Position numbers and translations under genes: made by a program
Notes under the pieces: model-generated
Seen by the model: only the letters and a program-made list of their open reading frames with translations
Database searches by the model: none
Told to the model about the DNA's origin: nothing
In this document: one piece after another, positions 1-64,000 of the stretch
Numbering within the stretch: position 1 is the stretch's first letter
Layout: each line of letters starts with the position of its first letter
Assembly: GCF_002156705.1 (NCBI RefSeq)
Contig: NZ_CP019893.1
Span: 2,232,001 to 2,296,000 of the forward strand
Direction of reading: 5' to 3'
Length of the DNA: 64,000 nucleotides
Source: Natrarchaeobaculum aegyptiacum
Lineage (GTDB): Archaea; Halobacteriota; Halobacteria; Halobacteriales; Natrialbaceae

Positions 1-90
1 ACCGTCATCGGCTTCAGCGTCCTCGGTGACGGCCTGCGAGACGTTCTCGACCCCGACCACCTCGACGACGGCCAACGGAGGCGAGGCTGA
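1..90 (+). CDS. ABC transporter permease, C-terminal end (partial)
   Basis: Only the last 29 codons and the stop (88-90) are in the window; the 5' part lies off the left edge. The readable tail contains FSVLGDGLRDVLDP, the usual ending of DppC/OppC-type inner-membrane permeases of peptide/nickel ABC importers. The stop abuts the ATG of the fused ATPase gene at 91 with no spacer, so the two are almost certainly cotranscribed and encode parts of one transporter. The permease would form one half of the membrane channel for a peptide or similar solute. The family call rests on this short tail and the operon context. Confidence 0.8.
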   Translation, partial: TVIGFSVLGDGLRDVLDPDHLDDGQRRRG

Positions 91-2268
91 ATGCCCCTCG
101 AGGTCTCCGATCTCCACGTTCGCTTCCGAACCCGGTCCGGGCCGGTCCACGCGGTCAACGGGGCCACCTTCACCGTCGACGCCGGTGAGATCGTCGGACT
201 GGTCGGCGAGAGCGGCTGTGGCAAGTCCGTCACTGCCCGCTCGATCGTCCGGCTCGAAGACCCCGGTGAGATCGTCCGCGGGAGCGTCACGTTCGACGGC
301 ACTGACCTGACGGCGGCCGACGACCGGACGCTCCGCCGAGTGCGCGGCCGGGAACTCGCGATGGTGTTTCAGGACCCCGAGACGACGCTCAACCCGACCT
401 ATACCGTCGGCGAACAGATCGCCGAGGCGATCCGCGTCCACCGCGATCCGGCCGCTCAGCCGTTCGTCCGGGAACTGCTCGCCGGCGTCACCTCCCGGCT
501 CGGCTCGAGCGAGACTCGAGAGCGGGTGCTCGAGTTGCTGGCCGAGGTCGGCATCCCGGATCCGGACGCACGGATCGACGACTATCCACACCAGTTCAGC
601 GGTGGCATGCGCCAGCGGGTGATGCTCGCCATCGCACTGGCCCGCCGTCCCTCGCTGCTGATCGCCGACGAGCCGACGACCGCGCTCGATACGACGACCC
701 AGGCGGCGATTCTCGATCGGCTCGCGACGCTCAACGACGAGTACGGGATGGGAATCGTGCTCATCAGTCACGACCTGGGCGTCGTCTCCCGGCTCTGTGA
801 CCGCATCGTCGTCATGTACGACGGCGTGGTCGTCGAGTCGGGACCGACCGAAGCGTTACTCTCGAATCCCGGCCATCCCTACACGAAGGCGCTTCTCGGC
901 TGTCTTCCCGGCCGATCGACGCCGAGTGAGCCGCTGCCGACGGTCGGTGGAACGCCACCCGACGGCTCCCCGCCGCCGGCAGGCTGCGTCTTCGCGGACC
1001 GCTGCCCGTTCGCACGCGAGGACTGTCGATCCGCCGAACAACCCGTCGTCACACTCGAGTCGGGTCAGACGGTCCGCTGTGGCGTCCCGGCGGCTCGAGG
1101 GGCCGACCTCGAGTCGCTCCGTGAGGCTATCAGGGTCGACCGGCCCGGTACCGGGATGTCGACCACCGACGACGAAGCCGCGAGCGTGGCCGTCGACGGT
1201 GGCGTGGCGACCGGTGCCGTGACTGCTCGAACCCAGAACTCGGCGTCGACGTCCGGACAGCCGACGCCAGATGCGGATCCGATACTTGAACTCGAGGGCG
1301 TGACCAGGTCGTTCCGGACGTCCGAGGGGCTGATCGATCGGTTCGTCGGGACCGACGAGCGGCTGACGGCCGTTTCCGACGTCTCACTGTCCCTGCGGGC
1401 GGGCGAGACACTGGGGCTGGTGGGTGAGAGCGGCTGTGGCAAGTCGACCCTCGCCCGCCTGATCGCCGGTCTCGAGTCACCGACCGCGGGAACGGTCTCG
1501 CTCCACGGCGAGCCCGTCGACGACGTCGACTCGCGACGGCCGGATCAGCTCGCCGACGTCGGTGTCGTGTTCCAGCACCCGGGATCGAGTCTCGACCCGC
1601 GCCTGACGGTCGGCGAGTCGATCGCCGAACCACTGGTCGAGGCTGGCTGGGCAGCTGACCGGCGCGAGGCTCGGATCGACGACCTGCTCTCGCTCGTCGA
1701 CCTGCCAACCGACCTCGCCGACCGCTACCCGCGCCAGCTCTCGGGTGGCCAGCGTCAGCGGGTGGCGATCGCCCGTGCGCTCGCACTCGAGCCCTCACTG
1801 ATCGTTCTCGACGAGCCGACGGCCGCCCTCGACGTCTCGATCCAGGCAACCGTCCTCAACCTCCTCTCGCGACTCCAGTCGGACCTCGATCTGGCGTACC
1901 TGTTCGTCTCCCACGACCTCGAGGTCGTCCGCCACGTCGCCGATCGGGTCGCGACGATGTATCTGGGACGACTCCTCGAGGTCGGTCCGGCGAGTCAGGT
2001 CCTCTCGCGGCCGGCTCACCCCTACACGGCGACGTTACTCGAGGCGATCCCCGGCCGGGACGGCTCGGCTGACGCCGGTGGACTCGCCGGCGAGCCTCCG
2101 AGCCCGACCGACCGTCCGTCGGGCTGTCCGTTCCATCCACGATGTCCGATGGCCGACGACGACTGTCTGACCCAGCACCCGGACTGGCAAGCCGTCGGCG
2201 AGGCCGTCTCGCGATGTCACTACGCCGAAGAATCGGCAACCGAACGCGAATCCGAATTCGACAACTGA
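91..2268 (+). CDS. Fused DppD-DppF type ABC transporter ATP-binding protein
   Basis: A 725-residue protein with two complete ABC ATPase domains in tandem. The first has Walker A GESGCGKS at about residues 39-46, signature FSGGMRQRV and Walker B LLIADEP; the second has Walker A at about 445-452, signature LSGGQRQRV and Walker B LIVLDEP. Each is followed by the Cys-containing C-terminal extension of oligopeptide transporters (CVFADRCPF and CPFHPRCPM). In most bacteria DppD and DppF are separate; here one chain supplies both nucleotide-binding sites. The linker between the halves (about 350-395) is low-complexity. It sits between the permease tail and the binding protein, so it energises import of a peptide-like solute at the cytoplasmic face. 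Confidence 0.93.
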
Positions 2269-2271
2269 CCC

Positions 2272-3813
2272 ATGACCGAACACGCAGCTTTCACGATGGA
2301 TCGACGAACCGCACTGAAAACAGCGCTCGGAGGAGGGACGCTCGCGCTCGCGGGCTGTCTCGCCGACGGAGCGAGCGACGACGACTTCCGCATCGGCGCG
2401 CCGTGGGACGTCGGCAGCGATCCGCTCGAGGGCGGCCACGCGCTCAGACGAATGGGCGTCACCGAGGCACTCGTCGCCGTCGACTACGACGCCGAACCCG
2501 AACCGGGGCTGGCGACCGACTGGGAACGCGTCGACGACACCCGCTGGGAGTTCTCCCTGCGGGAGGGCGTCACGTTCCACGACGGCACAGCGCTCACCGC
2601 CGACGCCGTCGTCACCTCCCTCGAGCGCACCGTCGACGCGGAGGCGTTCGCTGGCGTCCCGATCGACGTGGTCGAGGCCGTCGACGACTCGACCGTCGGC
2701 GTCGAGACCGAATCGCCGTTTGCCCCGCTGCCGGCTCACCTCTCGCGACACGAGGCGGTCGTTCTGGGCCCTGGCTCGTTCGACGACGGGGAGCTGACGG
2801 AGCCGATCGCCACCGGTCCGTTCGTCGCCGATTCGATCGATCCCGGTTCACAGCTCCGGGTGGTCCGAAACGACGACTACTACGGCGAGACCCCGGCGTT
2901 CGAATCCGTTCGTTACGAGGTCGTCGAAGACGACCAGACCCGGCGGATGCGACTCGAGAACGGCGAACTCGAGATGGCACGCATCCTCCCACAGGAGGCC
3001 GTCGACTCCCTCGAAGCGACCGACGGAATCGACGTCTATACGCCCGAAATCCCTCGGATCAGGTTTCTGACGTTCGACACCCAGTCCGAGCCGTTCGACG
3101 ACCGGCGCGTTCGTCAGGCCGTAACCCACGCCGTCGACCGGGAGGCGCTTACCGACTCCGTCCTCGAGGGCGTCGACGACCCGGCGATCGCTCCCATCTC
3201 CCCCGAGATGACCGACTGGGCCGATCCGGATCTCGAGGAGTCGCTGTTCGATCCCGACCGGGCCCGTGACCTGCTCGAGGAGGCTGGCTGGACGATGGCC
3301 GCGGACGACGAGATCCGACGTCGTGACGGTGAGATGCTCTCGATCGAGATCGTCACTTTCGATGCCCGGAGTCTCCCACTGATCGCCGAAGTACTGCAGG
3401 GCCAGCTTGCCGACGTCGGTGTCGACCTCGAGATCACGGTTCTCGAGTACGGGACGATGCTCGACACCGTCTCGCAGGGCGATTTCGACGCCTACCTCAC
3501 CTCCTGGGGAACGCTGTGGTATCCCGACCCCGACAGGCTCGCCGACATGTTCCACTCCGAGGGCGACCTCTACCACGGCTACGAGAACGAGACGGTCGAC
3601 GCGTTACTCGAGGAGGCCCGCGAACTCGACGACCGCGAGCAGCGACGGGACCGGTACCACGAGGTCCAGTCGATCGTCCTCGAGGATGCACCGATCGCCG
3701 TCCTGACGAGCTACACGAACGTCGTCGCAACGGCCTCGACCGTCAGCGGCTACGAGCCCCACCCGACGGAGATCACCTACGGGCTCGAGCGGATCGACCT
3801 CGAGTCCAGCTGA
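2272..3813 (+). CDS. Peptide/solute-binding lipoprotein of ABC importer (SBP family 5)
   Basis: A 513-residue extracellular binding protein. The N-terminus carries a Tat-type signal (DRRTALK, then a hydrophobic stretch) and lipobox LAGC with Cys29, so it is probably exported folded and lipid-anchored. Domain order is the usual one for the family: the N-terminal lobe with REGVTFHDG near residue 100, then FDDRRVRQAVTHAVDRE, and the C-terminal segment with DVGVDLEI and GYENETVDALLEEA. The gene follows the ATPase stop by 3 bases and closes the operon. An internal ATG at 2296 would give a shorter signal peptide and is an equally plausible start. The ligand cannot be told from sequence. It serves here as an internal reference for the permuted paralogue at 23.1 kb. 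Confidence 0.92.
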   Translation: MTEHAAFTMDRRTALKTALGGGTLALAGCLADGASDDDFRIGAPWDVGSDPLEGGHALRRMGVTEALVAVDYDAEPEPGLATDWERVDDTRWEFSLREGVTFHDGTALTADAVVTSLERTVDAEAFAGVPIDVVEAVDDSTVGVETESPFAPLPAHLSRHEAVVLGPGSFDDGELTEPIATGPFVADSIDPGSQLRVVRNDDYYGETPAFESVRYEVVEDDQTRRMRLENGELEMARILPQEAVDSLEATDGIDVYTPEIPRIRFLTFDTQSEPFDDRRVRQAVTHAVDREALTDSVLEGVDDPAIAPISPEMTDWADPDLEESLFDPDRARDLLEEAGWTMAADDEIRRRDGEMLSIEIVTFDARSLPLIAEVLQGQLADVGVDLEITVLEYGTMLDTVSQGDFDAYLTSWGTLWYPDPDRLADMFHSEGDLYHGYENETVDALLEEARELDDREQRRDRYHEVQSIVLEDAPIAVLTSYTNVVATASTVSGYEPHPTEITYGLERIDLESS

Positions 3814-3868
3814 GCACCGGTCGCTCGCAGACCCGAGTGATGGCTTCCACGGGACCACGACGGCCCGC

Positions 3869-5089
3869 TCACTCGAGTGCCTCGCCGGCGAGTCCGTCGG
3901 CGGCCTCGCTCGAGTCGGGGTGTGGGTCGAACGTCCCCGGCTCCGTCCACTCGCCCGGGTCGCACCCGTCTTCGTGTGCGCCACGCTGCTCTGCGGACTC
4001 CTCGTCACTCGTCGCCGCCTCGCCGCGATACTCGTAGCGCGTCGTCTCCAGCGGCTCGTTTTCTGTGGCGTCCATGGCGATGGCGATCCCTAACGCGACC
4101 AGCCCGAGCAGGACTGCCACGAAGCCGGTGAGGACGCCGGCGAGCGCGTTCGAGTCCTCCGCTCGAGCGCCACGCCAGCACGCCGCCAGCGTGCCGACCA
4201 CGCCGCCAGCCAGTCCGGTCGCGCCGGTGGCGTAGAACAGCGCCGCCGGGTGAAACCCCTCGACGACGTACTGGCGCTCGAGTCGCCACAGGAAGCTCCG
4301 CAGGAGCAACAGCGAGACGAACCGGACGAACGTCGTGTAGCGGATGCTGCTCTCCTCGTCGCCGTAGACCGCCGACATGGCGACGTCGGCGACCCGTCGA
4401 TCGTCGACGTTGAGGTGTGTGAGGATGTGGTTCAGGAAGCCGTACCGGTCCGTGATCGACTCGAGGTCGAGCGATTCGATCGTCTCCCGCGAGATGGCGG
4501 TGTAGCCGTTCTGCGGGTCGCCGATCGTCCAGTAGCCGGTCGCGAACTTCGAGAGGCCGGTAAGCATCGCGTTGCCGACGAACCGGAACGTCGACATCCC
4601 CTCGCGGTCCTCGGCGGTCAGCAGGCGGTTCCCTTTCGCGTAATCGGCCTCGCCCGTTGCCACGGGGTCGACGATCCGATCTAAGATGTCGGGGTCCATC
4701 TGGCCGTCGCCGTTCAGCACCGCGACGACGTCGATGCCGTCGGCCGCGGCTCGCCGGTAGCCGGTCTTTACCGCACCGCCGTAGCCCCGGTTCTCCTCGT
4801 GGCGGATCGGGACGACGCGCCGGTCGTCCCTGTCTGCGTCGCCTCCCGCTTGTACACCACTCCCGAGGTCTGGGCCCCCGTCGGCGGCCACGACCTCGGG
4901 CGGCACCGACTCGCGAGCGTTGATCTCGGCGGCGACCTCCTGAATCACGTCCCAGCTGTCGTCCGGCGAGGCGTCGTCGACGGCGTAGATCCGGTCGACG
5001 AAGTCCGGCACCGTCTCGATCACGCCGCCGACGAACGCGTCCTCGTCGTAGGCGGTCACCACCACGCCGACCGTCTTGCCCTTATACAT
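3869..5089 (-). CDS. GT2 family membrane glycosyltransferase
   Basis: A 406-residue protein beginning MYKGKTVGVVVTAYDE. The N-terminal GT-A fold shows VVVTAYDE, AVDDASPDDS and the acidic NGDGQMD motif that binds nucleotide-sugar and metal. Two hydrophobic segments near the C-terminus (roughly residues 285-315 and 325-350) probably anchor it in the membrane, followed by an acidic tail. It resembles dolichyl-phosphate sugar transferases and AglJ/AglD-like enzymes of archaeal N-glycosylation. The start overlaps the end of the dehydrogenase gene by 8 bases, so it is the last gene of the UDP-sugar operon and may transfer the sugar made by the four genes upstream. A longer in-frame start at 5308 would lie inside the neighbouring gene and is rejected. 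Donor and acceptor are unknown. Confidence 0.88.
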   Translation of the reverse strand: MYKGKTVGVVVTAYDEDAFVGGVIETVPDFVDRIYAVDDASPDDSWDVIQEVAAEINARESVPPEVVAADGGPDLGSGVQAGGDADRDDRRVVPIRHEENRGYGGAVKTGYRRAAADGIDVVAVLNGDGQMDPDILDRIVDPVATGEADYAKGNRLLTAEDREGMSTFRFVGNAMLTGLSKFATGYWTIGDPQNGYTAISRETIESLDLESITDRYGFLNHILTHLNVDDRRVADVAMSAVYGDEESSIRYTTFVRFVSLLLLRSFLWRLERQYVVEGFHPAALFYATGATGLAGGVVGTLAACWRGARAEDSNALAGVLTGFVAVLLGLVALGIAIAMDATENEPLETTRYEYRGEAATSDEESAEQRGAHEDGCDPGEWTEPGTFDPHPDSSEAADGLAGEALE

Positions 5090-6668
5090 CGTCTCCTCCG
5101 TCCGTTCGTCCCGCGTCGGTTGGTTCGGGGTGCGCGTCCGTGCCCGTCTCGATCGTTCCATCGACTGGCTCGACGTCGGTCCGACTCGAGCCCGCGTGCC
5201 CGCGAGGCGGCGCGCCCGATCGCGATCCGCCGAGCGTGTAGACGCGATGGCGCTCGAGGGCGGTCTCGCTCGCCACCGACCCGTCGCCGGCGAGGGCGTC
5301 CCGACCATCGACGATCACCGTCGGCTCGAGCGTGTCCCACTCGATCGCTCCGAACTCCTCGTGTGGCGTCACGAGGACGATCGCGTCGACCGATTCGTCG
5401 GGGAGGTCCTCGCGGTCGATCGCGCGTGCGCCGTACTCGCCCGGATCGACGAGCGGGTCCACGCCGACGACGTCTGCTCCTGCCTCATCCAGCGCATCGA
5501 TGACACCGATCGCCGGCGACGCGCGGGTCTCCTCGACGCCGGGGCGATACGTGATCCCGAGGACGACGACCGTGGCGTCCTCGAGCGGTGACTCGCCTGC
5601 CGCCACATCGGTGCCATCTTCGACCGCGGCGAGTTGCCCCTCGAGTCGATCGACCACCACCGCGGGCATCCCGTCGTTGATCTCCCGCGCCGTTCTGGTG
5701 AGCTCGAGTGGCTCCTCGGCTCCCGAGAGCAGGAAGTGCGGGTAGAAGGGGATACAGTGGCCCCCGACGCCCGGTCCGGGGTCGTGCAGCTGGCACATCG
5801 GCAGGTCGTTGGCCGTGGCGAACGCCTCGCGCGCGGAAATACCGAGTTCGTCGGCGAGTCGCCCGAGTTCGTTCGCGAGTGCGATGTTGACGTCGCGGTA
5901 GACGCCCTCGAAGACCTTCACTGCCTCCGCAGTCGTCGCGTCCGAGACCGGGTGTACGTCGTTGTCCGAAAGTTCGTCGTAGACGACCGACGCCGCGCGC
6001 GTGCTCTCGTCGTCGACGCCCCCGACGACCTTCGGGTACTGGCCGCGGACGTCCCGCAGCGCCGTCCCCGAGGACGTCCGTTCCGGACAGAACGCGAGGC
6101 CGAACTCGTCGGGCTCGAGCCCCGACTTCGCCGACAGGTGCGGGCGGAGCACGTCCCGGCAGGTCCCCGGTGGCAGCGTCGATTCGGCGATCACGAGGTC
6201 TCCCGGCTCGAGTCCGGCCGCGACGTCGTCGGCGACCGATTCGACCGTCGTCAGGTCCGGATCGTCTGCCTCGTCGAGCAGCGTGGGGACGATAACGACG
6301 TGGATCCGCGCTCGGCCCGCGGCTGCAGGTCCGTCCGTGGTCGCCTCGAGTCGGCCTGCCTCGACCTGCTCGGCGACCAGTTGGTCGAGGCCGGGTTCGC
6401 CGACGACGTGGCAGTCGCCCGCGTCGACGGTCTCGACGACTGCGGGGTCGACGTCGACGCCGGTAACGTTCCCCGTCGTCTCCGCGTAGACGCCCGCGAG
6501 CGGGAGGCCCATCTTGCCGAGGCCGTAGACCGCGACGGGGATCGACCCGGTCGTCAGCGCCTCGCGCTGGGCGGAGTCGGACAGATTCGAGTCGTAGAGG
6601 CCGACCTGCTCTCGCTGTTCGATCTCCGACGACTCCGCCGCGGATCGACGACGTTCGCGCTCGCTCAC
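5082..6668 (-). CDS. Nucleotide-sugar dehydrogenase (UDP-GlcNAc/UDP-ManNAc 6-dehydrogenase type)
   Basis: A 528-residue member of the UDP-glucose/GDP-mannose dehydrogenase family, oxidising C6 of a UDP-sugar to a carboxylate with two NAD+. The Rossmann motif GLGKMG lies at residues 49-54, the central segment contains EGVYRDVNIALANEL, and the catalytic Cys is Cys305 in GVGGHCIPFYP. The HCIPFYP form fits the WecC/WbpA branch (UDP-HexNAc) rather than UDP-glucose dehydrogenases. The chosen GTG start at 6668 overlaps the TGA of the upstream oxidoreductase (GTGA); the open frame extends further but only as a shadow of that gene. In context it would supply UDP-GlcNAc uronate, the first step of the diacetamido-uronic acid route. 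Confidence 0.9.
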   Translation of the reverse strand: MSERERRRSAAESSEIEQREQVGLYDSNLSDSAQREALTTGSIPVAVYGLGKMGLPLAGVYAETTGNVTGVDVDPAVVETVDAGDCHVVGEPGLDQLVAEQVEAGRLEATTDGPAAAGRARIHVVIVPTLLDEADDPDLTTVESVADDVAAGLEPGDLVIAESTLPPGTCRDVLRPHLSAKSGLEPDEFGLAFCPERTSSGTALRDVRGQYPKVVGGVDDESTRAASVVYDELSDNDVHPVSDATTAEAVKVFEGVYRDVNIALANELGRLADELGISAREAFATANDLPMCQLHDPGPGVGGHCIPFYPHFLLSGAEEPLELTRTAREINDGMPAVVVDRLEGQLAAVEDGTDVAAGESPLEDATVVVLGITYRPGVEETRASPAIGVIDALDEAGADVVGVDPLVDPGEYGARAIDREDLPDESVDAIVLVTPHEEFGAIEWDTLEPTVIVDGRDALAGDGSVASETALERHRVYTLGGSRSGAPPRGHAGSSRTDVEPVDGTIETGTDAHPEPTDAGRTDGGDDV

Positions 6669-7675
6669 TGGGCTTCCACCTCCCGTTCGGCCGCGGGTTC
6701 GTCCTCGGCCACCAGCGAGTCGATCGTCTGGACCGTCTCGAGCGCGCGGATGCCGTCCTCGGCCGTCACCTCCGGCTCCGAGCCGGTGCGTGACGCCTCG
6801 AGGAACGACTCGAGTTCGTAGCGAAGCGGTTCGCCGTTGTCGACGCGCGGGCGCTCGACGACGCTCTCGTGGCGGTACCGGCGGGTGCCGTCGTCGACCA
6901 GGTACGCCGGGTAGGAGTCCCGGTGGATCAGCACCGACTGCTGGAGGTAGTCGACCTCGAGCAGGCACTCGGCGGCCGTCACGGTCAGTTTCCGCACTTT
7001 CTTCTGGGTCACGCGACTCGCGGTCAGCGACGCGACGACGTCGTCGTAGGCGAGCGTCGCGGTGGCGTACTGGCCGTCGTCGGTCCCCATCGCCGTCACC
7101 GAATCCGGCTCGGAGCCGAGCAGCGAGGCCACGATGTCGACGTCGTGGACCATCAGATCGAAGACGACGTTCCCGCGGGCCGTCCGGTCGACCGGGGGCC
7201 CGAGTCGCTCGGCCTCGATCCCGATCACCTCGACGTCCTCGATCAGGTCGGCGACCGTCTGGACGGCCGGATTGAACCGCTCGATGTGACCGATCTGGAG
7301 CACCTGGCCGGTCTCGCTGGCGCGTCTCGCGAGCTGTCGACCCTCCTCGACCGTCGGCGCGATCGGTTTCTCGACGAGAACGTCGACGCCCGCCTCGAGA
7401 CACCGCGTGACCGTCTCGACGTGGGCGGGCGTCGGCACGGCGACGGAGACGGCGTCACACCGCTCGAGTAGCGTCTCGAGGTCGGTCGCGGTCGTGCCGT
7501 ACTCGGCGGCGACGCGTCGGGCAACCGCCGCGTCCCGGTCGACGACGCCCGCGAGGTCGACCTCCTGGTCCTGCAGTTCACTGTACACTCGCGCGTGATT
7601 TTCACCCATCGCGCCGACGCCGACGACGCCGACGCGCATGGGATCCGTTCGGGCTGCTGTGTCGTTCCTGCTCAT
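6665..7675 (-). CDS. Gfo/Idh/MocA family sugar dehydrogenase (WbpB-like)
   Basis: A 336-residue NAD-dependent oxidoreductase. It has the N-terminal nucleotide-binding motif VGVVGVGAMGENHARVY and the family's catalytic-lysine motif VLVEKPIAPT around residue 110, then a C-terminal substrate domain. In the Pseudomonas wbp pathway the homologue oxidises C3 of UDP-GlcNAc uronate to a 3-keto sugar for the aminotransferase, and the neighbours here support that role. An internal ATG at 7639 (MRVGVVGVG) could be the true start, since the 12 residues before it are polar and unconserved-looking. The 3' end overlaps the dehydrogenase gene by 4 bases; the aminotransferase stop lies 28 bases upstream. Confidence 0.88.
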   Translation of the reverse strand: MSRNDTAARTDPMRVGVVGVGAMGENHARVYSELQDQEVDLAGVVDRDAAVARRVAAEYGTTATDLETLLERCDAVSVAVPTPAHVETVTRCLEAGVDVLVEKPIAPTVEEGRQLARRASETGQVLQIGHIERFNPAVQTVADLIEDVEVIGIEAERLGPPVDRTARGNVVFDLMVHDVDIVASLLGSEPDSVTAMGTDDGQYATATLAYDDVVASLTASRVTQKKVRKLTVTAAECLLEVDYLQQSVLIHRDSYPAYLVDDGTRRYRHESVVERPRVDNGEPLRYELESFLEASRTGSEPEVTAEDGIRALETVQTIDSLVAEDEPAAEREVEAQ

Positions 7676-7703
7676 GATAGGATGGCTGCGATCACGTGTG
7701 TGG

Positions 7704-8900
7704 TCACCTCGAACTGGCGTACGAACCGATCACGTCGACGACCCGCTCTCGATCGCTCCGCTCGAGCCCCGGATGGACGGGGATCGAGAGCACCTCGTCG
7801 GCGGCCGACTCGGCCGCTGGAAGGCGCGTCGCCGCCGTCGCGACCGTCTCGTAGGCCGGCTGGCGATGGATCGGCGGATCGTAGTAGACCGACGTGTCGA
7901 TCCCCGCGTCCTCGAGTGCCTGCCCGAGCCCGTCGCGGTCGCCGCTCCGGATCGTATACTGGTGGTAGACGTGCCTGTAGCCGGACGGTTCGGTCGGCGT
8001 CTCGATCGGTGTCTCTGCCAGTGCCTCGTCGTAGAAATCGGCGTTCTCGCGACGGGCCTCGGTAAACGCCGGCAGGCGCTCGAGCTGGGCCCGGCCGATG
8101 GCTGCGGCGACGTTGGTCAGCCGGTAGTTGTGGCCGAGTTCGTGGTGGTCGTAGCCGCCGTCGCCGTCGGGGTCCCGTCCGTGGTTGACGTAGCTCGCGG
8201 CCCGTGTGGCGACGTCCTCGCGGTCGGTGACGATCATCCCGCCCTCGCCCGTCGTGAGGTTCTTCGTGGGATAGAACGAGAAGCAGGCCGCGTCACCGAG
8301 GCTGCCGACGCGGTTCCCGTCGATCTCGGCTCCGTGAGCCTGACAGGCGTCCTCGAGGACGAACAGGCCGTGATCGTCCGCGAGGTCACAGAGAGCGGGC
8401 ATCGGGGCGGGGAGCCCGTAGAGGTGCACCGGCAGGAGGCCAACGACGTCGTCGCGTCGAGCGAGGACCGATTCGACGCTCTCGGGCTCGAGCGTGTAGG
8501 TCTCGGGATCGACGTCGGCGAAGACAGGCGTCCCGCCGGCCAGTCTGATCGCGTTCGCGCTCGCGACGAACGAGAACGGTGACGTGATCACCGCGTCGCC
8601 CTCCTCGACGCCGAGGGCCTCGAGCGCCGCGTGGAGCGCCGTCGTCCCGTTCGAGGTGGCGACGCCGTGGTCGACGTCGCAGTAGTCTGCGAACTCGGCT
8701 TCGAACGCCCGGACCTCTTCGCCCGCGGCGAGGTCACCGCGCTCCATGACGGCCGCGACGCGTTCGATTGCCCGGCGGCTGACGTCTGGCTCGGCGATGG
8801 GGATCGGGCGCGACCCGGAGTCGACGTCCGACTCGCGTCGCTCGTTCGCGGTGTGTGAGTCCCTGACGTCGAGGTCCTGAGTAGGTTCTGCGTCGGTCAT
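7704..8900 (-). CDS. DegT/DnrJ/EryC1/StrS family sugar aminotransferase (WbpE-like)
   Basis: A 398-residue PLP-dependent aminotransferase. Landmarks are TSNGTTALHAAL (phosphate binding), EDACQAHGA with Asp184, and the PLP lysine Lys213 in SFYPTKNLTTGEGG. These enzymes transfer an amino group from glutamate to a keto-sugar nucleotide; in this operon the likely substrate is the 3-keto UDP-GlcNAc uronate made by the Gfo/Idh enzyme. The first 30 residues are polar and probably disordered. Its ATG overlaps the TGA of the acetyltransferase gene (ATGA at 8897-8900), which indicates translational coupling. Sugar specificity is inferred from gene company. Confidence 0.92.
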   Translation of the reverse strand: MTDAEPTQDLDVRDSHTANERRESDVDSGSRPIPIAEPDVSRRAIERVAAVMERGDLAAGEEVRAFEAEFADYCDVDHGVATSNGTTALHAALEALGVEEGDAVITSPFSFVASANAIRLAGGTPVFADVDPETYTLEPESVESVLARRDDVVGLLPVHLYGLPAPMPALCDLADDHGLFVLEDACQAHGAEIDGNRVGSLGDAACFSFYPTKNLTTGEGGMIVTDREDVATRAASYVNHGRDPDGDGGYDHHELGHNYRLTNVAAAIGRAQLERLPAFTEARRENADFYDEALAETPIETPTEPSGYRHVYHQYTIRSGDRDGLGQALEDAGIDTSVYYDPPIHRQPAYETVATAATRLPAAESAADEVLSIPVHPGLERSDRERVVDVIGSYASSR

Positions 8901-9475
8901 GCGAGCTGGTTCGGCCCCTCGAGGCCCTCTGGGAGCGCTGTTTCGGTCGCGGGGACGCCGACCGCGAGCGTGTTCGCGGACACGTCCTCGGTCACGACGG
9001 CACCAGCGGCGACGAAGGCGTTCTCGCCGATCGTGACGCCCGGCAGGATCGTCGCGTTCGCACCGATCGACGCGCCGTCTTCGATAGTCGGCCCCTCGAG
9101 GTCGGCGTCAGCGCGGACGGGGTAGGGATCGTTCGTCAGGACGGCGTTCGGGCCGACGAAGACGTTGTCGCCGATGGTCGTGCGCGTGGGGACGTAGACG
9201 CCGGTCTGGAGGCTGACGTCCGACCCGATCTGGGTGTTGCCGTCGACGACTGTCTTCGTGCCCGCGAGGACGTCCGACCCGATCGTGGTCCGCTCGCGGA
9301 TCACGACGTCGTGACCAGTGGTGAATCCGTCGCCGATCGTGACGTCACCGTAGACGATCGACCCGGCACGGATCGTCGCCCCGTCGCCGATCTGCGCTGG
9401 CTCGTCGAACGAGCCATACCCGAGCGTGACCGTCTCGTCGATCGAACAGTCCTCGCCGGTGACGAAGCCGCTCAC
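8897..9475 (-). CDS. Hexapeptide-repeat sugar N-acetyltransferase (WbpD-like)
   Basis: A 192-residue protein built almost wholly of imperfect hexapeptide repeats (for example IGDGAT, IGDNVF, IGANAT, IGENAF), the signature of left-handed beta-helix acyltransferases that work as trimers with acetyl-CoA. The C-terminal half has PGVTIGENAFVAAGAVV, typical of WbpD/PglD-like enzymes that acetylate an amino-sugar nucleotide. It is the first gene of the minus-strand operon and overlaps the aminotransferase by 4 bases. Its expected product is UDP-2,3-diacetamido-2,3-dideoxy-uronic acid. The length matches the family. Confidence 0.9.
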   Translation of the reverse strand: MSGFVTGEDCSIDETVTLGYGSFDEPAQIGDGATIRAGSIVYGDVTIGDGFTTGHDVVIRERTTIGSDVLAGTKTVVDGNTQIGSDVSLQTGVYVPTRTTIGDNVFVGPNAVLTNDPYPVRADADLEGPTIEDGASIGANATILPGVTIGENAFVAAGAVVTEDVSANTLAVGVPATETALPEGLEGPNQLA

Positions 9476-10364
9476 GGCGATTCACCTCCGACAGCGGCCG
9501 ATCCGGTGACCGGCCGGCCAGTCCGTGCGTGTCGTCTCTCTCGTATATACATTGGATCTCGATACCCGGGTGGGAATCGTCCTGATACAGCCGATGCCGG
9601 GCTTTTGTTATCTCGCGCCTGCACCCCCGTAGACTCGTGCTACAGCGACGCGGTCGTTCGCACAACGATCACGGGGTCCATACACCGCGGCTGGAGACTC
9701 GTTTTCCGACCGTTTCTCGACCGTTTTTCCCTCGTTTCTCGCCTGTATCCGTCGGCGGCTCCGCAGTTTTCGGTCCCTTCTCCGACTATAGTCCGGCCGC
9801 TCGCCGGCTGCGCTCTCCCCGCTGCCCCGCGTTCGAACGACGGCCGTGGCATCCTGCTCTCTGTCGGCCTCCCCGACCGGCCCGGCCAGTCGGCCGTCGT
9901 GACCCGACTCTCTTCTCGAACACGCACAGCCATCCGAGGGGATCGCGCTCGAGGCCGACGATCGACGGGCTGGAACCGCAGGTTCGTGAGCCGCTGGTTC
10001 CTGATGGTTGGCCGTGAACCGTTGACTCCTGTCGGCAGGCACTGCGACACCGCTCTCCGATGGCACGACCCACCGGTTACAGCGGTAGCGAGGCGAAAGC
10101 CCACCCGTTTACGGGCGAGATGAAGCCGACGTACGCCCGTTCGTGACCGTCCACGACGGCAGCGCAGACTTGGCCGTGGCCCGACTCACGTCACACTCTT
10201 GTCCTCGAATCGTTCGATATCGCGTCAGTCACGTCTTCTAACGGGTATACTCGGCTTTCGAGAAGGTAGCTGTGAGATAGTAAAGGGGGCGGGGCTGGCA
10301 GGGGGCTGTGTGAGGTATTCGTCCACCCCCGATCGACGGTCGAATCGGGACCACGAGGGCAGCC
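9476..10364. other. 889-bp intergenic region, no gene supported
   Basis: This lies between the divergent sugar operon and the DUF7344-type gene. Several open frames exist but none has haloarchaeal amino-acid composition or a recognisable family; they are rich in Arg, Ser and Pro as random GC-rich frames are. It carries the operon's candidate TATA box. At 10099-10115 is GCCCACCCGTTTACGGG, which resembles the hairpin at the right ends of haloarchaeal IS200/IS605-type elements and may be a relict, but no tnpA or tnpB homology was seen nearby. Confidence 0.6.
9543..9550 (-). promoter_or_regulatory. Candidate TATA box for the UDP-sugar operon
   Basis: The minus strand reads GTATATAC here, about 70 bases upstream of the acetyltransferase ATG, in a GC-rich stretch. 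If used, it gives a transcript with a leader of roughly 45 bases. No better AT-rich element lies closer to the start. Confidence 0.4.
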
Positions 10365-10895
10365 ATGTCTGAACGTGAACTCACCCAGGCCGAGCTGTTC
10401 GACGTCTTCAGCAACGCTCGGCGACGACGGACCGTCCAGTTTCTCAAACGACAGGGTGGCAGCTGCGACCTCGCGCCGCTCGTCGAGCAGGTCGCAGCCT
10501 GGGAGAACGACGTCGAGGCCGACGAGGTCACGAGGACCCAGCGGCGTCGCGTCTACATCTCCCTCTACCAGACCCACCTCCCCATGCTCGAGGACCACGG
10601 CATCGTCGAGTGGGACCCCGACGCCCACCGCATCGAGCTCATCCCGAGCGAGGAGGTCTTCGAACCCTACCTCGACCGCCGCCTCGAGACCACCCGCGAG
10701 TGGCACCGCGTCTACGCCACCGTCGTCGGCGCGGGTGCCGTCGCACTGGTCCTCACGGTCCTCGCCCCCGCCACCACCACCGTCGCCCCGCTCGTTGCAC
10801 TCGCGCTGTGTCTCCTCGTGCTCGCCGTCTCGGTGATCCAGTACACCACCCGTCGACCCGACCTCGAGTTCCCGCTCGTCGGCTCGAGTCCGTGA
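10365..10895 (+). CDS. DUF7344-type membrane-anchored winged-helix protein
   Basis: A 176-residue protein with an N-terminal helix-turn-helix-like domain (residues about 1-100: FDVFSNARRRRTVQFL, then RVYISLYQTHLPMLEDHGIV) and two C-terminal transmembrane segments around 121-165. The 'N/D-x-RRR' start and the SLYQTHLP motif are typical of a large haloarchaeal family of unknown function thought to be regulatory. A paralogue of the same architecture lies at 14924-15427. It stands alone between two long intergenic regions. What it binds or senses cannot be told. Confidence 0.85.
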   Translation: MSERELTQAELFDVFSNARRRRTVQFLKRQGGSCDLAPLVEQVAAWENDVEADEVTRTQRRRVYISLYQTHLPMLEDHGIVEWDPDAHRIELIPSEEVFEPYLDRRLETTREWHRVYATVVGAGAVALVLTVLAPATTTVAPLVALALCLLVLAVSVIQYTTRRPDLEFPLVGSSP

Positions 10896-10970
10896 TCGGT
10901 CGCGCTCGAGTACAGCTTTCTCGGTACTGCAAGACCCCGGCTAGTCGTCTTTCACTCCTGTTAAGGGTCT

Positions 10971-11499
10971 GTTGGTTTTCGATATATTATCTGTACTCGA
11001 GTATATGGAGAGTAGACCGAGCACACCTCGAAAGCCCCCGGCACGCTCGCGGCGGCTGGCGTCGTGCGCGCCTCGACTCGCTTACGGCCTTCGCTCGCCT
11101 GCGGTGCTACCAGCCACCAGCCGCCGCGACCGCACCGGCCCCTTTCAATCCCACCCGGTCCTCGCCCTCCCCAGCCGACTCCCTCACTGCGTTCGCTCGC
11201 CCCTCGCGCTTCAACGACCTGGCCTCGCGATACTCGGACAGGTCGTCGGCGCGCCAGCCGGCCGGGAGCGCGCCGCCGCGCCGTTCGCGCGGTGGCGCGT
11301 GAGTCGGCGAAAGAGCACGCTCTTCCGAGCATCGCGAACCCGTCGGGTTCGCTCAACGGGGAAGGGCAGGCGTTCTACGGCCCTGGTGGATTGAAAGGGC
11401 GAAGTGCGGTTGCGGTCGTTCAGGCGGCCCTATCCGAGCATACGAGGATATCCGCCTGAACGACCGCAAGCGTGCTGAGGGCTTTCGTCGTGTTCTCGT
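10971..11499. repeat. Dispersed intergenic repeat, copy A
   Basis: The reverse complement of this segment matches 42477-42778 in several blocks separated by unrelated filler: the acgagaaca end, a hairpin block, a CCCTTTCAATCCACCAGG block, and an end block running from GGGGCTTTCGAGGTGT to CGAGTACAGA and a short AT-rich tail. Copy A is longer (529 versus 302 bp). It carries the CCTTTCAATCC(C)ACC motif twice in opposite orientation (11141-11155 and 11385-11399). No credible protein is encoded. It looks like a non-coding mobile or structured element and shares the matching ends expected of one. Confidence 0.7.
11410..11469. repeat. Perfect 18-bp inverted repeat (hairpin) of repeat copy A
   Basis: TTGCGGTCGTTCAGGCGG at 11410-11427 is perfectly complementary to CCGCCTGAACGACCGCAA at 11452-11469. 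The 24-base loop contains a further TATCC/GGATA pairing (11431-11435 with 11446-11450). The same structure occurs in copy B with compensatory changes. Confidence 0.85.
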
Positions 11500-11566
11500 T
11501 TCTTGTCTCTTTCTTAGAATGGTTGGTGAATTGAGAAGAGTATTCTTGATAGACTCCTAGCCGAAA

Positions 11567-12571
11567 CTACTCGTCCTCGAGTGCGTCTTCGGTCACGGTC
11601 GTCCAGAAGTAGGTGTCGACGACGGCGTCGTCCGCGGTCGGATCGTTCGGCGGCTCGCCCTCGAAGAGGAGGAAACCGACCCGGACGGGCTCCTCTAGCT
11701 CGACGTTCGGCGTCGGCGCGACGGCCGTCTCGGTCGTCACGGTCTCTCCGTCGGGGACCGACGCCTCGAGTCGGTCGAGTTCGGTCCGGTCCGTGACCTC
11801 GCCGTCGTCGAGTATCTGTTGCTGGACGACGACCGTGTACTCGGTGTGGGCACCCTCCTGGTTCTCGAGACCGACGGTCACCGATGCCGTCTCACCAGGG
11901 GCGATCTCGGCTGGGAGGTCGCCGGTGACGAGGTCACCGGTATCGTCGTCTTCTGTGTAGAGGCCGAGTTCGCTGTATCCGCCGGCCGAGGTCGGTGCCA
12001 GCAGCCCGAACAGCAGCGCGCCGATGGCGAAGACGATCGCGCCACCGAGGACGATCGTCGAGAGCGTCACGGTCGGACCCGATTCGCGACGCCGCTCGAG
12101 GGCGGAAACCGGCGACACCGTGAACCGGTCGGCTCGAGAGAGACGCAACCGCCGAACGACGCCAAGCTGGGCGGCGACGACGGTGATCCCGCCGAGCGTC
12201 GCGGCGATGGGCTCTGCGCCGAGCCCCCAGCCGGTTATCGGGAGGACGAGCACGACTATCGGTACGACCGTGAGCGACAGTGCGAACGAGATGGCGAGCC
12301 GTTCGACGACGTCGATGCCACTCCACTGCACGGGTCGGGCCGCTCGAGTGGCGGCCCTCGTTTCCGTCCCCGGGAACAGCAACGCCGTCAGGGCATATCC
12401 CGGCAGGAATAGTGCGAGCGGCAGGGTGACTGCCAGTCGCAGGGCACTCCCGCTCGAGGCCGTTGCGACGATGGCGTAGGCGACAATCGCCGCGACGGAG
12501 ACGACGGCGAGGTCGAACGGGTACTGCCTGAGCGCCACGAGCGGGCGCGTGGTGTACGTCCTGATGCTCAT
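11567..12571 (-). CDS. DUF1616 family membrane protein
   Basis: A 334-residue protein with about five hydrophobic segments in its first 190 residues (including LPLALFLPGYALTALLFPG, diagnostic of DUF1616) and a C-terminal extracellular domain of about 140 residues with a beta-sandwich feel (GETASVTVGLENQEG). Haloarchaeal DUF1616 proteins are often found near surface-glycan and S-layer genes; the function is unknown. The start at 12571 gives a short cytoplasmic N-terminus before the first membrane segment. It has no close operon partner. Confidence 0.88.
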   Translation of the reverse strand: MSIRTYTTRPLVALRQYPFDLAVVSVAAIVAYAIVATASSGSALRLAVTLPLALFLPGYALTALLFPGTETRAATRAARPVQWSGIDVVERLAISFALSLTVVPIVVLVLPITGWGLGAEPIAATLGGITVVAAQLGVVRRLRLSRADRFTVSPVSALERRRESGPTVTLSTIVLGGAIVFAIGALLFGLLAPTSAGGYSELGLYTEDDDTGDLVTGDLPAEIAPGETASVTVGLENQEGAHTEYTVVVQQQILDDGEVTDRTELDRLEASVPDGETVTTETAVAPTPNVELEEPVRVGFLLFEGEPPNDPTADDAVVDTYFWTTVTEDALEDE

Positions 12572-12988
12572 CGTCGTCGTTCTCTCCGTCGCTCTCGTCG
12601 CGCTCGCTGTCCGCTTCGTCCAGTGTGCGTCACGGCCGCGCGCACACGCTCGTTCCCTGCGACGGCAGATACAGCGTGGCTACCCATTGCTCCCCCGTTC
12701 CGAGTCCCGGCGTTTTGTTATGGGCGGGATATCCGTCCCCGAACCCCTGTGAGGTGGCTCGCGGAGGGGACGTCGGGTATCGCGATCGGGCCTGCCGAGG
12801 CCGTCGTCGGATTCTGGGCGGTTCGTCGTGGCCGTCGTCAGACTACCAGCACGGTTTGCAGGCTGCACTGGCTACACTGACTGGTTCGATCACTGCGGGG
12901 TCGATCGCCATCGACGAGGGCCGTCCCCGAACGCCGACGACTGCCACCGCTCACCGGGGACCTGAAACCGGCTCTCGAACGCCTGCGG
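12572..12988. other. 417-bp intergenic region, no gene supported
   Basis: This lies between two minus-strand genes, DUF1616 and PadR. Open frames here are short and of random composition. It must hold the promoter of the DUF1616 gene and the end of the PadR transcript; no clear TATA box close to 12571 was found. Confidence 0.5.
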
Positions 12989-13264
12989 TTAGAATTCGAC
13001 GTATTGCTCTTCCCACTCTCGTCTCGCTTCGATCTCCTCGAGCCCGTCGTCGGTAATCGCGTAATAATTCGTCCGTCTGTCGAGTTGCCCCTTCTCGACG
13101 AGCTCCTTGTTGACCAGCGTGTCGAGATTCGGATACAGCCGTCCGTGATTGATCTCGGTGCTGTAGTAGGTCTCGACCTCCTCTTTGACGGACTGCCCCG
13201 AGGGTCGGTCTGCGCCTGCGATCACGTACAGCAAGTCGCGCTGAAAGCCGGTCAGGTCGTGCAT
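12989..13264 (-). CDS. PadR family transcriptional regulator
   Basis: A 91-residue winged helix-turn-helix protein of the PadR type. The pattern LTGFQRDLLYVIAG, then the recognition region STEINHGRLYPNLDTLVNKE and the wing with TNYYAITDDGLEEI, is characteristic. It lacks the long C-terminal dimerisation domain of larger PadR proteins, as usual for the short archaeal form. Such proteins repress nearby or distant genes in response to small molecules; no obvious target is adjacent. The ATG at 13264 is the only sensible start. Confidence 0.93.
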   Translation of the reverse strand: MHDLTGFQRDLLYVIAGADRPSGQSVKEEVETYYSTEINHGRLYPNLDTLVNKELVEKGQLDRRTNYYAITDDGLEEIEARREWEEQYVEF

Positions 13265-13510
13265 TGCTCACTCACGCGAACGGTTCTACTGATTGGCTTT
13301 TTGTTATCCGTCTCGTACAGTCCAGTAGCCCCGTGTTCATCGGCGACGGAGACTGGCCGCTCGAGCGCTGGCTGGCGCGGAAACAGGGGTTTCGTCGTCC
13401 GGGGCGTGAACCTCAGCGCGGCCAGTTTCCACGCCGACCGACCGTCGACGAAACGGAACCCGCCGGAGCCGAATCGAACCCGTGGTAGACCCGGTGGCCG
13501 CGGGCTCGAG

Positions 13511-13843
13511 TCAGTCTCGAGTCATCGGCCGCGAGACGACGATCCCGTCGGCGTCGATCGTCACGCACAGCTGGTCGATCGTCGCCTCGTAGGCCGTCGT
13601 GTGCGACCCGTCTTCTTCGAACCTGACGCACTCGGCGAGCAGGTCCGTCTCGATCAGGTTGTTGATGCGTCGATAGACGGTCGCCGACGAACTGTCCGTC
13701 CGATCGGTCAACTCGCGAGCCGTCTTCGGCTCTTCGCTGGTGGCGACGAGGATCGTCCGGGCGCACTCGTCGCCGAGGACGTCGAGCTGGGCGGCCGGAT
13801 CGCCGGTCGATTCTGTACCCGCGTTGGTTACTTCTGTCGACAT
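13511..13843 (-). CDS. Small winged helix-turn-helix regulator
   Basis: A 110-residue ArsR-like DNA-binding protein. After a polar N-terminus it has LDVLGDECARTILVATSEEPKTARELTDRTDSSSATVYRRINNL, read as three helices with the recognition helix at SSATVYRRINNL (residues about 51-63), followed by a beta-wing. The C-terminal 30 residues may form a small dimerisation strand. Similar proteins are common in haloarchaea as stand-alone regulators. It is separated from the PadR gene by 246 bases, so the two may be transcribed separately. The target is unknown. Confidence 0.85.
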   Translation of the reverse strand: MSTEVTNAGTESTGDPAAQLDVLGDECARTILVATSEEPKTARELTDRTDSSSATVYRRINNLIETDLLAECVRFEEDGSHTTAYEATIDQLCVTIDADGIVVSRPMTRD

Positions 13844-14513
13844 TCGATCACCCCCTGAGCGGGCGTAGCCACACGACCGACTCGAGGCGAAGGCGTGTCA
13901 GCCGTCTGGATTGTTCGAACGGAACGAATCTGCTGGGGATCGTGGTTCCTGTGGACGGGATGGGACATTCCAGTACGACGACCGGTAAGCGATACCGGTA
14001 TTTGATAACGAAGGTCCTTCGAAATCGAAACTCGCCGCTTCGACGACGAAATGCCATATTTCGGTTACGTAAGCTGCGATTTATCGACCGCTTCTGGCCG
14101 GTCCACCCGACTCCCGCGCGGCTGGAATCGACAGAATCTCGCCCAACCCGTCGAAAGTGGCCCAAAGAGTTCACTTCGCGTGACAGTCCCGACCCGTAGC
14201 GGCCCCCCGAGAATCGACGGTCGACGAAGACGGTCGCGTCCGCTGGTTACCCTTTCGACCACTACCCGGTGATGCGATCACGCCATCGACGATGACGGGG
14301 GCGGTCGCGACGTAAGGACGGCTTCCCGAATCCGGAAACGCGGTGTTTCCCGATCGCTCGTGACCGGCGTCGATGAACGGTCTCCGTCCTTTATTCGCGT
14401 CAATCCACCTCGGTTCTACTGATGCTCGGACGGACTCGCGGCGACCCACATCGGGGACCGATCACTCGACTCGGTGTGAATCCGGTTCGAACCCGTCCGT
14501 CTCATCCCCTATC
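13844..14513. other. 670-bp intergenic region with dyad symmetries
   Basis: No convincing gene. The stretch 13980-14095 is less GC-rich than its surroundings and has repeated TTCGAAATCG-like words. Two short dyads stand out: GTGAT-GCG-ATCAC near 14270-14282 and GGAAAC-GCGGT-GTTTCC at 14334-14350. They could be operators for the flanking regulators or hairpins near a transcript end. Confidence 0.5.
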
Positions 14514-14714
14514 ATGAGATCACAACGCGAAGACTGGCGACCGATGGAATCGTCGACAGCGGGACCGCGCTGTCGAAACTGTGGAACGCACGTAACCCAG
14601 CAGTTCGCACGCGTCTTCGGCGACAACGGCGACGTCGTCCACGGTTGTCCCGCGTGTACGACCTATCGCGAAATGCAGTCGGGAGGTCACCTCCCGGGCA
14701 ACCGCCGGCGGTAA
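14514..14714 (+). CDS. Small zinc-finger protein (DUF7563-like)
   Basis: A 66-residue protein with two Cys pairs, CRNCGTHVTQQFARVFG and HGCPACTTYREM, spaced as a single zinc ribbon. The motif order fits the haloarchaeal DUF7563-like family of tiny zinc-finger proteins. The start was placed at ATG 14514; ATG 14544 (MESSTAG) would give 56 residues with the finger intact, and a longer frame from 14373 has random-looking extra sequence. Function is unknown; such proteins are often regulatory or RNA-associated. Confidence 0.75.
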   Translation: MRSQREDWRPMESSTAGPRCRNCGTHVTQQFARVFGDNGDVVHGCPACTTYREMQSGGHLPGNRRR

Positions 14715-14866
14715 CCGTTCGGTGACACCCTGACGACGTCCTGCCGTTGGCTCCATCAGCCTGGACGGTACCGACGAGTCACCCTCGATCGCAACGGCTG
14801 TTTCTCCGACCGACTGGCGAAAATAAAACCAGAGGTTAAAGTCGGTGGTCGATGTACCGGTTTGGT

Positions 14867-14920
14867 ATGATGACCGACGACGGACAGCACGCAGACTCCA
14901 CAGCCGAGACGACCGCCTGA
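14867..14920 (+). CDS. Possible 17-codon leader ORF upstream of the DUF7344-type gene
   Basis: ATGATGACC through TGA encodes MMTDDGQHADSTAETTA and stops 3 bases before the ATG of the next gene. An AT-rich element (AAATAAAA at 14820-14827, GGTTAAAG near 14835) lies about 35-45 bases upstream. The composition is acidic and haloarchaeal, unlike random frames. It may be a translated leader or chance. Confidence 0.3.
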   Translation: MMTDDGQHADSTAETTA

Positions 14921-14923
14921 TCG

Positions 14924-15427
14924 ATGTCGTTGCAGACGAGTCGATCCGAGTCGCTCGCAGAGAGTGAAGTCTTCCACATCCTCGGAAACGACAGGCGGCG
15001 CGCGATCGTGCAACTGCTCGCCGAGACCGCCGGTCAGATCGACGTCTCCGACGTCGCAACCGAGATTGCGGCGACCGAGGCAGACGGCACGCCAGTGCCC
15101 AACAACCTCTACAAGAGCGTCTACGTCTCGCTCCAGCAGACTCATCTCCCCCAGCTCGAGGAAGACGCAGTCATCGAGTACGATTCGGAAGCGAAGACGA
15201 TCTCTCCGGGGCCGAACTTCGACGACGTGCTGACGTACGTCGACGGTCAGCAGGACCGCCGTCCGCTCACACTCCAGTTCCACCTCGGCCTCTGCGTCCT
15301 CGGACTCGCGCTGATCGCCATCGCGGGCCTGAACCTGCCCGGCATCTCGAGCATCGATCCGGTGTTCTGGAGCGTGCTCGTCATGCTCGCCGTCGCGGCA
15401 AGCAGCCTCTACCAGTTGCTCTCCTGA
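14924..15427 (+). CDS. DUF7344-type membrane-anchored winged-helix protein
   Basis: A 167-residue paralogue of the protein at 10365-10895. It shows the same start of the fold (EVFHILGNDRRRAIVQLL), the SLQQTHLPQLEEDAVIEY motif near residue 70-85, and two C-terminal membrane segments (about 110-133 and 140-163). The family is confined to haloarchaea in my experience and is presumed regulatory because of the winged-helix-like domain. It is preceded by the short reading frame at 14867 and followed by a 275-base gap with the 18-bp tandem repeat. Confidence 0.85.
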   Translation: MSLQTSRSESLAESEVFHILGNDRRRAIVQLLAETAGQIDVSDVATEIAATEADGTPVPNNLYKSVYVSLQQTHLPQLEEDAVIEYDSEAKTISPGPNFDDVLTYVDGQQDRRPLTLQFHLGLCVLGLALIAIAGLNLPGISSIDPVFWSVLVMLAVAASSLYQLLS

Positions 15428-15524
15428 GTTCACGGTCGTCGAGTCACTCGCCTGCATCACGTACATGTCAACGCACTCGAGTCACGGACCTCGGCAGACG
15501 ACGCCGGCTCACGCCGTCTGAGCC

Positions 15525-15625
15525 GCCGTCGTTCGGCTGGATGCCGTCGTTCGGCTGGATGCCGTCGTTCGGCTGGATGCCGTCGTTCGGCTGGATGCCG
15601 TCGTTCGGCTGGATGCCGTCGTTCG
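15525..15625. repeat. 18-bp tandem repeat, five copies plus partial sixth
   Basis: The unit GCCGTCGTTCGGCTGGAT is repeated exactly five times (15525-15614), followed by 11 bases of a sixth copy. Each unit contains CGTCGTTCGGC and can form short local hairpins. The array sits 78 bases beyond the stop of the minus-strand membrane regulator and 98 bases after the plus-strand DUF7344-type gene, in the gap between convergent genes. Because 18 is a multiple of three, all six frames stay open, which produces misleading repetitive peptides. Confidence 0.95.
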
Positions 15626-15702
15626 TCCCCGAATACACGGCTCCGATGCCCGACCTGCGGCTGAGCGGCTCCACTCTCCATGCAAAAACCGAGACAGCCG
15701 GT

Positions 15703-16266
15703 CTAATCGTGGTTCGATTGTGATTGCGAGCGAGACCGGGCGCTCGTTCCAGCGCCGGACCCAGCCCCCGTCCCTGCCCTCGAACTGGACGAAGACTGGT
15801 CCGGCGACTGTGAGGCCGTCGGTTCGTGCCCCGGGAGGCAGACGAGATTCTCCCGTCCGAGCCTGAGTTTCGTCACCTGACCGTCTTCCTCGAGGTCGGC
15901 CAGTAGTCGGCTCACTTTCGCTTTCGACCAGTCGACCGAGTCGACGATCCGAGATTGCTTCATTCGGCCCCCGTTTTCCTTGATAAGTCGTCGGACTCGT
16001 TCCCGGTCGGTCACGAACTCGTCTGGCTGGCCCTCCCGGCTGGTTCCGATCGTCGACCGCCCGTCGAGGCGCTTTCGGACCAGAAGCACCCCGCCGAGGA
16101 TGGCGAGGACGACGATACCGGCGAACGCGGCCAGGTGCGGACTCGCAATCTGACCGACAGGGACAGACTCGATCGAGTATGGAAAACTCTCTATTTCGAT
16201 TATCTTTCCGACTTCCCATACTATATCTGAGGCGACTAGATCTGGGTCACGGTTCTCGGCGATCAT
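15703..16266 (-). CDS. Membrane-bound winged-helix regulator
   Basis: A 187-residue protein with one transmembrane helix at about residues 49-67 (LAAFAGIVVLAILGGVLLV), a linker, and a cytoplasmic MarR/IclR-like winged helix (about 88-147: VRRLIKENGGRMKQSRIVD, DWSKAKVSRLLADLEEDG). The C-terminal 40 residues are low-complexity Ser/Gly/Arg. Haloarchaeal relatives with this wHTH usually have a signal peptide and a longer extracellular domain; here only 45 residues precede the membrane helix and an in-frame stop lies 9 codons upstream, so it is a short form or has lost its sensor domain. Function is presumed transmembrane signalling to DNA. Confidence 0.8.
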   Translation of the reverse strand: MIAENRDPDLVASDIVWEVGKIIEIESFPYSIESVPVGQIASPHLAAFAGIVVLAILGGVLLVRKRLDGRSTIGTSREGQPDEFVTDRERVRRLIKENGGRMKQSRIVDSVDWSKAKVSRLLADLEEDGQVTKLRLGRENLVCLPGHEPTASQSPDQSSSSSRAGTGAGSGAGTSARSRSQSQSNHD

Positions 16267-16550
16267 GGCGTAGATATCGGGATTGATGGCTCACTCGTGG
16301 GTTACGATCGTTGTCTCCCCACAAAGCAATTGTTGTTGATCTGCATTCTTACTCGATCTCTATACTGTCTTTATTTCTTTTCTGTGGCCGCCCGGCGGCC
16401 CCGGGTGATGGCGAGATTCGTCACAGACTTCCCCGATGGTCCACATTCGCGTTGTCCCTGCAACTGCCTGCGACTGCACCGACGGCTGTCGAGTCCCGGT
16501 CCGTTCGACGGTTCGCCGGGTGCTCGTGAGTCGATCGGACCCGCTTCCGA

Positions 16551-16904
16551 TCAGACTCCTGGCACACCGGCGGCCTCGAACCCCGTCACGCCGAGGAACG
16601 CGAGGACGTAGAGGACCACGAGCACGGAGAGCCAGGCGACGATCGTGATCGCCGCCGCGTCGATCCACCCACCGGGATACCGGGTGTTGATCACCGCCAG
16701 ATAGGCGATGAACACGAGCACCGGCCCCAGCAGCGGAATCCACCCCAGGAAGAACCCGACGACGGCCCAGACGACTGCCCCGATCAGCGCCGTGATGATC
16801 GCGTAGGTGTAGTCTTCGGCGTCGACGATGACCATCGCGCCGAGGTAGATACCCAGTGCGCCGATGAGCAGGCTCACGACGAACACGATGAGGCTCTCGA
16901 TCAT
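16551..16904 (-). CDS. Small four-helix membrane protein, function unknown
   Basis: A 117-residue, strongly hydrophobic protein with four predicted membrane segments (about 3-27, 34-52, 55-72 and 84-108) and the loop INTRYPGGWIDAA. Homologues with this pattern are common, unnamed proteins in haloarchaea. No catalytic or transport motif is visible. It lies alone between two regulators' intergenic gaps. The 284-base gap on its 3' side (16267-16550) has an AT-rich patch around 16335-16380 and no supported gene. Confidence 0.8.
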   Translation of the reverse strand: MIESLIVFVVSLLIGALGIYLGAMVIVDAEDYTYAIITALIGAVVWAVVGFFLGWIPLLGPVLVFIAYLAVINTRYPGGWIDAAAITIVAWLSVLVVLYVLAFLGVTGFEAAGVPGV

Positions 16905-17178
16905 ATCTCGGCGTTCGGCGGTGCGTCCGTTAGTTATCGCTCACGTACACGAACTGGAGCGGCAGAAAAACGGGTCGACGCCCAGTTCTCGTCAGGGTCT
17001 CCGGCCGGGCGAAAGCCCGTACTACGGGTGAAACGATCGGCGGCGGTTATACCGGACGAGCCACCGCTGGCGGCTCTCACTCGACCGCCGATTCGAGTGG
17101 TCGATGGCTTCCCCTCGAGTCGCCGGTGCCGAAGGCCCAACAGAAGCTATTTGCGCTTCCCTCGGCAACTCCCGTCCG

Positions 17179-18546
17179 ATGACCGTCGACCTCGCCGTCA
17201 GGAACTGTACCGTCGTCACGCCCAGCGGTCGCGTCGCGGACGCGGGCGTGGCCGTCGACGACGGGACTATCGTCGCCGTCGGTCGCTCCGACCAGCTTCC
17301 AGAGGCCGAGCGAACGCTCGACGCAGATGGAAACGTCCTCGTCCCCGGCATCGTGGACTGTCACATCCACAATCGAGAACCGGGTCTCGAGTACAAAGAA
17401 GACTGGGAGACCGCGACGCGGGCCGCAGCTGCCGGCGGCGTGACGACCGTCGTCGGGATGCCGAACACCGACCCCGTCATCGACCGACCCGATCACCTCG
17501 AGTTGAAACTCGAGCGCGGCGAGGCCTCGGCGCACGTCGACTTCGGGAGTTACGTCGTCGTCACCTCCGAAAACGTCGACGAGATCGGCGCGCTCGACGA
17601 GGCCGGCGCACTCGGCTACAAGGTCTTCCTCGGGTCGACCGTGGGCGACGTCCCGCCGCCGAGCGACGGTGAGATCATCGAGGCGATGGAGCGCATCCAG
17701 GAGACCGGCAAGCGCCTCGGCTTCCACGAAGAAAACGGCGAGATCATCGACTACTACACCGAGCGCTTCCAGACCGAGGGCCGCAACGAGCCGATCGATC
17801 ACGCCCACTCACGCCCGGTGATCGCCGAACGCGAGGCCGTCGAGCGCATGATCACCTTCGCCGAGGAGACCGGCGCGAAGATCCACATGTTCCACGTCTC
17901 CTCGGGGTCGGCCGCCGAGGCAGTCGCCCGCGGCAAAGACCGCGGGGTCGACGTGACCGCCGAAACCTGCCCGCACTACCTCTGGTTCACCGAGGAGGTT
18001 CTCCGGGAGAAAGGCAACGTCGCGCGCGTCCAGCCGCCGATCCGCGACGCCGACGAGCACGAGCGCCTCTGGTCGGTCGGCATCGACGACGGCGCGATCG
18101 ACTGCATCGCGACCGACCACGCACCCCACACCTCCGACGAAAAGATGGTCGACGACCCATTCGGCAACACCTGGGATGCAATCTCGGGCTTCGTCGGCCT
18201 CGAGACCGAGGTCCCCGCCATGCTCACCTTCGTCGATCAGGGTCGGCTTTCCCTCGAGGAGTGGGTCTACCGCCACGCCACACGTCCGGCGCAGGTCTGG
18301 GGTCTCTACCCCCAGAAAGGGTCGCTACAGGTGGGAACGGACGCCGACTTCACGATCGTCGACCCGGACCGAGAGTGGACGCTCGAGGATGCCGACGAGC
18401 TCCACTCGAAGAGCCGCGTGACGCCGTTCGAGGGCGAGTCGTTCGTCGGCGACGCCGTTACGACGGTCGTCCGCGGCGAGATCGTCTACGACGACGGCGC
18501 AGTCGTCGGTGACTCTGGATACGGGACCGCGGTGGGACTCGAATAA
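17179..18546 (+). CDS. pyrC: Dihydroorotase
   Basis: A 455-residue amidohydrolase closing carbamoyl-aspartate to dihydroorotate in pyrimidine synthesis. The metal ligands are visible: His62 and His64 in DCHIHNREPG, carboxylated Lys148 in GYKVFLG, His183, His239 in FHVSSG, and Asp313 in ATDHAPH. The substrate-binding NREPG and MPNTDP are typical of dihydroorotases rather than hydantoinases or allantoinases, though the latter are close relatives. The start at 17179 begins MTVDLAVRNCTVV; an extension to 17104 lacks conserved sequence. PyrD for the next step lies 23 kb away, unlinked. Confidence 0.92.
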   Translation: MTVDLAVRNCTVVTPSGRVADAGVAVDDGTIVAVGRSDQLPEAERTLDADGNVLVPGIVDCHIHNREPGLEYKEDWETATRAAAAGGVTTVVGMPNTDPVIDRPDHLELKLERGEASAHVDFGSYVVVTSENVDEIGALDEAGALGYKVFLGSTVGDVPPPSDGEIIEAMERIQETGKRLGFHEENGEIIDYYTERFQTEGRNEPIDHAHSRPVIAEREAVERMITFAEETGAKIHMFHVSSGSAAEAVARGKDRGVDVTAETCPHYLWFTEEVLREKGNVARVQPPIRDADEHERLWSVGIDDGAIDCIATDHAPHTSDEKMVDDPFGNTWDAISGFVGLETEVPAMLTFVDQGRLSLEEWVYRHATRPAQVWGLYPQKGSLQVGTDADFTIVDPDREWTLEDADELHSKSRVTPFEGESFVGDAVTTVVRGEIVYDDGAVVGDSGYGTAVGLE

Positions 18547-19960
18547 CGGTCGGACGGCGACCGAAGCCGATGGCCGGTTGGGTTTTCTGTGATGCGGTGT
18601 CGATCCCCGACAGTTCATGACGCAGAGAGTACCTTCTCCTATCCAAATATATCTATACAGAAATATAAAAGCGAATCTGACGAATAACTCGAAGAGCACG
18701 CAGCCACTGAATGTCGAAACCGGTCGTCGGTCGTCACCACCTCGGGCCGATCTCGAGTCGTCGACTGACGGGAGCACGCGGTGCTGCCCTCTGTTTCGTC
18801 CGCCGACCGTACACTGGGGAGCGAGCAAGTCGCGGATTCCGACTCAGCAGTATTCCGTTGCCTACTCTGGTCTCCTGCCAGGGTTGTCACTCGAGTGTCC
18901 GCGCTTTCGTGCTCCTCTGTCAGGACTGCCAGCTGCGGTGGTCGATGCGGCGACTGCTTCGTTAGGACTGTCCCTGTCCAGGGATTGGTGTGGCGGATTG
19001 ATTATACTTCATAGGTACTATTGAGGATCCGAGACGTAAAGACGATCCTCACTCGCTGTGTCGAATCGCCCGAAAATAGGGATGCGGTGTGATCAGCGCG
19101 CGCCAGCCGTAAGATCCGTTCGTTCAGCAGACGACAGCAGTGATCCGGGCGTGTGTTTACATAGGTACGATTGTAATAGGTGGCGGCTCGAACCAGGATC
19201 GGCCTCGTTCGTCGTTGTCGATCACTGTCGTCGACCGGATCGAGACGATCGGCCACGAAATAGCTGGGATTCGATCGGTACGACCGGTGTACCGAGTAGG
19301 ACGCGGTTCACACTCCGACGATCCGTTCGTCGTCGGCGACGAGTCGTTCGGTGAGGTCGAACGATCGGCGATCGAGCAGCGTCGTGCTGAACGCGGTAGT
19401 GCTCGAATTGGCTTTCCAGTGGCATACTCCCGGCCCGAGACCACGATAGACACGCTCATACGCTCGATCGGCAGTCGGTGACGACGATTCTAGCGTCCAC
19501 GCTGGCACTGATCTCCGGCTCGATCTGTCTGGTCGCAGCTACCCAGAGTCAGTCGAGAGGTCCTCTCACGACTGGTTTGGCCACTCGAGAGGAACCGAAC
19601 GATTCGGGCGTCACGCGCTCGATGAGTTCCGTGTTACCGAACAGAATACCGGCGGGCCGGTTTCGGGGGGTGGTCGCGTTCTAATGGACGTGATAGATAG
19701 GAAGAGCGACGACTGTGGGCCTGTGGCGGGATTCGATAGTCGTTCTACGAAAACCCAGATGCGTGGGCCTCGAATGTCGCTTTCGACGTTCGACCGTATG
19801 GTCGACAGGCCGGGCTGGTGCCGTTCGAACCGGTTTCGATCCGCTCAGTGTCTCATGATAGCATATATCTATACAGTTCCCTGTCACCGAACGACCGCTC
19901 AGAGGATATGTATTCGATCCATCAATAATGTTTAAATTGTTTGATCGTATTCGGACGCCT
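18547..19960. other. 1.4-kb gene-poor region
   Basis: No frame here matches a family I recognise. G+C is lower than in neighbouring genes, with frequent TATA-like words. A word CATAGGTAC(T/G)ATTG occurs at about 19011 and 19160. GAGGATC (19023-19029) and GATCCTC (19044-19050) form a 7-bp stem. Fragments with haloarchaeal flavour appear in more than one frame on the minus strand between about 19000 and 19500, consistent with a decayed gene, but no product can be named. Confidence 0.5.
19931..19937 (+). promoter_or_regulatory. TATA box of the cupin gene
   Basis: TTTAAAT centred 27 bases upstream of the ATG at 19961, the spacing expected for a leaderless haloarchaeal transcript. This argues against the earlier in-frame ATG at 19928, which would precede the transcription start. 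Confidence 0.7.
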
Positions 19961-20509
19961 ATGGCTGAGAATCCAGTCGCCGAGAAAGACTACGGAGTGT
20001 TGCCAAAACAGCAGGCATTCAAAGTTCACGCGCCAGACGCACCCGACCTCGTCGAAGGCGTCGGAGACAATCTCAAGACGGTCCACTCGGTGATGCTGAC
20101 AAACGACATCTACGTCACCTGGACGACCGGTCAGCCGGGAGATGTGTTTCCGGTCCACTCCCACATGCCCGAGATGTACCAGATTCTCACGACGATCAAG
20201 GGCCGGTGTGTCTGGTACTACAAGGATAACGACGGCAACGAGCAGTCGATCGAGGCCGGTCCTGGCGACGTCGTCTACCTCCCTGGCGGTGCCGAAAACC
20301 GGGTCGAGGTGATCGGTGATGAAGAGCACATCCACATCGGTTCCTATCCGCGCGTCCGCGTCCCTCGTGTCGAACAGCTCACAGGAGTCGTTCCAGACGA
20401 GGTCGAGAACCCAAAAGATTTCAGGGTAGGCGTCGACTTCGACAACGTCCGCGACGAGTATCACGAGATTCACGACGACTCGTTTACCGAAGCGGACCAC
20501 GACTCGTAG
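19961..20509 (+). CDS. Cupin domain protein
   Basis: A 182-residue single-domain cupin. The metal-binding motifs read PGDVFPVHSHMPEMYQIL (His and Glu ligands) and GPGDVVYLPGGAENRVEV with a later HIHIG. Cupins of this form include dioxygenases, isomerases and small-molecule sensors; the catalytic class cannot be fixed. The start was set by the TATA box rather than by the longest frame. It sits 390 bases before the second peptide-type ABC importer and may belong to the same catabolic group, without direct proof. Confidence 0.85.
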   Translation: MAENPVAEKDYGVLPKQQAFKVHAPDAPDLVEGVGDNLKTVHSVMLTNDIYVTWTTGQPGDVFPVHSHMPEMYQILTTIKGRCVWYYKDNDGNEQSIEAGPGDVVYLPGGAENRVEVIGDEEHIHIGSYPRVRVPRVEQLTGVVPDEVENPKDFRVGVDFDNVRDEYHEIHDDSFTEADHDS

Positions 20510-20899
20510 CCGTACCGATTTATGACCACAACGAGCAGCCCACTCCCCTGAGGCACCTCGTTTTTGGCACGTCCGTCCATTCGTAGATAGCACAGCGGAT
20601 CACGACTATCGAGGCTCCACACGACGGTAGTCCGACATCTCGCTTTTGAAACTTGCAGAACAGTCGGATAACTTACGAAACGAATAAATAACACTGGGTC
20701 AATCTTCACCACATGCCATCACGTAGCACGGCGCATAGGAGTCGATCCCCTGCCGAACGAGCCCGTTCGAATTCGGGACCACTCGTGTGTGAACTGACTC
20801 TCCGTCTGATCGCACCAGTATGATCGCGATTCCGATCCACCGAAGCTGCGTTTCGGCGCGTCAGATGCGCGTGAACCAGTGCTTCTCTCACGGTGAACC
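20510..20899. other. 390-bp intergenic region upstream of the ABC operon
   Basis: No gene supported. AATAAATA at 20683-20690 is the best TATA candidate for the ABC transporter genes and would leave a leader of nearly 190 bases. The minus-strand frames here are Arg/Ser-rich shadows. Confidence 0.5.
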
Positions 20900-21907
20900 A
20901 TGTCCCTGCTTTCGATAACCGACCTGCACGTACAGTACGACGTTCCCGACGGCGTGGTCAGAGCCGTCGACGGCGTCAGCTTCGACATCGAGCCCGAGAC
21001 GATCGTCGGCGTTCTCGGTGAATCCGGCTGTGGAAAGTCGACGCTTTCGAAGTCGATCGTCAGGGCCCTGCCCGACAATGGCGCGATTCGGTCCGGTGAG
21101 ATTCGCTTCGACGGGCGGGATCTCTCGACGCTGAACGGTGAAGCGGTCCGTCAGGTCCGATGGGACCGAATCGCTTACGTCCCCCAGAGTGCGATGGGAA
21201 GTCTCGACCCCGTCTGTACGATCGAGGAACAACTGGTCGAGACGATCACCGCCCACCGGCCCGACACCTCGAGACGGGAGTGTCTCGACAGGGCGGGGGA
21301 AGTGCTCGACCTCGTCGGGATCAGTCCGTCGCGGCTCTCGAGTTACCCACACGAGTTGAGCGGCGGGATGCGACAGCGAGTCCTGCTGGCGATGTCGCTA
21401 CTGCTCGAGCCGGACCTCATCATCGCGGACGAGCCGACGACCGGTCTCGACGTGTTGATACGTGACAAGATTTTGAACGACATCGAGATGTATCGCGACG
21501 AGTTCGGCATCTCGGTATTGATGGTCTCACACGACATCGCCGACCTCGTCGAGACGTCCGACGAGATGATCGTGATGTACGGTGGCAAGATCGTCGAACA
21601 GGGGCCAGCGAAGACGCTGTTCGACGAGGCCGTCCACCCCTACACCATGGGCCTCCGCGGCTCGCTGCCCGAACTTCACGACGACCCCGAGGACCTCATC
21701 GAGATGAAGATGGAGCCACCGGACCTGCAGTCGCCGCCGGAAGGGTGTCGGTTCGTCAACAAGTGTCCGTTCGTCACCGAGGAGTGTACCGTCGATCATC
21801 CCGGTTTCGTCGAGGCAAAGCCGGGTGTCGAATCAGCGTGTTACCGCGCCACCGAGGCGTCCGCACTTCGCGAGAAAGCGACTACGGTGAGCTGGAAAGA
21901 TGACTGA
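20900..21907 (+). CDS. Peptide-type ABC transporter ATP-binding protein (DppD-like)
   Basis: A 335-residue ABC ATPase. It has Walker A GESGCGKS at about residues 39-46, signature LSGGMRQRV, Walker B LIIADEP and switch His in VSHD, then the oligopeptide-transporter C-terminal extension with CRFVNKCPF. It overlaps the next ATPase gene by 8 bases, and together they form the heterodimeric engine of an importer whose binding protein and two permeases follow. Energised uptake of peptides or similar solutes at the cytoplasmic face is the family role; substrate unknown. Confidence 0.93.
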   Translation: MSLLSITDLHVQYDVPDGVVRAVDGVSFDIEPETIVGVLGESGCGKSTLSKSIVRALPDNGAIRSGEIRFDGRDLSTLNGEAVRQVRWDRIAYVPQSAMGSLDPVCTIEEQLVETITAHRPDTSRRECLDRAGEVLDLVGISPSRLSSYPHELSGGMRQRVLLAMSLLLEPDLIIADEPTTGLDVLIRDKILNDIEMYRDEFGISVLMVSHDIADLVETSDEMIVMYGGKIVEQGPAKTLFDEAVHPYTMGLRGSLPELHDDPEDLIEMKMEPPDLQSPPEGCRFVNKCPFVTEECTVDHPGFVEAKPGVESACYRATEASALREKATTVSWKDD

Positions 21908-22937
21908 GAAGACTGTACTCGAGGTGGAGGGACTGAAGAAGTACTACGGCATGGGCTCGAGCTTCCTGGGAAAGCTCCTCGGCCGACAGGAGCACCTCAG
22001 AGCCGTCGACGATGTCGACCTGGCCGTCGAGGAGGGCGAGGTCCTCGGCATCATCGGTGAGAGCGGCTCCGGGAAGTCGACGCTCGTCGAGACCATCCTT
22101 CGACTCGAGGATCCGACCGAAGGATCGATCCGCTTTGGCGACGACGAGGTAACCGCCTACTCGGGAGGTGACCTCCGGGAGATGCGCCAGCGAGCCCAGA
22201 TCATCTTCCAGGACCCTTACGAGACGCTGAACCCGAAGCAGACGGTCTTTCAGGCGATTTCGGAGCCGTTGCGGAATTTCCACGACCTCCCGTACGAGGA
22301 ACTCGAGGAGATCGTCGCCGAGACGCTCCACGACGTTGGCTTGCGCCCACCGGAACAGTACATCCACTCCTATCCGGAGCAACTGAGCGGCGGTGAGCGC
22401 CAGCGCGTGAGCATCGCCCGCGCGGTCGTCCTCGAACCGGAACTCCTGATCGCCGACGAGCCGCTTTCGATGCTCGACGTCTCCCTGCAGTCGGGGATCA
22501 TCCGGATGCTCAACCGACTGCAAGAGCGGATCGGGTTCTCGATGCTGTACGTCTCACACAACCTCGCGGTCGTGCGACTCGTCGCCGACCGGATCGCGGT
22601 GATGTATCGCGGCAAGATCGTCGAACAGGGCCCCGCCGAGGACGTCATCGCGGATCCACAGCATCCCTACACGCGGGCACTGGTCTCGAGTATTCCGACG
22701 CTCTCGGGCGACCGGGAACGGGTCTTGCTCCCGCCCCCCGAGGACGACGCCGACGTCGCTGGCTGCCAGTTTGCACCACGCTGCCCCGATGCGACCGACC
22801 ACTGCAGGGAGGCGGTTCCGGCTCTTGAGCACGTCGACGGCAGAGACGTCGCCTGTTACCTCCATCACGACGCGGAGGAAGGGAAAAACGAGGCCAACGA
22901 GCAGATACCGAACGCGCCTGCGGTCGGTGCCGAGTAA
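21900..22937 (+). CDS. Peptide-type ABC transporter ATP-binding protein (DppF-like)
   Basis: A 345-residue ABC ATPase and partner of the preceding gene. Walker A is GESGSGKST near residue 56, the signature is LSGGERQRV, and Walker B is LLIADEP. An early insertion ([18 protein letters not shown], about 16-33) is typical of DppF-type subunits whose first strand is interrupted. The C-terminal Cys motif reads [14 protein letters not shown]. It overlaps the upstream gene by 8 bases; the binding-protein gene starts 131 bases downstream with its own promoter. Confidence 0.93.
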
Positions 22938-23030
22938 TTCTGTAGTTTCTCCCACGCCAGACGATACGTTCTCGATCGTTGCGGTCACGTCGCTCGAGTG
23001 CTCACACGGCACCGACCTAACCCACAACAA

Positions 23031-23037
23031 TTATATG
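23031..23037 (+). promoter_or_regulatory. TATA box of the permuted binding-protein gene
   Basis: TTATATG lies about 35 bases before the ATG at 23069, giving a leader of only a few bases. Separate transcription would allow more binding protein than ATPase, a common arrangement for ABC importers. Confidence 0.6.
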
Positions 23038-23068
23038 TTACAATACCGATTTAGCATTCGGCGGAACT

Positions 23069-24712
23069 ATGGTAGACGATACCAGTCAATCCGATGGTGG
23101 AGTACAGACCTCACGCCGGAAATTGCTGCAAGCAGGTGGCGTGACTACTGCTGCGATCCTTGCAGGGTGTGCTGATGGGCCGGGTGCGGCCGCAGGTGAG
23201 CGCGTCGGACCGCTGACGCTCGAGGTCGGCCAGAACACGAACTTCCCGGACGTCGCCCAGGAGGTAGCGAGGCAGTGGGGCGAACTCGGCGTCGAGTTCG
23301 AGATCGAGACCGACACCTGGGGACCGTACGTCCCGCGAATTTACTCCGACAACGAGTTCGAGAACGTCGCCCACTCGCCGTGGGGATCCTCGCCGGACCG
23401 GATCGACCCGGACTTTTTCCTCTCGACGTACCGTTCGGATTCGGTCCAGAACATCCCGGGGTACGAAAACGAGGAGTACGACGAGCTCTTTCGTGAGCAA
23501 CGGGCGGCCTACGATCCCGAAGAGCGCACAGAGATCATCAGCGAGATGCAAGAAATCCTCCACGAGGACCTTCCGGAGATCACCTACCTCTGGGTGCAGG
23601 CGACGCTGCCGGTCAACTCCCGGCTCTGGGACATTACTCCGACGGAGTTCGTCGGCGCTCGGACGACCGGGTCGATGACCGTTCTGACTGCCGAACCGCT
23701 CGAGGACGAGCGGCAACTGGTCGTCGGCGGTGAACAGGAACTCGACGCGCCCAACCCGCTCGCACCGGACTCCAACGACGTCCAGTATCTCTTCAAACTG
23801 GCCTACGACACGCCGATGCGCGTCGGTCTGGACGGCGAAGTCACCGAGTGGGCCGTCGAGGACGTCGAGGAGGTCGACGAGGAGACGCTCGATCTGACGC
23901 TCCGGGAGGGAATGACCTTCCACGACGGCGAACCGGTGACGGCCGAGGACCTCGCGTTCACGTTCAACTTCCTCTCAGAGTACAATTTCCCGAGTTTCGA
24001 CGCCTACACTGCCGACATCGACGGGGCAGAGACCGAAACCGACCTCACCGTTCGCGTCGAACTCGACGGCCCCAACGTCGCGTTCGTCAACAGCGCGCTG
24101 ACGTTCATCAATCTCCTCCCCGAACACATCTGGGCGGACGTTCCGGACCAGGCCGACGAACCGGTCAACTGGAACGCAGACGTCGACGACCTGGTCGGGA
24201 GTGGTCCACTCGAGATCACCGAGTGGACCGGCACGGAACTGCAGTACGAGGCGTTCGACGATCACTTCGAACCCGTCGCCTACGACGAGTTTATCTTCGT
24301 CAACCGGGCGAGCATGGAGGCGATCCGGAGCGACTTCGAGGCCGAGAACATCCACATGACAACCTCGTCGCCACCGATCTCGGTCACCGAGGACCTCGCG
24401 GAAAACGACTACATCGAGATGTCGAACGCACCAGGGGTCCTCCAGCAGAAGTTTAGCTTCGACCTCTCGACGCCGCCGTTCGACGATAAGGCGTTCAGGC
24501 AGGCACTGTTGCTGGCCGTCGATACGGACCGTCTCTCGGACATTTTCTGGGACGGCTACACCGACATCGGCGACGGGACGCTCCTGCACCCGCGGTCGGA
24601 ACTCACGAGCGATCACCTCCCGCAGGCTGAACAGGATCTCGAAGAGGCACGAACCGTCCTCGAGGACGCAGGATACACGCTCGAAGACGGCGTGCTCTAC
24701 TACCCCGAGTGA
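23069..24712 (+). CDS. ABC solute-binding lipoprotein with circularly permuted family-5 domain
   Basis: A 547-residue Tat lipoprotein (RR at 16-17, lipobox LAGC with Cys34) of the peptide-binding SBP family 5. The domain order is swapped. Residues 44-211 are what is normally the C-terminal third: LTLEVGQNTNF, ELGVEFEIETDTWG, SSPDRIDPDFFLSTY, then GYENEEYDELFREQ and YLWVQATLPVNS. Residues 216-547 are the normal N-terminal two-thirds: RQLVVGGEQELDAPNPLAP, LREGMTFHDGEPVTAEDL, then PPFDDKAFRQALLLAVD, ending LEDAGYTLEDGVLYYPE. In ordinary members the last motif runs straight into the first block, as in the paralogue at 2272-3813. The frame is intact, nothing is duplicated or missing, and both permeases follow 24 bases on. 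So it is probably functional, importing an unknown solute. Confidence 0.88.
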   Translation: MVDDTSQSDGGVQTSRRKLLQAGGVTTAAILAGCADGPGAAAGERVGPLTLEVGQNTNFPDVAQEVARQWGELGVEFEIETDTWGPYVPRIYSDNEFENVAHSPWGSSPDRIDPDFFLSTYRSDSVQNIPGYENEEYDELFREQRAAYDPEERTEIISEMQEILHEDLPEITYLWVQATLPVNSRLWDITPTEFVGARTTGSMTVLTAEPLEDERQLVVGGEQELDAPNPLAPDSNDVQYLFKLAYDTPMRVGLDGEVTEWAVEDVEEVDEETLDLTLREGMTFHDGEPVTAEDLAFTFNFLSEYNFPSFDAYTADIDGAETETDLTVRVELDGPNVAFVNSALTFINLLPEHIWADVPDQADEPVNWNADVDDLVGSGPLEITEWTGTELQYEAFDDHFEPVAYDEFIFVNRASMEAIRSDFEAENIHMTTSSPPISVTEDLAENDYIEMSNAPGVLQQKFSFDLSTPPFDDKAFRQALLLAVDTDRLSDIFWDGYTDIGDGTLLHPRSELTSDHLPQAEQDLEEARTVLEDAGYTLEDGVLYYPE

Positions 24713-24736
24713 TCAGGAGGAACAGATCATCTAGCT

Positions 24737-25723
24737 ATGTCTAACGATTTATCCAACTTCCTCGTCCGACGGTTCGTCGGGTTCGCGGTGATGCTCTACG
24801 TCCTGTTGACGGTCATTTTCGTGCTGTTCCGGATCATGCCCGGGGATCCAACCGCGATGCTCGTCACCGGTCGGTTCACCGAGGAAGCGAGGCAAGCACA
24901 GATCGAGAACTTCGGGTTGCACCGGCCACTGCACGAGCAGTACGTGATCTTCATCTCGAACGCCCTGCAGGGCGACTTCGGGATGTCGTTTTTCTACAGA
25001 GAGCCGGTCGCAGACGTGATCTTTCCGGCGCTGATCAACACGATGCTGGTCATGGTTCCAGCGCTGACGCTCGTGATGATCTTCGCGTACGTCTGGGGCT
25101 CGTTCGTGGGCTGGAACAAGGACACGGCGATCGACCGCTGGGGGACCTACATCCCGGTGTCGATCCGAGCAATCCCACACTTCGTCATGGGACTGTTGCT
25201 GTTGATCGTGTTCTCGTACACGTTGGGCTGGTTCCCGACGGGCGGGATGACACCCATCGGTGAGAGCCAGATGAGTTACGTCGAGATGGTAACCTCACGG
25301 ACGTTCTTCCACTACGCCGCGTTACCGTTCCTGACGGCCTTGCTCCAGTACGCGGCCGACCCGATGCTGTTGATGCGCAACAACATCATCTCCGAGCGAG
25401 AGAAAGATTACATCGAACTGCACCGACTCAAGGGACTGACCGAAGACCAGATCCGAAACCACGCCGCGCGAAACAGTATGCTTCCACTATTGACCTGGCT
25501 GACCCCGATGGTCGGGATTGCATTCGGCGGACAGATCCTCATCGAGGTCGTCTTCTCGTGGCCGGGCATCGGGCGCGAACTCGTCCTCGCGGCGAACCGT
25601 CAGGACATGCCCGTCGCACAGGCAGCGTTCTTCATGATCGCCGTCGTGGTCCTCCTGACGAATCTCCTCGTTGACCTGGCCTACGGCTACTTCGATCCGC
25701 GGATAAGCTACGGGAAACAATGA
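24737..25723 (+). CDS. Peptide-type ABC transporter permease (DppB-like)
   Basis: A 328-residue inner-membrane permease. The N-terminus (FLVRRFVGFAVMLYVLLTVIFVLFRIMPGDP) is the standard DppB opening helix and loop, and the EAA coupling loop appears as HRLKGLTEDQIRNHAARNS. About six membrane segments are visible. A GGAGG at 24716-24720 lies 16 bases before the ATG, rather far for a Shine-Dalgarno site. It overlaps the next permease by 4 bases (ATGA) and forms the channel with it. Confidence 0.93.
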   Translation: MSNDLSNFLVRRFVGFAVMLYVLLTVIFVLFRIMPGDPTAMLVTGRFTEEARQAQIENFGLHRPLHEQYVIFISNALQGDFGMSFFYREPVADVIFPALINTMLVMVPALTLVMIFAYVWGSFVGWNKDTAIDRWGTYIPVSIRAIPHFVMGLLLLIVFSYTLGWFPTGGMTPIGESQMSYVEMVTSRTFFHYAALPFLTALLQYAADPMLLMRNNIISEREKDYIELHRLKGLTEDQIRNHAARNSMLPLLTWLTPMVGIAFGGQILIEVVFSWPGIGRELVLAANRQDMPVAQAAFFMIAVVVLLTNLLVDLAYGYFDPRISYGKQ

Positions 25724-26622
25724 TCAGTGAACGACACGTTACGAAACTCACCAACGTCCGTCGATCGGTCTCGACGTTCGTCGCGCCGGTCTTCCAGGAT
25801 CGCTGGGGAAAGATCGCCTTCGCCGTCATCGCGATCTACGCGGTAATCGGCCTCGTCGGCCCGTACCTCCCCATCGCACCGCCGCTCGAGCCGTTGATGC
25901 ACCCCGACGGCGGCTACGCACAACTCGATTCGCCGAGCTGGGCGTTCCCGCTGGGGACGACCTACGTCGGTTACAGCGTCCTGAGTCAGACGATTTACGC
26001 GTTCCGAACGTCGCTGTTCGTCGGCGTGCTCGCGGCCGTGCTGGTGCTCACCGTCGGCGTGAACATCGGCCTCATTTCGGGCTACTACGGCGGGAAAGTC
26101 GACAGCGCGCTCATGGGGCTGACCGACCTCGCCTACGGCCTGCCGTTCTACCCGTTCGCGATCATCCTCGTCGCCATCTTCGGCTCGAGCACGCTCACTA
26201 TCGCGCTCGTGATCGCACTCGTCTTCTGGCGATCGATCGCGCGGATCACTCGCTCGGAGACGCTCACACTCAAAGAGCGCGAGTTCATCAAGAGCTCGAA
26301 AGCCGTCGGCACGTCGAACCTCAGGATCATGTACTACCACATCTTGCCGAACCTGCTGCCGCTGATCCTGATCTACTTCGTCTTCGCCGTCACGTGGGGC
26401 ATCCTGCTCGAGGCCAGCCTGAGTTTCATCGGCCTCGGTGACCCCAATACGGTCAGCTGGGGCCTGATGCTTCACGAAGCGTTCGAGGCCGGTGAACTCG
26501 CGAACGCCTGGTGGTGGGTGCTCCCACCGAGCTTCTGTCTCTGGCTGTTCATCTGGAGCCTCTACGTGGTCGCCCGCAAGCTCGAGGACAACGCGACGGT
26601 CTCGGCAAAAGGCGGCGCGTAG
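25720..26622 (+). CDS. Peptide-type ABC transporter permease (DppC-like)
   Basis: A 300-residue permease with the DppC features: cytoplasmic N-terminus, first membrane helix at about 29-47, a long external loop with FPLGTTYVGYSVLSQTIY, and the EAA loop KSSKAVGTSNLRIMYYHILP. A C-terminal WWWVLPPSFCLWLFI helix ends the protein. Start and upstream stop overlap as ATGA. It completes the importer encoded from 20900. The transcript runs towards the convergent epimerase gene; a T-rich CGTTTTTCTTC just beyond the stop may serve as a terminator. Confidence 0.93.
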   Translation: MISERHVTKLTNVRRSVSTFVAPVFQDRWGKIAFAVIAIYAVIGLVGPYLPIAPPLEPLMHPDGGYAQLDSPSWAFPLGTTYVGYSVLSQTIYAFRTSLFVGVLAAVLVLTVGVNIGLISGYYGGKVDSALMGLTDLAYGLPFYPFAIILVAIFGSSTLTIALVIALVFWRSIARITRSETLTLKEREFIKSSKAVGTSNLRIMYYHILPNLLPLILIYFVFAVTWGILLEASLSFIGLGDPNTVSWGLMLHEAFEAGELANAWWWVLPPSFCLWLFIWSLYVVARKLEDNATVSAKGGA

Positions 26623-26748
26623 GCAATTCACTTCGACCGACGCGTTTTTCTTCGGTTCCGATCAGCGAGGGCGGCCAAAAACAGCAGCCGGCGACCTGCA
26701 CCCCCTTCCCAGCCGACCGCCGCGGTCACCTGATCGACGCCGCGACGA

Positions 26749-27873
26749 TCAATCCGTCCGACAGCGCTCGAGCGCCTCTGAATCGAGTTCGACGCCGAGC
26801 CCGGGCGACGATGGAACGGTGCAGGTCGCGTCTGCTATCCGCCACTCGTCGTCGTTCGCGAGCAGCGAGTCACCGACGTCGACGTTGAAGATTCCCGTCG
26901 GATACGCGACCTCGGGGGTCGAAACCGCGAAGTGGGCACTCGCCGCCTGACCGATTCCGAGTTCGAGCATCCCACCCACGAAACAGCTCACGCCGTGGGC
27001 CGCGGCGACGGTTGCGGCCGCCTTCGCACCGGTAAACCCACCGGTCTTTGCGAGTTTGAGGTTGACGATATCGGCGCTTCCCCGGGTCGCCAGCCTGGCG
27101 ACGTCGCTCGCCGAAAAACAGGCCTCGTCGGCGAGGATCGGCACCGGAACACGGTCGCGCACGCGGGCGTGACCGTCGACGACGTCGCGGGAGACCGGTT
27201 GCTCGACGAACGCGAGTCCGCCGGCGTCGTCGTCCAGCCTGCGGATCTTTCGAATCGCCTCGTCGGGGCTCCACGCGCCGTTGACGTCGACCCGGATTCG
27301 AGCGTCGGGCACTGTTTCGCGGATCGTTCGCACGTTTTCCCGTTCGGCCGCGAAGTCGTCACCGCCGACTTTCACCTTGAACGCCTCGTAGCCGTCGGCC
27401 GCGGCGGTCCTGGCTTCCTCGGCGACGCGAGATGGCTCGTCGATGCTCACCGTGTAATGACACTCGAGTTCCGGGTCTCCCCCGACAGGCCCACCGAGGT
27501 GCTCGTACATCGGCAACTCTCGCTCGCGCGCCAGCGCGTCGTGTAACGCGACCTCGAGGCCGTACAGTGGGAACGGCTCGTCTGCGAGCCGACTCGAGAG
27601 GTCCTCGACGAGTCGGGGAATGCGATGAACTCGCGTTTCATCTACTGCCGGGACGAGGACGTCCTCGAGGAGGTCCAGACACGCTGATTGTGTCAGCCCC
27701 CGCGGCCAGTGGGCCATGGGTGCGATTTCCCCGTAGCCCGTGACCCCGGTGTCCGTCTCGAGGACGATCAGGATGCGGTGGTACTCGTCGTCGCCGTCGG
27801 CCGATTTGCTGGTTTTGAGCGCCTGTTCGACTGGGACCGAGATCGGAATGGGTGTCACTCGTTCGACACGCAT
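26749..27873 (-). CDS. Enolase-superfamily epimerase/cycloisomerase (dipeptide epimerase-like)
   Basis: A 374-residue member of the mandelate racemase/muconate-lactonising branch. The catalytic set is complete: Lys166 and Lys168 in FKVKVG, metal ligands Asp196 (VDVNGAW), Glu224 (FVEQPV) and Asp249 (LADEAC), and the opposite-face Lys273 in NLKLAKTGG. The KxK/KxxK arrangement is shared by dipeptide (Ala-Glu) epimerases, muconate cycloisomerases and o-succinylbenzoate synthases. Convergence with a peptide-type importer favours a dipeptide or N-acyl amino-acid epimerase, but this is inference. The 88-base gap on its 5' side separates it from the chelatase-like operon transcribed in the same direction. 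Confidence 0.85.
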   Translation of the reverse strand: MRVERVTPIPISVPVEQALKTSKSADGDDEYHRILIVLETDTGVTGYGEIAPMAHWPRGLTQSACLDLLEDVLVPAVDETRVHRIPRLVEDLSSRLADEPFPLYGLEVALHDALARERELPMYEHLGGPVGGDPELECHYTVSIDEPSRVAEEARTAAADGYEAFKVKVGGDDFAAERENVRTIRETVPDARIRVDVNGAWSPDEAIRKIRRLDDDAGGLAFVEQPVSRDVVDGHARVRDRVPVPILADEACFSASDVARLATRGSADIVNLKLAKTGGFTGAKAAATVAAAHGVSCFVGGMLELGIGQAASAHFAVSTPEVAYPTGIFNVDVGDSLLANDDEWRIADATCTVPSSPGLGVELDSEALERCRTD

Positions 27874-27961
27874 CGAATACTCACGGCGTCTAGAACGACA
27901 GCCCGTCTCCTAACTGTTCTGGTGGCCGTAGAGCAGGTAGTCACGATAGTGGATCGACGGT

Positions 27962-29044
27962 TCAGTCGTCGACGTACTCGCGTTTCGCCCGTTCGACCGC
28001 CGACTCGACGTCCATCTCGGTGTCCTCGAACGGCAGTTTCGTCAGGCGGTGGGTGAGCACGAGCGGGGCGACGTCCTCGACGTGGTCGATCGATACGACT
28101 GGTTCGTCCCGGTACGCGGCGAGCGCCCGCGCCGCCCGGCGAAGGGTGTTGTCCCCGCGATGGCCGTCGACCTCGAGGTGGACGTTGATCGCCGCGATGG
28201 CCTTCTCGACGGGTTCGGGAACGGTGACGTCGGGCAGTCGTTCGCGCGCGGCGACGATGCGCTGGGTGAGCTCGCGTTGCTGGTCCGCGTACTCGGCGCG
28301 GAAGATCTCCGGGTCGGCGTCGAAGGCGGCCCGGCGACGGCTGATCTCGACGCGCTGGTCGACGTCGTCGATGCCGGCGACGTCGACGACGAGGCCGAAG
28401 CGGTCGAGCAGCTGTGGCCGCAGGGATCCTTCCTCGGGATTCATGGTGCCGACGAGCATGAACTCGGCGGGATGGCGGACGGAGACGCCCTCGCGCTCGA
28501 CGACGTTTTCGCCCATGGCGGCGGCGTCGAGGAGGACGTCGACGAGGTGGTCGTCCAGCAGGTTGACCTCGTCGACGTAGAGGACGTTGCGGTTGGCCTC
28601 GGCGAGGATGCCGGGGTCGAACTGGCGGATGCCGTCGGTGACGGCTCGTTCGACGTCTAGCGTCCCGACGAGGCGGTCGGCGGTGGCGTTCAGCGGCAGG
28701 TCCACCACGCGCATGGGCTCCGTCTTCGTCGGAAGCGTCTCGCCGCTCTCGTAGCGCTCGGTGCAGTCCGGGCACATGCGGTCCGGGCTGGTCGGCGGAC
28801 AGCCGTACGGACAGTCCGCGACGACCGTCCGATCCGGCAACACCTCGGCGAGCGCGCGGACGGTCGTCGACTTGGCGGTTCCTCGTTCGCCACGAACGAG
28901 AACCCCGCCGACGTCGGGATTGATGGCGTTGAGAATCAGGGCCGTCTTCAGCGATTCTTGCTCGACGATCGCTGCGAACGGGTACCTGGTCGTTCGATTC
29001 GTCGATTCAGCTCGGTCGTCGGTCGCGTGTTCCTCGATGTTCAT
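27962..29044 (-). CDS. AAA+ ATPase, magnesium-chelatase ChlI/BchI-like subunit
   Basis: A 360-residue AAA+ protein of the chelatase/MoxR branch. Walker A is GERGTAKST (residues 52-60) and Walker B is LYVDEVNLLDD; Cys77, Cys81, Cys90 and Cys93 form a zinc-ribbon-like insertion between them. Arginine-finger regions and the C-terminal lid follow. ChlI-type rings drive metal insertion into tetrapyrroles or remodel metalloenzymes together with a VWA-domain partner, which is encoded just upstream and overlaps by ATGA (29041-29044). No CobN/ChlH large chelatase subunit is encoded nearby. Residues about 112-276 are nearly identical, also in DNA, to the partner's AAA domain. A longer frame to 29125 is a shadow of the partner gene. 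Confidence 0.9.
   Translation of the reverse strand: MNIEEHATDDRAESTNRTTRYPFAAIVEQESLKTALILNAINPDVGGVLVRGERGTAKSTTVRALAEVLPDRTVVADCPYGCPPTSPDRMCPDCTERYESGETLPTKTEPMRVVDLPLNATADRLVGTLDVERAVTDGIRQFDPGILAEANRNVLYVDEVNLLDDHLVDVLLDAAAMGENVVEREGVSVRHPAEFMLVGTMNPEEGSLRPQLLDRFGLVVDVAGIDDVDQRVEISRRRAAFDADPEIFRAEYADQQRELTQRIVAARERLPDVTVPEPVEKAIAAINVHLEVDGHRGDNTLRRAARALAAYRDEPVVSIDHVEDVAPLVLTHRLTKLPFEDTEMDVESAVERAKREYVDD
28217..28711. repeat. 495-bp near-identical direct repeat, copy 1 (in the ChlI-like gene)
   Basis: This aligns without gaps to 30238-30732 (constant offset 2021) with six mismatches seen by eye, about 98.8% identity, including third-codon positions. Outside the tract the two genes diverge sharply at both ends. 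Such a pattern between tandem paralogues is typical of recent gene conversion. Confidence 0.95.
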
Positions 29045-31017
29045 GGCTGGATGAAGTTTCCGTCTGGGAGGTCGATCAGGGGGACGTACTCGGCGTCCAT
29101 GGCGTCGGCCAGCGTCCGGTTCCACTCGTACTCCTCGCGTTTGGCGTCTCTGGCGGCACTGTCACTCCAGAGGGAGTACTTCGCGTCGTTCAACGCGAAT
29201 CCGGTGTCGAGGTAGACCGCTGACACGTCTTCTTCGTCGAACAGCGAGGCGAACTGTACCGCCTCCTGTTCGGGATCTGCCCCGTTCTCGTAGGGAACGT
29301 TCACCTTCCCGTCGCTCAGCACGAGCACGACCGGGTACAGGTCGTCGTTGCCGCGTCGTTCGCGCTCGATCAATCGGTAGGCGTCGACGAGTCCGTGAGA
29401 GAGCGGCGTATTGCCACCGACCCGGAGCCGTGAGACGCGCCGGCGCGCCCGTCGAACGTTGTACGTCGGCGCTACCTCGACCGACGCGTCCTTCCCACGG
29501 AACGAGATCACCGCAACCTTGTCCCGCGTTCGATAGGCGTCCTCGAGCAGCGAGAGCACGGCGCGTTTGGTCTCGCGCATCTGCGGGCCGTTCATCACGC
29601 TTCCGCTCGAGTCGACGACGAGGACGACGAGTGCCTCGGTCGTCCCCTCGCGGAGCTTCTGACGCAGGTCTTCGGGCTCGACGACGATCGACCGGTCCTC
29701 GTTCGCTTCTCGGTACTCCTGGTTGAGCGCGGCCGCACGAACGGTGGCGTCGACTGCAATATCGTCGACCGTCTCGTCGTCCTGTGCGCGAACGTACCGT
29801 CCACTGCGCCGGCGGACGTCCGACGGGACTCGCCTCGCGTACCGATCCCGGAGTTCGCGGTCCTTCTCGAGCGTGAAGGCCGTGTCGTCGATCGGGTAGA
29901 CTTCACCGTCCTCGACGATGAGTTCGCTCCGCCCGCTGTTGTTCGGGACCTGTCCGTCGGTTCCCTCCTCGGAATCGGACTGTCCGTCGTCGGCCTCGCG
30001 GGTGACCTCCTCCGGCAGGGTCATCGTCGCGCTGGTACTTCCACCCGTCTCCTCGACGGACTGCATCCGGTGGGGCAACGCGAGGGACATCGCCTCCTCA
30101 CAGTGGGCTGTCGTCACCGTTTCCTCACCCTCGAGGGCGGCGATCGCACGCGCCGTCTTGCGGACGGTGATGTCGCCGCGGAGCCCGGCGACGTTGCCGT
30201 CGACTGCCGCGTTCGAAATGTCGTCTTCGATGGGCTGGGGAACGGTGACGTCGGGCAGTCGTTCGCGCGCGGCGACGATGCGCTGGGTGAGCTCGCGTTG
30301 CTGGTCCGCGTACTCGGCGCGGACGGTCTCCGGGTCGGCGTCGAAGGCGGCCCGACGGCGGCTAATCTCGACGCGCTGGTCGACGTCGTCGATGCCGGCG
30401 ACGTCGACGACGAGGCCGAAGCGGTCGAGCAGCTGTGGCCGCAGGGATCCTTCCTCGGGATTCATGGTGCCGACGAGCATGAATTCGGCGGGATGGCGGA
30501 CGGAGACGCCCTCGCGCTCGACGACGTTTTCGCCCATGGCGGCGGCGTCGAGGAGGACGTCGACGAGGTGGTCGTCCAGCAGGTTGACCTCGTCGACGTA
30601 GAGGACGTTGCGGTTGGCCTCGGCGAGGATGCCGGGGTCGAACTGGCGGATGCCGTCGGTGACGGCTCGTTCGACGTCTAGCGTCCCGACGAGGCGGTCG
30701 GCGGTGGCGTTCAGCGGCAGGTCCACCACGCGGACCGCTCGAGTCTCCGTCTGCAGTTGCTCGCCGCACTTCTGGCGGCTTCGGCATCGATCACACAGGT
30801 CGGTGGCTGACGACGGGTCACAGCCGAACGGACAGTCGGTGACGACCGCCTGCTCCGGAAGGACCTCCGAAAACGCCCGTACGGCGGTCGATTTGCCGGT
30901 CCCTTTCTCGCCGTAGAGTAACACACCGCCGATATCGGGGGCGACAGCGTTCACCGTAAGCGCACGTTTCAGCTCGTCCTGGCCGACCATCGCCGCAAAT
31001 GGAAACGGTCCTGTCAT
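29041..31017 (-). CDS. AAA+/VWA chelatase-like protein (ChlD/BchD-like fusion)
   Basis: A 658-residue protein. The N-terminal AAA+ domain has Walker A GEKGTGKST (36-44), zinc-ribbon-like Cys62, Cys66, Cys75 and Cys78, and Walker B LYVDEVNLLDD. An acidic, Ser-rich linker (about 330-380) leads to a C-terminal von Willebrand A domain. Its MIDAS is complete: VVDSSGSVMNG at about 465, GGNTPLSHG, and VLSDGKVNVP. Unlike many ChlD proteins the AAA motor keeps intact Walker motifs. With the ChlI-like partner it should form a hexameric ATP-driven complex that binds a metalloenzyme or chelatase target through the VWA domain. The operon places a metalloenzyme directly upstream. Confidence 0.9.
   Translation of the reverse strand: MTGPFPFAAMVGQDELKRALTVNAVAPDIGGVLLYGEKGTGKSTAVRAFSEVLPEQAVVTDCPFGCDPSSATDLCDRCRSRQKCGEQLQTETRAVRVVDLPLNATADRLVGTLDVERAVTDGIRQFDPGILAEANRNVLYVDEVNLLDDHLVDVLLDAAAMGENVVEREGVSVRHPAEFMLVGTMNPEEGSLRPQLLDRFGLVVDVAGIDDVDQRVEISRRRAAFDADPETVRAEYADQQRELTQRIVAARERLPDVTVPQPIEDDISNAAVDGNVAGLRGDITVRKTARAIAALEGEETVTTAHCEEAMSLALPHRMQSVEETGGSTSATMTLPEEVTREADDGQSDSEEGTDGQVPNNSGRSELIVEDGEVYPIDDTAFTLEKDRELRDRYARRVPSDVRRRSGRYVRAQDDETVDDIAVDATVRAAALNQEYREANEDRSIVVEPEDLRQKLREGTTEALVVLVVDSSGSVMNGPQMRETKRAVLSLLEDAYRTRDKVAVISFRGKDASVEVAPTYNVRRARRRVSRLRVGGNTPLSHGLVDAYRLIERERRGNDDLYPVVLVLSDGKVNVPYENGADPEQEAVQFASLFDEEDVSAVYLDTGFALNDAKYSLWSDSAARDAKREEYEWNRTLADAMDAEYVPLIDLPDGNFIQP
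30238..30732. repeat. 495-bp near-identical direct repeat, copy 2 (in the AAA/VWA gene)
   Basis: Partner of 28217-28711, same orientation. It encodes residues about 96-260 of the AAA/VWA protein. The substitutions cluster near its proximal end, where the encoded peptide reads DPETVRAEY instead of DPEIFRAEY. Confidence 0.95.
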
Positions 31018-31109
31018 TTCGTAGGAAATCAGTCTCGAAAAGTGTCCTCAGGGAGTTTGAGTGGGAGTGGGTGTGGGTGGTGGTCCGTGGTGTGAACCGA
31101 CGGTGGGGC

Positions 31110-31514
31110 TCAGGCGACCTCCCACCGGTGGGTTTCACACTCGGAGAGTTCCGCCGCGCGGCGGAACGCCCGGAGGAGCCCGTAGTTGTAACACCGGGCG
31201 GTCATCATGCTCGTCATGAAGATGTCCCCGTCGTTCAGCGAGTCGAGTGGCGTCGTCGTCCCGGCCATGATCTCGTGGAGGGCATCGACGGAGCCTTCCA
31301 CGATGGTGACGTCGTTCACCAGATCCGGGTCCTCGATCGCACCGTACTCGACCGTGATTTCGTCGGTGTCGGCCGAGAGCGTGAACGTATCGGCGTCGGT
31401 AAGCTCGAACTGGAACGTTCGGGGTGCGAGCTGTTCGTCCAGGGTTTCGATGCCTTCGTCGTCGGTTTTGAGCGGTTCGAAGAACTGCTCGAGTTCTGCG
31501 GTGATGTCTGACAT
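31110..31514 (-). CDS. SCP2-like sterol-carrier domain protein
   Basis: A 134-residue single-domain protein. The order fits the SCP2 fold: N-terminal helix ITAELEQFFEPL, beta strands with FQFELTDADTFTL, then VTIVEGSVDALHEIMAG, where the 'G-x-x-x-x-L' turn is typical, and a final helix LLRAFRRAAEL. SCP2 domains bind hydrophobic ligands. It starts 7 bases after the stop of the metalloenzyme gene and ends 92 bases before the AAA/VWA gene, so it belongs to that operon. The chosen ATG at 31514 avoids extra residues that run into the neighbouring gene. The functional call is tentative. Confidence 0.65.
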   Translation of the reverse strand: MSDITAELEQFFEPLKTDDEGIETLDEQLAPRTFQFELTDADTFTLSADTDEITVEYGAIEDPDLVNDVTIVEGSVDALHEIMAGTTTPLDSLNDGDIFMTSMMTARCYNYGLLRAFRRAAELSECETHRWEVA

Positions 31515-31521
31515 TGTTCGA

Positions 31522-32598
31522 TCACTTCTGTCGGAGGAGTTCGTCTGGGTTGCCGTGCTTGGCCGCAACTTCACGGATCTGTGGATCGTCGAGGAACGTC
31601 AGCTTGCCGTCCTCGACGACAGGTTCGCCGTCGATCTCGATCGTCGGATCGAGGACGAAGCCGTCGAGGTGGAGTTCCGTGCCGCCAGTTTCCTCGAAGG
31701 GGTACATGCTGAAACAGCGCATGTTCCCGATGGCGATGTGGATGTTGCCGTAGCGGCGCTCGGCCTCGTTCGGGATCGGTTTCTGGTCGAGGGGTGCGTT
31801 CCTGACCTTCGGGTGGAGGCCGAACATGAACTCCTCGCAGAAGCCGGCGTTTGGGACGCCCTCGACGATATCGCGGAGTTCGTTCGCGGCGGCACCACCC
31901 TCGATGCCGGTACAGAAGTTGTCCTCGAAGGTGAGTTTGATCGGTTCGTCCTCGGCGACGCCGACGCCGCTGAACGCGTCGTAGCAGACGACGCCTTCCG
32001 TCTCCTGTGGTGGAAGGACGCCCGCGATGGCTCCAGGGAAGGTCGCGGGGTAGGTGCCGGGTCGTTTCTCGTCGGCTGGAACCGTCCCGAAGTCACCCCC
32101 CCAGTCTTCGGGGTTGTACGTCGCCGTGACGTCGGTCCCCTTGTCACAGGTGACCCGAATCTCGTTGCCCGAGCGGGCGATCTCGAGTGCCTTCTTCTCG
32201 ATTTCGAGGACGACCTCGACCGGATACCGTGCAGCCTCCTGCACGAAGAACTCTGGATCGTGTGGGTTAGCCACGCTGTACATCTCGAGACCGTGTTCCA
32301 TGATCGCTTTCTGGGTCCCGCGGTCGTGGCTGGTCGCGAACGTCATTCGGAGGATTTTGTCCGCGGCTTTCAGTGCTTCGTCGATGATCGGGCCACCGCC
32401 CTGTGCCTGGATCGGGTTGAAATCGATCCAGCTGACGACGACGTTTGCGCCCTGAGCGCGGGCCTCGGCGGCGACCTCCTCGACCATTTGCTCGTTGGCG
32501 TAGCTGTCGGCCACGACGATGACCTCTTCTCCTTCTTTTACTTCCGCCCAGTTCTGGACGTAGTTTCGGATACCTGGAGCCCTATCAGTAGCTCGCAT
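31522..32598 (-). CDS. NicX/M29-like metalloenzyme (aminopeptidase or 2,5-dihydroxypyridine dioxygenase-like)
   Basis: A 358-residue protein related to thermophilic M29 aminopeptidases and the Fe(II)-dependent ring-opening dioxygenase NicX. Candidate metal ligands are His287 in GNIHIAIGN and the HxD pair His310 and Asp312 in HLDG. The VANPHDPEFF and EFMFGLHPKV regions support the fold. Whether it cleaves peptides or opens an aromatic ring cannot be decided. It is the first gene of an operon with an SCP2-like and two chelatase-like proteins, divergent from an IclR regulator, which favours a catabolic role. A TATA box 29 bases upstream makes the ATG at 32598 the start. Confidence 0.8.
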   Translation of the reverse strand: MRATDRAPGIRNYVQNWAEVKEGEEVIVVADSYANEQMVEEVAAEARAQGANVVVSWIDFNPIQAQGGGPIIDEALKAADKILRMTFATSHDRGTQKAIMEHGLEMYSVANPHDPEFFVQEAARYPVEVVLEIEKKALEIARSGNEIRVTCDKGTDVTATYNPEDWGGDFGTVPADEKRPGTYPATFPGAIAGVLPPQETEGVVCYDAFSGVGVAEDEPIKLTFEDNFCTGIEGGAAANELRDIVEGVPNAGFCEEFMFGLHPKVRNAPLDQKPIPNEAERRYGNIHIAIGNMRCFSMYPFEETGGTELHLDGFVLDPTIEIDGEPVVEDGKLTFLDDPQIREVAAKHGNPDELLRQK

Positions 32599-32623
32599 AC
32601 ATCACCCTCGATGTTCCCGACTG

Positions 32624-32630
32624 ATTTATA
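32624..32630 (-). promoter_or_regulatory. TATA box of the metalloenzyme operon
   Basis: The minus strand reads TATAAAT centred about 29 bases upstream of the ATG at 32598, as for a leaderless transcript. The 286-base region between this gene and the IclR gene is the likely operator region. Confidence 0.7.
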
Positions 32631-32855
32631 CGTTACGATAGTCACAGTCCTTTGCTCGTGACTCTCAGTGGCGCCGTCGGACAGACGTCACGATGAGCGG
32701 AAACGACAGCCGAACGGCGTATCGGCTCGAGCGGGGCCGAAGTCTCGTTTTCGATGCGGCAGTTCCCGCTGGTCGCCGTGACACCTGCCCACGCGAACAA
32801 ATAACGAGATGGACGATATCACTTCACACGACCTGTTCGGTGATGGGGAACAACA

Positions 32856-32861
32856 TTTATC
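32856..32861 (+). promoter_or_regulatory. TATA box of the IclR regulator gene
   Basis: TTTATC centred 27 bases before the ATG at 32885. It decides this start over the much longer frame opening at 32693, whose first 64 residues are of random composition. Confidence 0.65.
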
Positions 32862-32884
32862 ACGTGTCTCGAGTATGTGTTGAC

Positions 32885-33649
32885 ATGGACCGAGACCACC
32901 GCCCGGGGATCAAGTCGACCCAGACGGTCTTCGCTATCCTCGACGTAATCAGCGAGACCGAAGGATGCAGGCTCACCGACATCGCGAACGAACTCGAAAT
33001 GTCGAAGAGTACGGTTCACGACCACCTCGCCTCGCTCCGCGACGGCGGGTTCGTCAACCGGTCCGGCGACGAATACACGCTCGGATTGAAACTGTTCGAC
33101 TACGGTATCCAGGCGCGAAACCAGTGGGACATCTTCGATGCGGCAGAACCCAAGATCGAGGAACTCGCGGCGAGCGTCGGCGAGCGTACGTGGTGTTTCG
33201 TCGAGTACGACCACCGGCTGGTCTACCTCTGTGGCGCTGCTGCGGCCACCCAGGTGAAGACGCCCCATCGGCTCGGCCGACACGCGTACCTTCATCACCT
33301 CGCCGGCGGAAAGGCGATGCTGGCGCACTTCCCCGAAGAGTACGTTCGTGAGATCATCGACGAGCACGGGCTGCCCCCGGTCACGGAGAACACGATCACG
33401 GACGAAGACGAGTTGTTCGAGGAACTCGAGGAGATTCGTCGAACGGGGATCGCGTACAACGACGAGGAGGCGATGATCGGGTTGCGCGCGATCGGAACGG
33501 TGATCAAGAGCGTCGACGACGAGGTTTACGGATCGATCGCGCTGTCCGGACCCGCCAACCGGTTTTCCGAGGACCGCATCGAGGCGGAACTCCGGGAACC
33601 GTTGCTCGGGACGGCGAACGAGATCGAACTCAACCTGCGGAACTTCTAA
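32885..33649 (+). CDS. IclR family transcriptional regulator
   Basis: A 254-residue regulator. The N-terminal winged helix (residues about 8-70) reads KSTQTVFAILDVI, LTDIANELEMSKSTVHDHLASL; the C-terminal IclR effector domain follows (about 85-250) with GRHAYLHHLAGGKAMLAHFP and GIAYNDEEAMIGLRAIG. IclR proteins usually control catabolic genes for aromatic or short organic acids and bind a small ligand. Its divergent position makes the metalloenzyme operon its most likely target; the MFS and TRAP transporter genes downstream could also belong to its regulon. Confidence 0.93.
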   Translation: MDRDHRPGIKSTQTVFAILDVISETEGCRLTDIANELEMSKSTVHDHLASLRDGGFVNRSGDEYTLGLKLFDYGIQARNQWDIFDAAEPKIEELAASVGERTWCFVEYDHRLVYLCGAAAATQVKTPHRLGRHAYLHHLAGGKAMLAHFPEEYVREIIDEHGLPPVTENTITDEDELFEELEEIRRTGIAYNDEEAMIGLRAIGTVIKSVDDEVYGSIALSGPANRFSEDRIEAELREPLLGTANEIELNLRNF

Positions 33650-34055
33650 CCATCACGATTGTTCGGCATGGCCGTACGTCCGATTCGTCGAGTGTCCGGT
33701 TTCGCGAGTGGAATTCGGGTTATGACGAGAGATCGTACGAGCGTACGCGTGTAAAATTCGGCGACGGATCGGCCGTCCGGGTGCTCGAGCGTTCCCTGTT
33801 ACCGAACGATTTGGCGACTAATCCGGAATATCTATCTGGGGCTTTTCGACGGGCTGCGCGGTCGTCTGTCGCGTGTCGTTTCGTCGATTGGCGTTTCGTT
33901 TTCGCTCGTCCGTTCGAACGCCGCCACGATCTCATCGCGATTACTCACCGGGTGGTCCGCTCGCGCGTACGCCCGGTTCGACGTGTAGAAGAATCGTTCA
34001 GAATCGTTCAATTCGTCGTTCGCGATCGTCGCTCTCGACCGCCGGATGCAGCGGC
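33650..34055. other. 406-bp gap between convergent genes, no gene supported
   Basis: This lies between the 3' ends of the IclR and MFS genes. Frames are short and Arg-rich. The direct word CAGAATCGTTCA/GAATCGTTCA occurs twice near 34000-34018. No clear terminator was identified. Confidence 0.5.
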
Positions 34056-35348
34056 CTACGTCGATCGCACCACGTAAACGATGACGGCGGCGATCGCGAA
34101 GCAAATCGCGTTGACCGCGAACCCGCTGAACAGACCGACGTAGTCGATAGCGAGTCCGATGACCACCGGGCCGACGAACCCGCCGAGCGGGAGTCCGGTG
34201 TAGACGATCCCGAAACTCTTGCCCGTATCACCGGCGTCGCTGAGCGCGTTGATCGCCCGATCGCGAGACGGCAGGGCCAGGCCGAAGACGAACCCGGCCG
34301 TCGACCAGATCGCCATCGCAGCGGTAGGCCCCCGGTCGACCAGCGGCGTGACGGTCAGCCCGAACACGACGCTCGTTGCCAGCAGGCTGCAGACGATCAC
34401 GATGAAGAAGTCGAACCGGTCGGCGAGCCAGCCACCGACCAGTACGCCGATCGCCGTCGCGGCGAGGAACAACGTTAGCGTCGTATTGCCGATCGTCTCC
34501 TCGTACCCGAAGCCCTCGACGAGGAAGATCGCCGTGAACGCCTGGATGCCGATGTCCGAGATCGTGACCACGACGAAGAAGACGAACATCCCGAGAACTG
34601 CGGGCTGTCTCAGCAGTGTGAGACTTCCGAATCGTCCCTCGCTCTCGCCCGACCCATCCGCCTCGAGGTCGTACCCACGGTCGTCGCTCACACTGCCACT
34701 GGAATCGACGGTCGACCCTGGATCGTCGGCGGCAGCGACCTGCTGGAGGTACACCGGACCCATCGCGAACTGGGCGAAGAGGCCGAAGGCAAGTCCTGCC
34801 GCACCGACGATAACGAGTGCGGTTTGCCACCCGTACAGGAGACCGAGCGTGCCGACGATCGGTGGGGCAGCCGCAAAGCCGACGAACCCGGCGAAGGTGT
34901 GTACGCCGAAGCTCTTCCCCTCCTCGTCGTCTGCAGTGACGGCGTCGAGCAGGGCGTAATCTGCAGGGTGAAACGCTGCCTGACCGATTCCAGCGACGAA
35001 CGCGAACGCGAGCAGGAACAGGTACGACGTCGCCAGTCCGATGAGCATCGTGCCGAGCGCAGACAGGACGACGCCGATGACGAAGACACGTTTCGCACCG
35101 ATCCTATCGACGAATTCACCGGCTGGAATTTGAAACACGAACGTCGCGAGGTAGATCATCGAGACCATCAACCCGAGCTGGGCGTTGGTCGCGTCGAAGT
35201 CCGCTACGAGAAGCGGGAACAGCGGTGGAAGCGTCAACAGGTAAAAGTGCGAGAGCAGGTGTCCTGCACTCACGATCGATACGACCGACAACGTGGGTAA
35301 CTCTCGGGGAGGCCCAGCGTTCTGTACCCTGGTAACGTCGTTATCCAT
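34056..35348 (-). CDS. Major facilitator superfamily transporter
   Basis: A 430-residue, about 12-helix secondary transporter. The first half has GLMVSMIYLATFVFQIPAGEFVDRIGAKR, carrying the MFS loop 2-3 motif (G-x-x-x-D-R-x-G-x-K/R); the repeat in the second half has GGWLADRFDFF. A charged loop of about 50 residues joins the halves. Substrate is unknown; drug or organic-acid transport is typical. A TATA box at 35373-35379 is 28 bases from the ATG at 35348 and rules out the longer frame. The gene is divergent from the TRAP transporter genes. Confidence 0.9.
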   Translation of the reverse strand: MDNDVTRVQNAGPPRELPTLSVVSIVSAGHLLSHFYLLTLPPLFPLLVADFDATNAQLGLMVSMIYLATFVFQIPAGEFVDRIGAKRVFVIGVVLSALGTMLIGLATSYLFLLAFAFVAGIGQAAFHPADYALLDAVTADDEEGKSFGVHTFAGFVGFAAAPPIVGTLGLLYGWQTALVIVGAAGLAFGLFAQFAMGPVYLQQVAAADDPGSTVDSSGSVSDDRGYDLEADGSGESEGRFGSLTLLRQPAVLGMFVFFVVVTISDIGIQAFTAIFLVEGFGYEETIGNTTLTLFLAATAIGVLVGGWLADRFDFFIVIVCSLLATSVVFGLTVTPLVDRGPTAAMAIWSTAGFVFGLALPSRDRAINALSDAGDTGKSFGIVYTGLPLGGFVGPVVIGLAIDYVGLFSGFAVNAICFAIAAVIVYVVRST

Positions 35349-35372
35349 CGCTGTCCAACACTCATCCGTCCA

Positions 35373-35379
35373 TAGTATA
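35373..35379 (-). promoter_or_regulatory. TATA box of the MFS gene
   Basis: The minus strand reads TATACTA centred 28 bases upstream of the start codon at 35348, consistent with a leaderless transcript. Confidence 0.65.
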
Positions 35380-35491
35380 GGTGTACTGGTTCCGGACACG
35401 ATCGCTGGCTGTGTATCTCGCGCGAGTTCCACTGTGATCACCCGTTACGATCGAGGGAGACTGACGTGCAATCGACTACCGAACCCAAAGG

Positions 35492-35498
35492 ATTAATA
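35492..35498 (+). promoter_or_regulatory. TATA box of the TRAP transporter operon
   Basis: ATTAATA lies about 33 bases before the ATG at 35528, giving a leader of only a few bases. It shares a 179-base divergent region with the MFS promoter. Confidence 0.55.
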
Positions 35499-35527
35499 CT
35501 CCGTGTGGGAGTCCACCCTAGTGAGGC

Positions 35528-36535
35528 ATGAACCGGAGAAGCTATCTTGCCGGGATAGGAGGCACTGGACTCGCGCTCGTGGCAGGTTGCGTCGGCGGCG
35601 AAAACAGGGCCGACCAGAGCATCACCGTCGCTGGCGGCGACCAGGGGAGCGGCGTCCACGGCGCAGCGACGGCAATCGAAGGGGTCGCCTCGGAGGAACT
35701 CGCAGATGTGACCCTGACCGTCCAGCAGACGTCCGGGACGCAGGAAAACCAGGTGCTACTTTCTCAAGGGCAGGCGGACGTCGGTCTGACGACCGCGTTC
35801 GACTACGAACTCGCTCAGAACGAGGAGGGATACTACGCCGACAACCCGCTCGAGAACAACCCGTCGCAGGGGTTCGACGTCATCCTCGCACACATCTACA
35901 TGCTCGCCCGCGAGGGAACCGGCATCGAAACCTACGACGATCTGATCGATCAGAACGTCTGGGCCTATCAGAGTGGCTCGTCGTTCCGGATCGTCGTCGA
36001 ATCGGCACTCGAGGAGATCGGTCTCTGGGACGAGATCTCCGTCACTGACATGCCACCGGACGACGTGGCAGGCGGACTCGAGGAGGGTCGAATCGACGCC
36101 GTCGCTGCTGCGGGCGCGAGTTACCAGTCGCTCGTTGGCTGGTCCTCGGAAGTGGACGCGCGGGTCGATATGCAACTCGTCGACTGGGACGACGACGTGG
36201 CCGACGGGATCGATGCTGCGATTCCGGGACGCCACGAACTGGTCGAGCCCTACGGCTGGGAAAATCAGAATTTCGATATGAGTGAGGTAGTATCAATTCC
36301 AGTTCATAACCACGTCTACTTCACCGAGGCCGTTTCGAACGACGTCGCATACGACCTGACGATGCTCGCCCACGAGAACGCCGAGCAGTTGCTGGATTCG
36401 TTCCCTGGACTGCTCGACCTCTCCGAGGCGGACCTGCTCACTGGCGGCATCCTCCCGGAGTATCCGATTCATCCGGGCGTCGCAGACGCGTACGAGGAAT
36501 TAGGTGTCTGGGACGACGACTGGACGACCGCCTAA
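35528..36535 (+). CDS. TAXI family TRAP transporter solute-binding lipoprotein
   Basis: A 335-residue extracellular binding protein. The N-terminus NRRSYLAGIGGTGLALVAGC carries an RR Tat motif and a lipobox (Cys21). The mature part has the TAXI pattern: ITVAGGDQGSGVHGAATAI, TSGTQENQVLLSQGQADVGLT, and a second lobe with VWAYQSGSSFRIVVESAL. TAXI proteins deliver C4-dicarboxylates, glutamate or related acids to a fused TRAP membrane unit, encoded here 6 bases downstream. Ligand unknown. Confidence 0.92.
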   Translation: MNRRSYLAGIGGTGLALVAGCVGGENRADQSITVAGGDQGSGVHGAATAIEGVASEELADVTLTVQQTSGTQENQVLLSQGQADVGLTTAFDYELAQNEEGYYADNPLENNPSQGFDVILAHIYMLAREGTGIETYDDLIDQNVWAYQSGSSFRIVVESALEEIGLWDEISVTDMPPDDVAGGLEEGRIDAVAAAGASYQSLVGWSSEVDARVDMQLVDWDDDVADGIDAAIPGRHELVEPYGWENQNFDMSEVVSIPVHNHVYFTEAVSNDVAYDLTMLAHENAEQLLDSFPGLLDLSEADLLTGGILPEYPIHPGVADAYEELGVWDDDWTTA

Positions 36536-36541
36536 CCCACG

Positions 36542-38482
36542 ATGGACCTCCACAGCAACGAATCGGATACCCTCTACAGAGCGGCCAGCGTGCTCTTCTG
36601 GATCGGGATCGCCTACTACGCGCTGGCGCTGCCGTTCGACGCCGCCCGGTTCGCGATCGCGTTCGTCGGCGGCTCGCTCGTGCTGTATCTCTACCCGAAG
36701 GTCGACAGGTCCCGGGTCGGGTACCTGAACGGCGGATTGCTGGTCGCGTCCGTCGTCACCACGGGGTACTTCTTCTATATGTACGAGGTGCTCAACGAAG
36801 CACGTATCGGCTGGAATACGACGCTCGATTACGTGCTGGCGACGATCCTGATCGCGATCGTGGTCTATCTGACCTACGTCGAGTACGGCTCGACGTTCCT
36901 GGCGGTGATTCTGGTCGGACTGGGTTACGCGTACTTCGGGCCGCTGTTTCCCTCGTGGCTGTACCACTCCGGACTCGGAATCGAACGACTCCTGCAGACG
37001 GGCCTGCTCAACATGACGGGAGTCTACGGGAACCTCACCCAGACGATGGGGATGTGGATCGCCCTGTTTCTCCTCTATGCGGGCCTCATACAGGGGTACG
37101 GAGGAATCGGGATCCTCATCAGGGCCTCACAGCGACTCTCGACGTACGTCAAGTCGGGGGTCGCACAGATGGCGGTGATCGCCAGCATCTTCGTCGGCTC
37201 GATCAACGGGAGCGCGACGGCGAATACCGCTATTACGGGCTCGATCACGATCGACGTGATGAAGCGAAACGGTCTCTCCGGCTCGAAGGCGGCGTCGATC
37301 GAGTCCGTCGCGTCCTCCGGTGGCCAGATCATGCCGCCAGTCATGGGTGCGGCGGCCTTTTTCATGGCGTCGCTGCTCGCGATCCCCTTCGTCGACGTCC
37401 TCGTCGCCGGCGTCATCCCCGCGCTCGTCTTCTACATCCCCGTCGTGATCGGCGTCCACTACGGAACGAAAGACCAGCTCTCGAGCGACGGGAGCGACCT
37501 GGCGGAGGCAGATACCGGGTCGATCGACGGCGCGGAGATTTCGCTCGTGAACGTCGTCGGGTTCGCGATTCCGTTCGCGCTGTTGATCTACCTGCTGGCG
37601 ATCGCCCAGTACGGCGTCATGTACTCGGCGCTGCTCACGGTCGTCGCGATGCTGACGTCGGGATTCGCGATGAACGTCGCACAGAATCCACCGCGCGAGG
37701 CGCTCTCTGCGTTCACCGCGAACACGGTCGACGGCGCCGTCATCGCAGCGAAGACGACTGCAGCGCTCACCATGATCATCGTCTCGATCAGCCTGATCGT
37801 CGAACTCTTCATGGCGACCGGTATCCCTTCGAAGATCGCCCTGGCGATCCTGCAGATCTCCGGCGGCGTCCTCGCCCTCGCGGTGATTCTGGCACTCGCG
37901 ATCTGCATCGTCATCGGCATGGGAATGCCTACCGGTGCCGCCTATTTGCTGGTCGCCGTCCTCGTTGCACCCACGCTGACCACGGAGTTCGGCGTCGCTG
38001 ACCTCGCCGCCCACTTCTTCGTCATGTACGGTGCCGTCCTCTCGGCGCTGACGCCACCGATCGCCGTCGGCGTCATCGTCGCCAGCGGGATCGCCGACTC
38101 GAGTTTCTGGGAGACGGCGAAGAAGTCGATCATCCTCGGCTTTCCGCTGTTTTTGCTCCCGGTCGTCTTCATCTTCCAGCCCGACATCGCTGCCGCGGAC
38201 CTGTCTGCGAGCCGGTTGCTCCTCGGGCTGAACGTGCTGGTCGGCATGATCGGCCTCTCCTACGCCCTGAATCGGCCGTTCGATCACGGTGACGGGCTCC
38301 CGGTCAACGGGTACGCACCCAGAGCTGCCCTCGCCGGACTCGGCCTCGTCTCGATCTTCTCGCCGGTGACGGCCGTCGCGTTCGTGACCTCCGTGCTCGT
38401 CCTGGCACTTCTGTTGTACCTCGAGACGCTCATCGGGGAGTCCGTCGACGGTGCGCTCTCGGAGGCCGGCTCACACCGGTAA
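36542..38482 (+). CDS. TRAP transporter fused permease (4TM-12TM)
   Basis: A 646-residue integral membrane protein. The N-terminal 130 residues match the small DctQ-like four-helix unit. The rest is the large DctM-like ion-coupled transporter with GSINGSATANTAITGSITIDVMKRNG, SSGGQIMPPVMGAAAFFMAS and MGMPTGAAYLLVAVLVAPT, the last two being family signatures. Fusion of the two units is usual for TAXI systems. It imports an acid solute using the sodium or proton gradient. An extra hydrophobic tail (about 560-630) follows the core. Confidence 0.92.
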   Translation: MDLHSNESDTLYRAASVLFWIGIAYYALALPFDAARFAIAFVGGSLVLYLYPKVDRSRVGYLNGGLLVASVVTTGYFFYMYEVLNEARIGWNTTLDYVLATILIAIVVYLTYVEYGSTFLAVILVGLGYAYFGPLFPSWLYHSGLGIERLLQTGLLNMTGVYGNLTQTMGMWIALFLLYAGLIQGYGGIGILIRASQRLSTYVKSGVAQMAVIASIFVGSINGSATANTAITGSITIDVMKRNGLSGSKAASIESVASSGGQIMPPVMGAAAFFMASLLAIPFVDVLVAGVIPALVFYIPVVIGVHYGTKDQLSSDGSDLAEADTGSIDGAEISLVNVVGFAIPFALLIYLLAIAQYGVMYSALLTVVAMLTSGFAMNVAQNPPREALSAFTANTVDGAVIAAKTTAALTMIIVSISLIVELFMATGIPSKIALAILQISGGVLALAVILALAICIVIGMGMPTGAAYLLVAVLVAPTLTTEFGVADLAAHFFVMYGAVLSALTPPIAVGVIVASGIADSSFWETAKKSIILGFPLFLLPVVFIFQPDIAAADLSASRLLLGLNVLVGMIGLSYALNRPFDHGDGLPVNGYAPRAALAGLGLVSIFSPVTAVAFVTSVLVLALLLYLETLIGESVDGALSEAGSHR

Positions 38483-38800
38483 CTGGCGAGGCCCTGACGG
38501 TCTCTCTTCGACCGCCCGAGCGCAAATCCTGTGGGTCCCGGCGTTCGAGCGCGAACTCCGCCGGGTCTCGGCTTTTCCGGTGGCTGGTTTCGGGCTGGTA
38601 AAAGAAACGTCCGGTCGGACACGAGATCGATACGCATAGGACTAAATATCAAATACAATATTATAATTGGAAATTGGTATATGTGGTACATATCTAATCC
38701 ATTCCGGGCCGCTCGAACTGCCACGGCCAACACAACGCTGACCGCCCCGTGGAACGGCAGCACTTAAGTCGCCTCCCCGAATCGTTTCCTACCTGTCACT
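38483..38800. other. 318-bp intergenic region with strongly AT-rich patch
   Basis: It separates the TRAP operon from the ABC exporter. Bases 38641-38700 are mostly A and T in an otherwise GC-rich region and contain the dyad ATATGT-GGT-ACATAT (38679-38693) and AATAT/ATATT words at 38645-38662. The AT-rich block may combine a terminator for the TRAP transcript with promoter or operator elements. ACTTAAG at 38761-38767, about 36 bases before 38801, is a closer TATA candidate for the exporter. Confidence 0.6.
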
Positions 38801-39565
38801 ATGCCCTCCGGTTCACTCGCGATCGATGCCGACGGGTTGACCAAGCGCTTTGGCTCGGCGACAGTCGTCGACGGCGTCGACCTCGCGGTCCCGCGCGGTT
38901 CGGTCTACGGTTTCCTCGGTCCCAACGGAGCCGGCAAGACCACGACCATGCGGATGCTGACGACGCTCACGCGGCCGACGGCGGGGACGGCTTCGATCGA
39001 CGGCGCACCGATCACCGACCGTGACGCCGTTCGGGACCGCATCGGCTACCTCCCCGAGACGCCGCCGGTCTTCGACGAACTCACCGGCCTCGAGCAGCTC
39101 CAGTACGTCGCTCGCCTGCGGGACGTTCCCGGCGAGACCGCCGCCGAACGCATCGATTACTGGCTCGAGCGGTTCGACCTCGCCGACGACGCTGGCAAGC
39201 GGATCGGCGACTACTCGAAGGGGATGACCCAGAAGATCGGCCTCGTGGGCGCGCTCGTCCACGAACCCGCGGTGATCTTCCTCGACGAGCCGACCAGCGG
39301 CCTCGATCCACGTGCCGCCCGGACCGTGATCGACGCCATCGCGGAGATGGCCGCTGCCGGCCACACCGTCTTCCTCTCGACGCACATCCTCCCCGTCGTC
39401 GAGGAACTCGCAGACGTCGTCGGCGTCCTCGCCGACGGCTACCTCGTCGCCGAGGGGCCACCCGACGAACTGACCGCTCAGCTCGAGCAGGGCGGGGATT
39501 CGACGCTCGAGGACGTCTTCCTCGCGGTGACGACCGACCACGGCTCGCGAGCCCGGCAGGTATGA
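38801..39565 (+). CDS. ABC exporter ATP-binding protein
   Basis: A 254-residue ABC ATPase of the CcmA/NatA type. Walker A is GPNGAGKTTT, the signature is YSKGMTQKIGL and Walker B is VIFLDEPTSGLD, with an STH switch. Such ATPases pair with large multi-helix permeases for export of drugs, lipids or ions. It overlaps the permease gene by 4 bases (ATGA at 39562-39565). Substrate unknown. Confidence 0.92.
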   Translation: MPSGSLAIDADGLTKRFGSATVVDGVDLAVPRGSVYGFLGPNGAGKTTTMRMLTTLTRPTAGTASIDGAPITDRDAVRDRIGYLPETPPVFDELTGLEQLQYVARLRDVPGETAAERIDYWLERFDLADDAGKRIGDYSKGMTQKIGLVGALVHEPAVIFLDEPTSGLDPRAARTVIDAIAEMAAAGHTVFLSTHILPVVEELADVVGVLADGYLVAEGPPDELTAQLEQGGDSTLEDVFLAVTTDHGSRARQV

Positions 39566-41223
39566 GCACGGACTGGGACGAATGCGCCGGTGGGCGACGG
39601 CGCTCGAGACTCCCCGATCCCGGGGAGACGTGGGTGATCGCTCGAACCGAACTCAGGCGGCGCTGGCGCGCGCTGCTCGACGAGGAGTTGCAGTTCGTCG
39701 CGACGCTGCTCGTCGTCTTGCTGTTCGGCACGTTCTCGCTGTTCGGCCCGGTTGCGGCCTTCGGTGCTGGTCTCGGCGTCCGCTCGGGTGACGCGGGATC
39801 GCCGATCGACTGGGTTCGCCTCGCGCTCGTCACCGTCTGGCTAATCCTCGCCGGGATCGTCGCCTATCGCGGCTACGCGAACACGCTTCGTCCGGATCGA
39901 CTCGACGGGATGCTGACGACGGTCTCGCCTCGAGAACTGCTCGGCGGGGTCGTCCTCGCGGAGGGGCTGACGTGGGGCGGGCCAGCGGTGGCCTACGGGC
40001 TGGTGCTCGTGCTCGCGTTCGCCGTCGGGGCTGGCTCGCCGTTGGCGATCCCCGCCGCCACCGTCGCGCTCCTGGCGACCGTGGTCACGGCGGTGATTTC
40101 GGGATTTCTCCTCGCGCTCGCTGTTCGGAACGCCGGCGTCCGGTCGCCGCTGCTCACCCGACTTCGAACGCCGATGTTCGCCGTGCTCGCCGTCGGCTAC
40201 GTCTGGGTGTTCGCCTCCGGGAGCTTCGACGCCGTGTTCGGTCCCATTCTGCAGATCCTCGAGCCGACGCCGGTGGGCTGGCTCGCCGACCTGGCGATGG
40301 TCGGCACCGATCCCGACGCGTCGGCCGTCCGCGGCGTCGGTGCTATCGTGGTGACCGCGGTTTACGTGCTCGGGATGACGGTCACGTTACCTCGGCTGGC
40401 CGCGTGGCTCTGGTACGCCGATGGCGTCCACGTCGAACGCGGCGGCGACGCTTCCGTCGACGAACTCGAGGAGGAAGGGCGGCTCACCCGGCTGGTGTCG
40501 CGGCCGGTCGTCGGCGTCGCCGTGGCCGACTGGAAGCGAGCGCGTCGGGCCCCGATCACCCTCTCGTTCGTCCTCTACCCGCTGATCGTGTTGATCAACC
40601 CGATCGCGACGGTCGTCCAGACCGGCACCGTCGGTGGCTCGTTTCCCCTCTGGATCGTCCTCTGTGGGGCCTGGGTCACGGGTGCGGCGTTTACACTCAA
40701 CGTCGTCGGGAACGAAGGTGGCGTCCTCCCGACGACGGTGCTCTCGGCGGATCCGGGACGGGCACTCGTCGTCGGCCACACCCTCGCTGGCGTGGGGCTG
40801 TTCGGAACGGCGACGATCGTGGCGACGGTCGTGCTCGGAATCGCGAGTCCACACCCCTCGACGACGGTCGCGACCCTCACGCTGAGCGCGGTCGTCCTCG
40901 TCGCCTGCGCCGGGCCGCTCGCCACCGGTATCGGGACGGTGTTTCCCCGGCTCGAGTCGGTCACGATCGGCCGGAACACGGAGGCGATCGTCCCGAGTAA
41001 CTTTGCCTTCGCGGGCTACTCGATCGTCCTCCTGGGCTGTGCGTTGCCAGCGATCCTCGCACACACCGGCGTCATCGGCGGGTGGCTGGCGTCGGCTTTC
41101 GGAACGCCGGTCTGGGTCGTCGGCCTCGGTGGAACGGCCGTGACGGCGCTGCTGGTCGGGACGGGTGCCGTGCTGTCGGCTCGCCACGCGATTGGTGCCG
41201 TCGAGTCACACCGGCTCGAATAA
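39562..41223 (+). CDS. ABC exporter membrane protein
   Basis: A 553-residue protein with roughly 12 hydrophobic segments and little soluble domain. It follows and overlaps its ATPase partner, matching haloarchaeal two-gene exporters of unknown substrate. Recognisable stretches are LDGMLTTVSPRELLGGVVLAEG and VGNEGGVLPTTVLSADPGRAL, which resemble the cytoplasmic coupling regions of ABC-2-type permeases. The stop lies 9 bases from the convergent pyrD stop. Confidence 0.85.
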   Translation: MSTDWDECAGGRRRSRLPDPGETWVIARTELRRRWRALLDEELQFVATLLVVLLFGTFSLFGPVAAFGAGLGVRSGDAGSPIDWVRLALVTVWLILAGIVAYRGYANTLRPDRLDGMLTTVSPRELLGGVVLAEGLTWGGPAVAYGLVLVLAFAVGAGSPLAIPAATVALLATVVTAVISGFLLALAVRNAGVRSPLLTRLRTPMFAVLAVGYVWVFASGSFDAVFGPILQILEPTPVGWLADLAMVGTDPDASAVRGVGAIVVTAVYVLGMTVTLPRLAAWLWYADGVHVERGGDASVDELEEEGRLTRLVSRPVVGVAVADWKRARRAPITLSFVLYPLIVLINPIATVVQTGTVGGSFPLWIVLCGAWVTGAAFTLNVVGNEGGVLPTTVLSADPGRALVVGHTLAGVGLFGTATIVATVVLGIASPHPSTTVATLTLSAVVLVACAGPLATGIGTVFPRLESVTIGRNTEAIVPSNFAFAGYSIVLLGCALPAILAHTGVIGGWLASAFGTPVWVVGLGGTAVTALLVGTGAVLSARHAIGAVESHRLE

Positions 41224-41232
41224 CGACTGAAG

Positions 41233-42303
41233 CTACTCGAGGTCCGCGCCCACGGCTTCCTCGACCGAGCGGAACCCGTCGCGCTCGAGCAAGGTCACGA
41301 GGCCGCGATTGATCCGGCTCGCGGTCGCGGGGCCGCCGTAGACGAATCCGGTGTACAGTTGCACGAGCGACGCGCCGGCGCGGATCTTCGCGTAGGCGCT
41401 GCCGGCCGAATCGACGCCGCCGACGCCGACGATCGGCAGGTTGCCGTCGGTGTGTTCGGCGATCGTTCGAACGACCTCGGTCGAGCGGTCCTCGATCGGC
41501 TTGCCGCTCAGGCCACCCCACTCGTCGCGTTCGGGCGAGTCGAGTCCCTCCCGGCTCGTCGAGGTGTTCGTCGCGACGATGCCGTCGAGCTCGAGATCGA
41601 CCACGACGTCGACCAGTTCCCGAACCGAGTCGGCCGGCGCGTCGGGGCCGATCTTCACCAGTAGCGGGAGGTCGCGGTCGTTCTCGGCCTCGAGGGTCTC
41701 GAAGACCGCTCGAAGGTGCTCCGGGGAACTCTCGTCGAACGAGTCGGGCGTGTTCGGACAGGAGACGTTGACGACGACGTAGTCCGCGAACGGCGAGAGC
41801 CGGTCGAACACGCGCCGGTAGTCCTCGATGGCTTCCTCCTCGCTCGAGGTGTTCATCTTCCCGACGTTGACTCCGAGGGGGACGTCGGGGACGCCGTCGG
41901 TCTCGAGTCGGGCCTTGACGCGTTCCATCCCCTGACCGTTGAAGCCCATCCGGTTGATCATTCCTTCGTCTTCCCGGAGGCGGAAGAGTCGCGGGCGCTC
42001 GTTACCGACCTGCGGATACGGCGTGACGGTGCCGATTTCGGCGAAGCCAAAACCCAGCGCCTCGAGTGCGTGGGTGACTTCGGCGTTCTTGTCGAATCCA
42101 GCCGCCACGCCCACTGGGTTCGGAAACTGGTGCCCGAGGAGGTCGACCTCGAGTGCCGGATGGTCGTACCGGTAGGCCCTGCGGAGAGCCCACCGCGTCG
42201 GTCGCGTCGACTGGGCGGCCCGCAGCGCGCGCTTGCCGAGGTCGTGGGCCGTCTCCGGCGGGAGCGCGAACGCGAGGGGCCGAACCCGCGAGTACAGCGT
42301 CAT
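41233..42303 (-). CDS. pyrD: Quinone-dependent dihydroorotate dehydrogenase
   Basis: A 356-residue class 2 enzyme oxidising dihydroorotate to orotate with FMN and passing electrons to quinone at the membrane. Motifs are VGVAAGFDKNAEVTHAL, FGFAEIGTVTPYPQ, VNVSCPNTPD with the catalytic Ser region, VKIGPDAP, VATNTSTSREGL, IEDRSTEV, GVGGVDSAGSAY and LVQLYTGFVYGG. The N-terminal helix region needed for quinone access (about 1-45) is present, which separates it from class 1. It is monocistronic; pyrC lies elsewhere in the window. Confidence 0.95.
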   Translation of the reverse strand: MTLYSRVRPLAFALPPETAHDLGKRALRAAQSTRPTRWALRRAYRYDHPALEVDLLGHQFPNPVGVAAGFDKNAEVTHALEALGFGFAEIGTVTPYPQVGNERPRLFRLREDEGMINRMGFNGQGMERVKARLETDGVPDVPLGVNVGKMNTSSEEEAIEDYRRVFDRLSPFADYVVVNVSCPNTPDSFDESSPEHLRAVFETLEAENDRDLPLLVKIGPDAPADSVRELVDVVVDLELDGIVATNTSTSREGLDSPERDEWGGLSGKPIEDRSTEVVRTIAEHTDGNLPIVGVGGVDSAGSAYAKIRAGASLVQLYTGFVYGGPATASRINRGLVTLLERDGFRSVEEAVGADLE

Positions 42304-42476
42304 TGCCGGGGGATGGAACCGACGGGTGGTAAACGTCTCGACACCAGTCTCCAGTTCGGTACTGCTGTAACTGCCCCGTCGCCGTTCGGCCCTCGAGTTC
42401 TATCGTTCGATTTCGGCTAGGGGTCAATTATATTCCAATCTCCCCGCATACCATGATTATTGAAAGAGAATAGGGG

Positions 42477-42778
42477 ACGAGAACACCCCGAACGCTCGCA
42501 GTCCGTTCGCGGTCGTTCGGGCGGATGTCCTCGAAGGCTCGGATAGGGCCGCCCGAGCGGCCGCCATCGGACTCACGGGTCGTTACGCTCCCCGTTCGCC
42601 TCCCGCGGTTCTCGCTTCGCTACGAACCGCGCGTACTTCGCCCTTTCAATCCACCAGGCCCGCAGTCAGCCTCCCCTCTCCCGAGTCACGCGTCGATGGG
42701 CGAGCCAGGGGCTTTCGAGGTGTTCTCGATCGATTCCCCATCTGATCGAGTACAGACAATATCTCGAATACCGACAAA
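42477..42778. repeat. Dispersed intergenic repeat, copy B
   Basis: Shorter copy of the element at 10971-11499, in opposite orientation. Shared blocks are the acgagaaca end, the hairpin region 42509-42564, CCCTTTCAATCCACCAGG at 42641-42658, and the end block from GGGGCTTTCGAGGTGT to CGAGTACAGA with an AT-rich tail. Filler between blocks differs from copy A. It fills the 520-base gap between pyrD and the ZIP gene, which otherwise holds only their promoter sides. Confidence 0.7.
42509..42564. repeat. Hairpin of repeat copy B with compensatory changes
   Basis: GCGGTCGTTCGGGCGG (42509-42524) pairs with CCGCCCGAGCGGCCGC (42549-42564). Relative to copy A, one A-T pair has become G-C through changes on both arms, and two A-to-G changes on one arm turn U-A pairs into G-U pairs in RNA, so the stem is preserved. 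Confidence 0.8.
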
Positions 42779-42823
42779 ACGTCGACAGAAGTGAGAGACG
42801 ACTAGCCGATATCTGTCTCACGA

Positions 42824-43621
42824 TCAGACGGCCAGGACGGTGTCGACGACCAGCATGAGCGCGAAGCCGACGACGAACGTGACCGTCGCGGTGTCGGCGT
42901 AGCCGTGACCGTGACTCGAGGGTACCAGTTCCCGGAAGACCACGGCGATCATGGCACCGGCTGCGAAGCCGGCGGCGACGGGGAAGAGGCCGGTGACGGT
43001 GGCGACGAGGACGAAACCGACCGCTGCAGCGATCGGTTCCGGAACGCCACCCGAAAGCGTCGTGTAGAGGACGGTTTTCGCGTTCGAGACGCCGGCTCGA
43101 GCGGCGGGGACGGCCATCGCGAACCCGTCGGGGACGTTCTGGACGGCGATCGCGGTCGCGATGGCGATGCCGAGGCCGGTCTCGCCGCTGGCGAACGCGA
43201 TGCCGACGGCGAGGCCCTCGGGGACGTTGTGGATGGTGACGGCGCTGCCGACGAGTAGTGCGCGGCGGCGGTCGTCTGCTGGCGGTGACTCTTCACTCGA
43301 CTCACCCTCGAGTATCGCCGTCCCCTCGAGTCGTTCACCGCGAAACCGAAGGTGGAGGTGCGGGAGTGCGGCGTTGGCCACGAGGAGAAACCCGGTCCCC
43401 AGGAAGAGGCCAGCGACGACCTCGAGCGGCGTTCCAAACTCGAGGCCGGGGACGAGGAGTGCGAAGACGGCCGCGCCGACCATGACGCCGGCAGCAAAGC
43501 CCACCGCGCCGTCGTAGACGCGATGGCTCACGCGGTCGGCGTAGATCGTTGGGAGCGCCCCGAGACCGGTCGCACAGCCGGCAACGAGCGCAACGGCGAC
43601 GACGGTTCCGAGGGAGGTCAC
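42824..43621 (-). CDS. ZIP family metal cation transporter
   Basis: A 265-residue membrane protein with about eight helices. The metal-translocating helix IV-V motif is plain: TIHNVPEGLAVGIAFAS and AVQNVPDGFAMAVP, with a polar His/Glu-containing loop between helices III and IV. ZIP proteins move Zn2+, Fe2+ or related ions into the cytoplasm. It is most like the GufA-type subgroup. It is divergent from tenA, with a short shared upstream region. Confidence 0.92.
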   Translation of the reverse strand: MTSLGTVVAVALVAGCATGLGALPTIYADRVSHRVYDGAVGFAAGVMVGAAVFALLVPGLEFGTPLEVVAGLFLGTGFLLVANAALPHLHLRFRGERLEGTAILEGESSEESPPADDRRRALLVGSAVTIHNVPEGLAVGIAFASGETGLGIAIATAIAVQNVPDGFAMAVPAARAGVSNAKTVLYTTLSGGVPEPIAAAVGFVLVATVTGLFPVAAGFAAGAMIAVVFRELVPSSHGHGYADTATVTFVVGFALMLVVDTVLAV

Positions 43622-43710
43622 GGTGGACCGTCACTACGGAATGACAAATAGCCGTCTCTCACCAGTTCTCACGAAATACAGGTGTATAATCGACTTGTAC
43701 CAGTAGATTG

Positions 43711-43716
43711 TATACT
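43711..43716 (+). promoter_or_regulatory. TATA box of the tenA-like gene
   Basis: TATACT about 28 bases upstream of the ATG at 43739 fits a leaderless transcript and decides that start over the in-frame ATG at 43682. No thi-box-like riboswitch is visible. Confidence 0.65.
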
Positions 43717-43738
43717 GTCGAGTACTGTGGGTACACTG

Positions 43739-44407
43739 ATGACGTTCAGTGATCAACTCCTCGCAGAAGGCGAGGACGTCTGGGAGGCACAGAAGGCACA
43801 CCCGTTCGTGACGGAACTGGCCGCCGGCACGCTCGAGGAGGCAGCGTTTCGCCACTGGGTCGAACAGGATTACCGCTACCTGCTCGATTACGCCCGACTA
43901 TTCTCCATCGCGGGCGCGAAAGCGCGCGACGAGGAGACGATGACGCACTTGCTCGGCGTCAGTCACGAGGTGCTCGACCACGAGATGGACCTCCACCGCG
44001 AGTTCGCGGCCGACTACGGGATCAGCAGGGAGGAACTCGAGGCAGTCGAGAAGGCTCCGACCTGCGTCGCCTACACGAACTTCCTCCTGCGGACCGCCTA
44101 CGAGGGGTCGATCGCCGAAATCGCGGCGGCGCTTTACCCCTGCATGCAGGGTTACCTCGACGTCGCCGATCACATGGCCGCCCTCGCCGAGGACCTCGAG
44201 GAGAATCCATACGCGCCGTTCATCGAGATGTACACGAGCGAGGAGTTCCGCGAGGCCGCCGACTGGTGTGCGACGTTCGTCGACGAGTGCGGCGAGCGCT
44301 ACCCCGGCGAACGCGAGGCGATGACCGAGGCGTTCCTCACCAGCGCGAAACTCGAGTACCGGTTCTGGGAGATGGCCTACACGCTCGAGGGCTGGGAGCT
44401 TCCGTAG
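43739..44407 (+). CDS. tenA: TenA family thiaminase II / aminopyrimidine aminohydrolase
   Basis: A 222-residue all-helical protein that hydrolyses the aminopyrimidine fragment of degraded thiamin for salvage. Characteristic parts are FVTELAAGTLEEAAFRHWVE, QDYRYLLDYARLFSIAGAKA, AALYPCMQGYLDVA with the active-site Cys, and the C-terminal WCATFVDEC with the catalytic Glu. Length is as expected for the family. It is a single-gene unit; no thiamin synthesis gene is adjacent. Confidence 0.93.
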   Translation: MTFSDQLLAEGEDVWEAQKAHPFVTELAAGTLEEAAFRHWVEQDYRYLLDYARLFSIAGAKARDEETMTHLLGVSHEVLDHEMDLHREFAADYGISREELEAVEKAPTCVAYTNFLLRTAYEGSIAEIAAALYPCMQGYLDVADHMAALAEDLEENPYAPFIEMYTSEEFREAADWCATFVDECGERYPGEREAMTEAFLTSAKLEYRFWEMAYTLEGWELP

Positions 44408-44637
44408 GCTGTGAGAAAGTCGATTTTTGCAGCCGTGCCCACGGTTTCTGCTTCTCGATACCGTGTCACTCGAAAACAAGTCACATCGGCGAACGGTCGA
44501 TCGGCCAGCACAGTCATAAGCGATGATTACAAACTGAACGACGACACACCCCCATCGCGGCACACGTGACGATGACGAGACGAGAGAGTGCGGTCCGGAA
44601 CTCGCCGGCGGCGTAGCCGCTGGCCCTGCTATCGACA

Positions 44638-47277
44638 ATGACAGCGCGTGACACTCGAGGATCGGCGGCTGGGTCGGCAGTGACAGCCACTGGACAGGCT
44701 CGATCCGATCGGCCGAGAGGAATACTCACATCAGCAACAATAATCGTGCTCTTCTTGGTCTTTGCAGCGTTGTTCCTCGTGACTCCGGTCGCAGGAATCG
44801 AGACCCCCAGTGGACCGTCGTCTGCCAGTGTGGTGGCAAACGTCGATGCTTCCGACGACGAGGTGGTCGTCCGGTTCAACGGCGACGTCGTTACCAGTAA
44901 AAGCGTCAGCTCAGATGAGGTTCCGGAGAACCCACATCTAACCGTCGGAGACGAAGACGGTGACCTCGTCGAAATCGACGGTGACGAACTCAAAGCAGGA
45001 GATGAACCCGTCACGGCAGATAACAACACCGTTCGAGTTAGGTCGGACGACCCAGACCTCGTCGTGACGACCCGAAACGTGGTCAACGATACGATCGTCG
45101 TTGACGACGACGGAAACGTCACGACGGAAGAAAGCGAGGTACAACTCGAGGCTGGTGGCGAACCGATCGTATATCCCGACTACGACCAGTATTATTACAG
45201 CGTCCAGGACATTTCCGCCGACGACGCAATCGGTGAAGGTGAAGATCTCGAACTTACCGTCGAGTTATGGAACACGAAATTCGCTGATGGTGACGAGGAG
45301 GAAGTCGAGATCCAGTTAGTCGATGGTGGTAGCGAACCCACCAGCAGAAATGTCTCCCTCGAAGGTGGCGAGCGCGAGGATCTGTCGTTTACCCACGAGA
45401 CTGCATGGGGCGACAGCGACGCTACTGCAGTCGAAGTCGACGTCCTCGAGAACGGCACCACGGGACAACAACTTGGACTTTCAATTTCTGAAGCCAAGGT
45501 GGTCGTCGACGATATCGATACGAACACGCCAGTTGCAGGCGACGATCTGATCATCAGCGCTGACCTCGTTCGATTTGGCACCTACCCAGACGGAGACGAC
45601 TACATCATCGACTTCTACGTCGATGGAGAGCGGGCGGGCGATACGACTGTTTCAATCCCACCGGGGAGTGAACAGACGGTCGAATTCCCGTACGAAACTA
45701 GCAAAAACGATACTACTCTAGACGTTGCTGTTGATACAGGAGATCACTCAGACAGCACGACTGCTAGTATACTGAGTCAGCCTTTTCTCGAAAACAATCT
45801 CGAGGCGATGATCGTCGATCGGAACTGGCCGGACGAAGGGGAGAACCTCACACTCACGACGTTCGTCCAGTATCAGGACGAGGACATCGAACCCGAGAGT
45901 CCCCAGGAGTACCCGATCGAACTGTACGTCGAGGGCGAGCTCGTCGACTCACACACCGCCCGGCTCGAGCCGGACGATCCGTTCGACAGGTTCGAACTCG
46001 TCTACGAGACCCAGCCCGGTGACGCACCGCGTGTCGACGCCGAGGTGCGAAGCCCCGGTGCGGGCGATACCGCCCAGCCGCGGATCAACGGCAGCGGGTT
46101 CGAGGTTTCGATCGTCGAGATAGACGATCCGGTCAACGAGAGCGACAGGCTGACCACGATCGCTCAGATCGAGAATACGGGAGACATCACGGACGAACAG
46201 GACGTCAGACTGCGTATCGACAGCGGATACGGCGATCCTGACAGGACCTCTCGGGAGGTCGTCGACAACGCGACGGTCGAACTGGGACCAGGCCACCGCA
46301 CGACAGAGCGGTTCACCTACCGGACTAACGCAGACGACGTCCCCATCGTCGAGGTCGCGATCATCAGCGGCGACGACGAGGCACTCGGAAACGCGACCGT
46401 CAGGGCCGCAGAACCGTGGTTCGACGTCTCCGAGACCACTGTCGAACACGACGAGGTCACAGACGAGGTGACGCTTTCGGCGGCGGTCAACAACACCGGC
46501 CTCGAGACGGACGAGCAGTACGTCGAGTTCATCGTCGACGGCGAGGTCGTCCATATCGACCGGGTCTCGCTCGGTCCGTGGGAAGAACGGGTGTTGTCGA
46601 CGACGATCGATGCACCCGCGCCCGGATCGTACGACTTCTCGGTCGTCACCGACGACGTCGAGGAGGTCGCCACAGGCGCGGTGACTGTCGACGATCCGTC
46701 CGCCGGACCCGCCGACGATGGGGTCGACGACGAGATCGACGACACCGAACCGCCGGCCGACGATGACGACGGATTACCGTGGTACCTCGTCGCTCTTGGC
46801 GTCCTCGGCGTCCTCGCGTCGGTCTTCGTGCTGGTCGTCTATCGAAACGATCCCGAGAACTTCCCGCCGGACGCGGCGACGCTCCAGCAGCAAGCCCGCT
46901 CGGCAGCGCAAACGGCCAGCGCACGCGCGTCGGTGCTCGTCGCGGCGATCAAATCCGGCGATCCCGGGGCGATCGCCGCGGCACTCAAACGCATGGTCGG
47001 TCTCGGCGCTGGCTCGCTGATCGTCCAGAACGAACTTCCTCGAGAGGCCCTCGTCCGGGTGCGGTGCCAGACGGCAGACGATACGGTCGTTCTCGAGGAC
47101 CTCGAACTCGCGCCGAACGAGCGCCGGGAACTCGGATCGCTCCCGGACGCAGGCGAGTTCACGGTCGGCGCTGGCGTCGAGGACATTACGGCCCATCAGG
47201 AGGCCTTCTCGAGTGTCTCCGGTGACGTCGGCGTCGTGCTCAAAGCAGAAGGCATCCTGATCGCTAACCTCGGCTGA
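44638..47277 (+). CDS. Large cell-surface protein with CARDB-like repeats and C-terminal membrane anchor
   Basis: An 879-residue protein. A hydrophobic signal-like segment (about 29-53) is followed by about 650 residues of acidic extracellular sequence with several CARDB-like beta domains (motifs such as LTTIAQIENTGDITDEQDV and VTLSAAVNNTGLETDEQYV) and many N-x-S/T sequons. A single membrane helix (about 716-736) and a cytoplasmic domain of about 140 residues follow. CARDB modules usually mediate adhesion or surface assembly. The first half has clearly lower G+C (a 60-base sample at 45241 is about 48%) than the second (about 67% at 46561), suggesting a mosaic origin. Function unknown. Confidence 0.8.
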   Translation: MTARDTRGSAAGSAVTATGQARSDRPRGILTSATIIVLFLVFAALFLVTPVAGIETPSGPSSASVVANVDASDDEVVVRFNGDVVTSKSVSSDEVPENPHLTVGDEDGDLVEIDGDELKAGDEPVTADNNTVRVRSDDPDLVVTTRNVVNDTIVVDDDGNVTTEESEVQLEAGGEPIVYPDYDQYYYSVQDISADDAIGEGEDLELTVELWNTKFADGDEEEVEIQLVDGGSEPTSRNVSLEGGEREDLSFTHETAWGDSDATAVEVDVLENGTTGQQLGLSISEAKVVVDDIDTNTPVAGDDLIISADLVRFGTYPDGDDYIIDFYVDGERAGDTTVSIPPGSEQTVEFPYETSKNDTTLDVAVDTGDHSDSTTASILSQPFLENNLEAMIVDRNWPDEGENLTLTTFVQYQDEDIEPESPQEYPIELYVEGELVDSHTARLEPDDPFDRFELVYETQPGDAPRVDAEVRSPGAGDTAQPRINGSGFEVSIVEIDDPVNESDRLTTIAQIENTGDITDEQDVRLRIDSGYGDPDRTSREVVDNATVELGPGHRTTERFTYRTNADDVPIVEVAIISGDDEALGNATVRAAEPWFDVSETTVEHDEVTDEVTLSAAVNNTGLETDEQYVEFIVDGEVVHIDRVSLGPWEERVLSTTIDAPAPGSYDFSVVTDDVEEVATGAVTVDDPSAGPADDGVDDEIDDTEPPADDDDGLPWYLVALGVLGVLASVFVLVVYRNDPENFPPDAATLQQQARSAAQTASARASVLVAAIKSGDPGAIAAALKRMVGLGAGSLIVQNELPREALVRVRCQTADDTVVLEDLELAPNERRELGSLPDAGEFTVGAGVEDITAHQEAFSSVSGDVGVVLKAEGILIANLG

Positions 47278-47354
47278 TCCGACCCGTCGAACGTCTGCGA
47301 TTCGTTTCCGTCCGAACGCCGGGGTCCGTCGTGGAGCCCTGTGTGCCGCCCTCG

Positions 47355-48887
47355 CTACTCGACCGTCTGGAGTTCGTCGACCCGCTCGAGCAGTTCCTCG
47401 ACGATCCGTTCCTGTCGGTCGGTCGCGGTGACGATCCGGTCCGTCGCGGATTCGGTCTCCTGTGATCGATCGCGAACGGATTCGATCGTCGCGGTAAGTT
47501 CCTCGACGCTTGCAGCCTGGTCGTCGGTTACACGGGCGACTTCGGCGATTCCCTCGGTCGCCTCGTCGACCGACTCGTCGATCGACTCGAGGGAGTCGAC
47601 GACGGCGTCGATTCGGGATGCGGACGTCTCGATGTGGCCGACGGCACGGTCGACGGTGTCGATCGTGGCCTGTGACTGGTCTGTTAGTTCGTCGACGCTC
47701 TCGGCGATGTCGTTCGTGTGCGATCGCGTCTCGTCGGCCAGCGTCTTGACGTGGTCGGCAACGATAGCGAATCCGTCACCGCTCTCACCGGCTCGAGCGG
47801 CCTCGATGTTCGCGTTCAACGCCAGCAGATTGGTCTCGTCGGCGACGTCGGCGACGATCTCGACGACGGCTTCGATCTCGGAGAGCTCCTCCGAGAGCGT
47901 TTCGACACTCTCGAGGAGGTCGTCGCTGACGCGAACGATCGACTCGGTCGCCTCACGGGCGTCGGCACCGGCCTCGATTCCTGCCGTCGCCGCGGCGCTT
48001 GCGTCCCTCGCAGCGGCATCGACGTCACCTGCCTGTGCGGCGACTTCTTGCATCCCGGCCGCGAACGACTGCATTTCGTTGGCGGCGTCCTCGAGCATCG
48101 CACGCTGGTCTGTAACGGTAGCGGCGACGTCGTCTGCAGCCTCGTTTGCGCCGTCGACGACGTCGTGCATCGCCGTCGTCCGATCGTCGACACGACCGGC
48201 GAGCGTCTCGAGGCTGTCTGCCATCTCGTTTACGTCCTCGAGAACCGACAGGAGCGCGTCGTCGAGGACGTCACTGGACCCGGGTACGCTCGCTCTCGCA
48301 CTCAGGTCGCCACGACTGATGTCAGCTGTCGTTCGACCGATCTCCTCGACCAGATCGACGGTCGCGTCGCGCTGGTCGATTTCGTCGGTTCGGTCGACCA
48401 CCACCTCGATGACGCCAACGAGGTCGGGGCCGTCGTACAGCGGCGTCGCCGAGAAGTCGATGTGCTTTTCGTCACCGTGCCGATCGACCATCGTGCTGGT
48501 ATCCCCGAACCGGTTTCGCTCGGGGTCGCGGAGTTCGACGCCGAACTCGCGATGTGCACGCGCTGGCTCCTCGAGTGCCCTGTCGGCGAGTGTATCCGCC
48601 CGGCGGCCATCCGGATAGAACAGCTCTGAGACGCGGTCGTGACCGATCGCCTCTTCACGTGCGACGCCGGTCAACTCGACGATCGCGGCGTTCCACTCGA
48701 CGATGACTCCGTCCTGGTCGAGGACGAACGTCGCCTGTCCGGTTCCGTCGAGCAGCTGCTGGACGCCTGCGCGCTCGAGCGGATTCTGGGATGCTCCCGA
48801 TTTTTCTCCCTCGTCGGCTCTCTCTGCCACGGTTTCCGCTCCCGGCCCCGGTCTTTCTTGCTCCTTCCCACTGCCTGTCTTCCTCAT
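47355..48887 (-). CDS. Soluble PAS-containing methyl-accepting chemotaxis transducer
   Basis: A 510-residue cytoplasmic chemoreceptor without membrane helices. A PAS domain (about 41-165; [19 protein letters not shown]) is followed by a HAMP-like linker and a long coiled-coil signalling domain. Its hairpin tip [20 protein letters not shown] is the conserved CheA/CheW-binding region. Such haloarchaeal transducers sense cytoplasmic signals, for example energy state or a small molecule through PAS, and control the flagellar motor. The start at 48887 skips 21 upstream residues of poor composition. A degenerate receiver-domain gene lies just beyond its 5' end on the same strand. Confidence 0.92.
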
Positions 48888-49040
48888 GATAAATCTACCA
48901 CGATAGTAGCTACTGATAAAATTCACGGCAACCGGACAAGCTACACACACGACGTGGCAGATTCGGTGATACCGGTCCGGTTGACGAAGACTTCACGTCC
49001 CAACGCTTCAGAACGGGCTTGAGACCGTCCGTATCGACCG

Positions 49041-49439
49041 TTATCGATTCGCTTCGATCGCCAGCCGAACCCGATTCGCGAAGACGTTCATCTCGCCCGA
49101 GGCGTGGTTGCTCTTCTGGACGAACGCCGAAACGCCGGCCTCGAGTGCCTCTGCAGAGAGTGGCTCGAGCGGATTGCCGGTGAACAGGACGAACGGGACG
49201 TCGGCCATCTTCGAATCGCCAGTGACGGACGCGGCGAGTTCGATTCCGGTTTCGTCGGGCAGTTCGTAACTCGAGATGACGCAGTCGACGGCGTCGCTGG
49301 CGTCTGCGAGCACGTCTCTGGTTTCGGCCGCCGAGCCGATACACCTGACCTCGAATCCGTGCTCCTCTGCTAACGTTTCGCTGACGTGGCTACTGAGAAA
49401 TTCGCTATCTTCGACGAGAAGCACGGTATACGCCGGCAT
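49041..49439 (-). CDS. Stand-alone receiver-domain protein lacking the phosphoacceptor Asp
   Basis: A 132-residue CheY-like protein. The acidic pair Glu10-Asp11 (LLVEDSEF), Thr87 (VLFTGNP) and Lys109 (FVQKS) are in place, but the residue aligning with the phosphorylated Asp is Ser57 in DCVISSYELPD, where relatives have SDY. It therefore cannot be phosphorylated in the usual way and may work by protein contact or redox/ligand signals. A TATA box 28 bases upstream fixes the start at 49439 rather than 49451. It lies just upstream of the soluble chemotransducer, 153 bases apart, so a shared pathway is likely. Confidence 0.88.
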   Translation of the reverse strand: MPAYTVLLVEDSEFLSSHVSETLAEEHGFEVRCIGSAAETRDVLADASDAVDCVISSYELPDETGIELAASVTGDSKMADVPFVLFTGNPLEPLSAEALEAGVSAFVQKSNHASGEMNVFANRVRLAIEANR

Positions 49440-49463
49440 ACGATTAAACACGCGGCTGACATC

Positions 49464-49469
49464 TTATAA
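49464..49469 (-). promoter_or_regulatory. TATA box of the receiver-domain gene
   Basis: The minus strand reads TTATAA about 28 bases before the ATG at 49439. It may also drive the chemotransducer downstream. Confidence 0.65.
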
Positions 49470-49553
49470 TAGCTTGTGGCCGTCAGTGTCAGTCGAAGTG
49501 ACAGACGGGCCGGGTGCGGGTGTCTCGTTCGCCGGGACACGACTCGTGTCCGG

Positions 49554-52379
49554 TCAGTCCCAGAACGACTGGGTGCGGGCGTACTCCCGTTCCTTGCGTA
49601 AGATGTCCCGATAGAACTCGTCTTCGTCCTCGCGCAGCCGATTGATGATGAGTGCGGCGTTGTGCGGGCCGACGCCGCGGGCCGCGAGGGCGATCACGGC
49701 CTGCTTGCCGTGACTCTGGACGAGACTCGCCGCCCGGAAGGCCCGCTCGGTCATCCGCTCTTGCTGCTCGTCGCGTTCGTTCGCCCGGACGGCGTCGACG
49801 ACTTCCTCGGCCCACGGGTTGAGCGCGGCGATCCGCGTCGACTCACAGTCGGGACACTGCGGCTGGTCGGGCACCCGCCTCACCTTCGTCTTCGACTTCC
49901 ACTCCGTACAGTGGGTACACAGCAAGATCACCCGGTCGTTCCGAATCCGCTCTTTGACGGTCTCGAGCACGCTTGCATCGGCGTTCTCGGGAGCCAGGAG
50001 TTCCTTGCTGCTCGAGCGACCGCCCTGTCCGATCGGGGTCCGACCCCGGTGGGAAACGAGGTCGATTTCGCCGGACTGGATCCCCTCGAGGACGGTGCTC
50101 GCCCGCTCGACGTCCAGATCCTCGTGGAACACCTCGCGGACGGCCTCCTCGTACATCGGCGTGTCCTCGAGAGCGGCCAGTAGACGGTCGTTCGAGAGCC
50201 GACCCGATCCCTGCCAGCGTTTGAGCGCGCCGAACTTCGTCGACACCTGCGCGAGCCGGAACGCAAGCGCGTCGGCGTTCTTGAGGCCGAGTTCGATGAT
50301 CGCCTCGACGTGGTCCGGGTCGGTTTCCGCTATCACCTCGAGCACGTCGCTCGTGGCGATCGAACTCGGGACCTCGAGTTCGATCCGGTAGGGATCGACC
50401 TCGAGGCCGACCGACGAGCCGGCTCGCTGGCCCAGCAGCGACGAGAGCAGTCGGCCGAGGGTCTCGTTGACCTCGTGACCGTAGCAGGCGTTGAGGACGA
50501 TCGTCCGGCCCTGGCGCTCGAGGACGAGCCGGTCCGCAGTGGGCATCGGCGTCTCGCCGTCGACCTGCCGCTCGAGCTGGTCGCAGGCCTCGGTGAGCGT
50601 GTGCTCGTCGGCGGGATAGCGACCGGCGAGTTCGCGGGCGACTGCAGCGGCGCTGGCACCTGTCTGGAACTGTGGTTCCGCAACGCTACGGATCTCGCCG
50701 ACCTCGCCGGCGACCGCCGCGGGGACCGGGATCTCCTGACCGATCCACGAGGGGACTTCGCCGGCGGGGTCCTCGATCGGGCTGACCTTCACGCGCTCTT
50801 CGTCGTCGTCGATTTCGGCGATGCGCCACATCTCCCCGCGCTGGACGAAGATCTCGCCCGGCCGGGCGAAGTTGACGACGAACCGCTCGTCCAGGGTCCC
50901 GATCTGGCTTCCCGAAGCGATGTCGTGGACCTCGTAGGTCGCCTCGTCGGGGATCATCGAGAGGTTCGAATAGACGTACTGCCAGGTCCCGCCGGTCGTC
51001 TCGAGGCGTTCGTCTGCCTCGTCGAACCAGACGATCCGGTTGCGGTGGAGTTCGCCCGCGATCTCGCGGATCGTTTCTGCACCGACGTCCCGGAACGGGT
51101 ACGCGCGCGTGATCGTGTCGATTGCCTCGCGAAGCGGCGTCGCGCCCCGGCTCTGGACCATCGCGGGGAGCTGGTTGGCGACGACGTCGAGGCTCCCCTC
51201 GTGGATCCCCGCGGGTTCGACCTCGCCGTCTCGGGCCCGGCGAGCGATCGCCAGTGCCTCGAAGGTGTCGTCCGGTCGCGTAGTGACGATCGTCCCGCTC
51301 GAGACCTCGTCGCGGCGGTGGCCCGCCCGCCCGATGCGCTGGAGGAGCCGCGCGACCTGTCGCGGGCTCTGGTACTGGATCACGTGGTCGACGCGGCCGA
51401 CGTCGATACCCAGTTCCATCGAGGAGGTACACAGCAGGGCGTCGAGTTCTCCTGCCTTGAAGCCATCCTCGACGTCGACCCGGGCTTCCTTCGAGAGCGA
51501 GCCGTGGTGGACGCCGATCGGGAGATCCAGTTCCGTAAACCTGGAGCCCAGCGCCTCTGCGGTCTGGCGCGTGTTGACGAAGATCAGCGTCGACTCGTGT
51601 GTCTCGACGAGCTCCCGGATTAGCCGGACGTGGCTGGCCGTTTCGGCGTCGGTGACGAGCCTTCCCGCGAGGTCGTCGTCCGCCTCGGTCACCTCGGGCG
51701 TCCGGACGGTGACGTCGACGTTCCCGCCCACGTCTATCTCTCGGATCACACACTGGCGACCCCCGGTGAGGAACGCGCCGACGGCCTCGGGGTCGCCCAC
51801 CGTCGCCGAGAGGCCGATCCGCTGGAACGTCCCCGCGAGGTCCCGGAGTCGCTCGAGGCCGACCGAGAGCTGTGCGCCACGCTTCGAGGCGGCGAGTTCG
51901 TGGACCTCGTCGATCACGACGTGGGAGACGTCCGCCAGTGCCTCCCGGAGCCGTTCGCCGGTCAGCATCGCCTGCAGCGTCTCGGGCGTCGTGATCAGGA
52001 CGTCAGGCGGGTTCTCTGCCTGCTTTCCGCGGCGATACTGGGTCGTGTCGCCGTGGCGGACGTCGACCTCGAGATCGAGGTACTCGCCCCACCACTCGAG
52101 CCGTTCGCGCATGTCGCGGTTCAGCGCTCGCAGGGGGGTGACGTAGAGTGCGCCGAAGCCCTCGGGCGGGTCCGCCACGAGGTCGTCGAAAACGGGCAAC
52201 ATCGCCGTCTCGGTCTTGCCACTCCCGGTCGGCGCGATCACGAGCGTGTTCTGGCCGGCCGCAAGCGGCGGAATCGCCAGCCGCTGTGGTGCCGTCGGCG
52301 TCGAGAAGCCGCGTTCGGAGAGCGCCCCACGAACCGTCGCTCCGAGGTGCGTAAACGCCGCGACGTCCCCGTCGGTCAT
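49554..52379 (-). CDS. lhr: Lhr-type superfamily 2 DNA helicase
   Basis: A 941-residue helicase. RecA1 has the Q-like TPTAPQRLAIPPLAAG, Walker A APTGSGKTETAM and DEVH box VVIDEVHEL. RecA2 has ALLCTSSMELGIDVG and QRIGRAGHRR. The winged-helix and Lhr-core domains follow, then a C-terminal zinc finger (CTHC and CPDC) and an HhH-like tail GVGPHNAALIINRL. Lhr proteins unwind branched or RNA-containing duplexes in repair and restart. The start at 52379 (MTDGDVAAFTHLG) matches the usual N-terminus; ATGs at 52406 and 52415 are alternatives. Confidence 0.93.
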   Translation of the reverse strand: MTDGDVAAFTHLGATVRGALSERGFSTPTAPQRLAIPPLAAGQNTLVIAPTGSGKTETAMLPVFDDLVADPPEGFGALYVTPLRALNRDMRERLEWWGEYLDLEVDVRHGDTTQYRRGKQAENPPDVLITTPETLQAMLTGERLREALADVSHVVIDEVHELAASKRGAQLSVGLERLRDLAGTFQRIGLSATVGDPEAVGAFLTGGRQCVIREIDVGGNVDVTVRTPEVTEADDDLAGRLVTDAETASHVRLIRELVETHESTLIFVNTRQTAEALGSRFTELDLPIGVHHGSLSKEARVDVEDGFKAGELDALLCTSSMELGIDVGRVDHVIQYQSPRQVARLLQRIGRAGHRRDEVSSGTIVTTRPDDTFEALAIARRARDGEVEPAGIHEGSLDVVANQLPAMVQSRGATPLREAIDTITRAYPFRDVGAETIREIAGELHRNRIVWFDEADERLETTGGTWQYVYSNLSMIPDEATYEVHDIASGSQIGTLDERFVVNFARPGEIFVQRGEMWRIAEIDDDEERVKVSPIEDPAGEVPSWIGQEIPVPAAVAGEVGEIRSVAEPQFQTGASAAAVARELAGRYPADEHTLTEACDQLERQVDGETPMPTADRLVLERQGRTIVLNACYGHEVNETLGRLLSSLLGQRAGSSVGLEVDPYRIELEVPSSIATSDVLEVIAETDPDHVEAIIELGLKNADALAFRLAQVSTKFGALKRWQGSGRLSNDRLLAALEDTPMYEEAVREVFHEDLDVERASTVLEGIQSGEIDLVSHRGRTPIGQGGRSSSKELLAPENADASVLETVKERIRNDRVILLCTHCTEWKSKTKVRRVPDQPQCPDCESTRIAALNPWAEEVVDAVRANERDEQQERMTERAFRAASLVQSHGKQAVIALAARGVGPHNAALIINRLREDEDEFYRDILRKEREYARTQSFWD

Positions 52380-52444
52380 CGCCCGCCCTAGGGACGAGTG
52401 GTCCATAAGCGCCACGCTCGGGTCCGCATTCGTCTCCCGTGGGG

Positions 52445-53014
52445 TCAGTCCGGGTGTTCCTCACCGGTATCGTCGTCAGTGTCGCCACGCTCGTCACTGG
52501 CGTCGCCGCCAGCGCCGTCACTTTCTTCGCCACCTTCACTCGAGTCCTCGACGACTTCGGCTGCTTCCTCGAGCAGTTCGTCGGCAACCTCGTCGTCGAC
52601 GGCCATCTCGCCGGGTTCCGGGACGTCCTCCCGGGACCGTTCGACGATCTCCTCGGGCGAGCGGTCGTCCTCGGTCACGTCGATGGCCGTCCCGGACTCG
52701 AGGTCGCTGTCCTCTCCGGCTCGATCCACGTCGTCTCGGTCGTCTTCACCAGTTCTCTCGTTGCCGTCCTCGGGGGTGCCTTCCTCAGCAGCGTCCTCGA
52801 GAACCGGGACTACCTCGATTGCGTCGTCGGGTTCACCCGACGCTGTCCGGCCCAGATACCGTGAGATCGCGTACGCGACGAGGGCACCGATCGCGAGCAC
52901 GGCGATCGCACGGGCGAGTTTCGACCGGTTCGTCGATGCTGCCGGTTCCGCGGACGCCGAAGCGTCGTCGCTCGTTGCGATGAGCGACGCGATCGGGCTG
53001 AGAAGGGGGTCCAT
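52445..53014 (-). CDS. Small acidic membrane-anchored protein
   Basis: A 189-residue protein with one membrane helix (about 34-52, ARAIAVLAIGALVAYAIS) and a long, extremely acidic C-terminal region rich in Glu/Asp/Gly that is probably disordered. The start MDPLLSPIASLIA at 53014 is preferred to a longer frame at 53107. No domain is recognised. It lies upstream of and on the same strand as the helicase gene (29-base gap before the next frame), so cotranscription is possible. Confidence 0.75.
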   Translation of the reverse strand: MDPLLSPIASLIATSDDASASAEPAASTNRSKLARAIAVLAIGALVAYAISRYLGRTASGEPDDAIEVVPVLEDAAEEGTPEDGNERTGEDDRDDVDRAGEDSDLESGTAIDVTEDDRSPEEIVERSREDVPEPGEMAVDDEVADELLEEAAEVVEDSSEGGEESDGAGGDASDERGDTDDDTGEEHPD

Positions 53015-53198
53015 GTGCCGAGGTTCTCCCTCGAGTGAGAAGGTGGTTCCCGGTGGGTACGCAAGCGGCCGGTCGGCCTGAGTAGTCGAGTAGGAACGGC
53101 CTACCACCGAGTATGCGGCCCATAGCTACACGCTCGAGGTCGTCATCGGAATCGATGACAGTCACGAACTCGAGAGAGTCTCGACGCCATCGCGTACA

Positions 53199-54164
53199 GT
53201 GGTCGATTCAGGCCTGGACCGTTCGAATCGGGCTCGAGGAGGTCGATCTCGCGTGAACGCCACGAACCGCTCCGGAGCGCGAACCGTCCTCGTCCTCGCG
53301 TTGGTGACGGTGGGCCTCGTCGTCTCGGTCGTGGCCGGACCCGGTGTCGGTGCGGTCGCCGCACAGGGCGAGGCGGTCTCCGAGGAAGCCGTCGAGGAAC
53401 CCGTCCCCGAGGAGGGTGACGCAATGTTCGAGGCCGAGGCCGACGATGGCAGCTGGATCAGCTACATCAATCCGCGCGATGCCTACCGGACGCCGTACCT
53501 CGGTGAGGGGTCGGGCAAGCTCTGTGTCACGCTGTTCAACGAGGCTGGTGAGCCCGTAACGGGCGAATCGATACCCGATACGACAGTCACGATCGAGACT
53601 GGCGACGAGCTCGCGTGGCACGACCACGCCGATCCGTTCGTCGTCGAGTACCCACTTTCGACCCACTACGACCAGCCGCTGGACGCCGACCAGTTCGGCA
53701 CCACCGATGACCTCCCACAGGGCGACGGCTACTACGACTCTCACTGCCTCGAGTGGCACGGCCTCGATGAGAACGAGACCGTCGAGTACGGCCCGGTCGA
53801 ACTCGAGGGTGAACACGCCGACGATGTCGAGGTCGTCGGCTATATCCAGCAGGCCCACGACTCCTGGGACTCCGACGTCGACCCGCTCGAGGCGGCCCAG
53901 CCCTACGAGGACGTCGGCGGCTGGACCTACGAGCCAGATGCCTCCCACGGGCAGGTCGTGGCCGTCCTCCAGCTCGACGGCGACGTCGATCCGGACGCTC
54001 ACGGCGGTGGGGGCGCTGACGAGGGCGACGCCGCCGAGACGCAGGAAGCCGGCGAGGGCGGCCCCGCGGACGATCCAGACGATCCCACGCCGGGACTCGG
54101 CCCCGCCGCGGCGCTACTCGCGCTGGCCACGCTGGCCGTCGCGACTCGAGTACGACGTCAGTGA
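53199..54164 (+). CDS. Secreted or surface protein with C-terminal sorting-like tail
   Basis: A 321-residue exported protein. A signal-type hydrophobic segment (about 29-54, ending GVGAVAAQGEA) is followed by an acidic beta-rich domain with KLCVTLFNEAGEP, ELAWHDHADPF and a second Cys in DSHCLEWHG, so one disulfide is possible. An acidic low-complexity linker ends in PTPGLGPAAALLALATLAVA plus basic residues, which resembles a PGF-CTERM sorting tail. A GTG at 53253 would give a shorter N-terminus and may be the true start. Function unknown. Confidence 0.78.
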   Translation: MVDSGLDRSNRARGGRSRVNATNRSGARTVLVLALVTVGLVVSVVAGPGVGAVAAQGEAVSEEAVEEPVPEEGDAMFEAEADDGSWISYINPRDAYRTPYLGEGSGKLCVTLFNEAGEPVTGESIPDTTVTIETGDELAWHDHADPFVVEYPLSTHYDQPLDADQFGTTDDLPQGDGYYDSHCLEWHGLDENETVEYGPVELEGEHADDVEVVGYIQQAHDSWDSDVDPLEAAQPYEDVGGWTYEPDASHGQVVAVLQLDGDVDPDAHGGGGADEGDAAETQEAGEGGPADDPDDPTPGLGPAAALLALATLAVATRVRRQ

Positions 54165-54454
54165 GTCGTCGCCGTCGGCTGGTTCCCTCGACCGTCAGCA
54201 GAGACTGACCGGCGTCAGCGAGTGGACCCAGCGCTACTCGAGTACACTCAGCGGCCCAGAGAACGGGCAGGATCAGTAAACACCCATGGAGCGTGGGTGG
54301 ACGGGGCCTGTGGCGCGCGATAGACTGTGCCCTTCCCCCGTCTACGTTCGAGTTCTGAGCCACTCGTGATAAGCGTGGTGGCTCCCGTCCGTCGATTTCC
54401 TCTCGCACACGCGTACCAATCACGTTTTGGGGGTTGCCACGAGAGTCAGTGCCG

Positions 54455-54667
54455 ATGACCGCAGACGCCGACGAGCCAACGGTGCCGATCGTCTGTTCGG
54501 AGTGTGAGACGACGTCACGGATCCCGCTGTCGGAGGTCGCCGACGCGATCGCGCGACACAACGACCGCCTCCACGACGGGGTCGACGTCGCGATGGTCGA
54601 CCCGGAGATTAGCGAGGCCATCGCCGACCTCGCGGCCGAGGACCTCGGGTTGCTCGAGGACGGTTGA
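54455..54667 (+). CDS. Small haloarchaeal protein with Cys pair, function unknown
   Basis: A 70-residue protein, PIVCSECETTSRIPLSEVADAI followed by RHNDRLHDG and an acidic tail. One CxxC pair suggests half of a zinc ribbon or a redox pair. Similar short proteins are widespread in haloarchaea. The stop codon falls inside a 28-bp tandem duplication, so the present C-terminus may be recent. The 290 bases upstream (54165-54454) hold no supported gene. ATG 54455 is preferred to the in-frame one at 54434. Confidence 0.7.
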   Translation: MTADADEPTVPIVCSECETTSRIPLSEVADAIARHNDRLHDGVDVAMVDPEISEAIADLAAEDLGLLEDG

Positions 54668-54691
54668 GGACCTCGGGTTGCTCGAGGACGG
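54638..54691. repeat. Tandem duplication, 26-bp identical copies with 28-bp period
   Basis: GAGGACCTCGGGTTGCTCGAGGACGG (shown as its full unit at 54638-54663) recurs at 54666-54691 after two bases. Because 28 is not a multiple of three, the second copy is out of frame with the small gene, and its stop codon (54665-54667) spans the junction. Confidence 0.9.
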
Positions 54692-54695
54692 CCGA

Positions 54696-55715
54696 CTACT
54701 TCATGGAGCCAGCGACCCGCTGGTAGGCCGACTTCGCGACTGCCATCTCGAGGCCGGCCGATTCGACGACGTAGTAGGGGCGCAACTCGCCGTTGAACTT
54801 CCCCTTGTACTCACAGAGCCGTTCCGTGTTCGCGCCGACGAGGTCGTAGCCGGTGATCGACTCGAGGTCGGGGTCGGTAACGAGATCCTCGAGGACGACG
54901 GCGTGGAGCAGGTTGTTGACGCTGACGTGGTCGTAGGAGGCGGTGACGCCGCCCTGCCAGTAGTAGGCCAGTTCGTCACCGAAGAGCGTGAGGATACCGC
55001 TCAGGTACTCCCCGTCGGGGTCGCGGGCGACGTAGGTTCGCCAGCGATCCTCGTCGAACGCCGCGAGCAGGTCTCGAAGGAACGTCCTGGTCATTGGGGC
55101 CTCGTCGTCGTATGCGGCGTACTGGTCGACGACGTCCTCGTAGATCCGCAGGGCGGCGTCGATCCCCTCGGTCCCGATCTCGACGTCGCTGTCTTCGTAC
55201 CGGCGCATCTCGTTGCGCAGGCTCTTGCTGAACCCGGCCATCGCGTCCTCGAGGTCGCCACAGCCCTCGAGGTCGACGACGTAGGTAAAGCGGGGATCGA
55301 CCGCGAGGTCGTTCCAGGCGTACGGTCTGGGGTCCTCGTAGCCGACCGGGGCTGTCATTCGAAAGAGGGTGGTCCGCTGGTCGACCGCGAGATCCGCGAG
55401 GACGCCCTCGGCCAGTTCGGCGTTGATTCGTTCCCACTTCCGGCGCTTCGGGCTGTTGGGAAAGATGACCGGGCCGAGGCGGGGCACGCCGAGGCCGGGT
55501 GGCGGAGAGGTGACCGTCCGGCCGACGGGTTTCTCATCGACGAACACCGGGAGCAGGCCGACGGCCTGCTGTCCCTTGAAGGCCCCATAGAGGCGCATCT
55601 CGGCATCGGTGTGTGCGTCGAGGACCGCCAGCGCGTCCGGATCGTGAAAGACCTCGCCGCCGCGGTTCGGGAGCGCGTCTGCCCACGTCTCGAGGTCGAT
55701 TCGGTCGACGTCCAT
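54696..55715 (-). CDS. FemAB/BioF2-like GNAT-fold acyltransferase
   Basis: A 339-residue protein with two GNAT-like halves. The middle region AMAGFSKSLRNEMRRYEDS and the C-terminal YDLVGANTERLCEYKGKFNGELRPYYVVE match the CelD/FemAB-like family (the 'K-F-x-x-E' ending) found in polysaccharide clusters. These enzymes acylate or aminoacylate sugars or peptides; substrate unknown. The ATG at 55715 begins MDVDRIDLETW; upstream in-frame sequence is short and poor. It is followed upstream on the same strand by glycosyltransferase genes, supporting a glycan role. Confidence 0.85.
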   Translation of the reverse strand: MDVDRIDLETWADALPNRGGEVFHDPDALAVLDAHTDAEMRLYGAFKGQQAVGLLPVFVDEKPVGRTVTSPPPGLGVPRLGPVIFPNSPKRRKWERINAELAEGVLADLAVDQRTTLFRMTAPVGYEDPRPYAWNDLAVDPRFTYVVDLEGCGDLEDAMAGFSKSLRNEMRRYEDSDVEIGTEGIDAALRIYEDVVDQYAAYDDEAPMTRTFLRDLLAAFDEDRWRTYVARDPDGEYLSGILTLFGDELAYYWQGGVTASYDHVSVNNLLHAVVLEDLVTDPDLESITGYDLVGANTERLCEYKGKFNGELRPYYVVESAGLEMAVAKSAYQRVAGSMK

Positions 55716-55844
55716 ACGGTCGCCTGCGGTGATCGTCCGTTTCGTTATCACGTCGATACCTCGCGTAACCGGGTTCCTAGAGGTGCACTCGGGTCGGCCA
55801 CGGGATGCTTTCCTCCCGGCCGACGCACCGTCGACGCCGACAGC

Positions 55845-57098
55845 TCACCCCTCGAGGGTCGCCAGAATCCGCCCCCAGTCCACACTCGCCTGCTCGAACG
55901 AGACGTCGGGCCGAACCCCGGCGGCGTTTCGGCCCAGCTCCCGTCGGAACGCTGGTTCGTCGAGGTACCGGGCCATCCCATCGGCGATCGACTCGACGTC
56001 CCGGTCGGCGACGAGGAGTCCGTTCTCGCCGTCTGTGACCACGTCCGGGACGGAACCGACGGGTGGAACGACGGGCGCGAGCCCGGTCGCCATCGCCTCG
56101 AGCAGCGCGAGCGGGAGCGCGTCCCGCTCGGAGGTGAGGACGAAACAATCGGCCCTCCGGTAGCAGATCACCGGGTCGTCGACCCAGCCAGCCATGTCGA
56201 CCCGATCGGTCAGCTCGGCGGTTTCGAGAGCCTCGACCACGGCGGGGCGGAGCGGTCCGTCGCCGACGATCAGCGCGCGGAACTCTCCCTCTCGGCCATC
56301 GGCCAGCACCTCGAGCGCCGCCACGAACCGGAGCGGGTCCTTCTCGGGGCTGAGGCGGCCGACCCAGACGAAGTCGTACTCGACGTCGGTCACGTCGCTG
56401 CCATCGTCGTCTTCACCGGATCCGGACTCGGGCGGCCGGTAAACGTCGACGTCGATCGCGTTCGTGAGGATCTCGATTCGGTCGGGCGAGACGCCAACGT
56501 GGGTCAGGCGCTCGGCGTGGTCGGTGCCGGGGACCGAGACGGCGTCGAACCGACCGAACAACCACCGGACGACCGGGCCGTACCACTGGTCGACGTGGTG
56601 GTCGAGGTCGATCCCGATGACGCCGAGGTGGGTCGGGTAGCCGTAGACGGCCTTCAGGACCAGCGCGTAGATCCCGTACGGGAACAGCGAGATCGAGACG
56701 ACCGCGTCGTAGTCGTTTCGAAACCCCTCGTAGAGGGCGAGTACGAACAGGACCACGAGCCGGACGAGTCGCGGGCCGACGTCGGGGACGGCCACGTATC
56801 GCGCCCCGTCCACGTCGTACCGGGGCTCGAGGGCGACGAACGTCGTCTCGCCGGCGATCTCCGCGAGCGGGCCGAAGTGCCGGCGGTTCTTCCGACCGAG
56901 GCCGGTGACGACGAGGACGCGCTGATCCGCCGCGGGGGTCGCATCCGCGGCTGCCGTCCCGGCAGTATCCGTTTCGTCGGCCTCTCCCTCGCTCCCCCGG
57001 GAACCGTTCGCCGGTGACGCTGTGTCTGTCTCCCGGTGCCGTCCATCCTGCGACAGCGGGCTCCCATCGTCCCCCGATCCGCTCGTCGCCCGGCTCAT
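55845..57098 (-). CDS. GT4 family glycosyltransferase
   Basis: A 417-residue GT-B enzyme. After a disordered acidic/Gly-rich N-terminus (about 1-58) it has VLVVTGLGRKNRRHFG, the inter-domain region FVWVGRLSPEKDPLRFV, IVGDGPLR, and the donor-binding EX7E motif in ERDALPLALLEAMATG. It transfers a sugar from a nucleotide donor to a lipid or glycan acceptor at the cytoplasmic membrane. Its ATG overlaps the stop of the upstream gene (ATGA at 57095-57098), so the two act together. Confidence 0.9.
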   Translation of the reverse strand: MSRATSGSGDDGSPLSQDGRHRETDTASPANGSRGSEGEADETDTAGTAAADATPAADQRVLVVTGLGRKNRRHFGPLAEIAGETTFVALEPRYDVDGARYVAVPDVGPRLVRLVVLFVLALYEGFRNDYDAVVSISLFPYGIYALVLKAVYGYPTHLGVIGIDLDHHVDQWYGPVVRWLFGRFDAVSVPGTDHAERLTHVGVSPDRIEILTNAIDVDVYRPPESGSGEDDDGSDVTDVEYDFVWVGRLSPEKDPLRFVAALEVLADGREGEFRALIVGDGPLRPAVVEALETAELTDRVDMAGWVDDPVICYRRADCFVLTSERDALPLALLEAMATGLAPVVPPVGSVPDVVTDGENGLLVADRDVESIADGMARYLDEPAFRRELGRNAAGVRPDVSFEQASVDWGRILATLEG

Positions 57099-58456
57099 AC
57101 GTGCTGGGAGGCCATCGAGCGATCGTCAGCCGGCTGTTCGCCGCCCTCGAGTGCCGACTGCGCTCGCTCGTTCGCGGGCCCGTCGGCCGACTCCGACTCG
57201 AGCACCCGCCGTGAGCACGCGAGCAGAAACTCCGAGAGGGCGTAGGCCATCCAGCCCTGACACCAGCGCATGAGCGTCACCCGTCGGGTGTGGGTGCGGT
57301 ACTTCCGGTAGTAGAACTGGCCGTCCCGGACCTGCAGGTTCGCGAGCACCCAGCGGAGGATTCGATCCGCCATCTCGAGGTCGCCCTCGCGGGTGAAGAC
57401 GAGCATTCCCTGCGTACTGGCGTGGATATCCCGCGGGTAGGCACTCGATTCGTCGAAGTTCGGCGCGCCGTCTAACTCGAACAGCTCCTCGCGGTAGAAC
57501 TCGAGGCCAGTCGCTATGGTGTCGTCGTACCGGTCGGCGTCGACCACGTCGCGGTAGCGCTGGAAGGCTTCGATGACGAACCCGTTGTGGTGACTGTCCA
57601 TCGAGAGGTGCGAGGCGTCGGCGGGGAGGCGGTAGGGCCACCCGCCGACGGCGGTCTGGGCCGATGCGACGTGGTCCAGAATTTTCGTCGCGCGCTCGCG
57701 GAGCTGATCGTCGCCGAAAAACGCGTAGAGGTCGACCAGCATCGCCGCACCGAGGGCGGCCGAGTTGATCGTGTAGGAGTCCTCGGGGTGGTTCATGTGG
57801 TAGTCGATCTTGGCCCCGTCCTCGCACTCGCGGTAGTTCAGGTCCTCGACGAGGAACGATTCGGCGGTCCGGGCGAGGTCGGGGTACGACTCCTCGAGGT
57901 GAGACGCCCGGAGGAGCGCCTGAACCGCAAACGAGGTCGAGACGATGTCCGGATCGCTCGGGACGCCCTTCGAGTGGAGGTGCTGGATCGGGTGGCGGTG
58001 GCCGCCACAGAAGCCGCTGTAGTCCGTGATCCGTTCGTCGACCAGCCACTCCGCGAGCCGGTGGGCCTCTCCCTCCGGGTCGAACGCAGATCGGACACCG
58101 ACGCCGCGGTCGGCCAGCTCCTGGTAGTTCAGGTTCGCCATCGTAAACAGCGCGGCTCCCTTGTAATTGCGCCGCTGCTCGACGCGGAACAGCGGTCTGA
58201 CGTCGACCGGTGCGCGCTTGACCGTCTCCTGCACAGCGAGGTTGAGCCACCGGTTCTCGACCGGCAGCGACTGGAGGAGTCGGCTGCTCAACCCGTCGCC
58301 GTAGTCCGGCCCGACGTACTCGTTCCGACGCGCGTACGCGAGCGTCGCGTCGAGTACCTGCGGGTACTCCTCGAGTGCGCGTCGTGCGACCGGCTCGCTC
58401 CCACCGGAGACCGCCGTTCCGTCAGAAGTAGTTCTCGAAGGGGCTCGTGACTGCAT
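57095..58456 (-). CDS. Alpha/alpha-barrel protein of a glycan cluster
   Basis: A 453-residue all-helical protein with repeated pairs of helices and conserved aromatic/acid motifs: DYSGFCGGHRHPIQHLHSKG, IDYHMNHPEDSYTINSAALG, SMDSHHNGFVIEAFQRY and YPRDIHASTQGMLVF. The pattern resembles (alpha/alpha)6 barrels of glycoside hydrolases or uronyl epimerases; haloarchaeal homologues are often mislabelled as transporter permeases, although no membrane helices are present. A reversed TATA-like element (CTATACC, about 58487-58493) about 33 bases upstream supports the start at 58456. Catalytic activity is unproven. Confidence 0.75.
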   Translation of the reverse strand: MQSRAPSRTTSDGTAVSGGSEPVARRALEEYPQVLDATLAYARRNEYVGPDYGDGLSSRLLQSLPVENRWLNLAVQETVKRAPVDVRPLFRVEQRRNYKGAALFTMANLNYQELADRGVGVRSAFDPEGEAHRLAEWLVDERITDYSGFCGGHRHPIQHLHSKGVPSDPDIVSTSFAVQALLRASHLEESYPDLARTAESFLVEDLNYRECEDGAKIDYHMNHPEDSYTINSAALGAAMLVDLYAFFGDDQLRERATKILDHVASAQTAVGGWPYRLPADASHLSMDSHHNGFVIEAFQRYRDVVDADRYDDTIATGLEFYREELFELDGAPNFDESSAYPRDIHASTQGMLVFTREGDLEMADRILRWVLANLQVRDGQFYYRKYRTHTRRVTLMRWCQGWMAYALSEFLLACSRRVLESESADGPANERAQSALEGGEQPADDRSMASQHV

Positions 58457-58651
58457 CGCTCACATCCTCGAGCCTGCTGGCCATTGGTATAGGGCTGCTA
58501 CCTGCAGCCGTGGTACGTCTGCAACGGGGCAACCGAGGGCTAGTCTCGGCCGACGACGAACGCGAGGCGGGTACGGAGAACCGACGGCACGGGTACGAGG
58601 CCGATAACAAACTCGCCCAGTCGGTTCACCGTACGATCAACGAACGTCCTC

Positions 58652-59770
58652 ATGAACGTCCTGTTCTTCACCAACACGCCCGCCCACGCCCACCTGTACC
58701 GCAACGCCGTCCACCGACTGCGCGAGCGCGGCCACGACGTCTGCGTGCTCGCGCGCGACTACACCTGCACGCTCGACCTGCTCGAGTACCACGACGTCGC
58801 CTACCAGTGCTTCGGCTATCTGGGCACCAGCAAGCGCTCGCTCGCTGCCAACCTGCCGAAACACTACGTCAACGCCCTCCGACTCGTCCGGCGGTTCGAC
58901 CCGGACCTCGTCTTCGGAATGGGTGGGTACGCTGCTCACACTGGCGCGCTCACCGGGACGCCGTCGGTCCTCGTGCTGGACTCCGAGCCGACCCGGGTCG
59001 ACCACGCCATCTCGCGGCCGTTCGCCCGGACCATCCTCACGCCCAACACCTTCCGGAAGGACCTCGGCGAACGTCACCACGTCTTTCAGGGACTCAAGGA
59101 GTGTGCGTACCTCCACCCGGACGTCTACGAACCGGATTCGTCGGTTCGCGAGGAACTCGAGGTCGGATCGGACGAACCCTACGCCATCGTCCGGCTGAAC
59201 GCCTTCGGTTCCCAGCACGACGTCGGCAAGCAGGGAATCACCGGCGACGACCGTCGCCGCGTCATCGAACACCTCGCCGACCACGCGACGGTGCTCGTCT
59301 CCGACGAAGGCGGTGACGCCGACCTCGAGGGGCTGCCCGCCGACCCGTTCGACCTCCACCCCGCCCGGCTACACGACGCTCTCGCCGAAGCTGACCTGCT
59401 CGTCGCCGACACTCAGACGATGGTCACCGAAGCCGCCATCCTCGGTACCCCCGCGATCCGGTCGAACTCCTGGGTCGGCGACGACGACATGGGCAACTTC
59501 CTCGAACTCGAGTCCCGGGGGCTGATCGACAACGTCACCACGACCGAGGAGATCACAGCGCGCGCCACCACGCTCCTGACCGACGACGGCGTCGCCGACA
59601 CCTGGCAGCGCCGTCGCGAGTCGTTCCTCGCCGAGACCGTCAACCTCACCGACGTCCTCGTCGACGTCGCACTCGCACGCGGCCGCGTCGACGACCTCGA
59701 GTCGGTCAGCCAGTACGGACAGGCCGTCCGGCAGGACTCGCCGTCGTCCGTGGGGATCGGTGGTGATTGA
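58652..59770 (+). CDS. DUF354 family glycosyltransferase-like protein
   Basis: A 372-residue GT-B-like protein beginning MNVLFFTNTPAHAHLYRNA, the DUF354 hallmark, with LVFGMGGYAAHTGALTG, VLDSEPTRVDHA and VADTQTMVTEAAILGTPAIRSNSW. These archaeal proteins resemble UDP-sugar epimerases and MurG-like transferases and are found in surface-polysaccharide loci. It is divergent from the alpha/alpha-barrel and GT4 operon, sharing a 195-base upstream region, so joint regulation is possible. Confidence 0.88.
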   Translation: MNVLFFTNTPAHAHLYRNAVHRLRERGHDVCVLARDYTCTLDLLEYHDVAYQCFGYLGTSKRSLAANLPKHYVNALRLVRRFDPDLVFGMGGYAAHTGALTGTPSVLVLDSEPTRVDHAISRPFARTILTPNTFRKDLGERHHVFQGLKECAYLHPDVYEPDSSVREELEVGSDEPYAIVRLNAFGSQHDVGKQGITGDDRRRVIEHLADHATVLVSDEGGDADLEGLPADPFDLHPARLHDALAEADLLVADTQTMVTEAAILGTPAIRSNSWVGDDDMGNFLELESRGLIDNVTTTEEITARATTLLTDDGVADTWQRRRESFLAETVNLTDVLVDVALARGRVDDLESVSQYGQAVRQDSPSSVGIGGD

Positions 59771-59887
59771 GGCTGCTCGAGACGTCCTCGGACAGGCTGA
59801 CACCGCACCCAGCGCAGCCGCTCTCGAGTCGATGAAAAGTCGCGAATAGAGAGAACGGATCCGGGCGACGGATCCTCTAGATGGCGA

Positions 59888-60769
59888 TTACAGCAGTCCC
59901 GTCTTCTGGAGCTTCATCAGGTCCTCGGTGTCGAGGGTCTCGCCTTCCTTGAACTTCTGATAGATCTCCTCGGCTTCTTCTTTGGCCTCTTCTTTCTTCT
60001 TGTCGCGAGCGGACTTGCGCTCCTGTTCTTCTTCCTTGTCCAGTTCGCGCAGGCGCTTCTGGACGCGGACGAAGTCCTCGTGGTGACGGTCGGCCGCTTC
60101 CTGGGCCTCGACGAACTTCTCGTGCATCTCGTCGGCCTCGTCACGGATGTCGTCGGCCTCGCGGTAGGCCTCGATCATCTGGTTGTGGTGTTCCTGGGCC
60201 TGGTCTGCGAGTTCCGTGACCTTCTGGTGGTGCTTGGAGGCCTCAGAACGGACTTCCTCGGCTTCCTCGACGAGTTCTTCCAGGTCGTCGTTCTGCTCGA
60301 GTTTTCCCTTGCGGTCTTCGTACTCTTCGCGCTTGGCCTCGATCTTCTCGATGAGTTCTTTCTCCTCGTCGCTCGAGAGGACCTCGGTCTGCTGTTTGAA
60401 CTCGAGTTCTTCGATCTCGGACTCGAGCTGTTCTAGGTCCTTGCCCTCGTCGAGTTCCATGTCCGACTTGAGCTGGTCGACCTTGTCGAACAGCTCGTTG
60501 GCTTTGGCGTTGAGCTCGTTGCGGCTCTCCTTGTGCTCCTGGACCTGCTCGTTGAGTTCGTCGCGCTTCTCGCGGTGCTCCTGGGCCTCGTCGACTTTCT
60601 CGCGGGTCTTCGCGTTCAGCTCGTCGCGTTTGGAAGCCCGCTCAGAAGCCATCTGGTTCAGCTCGTTTCGCCGGTCACGGAGTTGGCCGGCCTTCTTGAT
60701 GAGCTGTCCTTTCGAGTCGTTTTCGAGGTCGTCTTCTGTCAGTTCGATGTTTTGCGATTCGTCTACCAT
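59888..60769 (-). CDS. Archaeal coiled-coil protein
   Basis: A 293-residue, almost entirely helical protein with heptad repeats rich in Glu, Lys, Arg and Gln across about residues 20-275, ending EGETLDTEDLMKLQKTGLL. Such proteins are highly conserved across haloarchaea and other euryarchaea but lack a known role; older annotations borrow names from SMC or phosphatase proteins without support. It contains an unusually high Lys content for the organism. It lies downstream of cetZ on the same strand with a 374-base gap, so a role near the cytoskeleton is only a suggestion. Confidence 0.85.
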   Translation of the reverse strand: MVDESQNIELTEDDLENDSKGQLIKKAGQLRDRRNELNQMASERASKRDELNAKTREKVDEAQEHREKRDELNEQVQEHKESRNELNAKANELFDKVDQLKSDMELDEGKDLEQLESEIEELEFKQQTEVLSSDEEKELIEKIEAKREEYEDRKGKLEQNDDLEELVEEAEEVRSEASKHHQKVTELADQAQEHHNQMIEAYREADDIRDEADEMHEKFVEAQEAADRHHEDFVRVQKRLRELDKEEEQERKSARDKKKEEAKEEAEEIYQKFKEGETLDTEDLMKLQKTGLL

Positions 60770-61143
60770 GTGTTACTCAAACCTCTGTTCCATACCGCAC
60801 CGGGGACCAGCGAACCGACGGCTGGTTGGCGTACCCATCAGCGGGCCGCCGACCCGTCCGGACTGGGAAACACGGCGACCGCTCACGACCTGCGAAACCT
60901 CGGTGAATAAGATTTCCTGTCATCGATCGTCGAGCGATACGCGCCCCGGTGGCGTTCTGGTATCGGCTACTACTGTCGCCTCTAATTTAAATGTACCGAT
61001 CGGTAGACCCCTGAAAACCGTTAGCAGGGGCCTCGTCTGCCCTGTCGGACCCTGTCACGGATGCACGTAGGACATATAAAATGGCTCGAGCGTGTGGCCT
61101 GAGACGGTACTCGACGAGCGAGGGCGATCGGCTGACGGGGGCC
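60770..61143. other. 374-bp intergenic region with AT-rich elements
   Basis: It lies between cetZ and the coiled-coil gene. ATTTAAAT at 60985-60992 and ATATAAA at 61074-61080 are TATA-like. Either could start the coiled-coil transcript with a long leader, or the second could start an RNA antisense to cetZ. No gene is supported. Confidence 0.5.
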
Positions 61144-62232
61144 TCAGAACAGTCCCTCGAGACGGTCGTCGGTCAGCGCGTCGGCGGGGTCCTCACGGTC
61201 GCCCTCGTCTTCCTGCGCGCGTTTTGCTTCGCGTGCGCGTTCCATGAACTCGTCGAGTCGGGACGAGCGTTCGGCACCGCCGAGCAAGACGAGCGCGCCG
61301 AGGCGGTCGCTCTCGAGCGGGAAGTCCCCGCCGCGGACCTGCATGCTGTCGGTCTCCTCCTCGAGCCAGCGGCGGGCCTTCTCGACGCCCTTGCGGGGGA
61401 CCGCTTCGGGTTTGCCGGCGATGACGAGCAAGGCGGCGTCGGCTCTGGTCGCGTCGGGCAGACTGGTGCCGGTCAGCAGCGCCTGTCGGGAGACGCTCAT
61501 CACGGTCCGGAGGTTCTCGCTCGCCTCCTCGGCGGCGATCTCGCTCGCGTACCCGAGGACGGAGATGCCCCCGGCACGGAAGGTGTTGATGACCTCGCTC
61601 GAGTCGACGACGCTTTCGCCGACGCCGTCGACGGCTTCCCCGGAGGCGAAGAGCAGGCCGACGCGCTGGGCGATCTTGCCGTTGATGCGGTCGAAGGCGT
61701 CCTCGACGCTCTCGCCCTGTTCGTGCCAGGAGTCGTTGTCGATCAGCAGGGTCGAGTCGGCCTCCCGGGCCAGCGTCTTGAGCGAGCGGCCGGCGTTGGC
61801 CTGGTAGAGCGCGCCCTCGTTGCGTCCGGGGAGGATGCCCAGCGCGTAGACCGGCACGTCGTAGATCTGCTGGAGGTGGTGGACGAGCGCGGGGGAGCCA
61901 CCGCTACCGGTGCCACCGCCGAGACCCGCGACGACGAAGATGGCGTCGGCTCTGGAGGTGACGCGGCCGTCGAGTGCGTTGACGACCTGCTGGATGTCTG
62001 CTTGCATGATCTCGGCACCGAGTTCGTTGTCCGCGCCGACGCCGTGGCCGTTGACCCGGTCGGCACCGATCAACAGCGTGTCGACGAACTCGAGGGAGTG
62101 GAGGTCTGCTTCGGCGGAGTTGATGGCCAGGGCACCCTGAACGGCTCCGAAGCCCATGTCCGCGTCGAACTGGGCGAGCCGTTCGGTGACGTTGCCACCG
62201 GCCTGACCGACTCCGATCAGGGCGACTTTCAT
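61144..62232 (-). CDS. cetZ: CetZ family tubulin-like cytoskeletal GTPase
   Basis: A 362-residue tubulin/FtsZ-superfamily protein. The GTP-binding signature GLGGGTGSGG lies at about 103-112, with N-terminal GVGQAGGN (7-14), NGHGVGADNELGAEI and the T7/catalytic region ESVVDSSEVINTFRAGG. The GVGADN and LGGGTGSGG forms separate CetZ from FtsZ1/FtsZ2. CetZ proteins polymerise at the membrane and control cell shape and rod formation for motility. The charged tail ends DRLEGLF, as in other CetZs. A plus-strand frame opposite this gene is a shadow. Confidence 0.95.
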   Translation of the reverse strand: MKVALIGVGQAGGNVTERLAQFDADMGFGAVQGALAINSAEADLHSLEFVDTLLIGADRVNGHGVGADNELGAEIMQADIQQVVNALDGRVTSRADAIFVVAGLGGGTGSGGSPALVHHLQQIYDVPVYALGILPGRNEGALYQANAGRSLKTLAREADSTLLIDNDSWHEQGESVEDAFDRINGKIAQRVGLLFASGEAVDGVGESVVDSSEVINTFRAGGISVLGYASEIAAEEASENLRTVMSVSRQALLTGTSLPDATRADAALLVIAGKPEAVPRKGVEKARRWLEEETDSMQVRGGDFPLESDRLGALVLLGGAERSSRLDEFMERAREAKRAQEDEGDREDPADALTDDRLEGLF

Positions 62233-62364
62233 ACGCCTGTCATGCCGCCGATATCAGAAGAACGTTGCGATGCACCACTCCGCCCAGGAAAAAGCAAGCG
62301 ATCGAACGACGCTCACTGGTTCCCAATGGCAAGCCACTTGTTCGCGTCGGCGCTCACTGCGAGT

Positions 62365-62790
62365 ATGCTCCACGATCAGCGGTTCTCCGTTCCCGACTCC
62401 CCCGACGCGCTCCGGGCCGAGTACGATGACGACCTCGCGACGATCGTCGACGAACACGGCCTCGAGAGCGCCGCGAACGAGACGAGCGTCGACGGGGACG
62501 CCCTCGAGGCCGTCCTCGCGGGTGAGTCGCCCGACCTCACGCTCGAGGAGGCAGCCGAGATTCAGGCGCTCGCCGACGGGGCACCGGACGCCGAGACGGT
62601 CGTCGAGATGGCCTGCGAGCACCTCCTGCTGGGGATGTCGTCGGCCGTACTCGACGTCGACGCGCTCGCGGGAGCCGTCGAACTCGACCTCGAGGCCAAA
62701 GAGATCCAGCAGAAGATCGAGCGCCGGGCCCCGATGTCGCTGTCGGAGTTCGTCCACCTCGAGTACGCGATCGTCGACGGGTTGCCCTGA
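62365..62790 (+). CDS. DUF5791 family protein
   Basis: A 141-residue acidic protein beginning MLHDQRFSVPDSPDALRAEY. An HTH-like middle part (LTLEEAAEIQALADG) is followed by VEMACEHLLLGMSSAVLDVD and KEIQQKIERRAPMSLSEFVHLE, matching the haloarchaeal DUF5791 family of unknown function. The start at 62365 follows the conserved N-terminus; upstream in-frame sequence is antisense to cetZ. The two genes are divergent with 132 bases between them. Confidence 0.88.
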   Translation: MLHDQRFSVPDSPDALRAEYDDDLATIVDEHGLESAANETSVDGDALEAVLAGESPDLTLEEAAEIQALADGAPDAETVVEMACEHLLLGMSSAVLDVDALAGAVELDLEAKEIQQKIERRAPMSLSEFVHLEYAIVDGLP

Positions 62791-62849
62791 GACGGCCCTC
62801 GAAACGGAGCGTGGGTCCTTCGGAATCGTCGGCCAGGTGAGCAGTGCGG

Positions 62850-62856
62850 TTTATGG
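62850..62856 (+). promoter_or_regulatory. TATA box of the epimerase gene
   Basis: TTTATGG centred about 27 bases before the ATG at 62880, giving a leaderless transcript and rejecting the in-frame ATG at 62844. Confidence 0.65.
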
Positions 62857-62879
62857 TCGTCCGCCTACAGGAGTCGACC

Positions 62880-63773
62880 ATGCACGTCGCGATTCTCGGC
62901 TGTGGCTACGTCGGCCTCGAGCTGGGCCGCCAGCTCGTCGACGCCGGCCACGATGCGGTTGGCGTCCGGCGCTCGGCGACAGGCCGTGACCGGATCGAGG
63001 AGGCGGGGTTCGAGGCGGTCCAGGCGAACGTCACCGACCGCGAGTCGCTCGCGGCGGTCCCGGACGTCGACGCGATCGTCTTTGCAGCGAGCAGCGGCGG
63101 GCGCGGTGCGGCTGCTGCCCGTGACGTTTACGTCGAGGGTCTGCAGACGGCGATCGACGCCTTCGGCCAACGTGACAGCCCACCGGAACGGCTGATATAC
63201 ACGTCATCGACGGGCGTCCACGGCGACCACGGCGGCGACTGGGTCGACGAGGAGACGCCCCTCGAGCCGACGACCGACAAGACCGAGGTACTCGCCGAGG
63301 CCGAACGCGTCGCCCTCGAGCGCCCCGCGGAACACGGCTACGACGGGACTGTCGCCCGCTACGCCGGCCTCTACGGTCCGGATCGGTACCGCCTCGAGCG
63401 CTACCTCGAGGGGCCGGTCACCGAGGGCTACCTGAACATGGTCCACCGGAACGACGCCGCGGGCGCGGTTCGATTTCTACTCGAGAACGACGTCGCTCGC
63501 GGCGAGGTCGTCTTGGTGGTCGACGACGAACCGGCCGACCGCTGGGACTTTGCCGACTGGCTCGCCGAACAGTGTGGTCTCGAGGCGCCGCCCAAGCGGA
63601 CGACCGAAGACCGACTCGCCGAAGACGACCTCTCTGAGGCGGCTCGCCGGCGCGTCCTGACGAGCAAGCGGTGCTCGAACGCGAAACTCCGGGAACTGGG
63701 CTACGAGTTCCGGTATCCCACCTATCGCGAGGGCTATCGCGATGCACTCGAGGCGTACGTGGCAGACACCTGA
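62880..63773 (+). CDS. NAD(P)-dependent epimerase/dehydratase family protein
   Basis: A 297-residue extended short-chain dehydrogenase-like protein. The N-terminal cofactor motif is ILGCGYVGLELGRQL, followed by YTSSTGVHGDHGGDWVDEETP in the catalytic region. The usual YxxxK active site is not clear: the segment after it reads TDKTEVLAEAERVAL, so the Tyr appears to be missing. This fits the SDR-a7/YeeZ-like 'atypical' subgroup. It may reduce or epimerise a sugar-like substrate, or bind NADP without catalysis. It is monocistronic. Confidence 0.88.
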   Translation: MHVAILGCGYVGLELGRQLVDAGHDAVGVRRSATGRDRIEEAGFEAVQANVTDRESLAAVPDVDAIVFAASSGGRGAAAARDVYVEGLQTAIDAFGQRDSPPERLIYTSSTGVHGDHGGDWVDEETPLEPTTDKTEVLAEAERVALERPAEHGYDGTVARYAGLYGPDRYRLERYLEGPVTEGYLNMVHRNDAAGAVRFLLENDVARGEVVLVVDDEPADRWDFADWLAEQCGLEAPPKRTTEDRLAEDDLSEAARRRVLTSKRCSNAKLRELGYEFRYPTYREGYRDALEAYVADT

Positions 63774-63897
63774 GCAGTCACTCGCGGTGGCCGGCCGGGG
63801 CTGGTTCGGTACTCGAAACCAGCCGAAATGGGTCTGTCGCCCCCGTCGACGGCCCCTCGAGGTCAGCAAACGTGACGATTCGATCAGGGGAAAATTC

Positions 63898-63903
63898 TTT
63901 ATC
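63898..63903 (+). promoter_or_regulatory. TATA box of the truncated last gene
   Basis: TTTATC about 24 bases before the ATG at 63924, within an AT-richer GGGGAAAATTCTTTATC stretch. Confidence 0.55.
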
Positions 63904-63923
63904 ACTGCCTCTGAGTGTCGGAT

Positions 63924-64000
63924 ATGAACCATCGAGACGCCTCGACGACGGCGTTCGTCGAGGCGGCTGGATCGGCGATCGAGATCGACGGAACGACCGT
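63924..64000 (+). CDS. Start of a gene cut by the window edge
   Basis: From ATG 63924 the frame reads MNHRDASTTAFVEAAGSAIEI and continues off the right edge. A TATA box at the expected leaderless distance supports it. Only 25 codons are visible, too few to name a family. Confidence 0.6.
   Translation, partial: MNHRDASTTAFVEAAGSAIEIDGTT

Follow-up and report, generated by a model that had tools for sequence, protein, structure and literature searches.

The gene at 23069-24712 (plus strand) of the window, meaning the whole 64,000-nucleotide stretch of DNA that was analysed, encodes a naturally circularly permuted receptor of SBP family 5 (PF00496, OppA/DppA-type). The permutation, proposed in a first-pass annotation of the sequence, is borne out by profile, structural and comparative evidence. 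It is real but not a one-off: the protein belongs to a large and apparently old family, and several further independent permutations were found. The whole is very probably best explained by a working permuted lipoprotein receptor of an Opp/Dpp-type importer, from an old family, in a protein group where permutation has recurred, most likely by a duplication route.

Block order of the receptor gene

The product, P0001 (547 residues), is read from an intact frame. Residues 1-43 (23069-23197) carry a twin-arginine signal, a lipobox (LAGC) and a short linker, as judged from the sequence SRRKLLQ...ILAGC and a lipobox scan. Residues 44-211 (23198-23701) correspond to the C-terminal block of ordinary members (OppA residues ~354-516), while residues 216-547 (23714-24709) correspond to their N-terminal block, with the conserved end AGY...DGxLxxP just before the stop. 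The four residues between them (212-215; 23702-23713) form the new junction of the old C-terminus to the old N-terminus. Across the permuted family the conserved features include REGMTFHDG (279-287 in P0001) and an AGY-x-W-D-x-x-G-R-L end just before the stop.

PF00496 matched P0001 in two stretches whose order is swapped, the best pairing residues 260-541 with profile positions 4-283, for 172 bits in all against a gathering score of 32.4. When the protein was rotated (216-547 followed by 44-211), a single stretch covered positions 4-364 of the 368 in the profile and scored 183.5 bits. P0002, a NikA-like SBP family 5 paralogue of ordinary order (2272-3813, plus strand), served as a reference within the window. 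BLASTP aligned P0001 to P0002 in two crossed pieces, 252-538 to 70-342 and 58-169 to 367-474. Rotated P0001 gave one colinear alignment of 428 columns with 108 bits, compared with 75 bits unrotated.

All 508 rotations of mature P0001 were scored against an HMM of unpermuted relatives, so that the junction was placed without prior assumption. The best rotation started at residue 208 (199-210 tied) with 293.9 bits, whereas the natural order scored 201.0 and the median was 201.7. The coordinates originally given for the swapped blocks are thus right by profile, rotation scan and paralogue alignment.

Predicted fold

An AlphaFold2 model of the whole of P0001, built with 43 permuted homologues, reached a pLDDT of 86 and a pTM of 0.83. 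In a sequential fold alignment, its residues 209-547 matched chain residues 18-357 of 1xoc (Z 24.8), and other OppA/DppA-type chains were matched over similar ranges. Since such an alignment of the whole model covers the larger block only, the first block was folded and searched alone. The resulting model (pLDDT 82) matched residues 354-516 of OppA (1b52) with a Z of 12.2 over 158 residues (rmsd 3.5). The two blocks therefore cover OppA ~354-516 and ~1-360 and tile the fold once, in agreement with the original claim that nothing is lost or repeated. In the predicted models all segments of the OppA/DppA-type fold are present once, and they are matched in swapped order.

On the question of a Type I/Cluster B assignment, the fold matches listed for P0001 (best rows only) were SBP family 5 chains. 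When a profile of the permuted family was run against the PDB, each of the five alignments shown paired it with known chains in crossed order; throughout the best 60 rows the best stretch was the N-terminal block alone. No permuted solved structure was among the fold-search matches listed.

Operon and orthologous locus

The receptor gene lies within an operon that is intact, as first described, and has the order OppD-OppF-SBP-OppB-OppC, with all genes on the plus strand. OppD- and OppF-type ATPases (20900-21907 and 21900-22937; both ABC_tran + oligo_HPY) precede it, and OppB-type (24737-25723; BPD_transp_1, BPD_transp_1_N) and OppC-type (25720-26622; BPD_transp_1) permeases follow. Nearby are a mandelate racemase/muconate lactonizing-type (MR/MLE) enzyme (26749-27873, minus strand), an amidohydrolase (17104-18546), a cupin, two AAA/VWA chelatase-like genes and an aminopeptidase-like gene. 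MR/MLE homologues also adjoin permuted receptors in other haloarchaea. These neighbours hint at a substrate derived from amides or amino acids.

The closest homologue of P0001, at locus L095 of another haloarchaeal family, is permuted and 63-65% identical. Its locus keeps the whole transporter (OppB 79%, OppC 72%, OppD 70% and OppF 64%) together with AAA and VWA genes. Between the two receptor genes, changes by codon position numbered 141, 110 and 243; their concentration at the third position is consistent with constraint on the gene.

AAA and AAA-VWA chelatase-like genes are kept beside the transporter in two haloarchaeal families (window 27962-31017; L203:10934-14009), and at L203 they are placed between oppF and the receptor gene; they may be linked to the transporter in function. 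The adjacent AAA (ChlI-like) genes at 28116-28981 and 30137-31002 share 84.5% identical DNA over ~880 bp, and the orthologous locus of another haloarchaeal family has the same pairing within its own genome at 85.6%, suggesting gene conversion or repeated duplication.

Distribution of the permuted family

Scanning genome contigs with P0001 gave ~60 loci at which the match runs colinearly across the junction. The colinear permuted family spans Halobacteria and at least six bacterial phyla, with hosts among Alpha- and Gammaproteobacteria, Clostridia, Limnochordia and Deinococci as well as a spirochaete, an actinomycete and an anaerolinean. Haloalkaline or hypersaline hosts are numerous, but as the scan was seeded with a haloarchaeal query this need not reflect a habitat bias. 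Of the SBP family 5 ORFs in the collected loci, 117 were permuted and 39 ordinary; as similarity to P0001 decided which loci entered and some occur more than once, the ratio is not an estimate of frequency. In addition, 36 plasmid records of many genera each contain a single colinear match that spans at least 80% of P0001, for example from Halalkalicoccus jeotgali and Ketogulonicigenium vulgare, and the annotated plasmid matches are labelled plainly 'ABC transporter substrate-binding protein'.

The permuted form is common in Halobacteria, where a junction profile matched 26 of 31 relatives (E 1e-10) and the strongest matches span the whole junction. The source genome, a single contig, encodes seven SBP family 5 proteins, of which five are permuted and two have the ordinary order. 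In sampled bacterial groups the form is rare: at least 3 of 246 genomes in the phylum of the actinomycete and at least 3 of 251 in that of the anaerolinean. At least 7 of 245 genomes carry it in the order of L015, and at least 1 of 249 (the centre genome only) in the phylum of Halomonas. All four counts are lower bounds, obtained with strict thresholds and a capped number of candidates, and each includes the centre genome.

Phylogeny of receptors and partner permeases

For tree building the two blocks were aligned separately and then concatenated, which removes block order from the tree. Seventy of 72 permuted rows fell in one group (SH-aLRT 81), and in a smaller careful tree the support of the main permuted group was 97/97. 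Mapped on a careful tree of 55 rows, the order label needs five changes, at least four of them forced by starred branches; with the root not inferred, these changes may include reversals. In one tree, three ordinary-order sequences fell weakly (85/73) inside the main permuted group, so that a single origin of this clade is not certain and reversals are possible. The ordinary-order receptors of L149 (G055) and of L066 and L069 (Desulfobacterales) branch next to the permuted group or weakly inside it. They are the strongest candidates for an unpermuted sister of that group or for reversions.

OppB proteins encoded beside permuted receptors form a clade of their own (29 rows, with one ordinary-partner row at the base; SH-aLRT 100), and those beside ordinary receptors form another. 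This split is expected from co-inheritance of operons, so the OppB tree alone does not show adaptation.

Additional origins of the permuted order

The block swap appears to have occurred on at least three separate occasions, probably four, within one stretch of ~30 residues; numbered on P0002, the cuts lie between residues 327 and 355. The most legible case comes from a genus of the Archaeoglobaceae, a family name that follows from our taking G143 to be Archaeoglobus fulgidus DSM 4304. The receptor is permuted in three genomes (G133, G143 and G592), among which G143 is a single contig of 2,178,400 bp, and has the ordinary order in four congeners (G113, G594, G128 and G593) and in other genera. 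Permuted and ordinary receptors share 83-86% identity over the larger block and 85-89% over the smaller. The permuted loci are L177, L178 (G143:C1:1580000-1594000) and L179, and the ordinary ones L180-L183; at L178 the permuted gene is divergent from its own permease operon.

The ordinary gene reads ...YLKEAGYSEDNKLKLELWW..., and the permuted gene ends in ...YLKKAGYSE. It starts with a signal, a lipobox and a Lys/Glu-rich linker followed by KLKIELWW, and its internal junction reads FRYYLVY-SEEQKD-TITIGVTDK. An EE-K linker motif occurs twice, after the lipobox and at the junction, as expected of tandem duplication with loss of the outer parts; the repeat is short and is not proof. The region upstream of the permuted genes resembles that upstream of the ordinary genes, and sensitive BLASTN found no leftover fragments of the lost blocks around the permuted genes. 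The case is a separate and very recent event, and its junctions are readable.

A second case is the L006 clade, comprising a copy in the source genome (C1:717501-719210) and copies, at 42-60% identity, in nine further haloarchaea. The ordinary receptors nearest to this clade share 44-46% identity with it and nest with it at 100/98. The cut lies before a helix, ~20 residues upstream of the other cuts, which fall after the helix, and this difference argues for an independent origin whatever the tree. The OppB of L006 groups with the partners of ordinary receptors. A search of plasmid records with L006 added nothing informative. The probable fourth origin comes from one draft genome of the Archaeoglobaceae (G610), in which the receptor at L190:4733-6472 is permuted and without a lipobox, and has a PGF-CTERM-like C-terminal anchor. 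The anchor is at the other new terminus.

A 1299-residue ORF at L132, considered as a tandem-duplicated intermediate, proved to be an over-extended frame upstream of a normal permuted gene. The route first suggested, tandem duplication followed by loss of the outer parts, is plausible, with the Archaeoglobaceae junctions as its best support; nevertheless, no intermediate was seen.

Proposed function and anchoring

In ordinary receptors both termini lie close together on one lobe, as given by the textbook domain limits of OppA, and joining them therefore costs little. The permuted chain most likely folds to the usual two-lobed Venus-flytrap, in which a short linker bridges the two old termini on the lobe that they share. 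The new chain ends would be found in the opposite lobe, at the turn that follows the A-x-x-L-L-x-x-A-G-Y helix. As the signal and lipid anchor are still N-terminal, this topology suggests that the membrane leash leaves from the lobe opposite to that used by ordinary relatives.

By analogy with the Venus-flytrap scheme of DppABCDF (PMC12136057) and from the operon, the receptor most likely binds a small amide- or peptide-like solute on the outer side of the cell and passes it to OppBC, with transport powered by OppDF. DppA holds its dipeptide through R383 (carboxylate) and D436 (amino group) (PMC12136057). R383 is not conserved in the permuted family profile, and the alignment of D436 is ambiguous owing to a two-residue insertion. 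The first-pass description as a peptide-binding protein thus stands as regards SBP family 5 membership, but a peptide ligand is unproven in a family that binds many ligands.

Origin and retention of the permuted order

There is next to no chance that assembly or sequencing error, or a broken gene, scrambled the order in one genome only. A block swap seen in one gene alone is a typical artefact, and the first-pass annotation had named relatives in the normal order as its sign; instead, L095 and dozens of other homologues share the P0001 junction, five permuted members occur on the single source contig and the plasmid records of many genera are colinear. The relatives and the intact reading frame rule out an assembly error or pseudogene. 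A single permutation ancestral to all permuted SBP family 5 proteins, with trees misplacing the outliers, is quite improbable. The grouping of 70 of 72 permuted rows, the long branches in the tree and an AU test of one clade that is only moderately negative (p-AU 0.026, 45 rows) speak for it. Against it stand the three permuted Archaeoglobaceae species, nested among ordinary ones that are 83-89% identical in both blocks, and the L006 clade, with its ordinary sisters, its upstream cut and an OppB of the ordinary-partner type. The main permuted family is old and patchily spread, and other archaeal lineages have opened the same stretch on their own. The most likely route is tandem duplication, fusion in frame and then removal of the outer parts.

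As to why the order persists, it seems unlikely to be an adaptation of membrane-tethered receptors in which a leash on the other lobe aids docking, although a similar anchoring adaptation has been proposed for TpMglB-2 (PMC4990184). A lipobox was found in 62 of 66 archaeal permuted rows and the partner OppB proteins form their own clade, but lipidation is just as frequent among ordinary archaeal members (18 of 20), no lipobox was seen in 42 of 49 bacterial permuted rows (all by a simple pattern scan, with no signal-peptide predictor) and the separate OppB clade is also expected from simple common descent of operons. With bacterial members mostly devoid of a lipobox, anchoring is not a general explanation. 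It is similarly doubtful that a permutation hot spot of ~30 residues, opened independently at least three to four times in archaea and bacteria and giving rise to one family of many phyla, was accompanied in tethered lineages by selection for docking altered by the leash switch and a matching permease lineage. Somewhat favoured is a neutral account, in which the stretch is permissive and duplication-derived permutants still fold and drift to fixation. Several cuts within one ~30-residue stretch and the occurrence of free and tethered permuted members alike fit this account, whereas the main family has long been retained, has many paralogues and is broadly spread, which some advantage could explain as well. 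At present the neutral, permissive-site account is more economical than anchoring adaptation.

Comparison with known systems

Natural circular permutations are usually old and visible only through fold comparison. The permuted and ordinary sisters of one Archaeoglobaceae genus make questions about permutants directly testable: how they originate, whether the duplicate stage is functional, what is paid or gained, and what role the anchor-bearing lobe plays in an ABC importer. The cut stretch is also a natural guide for engineering permuted biosensors. The permuted group is easy to overlook, because profiles split its proteins in two and records give a plain generic label. No NCBIfam model was found for it (best match 106 bits against a cut-off of 650), and no paper describing a permuted SBP family 5 member was found in the open-access literature; the first-pass remark that none was known agrees with these sources and with the solved structures among the matches listed.

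P0001 resembles the other members of SBP family 5 (Cluster C; OppA, DppA, AppA and NikA) in its blocks, fold segments and OppBCDF partners, and differs in its swapped block order and in having its termini in the other lobe. Permuted binding proteins are already known from other clusters. TpMglB-2 (Tp0684), for which the name 'Type Ic / Cluster Bc' was proposed, is likewise a naturally circularly permuted lipoprotein receptor of an ABC importer, but it belongs to the Type I sugar-binding fold cluster and has a different cut site and a poor sequence match to its unpermuted counterpart; the available portion of the report describes no recurrent or recent origin (PMC4990184). Glycine-betaine- and molybdate-binding proteins and CysB form a circular-permutation family that is also permuted within periplasmic-binding-protein-like folds; unlike the present case, it has identities below 24%, was found by structure only and lies outside SBP family 5 (CPSARST, PMC2395249). 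Permutation by duplication is itself the classical model (PMC3320104). What is new here is a permuted group within SBP family 5, together with how widely it is spread, the recurrence of permutation in one stretch and a recent case whose unpermuted sisters still live. In that case, the receptor of G143 and two congeners, the cut lies in the same stretch as in P0001 and the lipobox is again at the new N-terminus, but the event appears separate and recent, and ordinary sisters survive in the same genus.

Follow-up and report, generated by a model that had tools for sequence, protein, structure and literature searches.

The question raised by this locus is what keeps a hairpin paired while its sequence changes. 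Two copies of the hairpin, A and B, lie in the window, that is, the whole stretch of 64,000 nucleotides of Natrarchaeobaculum aegyptiacum DNA that was analyzed. Compared to copy A, the stem of copy B has one A-T pair changed to G-C by changes in both arms and two A-to-G changes of the 3' arm that result in T-G pairs. The original prediction took these differences as a sign of selection on RNA structure rather than on DNA sequence, with a single transcribed strand that reads plus in copy B. The hairpin proved real, with one double compensatory change and two wobbles exactly as claimed, and the stem in copies A and B is far beyond chance.

Copies A and B and their relatives in the host genome

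The features of the two copies are as follows, with positions counted from the first nucleotide of the window.

42414-42808, plus strand: copy B, whole element, degenerate, with imperfect terminal repeats
42414-42430 and 42792-42808: copy B terminal repeats, CGGCTAGGGGTCAATTA and, inverted, CGGCTAGTCGTCTCTCA
42481-42496, plus strand: copy B left half, decayed outer motif, about GAACACCCCGAACGCT, from comparison with relatives (class consensus GAACAnCnnGAAAGCCCC)
42509-42524, plus strand: copy B stem, 5' arm, GCGGTCGTTCGGGCGG, 16 bp
42549-42564, plus strand: copy B stem, 3' arm, CCGCCCGAGCGGCCGC, 16 bp
42572-42632, plus strand: copy B inserted hairpin module of the ACGGGTCGTT.CGCTCCCCGT type, common to many relatives
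42639-42655, plus strand: copy B inner motif, CGCCCTTTCAATCCACC (class consensus GCCCCTTTCAnTCCCACC)
42708-42725, plus strand: copy B right outer motif, GGGGCTTTCGAGGTGTTC
41233-42303, minus strand: neighbor of copy B, dihydroorotate dehydrogenase (PF01180)
42824-43621, minus strand: neighbor of copy B, ZIP family metal transporter (PF02535)
10938-11563, minus strand: copy A, complete element comprising two halves, with terminal repeats at 11547-11563 and 10938-10954
11452-11467 and 11412-11427, minus strand: copy A stem arms, GCGGTCGTTCAGGCGG and CCGCCTGAACGACCGC, 16 of 16 paired
11385-11495, minus strand: copy A, half with this stem (model R1, 26.9 bits, E 1e-4)
11021-11155, plus strand: copy A, other half (model R1, 50.5 bits, E 1e-10)

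The interval first proposed for copy B, 42477-42778, covers only part of the element, which measures about 400 bp rather than 302 and is limited by imperfect CGGCTAG.../...CTAGCCG ends at about 42414 and 42808. Its right half is mostly lost apart from the outer motif. The A and B loci are 80-83% alike and inverted relative to each other. Model R1 was built from 60 half-elements across the class; copy B was too decayed to match it at E < 1. The pyrD-like and ZIP genes that flank copy B were not adjacent in relatives, and thus no empty site could be read for this copy.

From two copies, the inference to selection on structure is weak. With one change in the 5' arm and three in the 3' arm over 16 pairs, the chance that the 5' change meets a changed partner is 3/16, before the right base is required, and whenever the A of a T-A pair changes to G, a wobble results. 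The host genome (3.93 Mb, one contig) was searched and found to hold further members of the A/B subfamily (L060, L062, L063, L064 and a partial copy, L061), the ends of which are imperfect 17-bp sequences, CGGCTAGnnGTCTATCA, in inverted orientation. With zero mismatches allowed, these ends were found in 0 of 100 other genomes of the family. When the stems were compared to that of copy A, 3 pairs were compensated and 4 broken in L060, and 1 compensated and 4 broken in L062. Additional copies, which the original prediction had named as a check, thus broke 8 of 32 pairs and compensated 4; breakage was as common as preservation, which indicates decaying copies. Cleaner relatives in the same genome read GAACACCACGAAAGCCCC, stem and inner consensus motif, followed after ~26 nt by the inverse, and model R1 gave 23 half-unit matches there. 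Copies A and B both belong, in decayed form, to a haloarchaea-specific repeat.

Hairpin modules occur inside half-elements. The ACGGGTCGTTTCACTCCCCGTTCG module, which is also inside copy B, was present as four tandem 63-bp copies at L065 (G000:C1:226316-226539), and similar tandem matches were detected in several relatives. At L023 (G000:C1:2204172-2204194), the copy B module appears to lie within a membrane-transporter-like gene with the frame intact, as judged by eye. Two further insert forms were observed inside halves: a two-hairpin insert (hairpin-TGATGA-hairpin-AACCACG) with varying hairpin sequences at L122, L136, L141, L186 and others, and CGGGAGA..TCTCCCGAGCA-hairpin-AACG. Other repeats of the window include a tandem 18-bp repeat, GCCGTCGTTCGGCTGGAT, of about six units (15507-15643), and two 300-nt stretches in neighboring minus-strand ORFs (28197-28496 and 30218-30517) that are 96% identical, which suggests recent gene conversion or duplication.

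Architecture, spread and mobility of the class-wide element

An intact unit consists of two half-elements of ~110 nt, placed head to head (inverted) with ~26 nt between them. Each half has an outer motif, variable stems and an inner motif, in the consensus forms listed above, and CTAG is often found 20-50 nt outside the unit. Of 194 Halobacteria genomes, 138 contained the half-motif, the richest with 61 + 48 = 109 half-units; a reversed control pattern gave 0-1 matches in any genome. The exact dyad was found in 67 stretches among 84,980 species genomes, all under haloarchaeal titles. Matches were also present in 52 plasmid records, of which the named ones were haloarchaeal, mostly with no annotated feature beneath. 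No match came from phage records or, with the core pattern, from viral contigs, and Rfam searches of the window, 17 loci and host-genome copies at loose thresholds returned nothing beyond tRNAs and weak matches of microRNA type, attributable to chance. The gene pairs around the element were tandem in 37 cases, divergent in 13 and convergent in 6, with 2 elements inside ORFs, and no neighboring gene family was found to recur widely across genomes.

When half-elements of different genera were compared, the outer motif proved lineage-specific in the bases that precede GAAAG, with for example CACCACG in Halopiger, Haloterrigena and the host genome, CAGCGTG in Halosimplex, and CAGCCAG in Haloarcula. 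These bases look as if they were co-evolving with a recognizing factor.

Comparison of orthologous loci revealed absence, inversion and replacement. The dyad L025, upstream of a gene that we take from its sequence to be panB-like, was absent in a genome of the same genus (gene gap of 42 vs ~325 nt). At a locus in the genus of G120, which is probably Haloarcula because the loci of G150 are identical to H. amylolytica records, the element was present in L268 and L270, inverted as a whole in L319 and L320, and represented by a scar in four species. When inverted, L319/L320 shared 322 of 331 identities with L268/L270, the flanks were collinear up to the outer motif, and the two orientations separate sister species. 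The element-free Haloarcula sites resemble deletion scars rather than untouched sites, and no clean target-site duplication or untouched site was found at the loci compared. In the left flank of L319 and L320, an extra insertion with CTATAG ends was observed, in two genomes, at the very CTAG that adjoins the element. CTAG was counted 42 times at 20-49 nt outside the outer motif vs ~2.4 expected; of 78 dyads, 14 had it on either flank and 25 on a single flank. Stems were unrelated between orthologous flanks that were 72-94% alike (L186/L267, with flanks ~94% alike; L107/L110/L206; and L091 of the host vs L109 of Halopiger). In L190/L266 one half was conserved and the other changed, and between L203 and L204 hairpin modules were gained or lost.

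Pairing, strand bias and the folding molecule

Across the 60 half-elements of the class, the GAAAG/CTTTC foot was invariant, double changes were found at every pair of stem P1 (~12 bp) and of the inner stem, P2, and 22 of 29 pairs had double changes. Paired cells amounted to 93.7% vs 38-45% (~42%) with the partners slid, and the covariation score was 0.554 vs 0.06-0.10 in the slid controls. In 200 arm sets, there was a mean of 10.9 of 12 Watson-Crick pairs vs 6.8 with shuffled partners. Stem lengths and C4 internal loops were constant across the class, as were the two motifs, outer and inner. Covariation thus held when tested over the wider family, as did the claim that pairing, not sequence, is conserved; the further claim that selection acts on RNA rather than DNA was not supported, given the mismatch spectrum and the inversion. 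The element is dispersed, lost and inverted as a whole unit, and its stems are replaced, with structure kept without sequence.

The strand claimed earlier (plus in copy B) is here termed the inward strand, and the outward strand is its opposite, read away from the core (GGTGGGAnTGAAAGGGGC...GGGGCTTTCnnGnTGTTC). Internal pairs of the 200 arm sets on the inward strand comprised 1553 Watson-Crick, 8 G-T, 29 A-C, 24 C-C and 4 G-G. The excess of A-C over G-T was significant (p = 0.0008), also when similar arms were collapsed (24 vs 8, p = 0.007); RNA from the inward strand is therefore disfavored, as it would give more G-T than A-C. On the outward strand the mismatches become 29 G-T and 24 G-G, about equal numbers, which counts against RNA, where a strong preference for G-U would be expected. 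G-U pairs made up 0.5% on the inward and 1.8% on the outward strand; a small control of tRNA acceptor stems had 5 G-U in 91 pairs. Among short perfect hairpins with stems of at least 8 from all loci fetched, not from the element alone, 83 of 190 triloops were GNA/TNC, and 7 GNRA tetraloops and 1 UUCG tetraloop were found. GNA triloops are exceptionally stable in DNA; the choice of loops hints at DNA only indirectly. Loop sequence was rejected as a guide to a single folding strand, GAA and TTC loops being equally frequent inside halves, and a comparison of folding energies of isolated P1 arms was set aside as biased by end effects.

The most serious alternative, although unlikely, is that a structured RNA is encoded on the outward strand of each half and that mobility is secondary. 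The strong covariation would fit such an RNA, the conserved inner helices are similar to those of structured RNAs, and the outward strand was the more stable in 65 of 93 halves when folded with RNA parameters. The mismatch bias is strand-specific, in C-C over G-G as in A-C over G-T, and an outward-strand RNA would give the same bias. Yet G-U lay below A-C on the inward strand and below the tRNA level even on the outward strand, where it was about as frequent as G-G, and neither a preference for GNRA or UUCG loops nor an Rfam match was found. In addition, the ~26-nt center would be too small for two divergent promoters, and the unit is inverted as a whole and stands in free orientation to genes. 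Considered together, these signs point to DNA folding, with a mild preference for the outward strand.

Template switching also makes double changes, and therefore double changes alone do not indicate RNA. In replication, such switching results in multi-base compensatory changes and both creates and mends hairpins (PMC8794818), and the near-pure Watson-Crick pairs with few wobble intermediates are as expected if one arm is copied from the other. That arm-to-arm switching accounts for the pairing by mutation alone, without selection or function, is nevertheless quite unlikely: it leaves unexplained the class-constant stem lengths, internal loops and motifs as well as the spread to new loci, and copies B, L060 and L062 lose pairing.

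Candidate enzymes, related repeats and interpretation

A Y1 transposase (PF01797) was absent in G077, G174, G064, G218 and G060, which have 46-92 copies each, and for these five copy-rich genomes the link to this enzyme was rejected. Among 35 tnpA/tnpB loci of several genomes, 4 carried a half, no more than a rough expectation, and in the one case inspected in detail the half was beyond the IS end. In the host genome, 2 cases within 3.5 kb vs 1.2 expected gave no enrichment that would link the element to IS605 ends.

These results bear on the possibility that the element is a non-autonomous relative of IS200/IS605 or of REPs, moved by a Y1 transposase. Its anatomy is like that of the PATEs of Haloquadratum walsbyi, non-coding repeats with near-terminal palindromes, a heterogeneous 20-50 nt beyond these and a short terminal oligonucleotide, which exist in many copies and often have other repeats inserted into their palindromes (PMC3119063). 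The element is likewise non-coding and present in many copies, with palindromes near both ends, a variable 20-50 nt beyond, a short terminal oligonucleotide and repeat insertions. As judged by their description, published PATEs are set apart from it: PATEs have no terminal inverted repeats, whereas here the halves are inverted and the A/B subfamily has imperfect 17-bp repeats, and the element differs further in its inverted head-to-head dyad, conserved core and outer motifs, freely rewritten stems, in-place inversion and lack of a clear tie to IS605 ends. REPs, BIMEs and REPINs share with it inverted hairpin pairs, an intergenic location and conserved tag bases at the hairpin foot (PMC3116915, PMC8266576), but the half-element is ~110 nt vs 20-40, its stems are hypervariable, and several rich genomes are without a Y1 transposase. 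Kinship of this sort is thus improbable.

SMR-A of Haloquadratum resembles the element in size (about 110 bp), inverted ends, lack of a known transposase and insertion in palindromes (PMC3119063); SMR-A families are defined by sequence, whereas here the structure is fixed and the stem sequence free. Of the described repeats, PATEs and SMRs come nearest among haloarchaea and REPINs among bacteria. MITEs are similarly short and non-coding, with inverted ends and insertion polymorphism, but in 101 family genomes, searched at zero mismatches, a threshold that diverged ends could escape, no autonomous element was found to share the terminal repeats of the A/B subfamily as their parent would. Integron attC sites are recombination sites recognized by their folded shape, with variable stem sequence; the likeness is in the way of working only, as the element forms head-to-head dyads and no cassette array was seen. 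The core sequences had no match in the literature full texts searched, the portions available of RepRanger and of a MITE review gave no description of the element, and a survey of GTAG/CGTC palindromes has no haloarchaea in it. The haloarchaeal dyad repeat appears undescribed in the texts covered; it is best placed with palindromic mobile repeats and may be of a new kind.

A plus-strand small RNA in copy B is highly improbable: the two T-G pairs on that strand speak for it, but the class-wide mismatches favor the opposite strand, the outward strand gives the better fold in L060 and L062, the plus-equivalent strand being broken at 4 of 16 pairs in each, and both neighbors of copy B are on the minus strand.

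We consider it probable that copy B has decayed from a palindromic, non-coding DNA element that occurs dispersed in haloarchaea, is paired at the DNA level and is mobile and invertible. We infer that the element acts as folded DNA and that some machinery for recombination or transposition makes use of its conserved ends. The working form would be a single-stranded hairpin or cruciform, and the stems would stay paired if only folded copies were used. Template-switch repair, which copies one arm from the other, may help the arms to match, and swapping of halves between loci may add to the pairing. The mild strand bias suggests that the outward strand would be the folding strand. Homologous recombination of the ordinary kind, acting on the conserved motifs in their inverted arrangement, could alternatively account for inversion and swapping. 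More tentatively, the half-units may be class-wide, shape-encoded invertible cassettes, recognized only by their fold and end motifs and exchanged and flipped in place by a haloarchaeal enzyme, which would leave the stem sequence free with the structure retained; we consider this proposal rather doubtful.

Double compensatory changes are usually taken to prove that an RNA is functional. In the present element, which is moved, flipped and swapped as DNA, they are massive, with mismatches and loops that look more DNA-like than RNA-like. The element provides a natural test case in which template switching can be set against selection on folded DNA, and it calls for caution when RNAs are discovered by covariation. 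If it is true that an enzyme recognizes these shapes, haloarchaea would have a recombination system for which we found no described equivalent.
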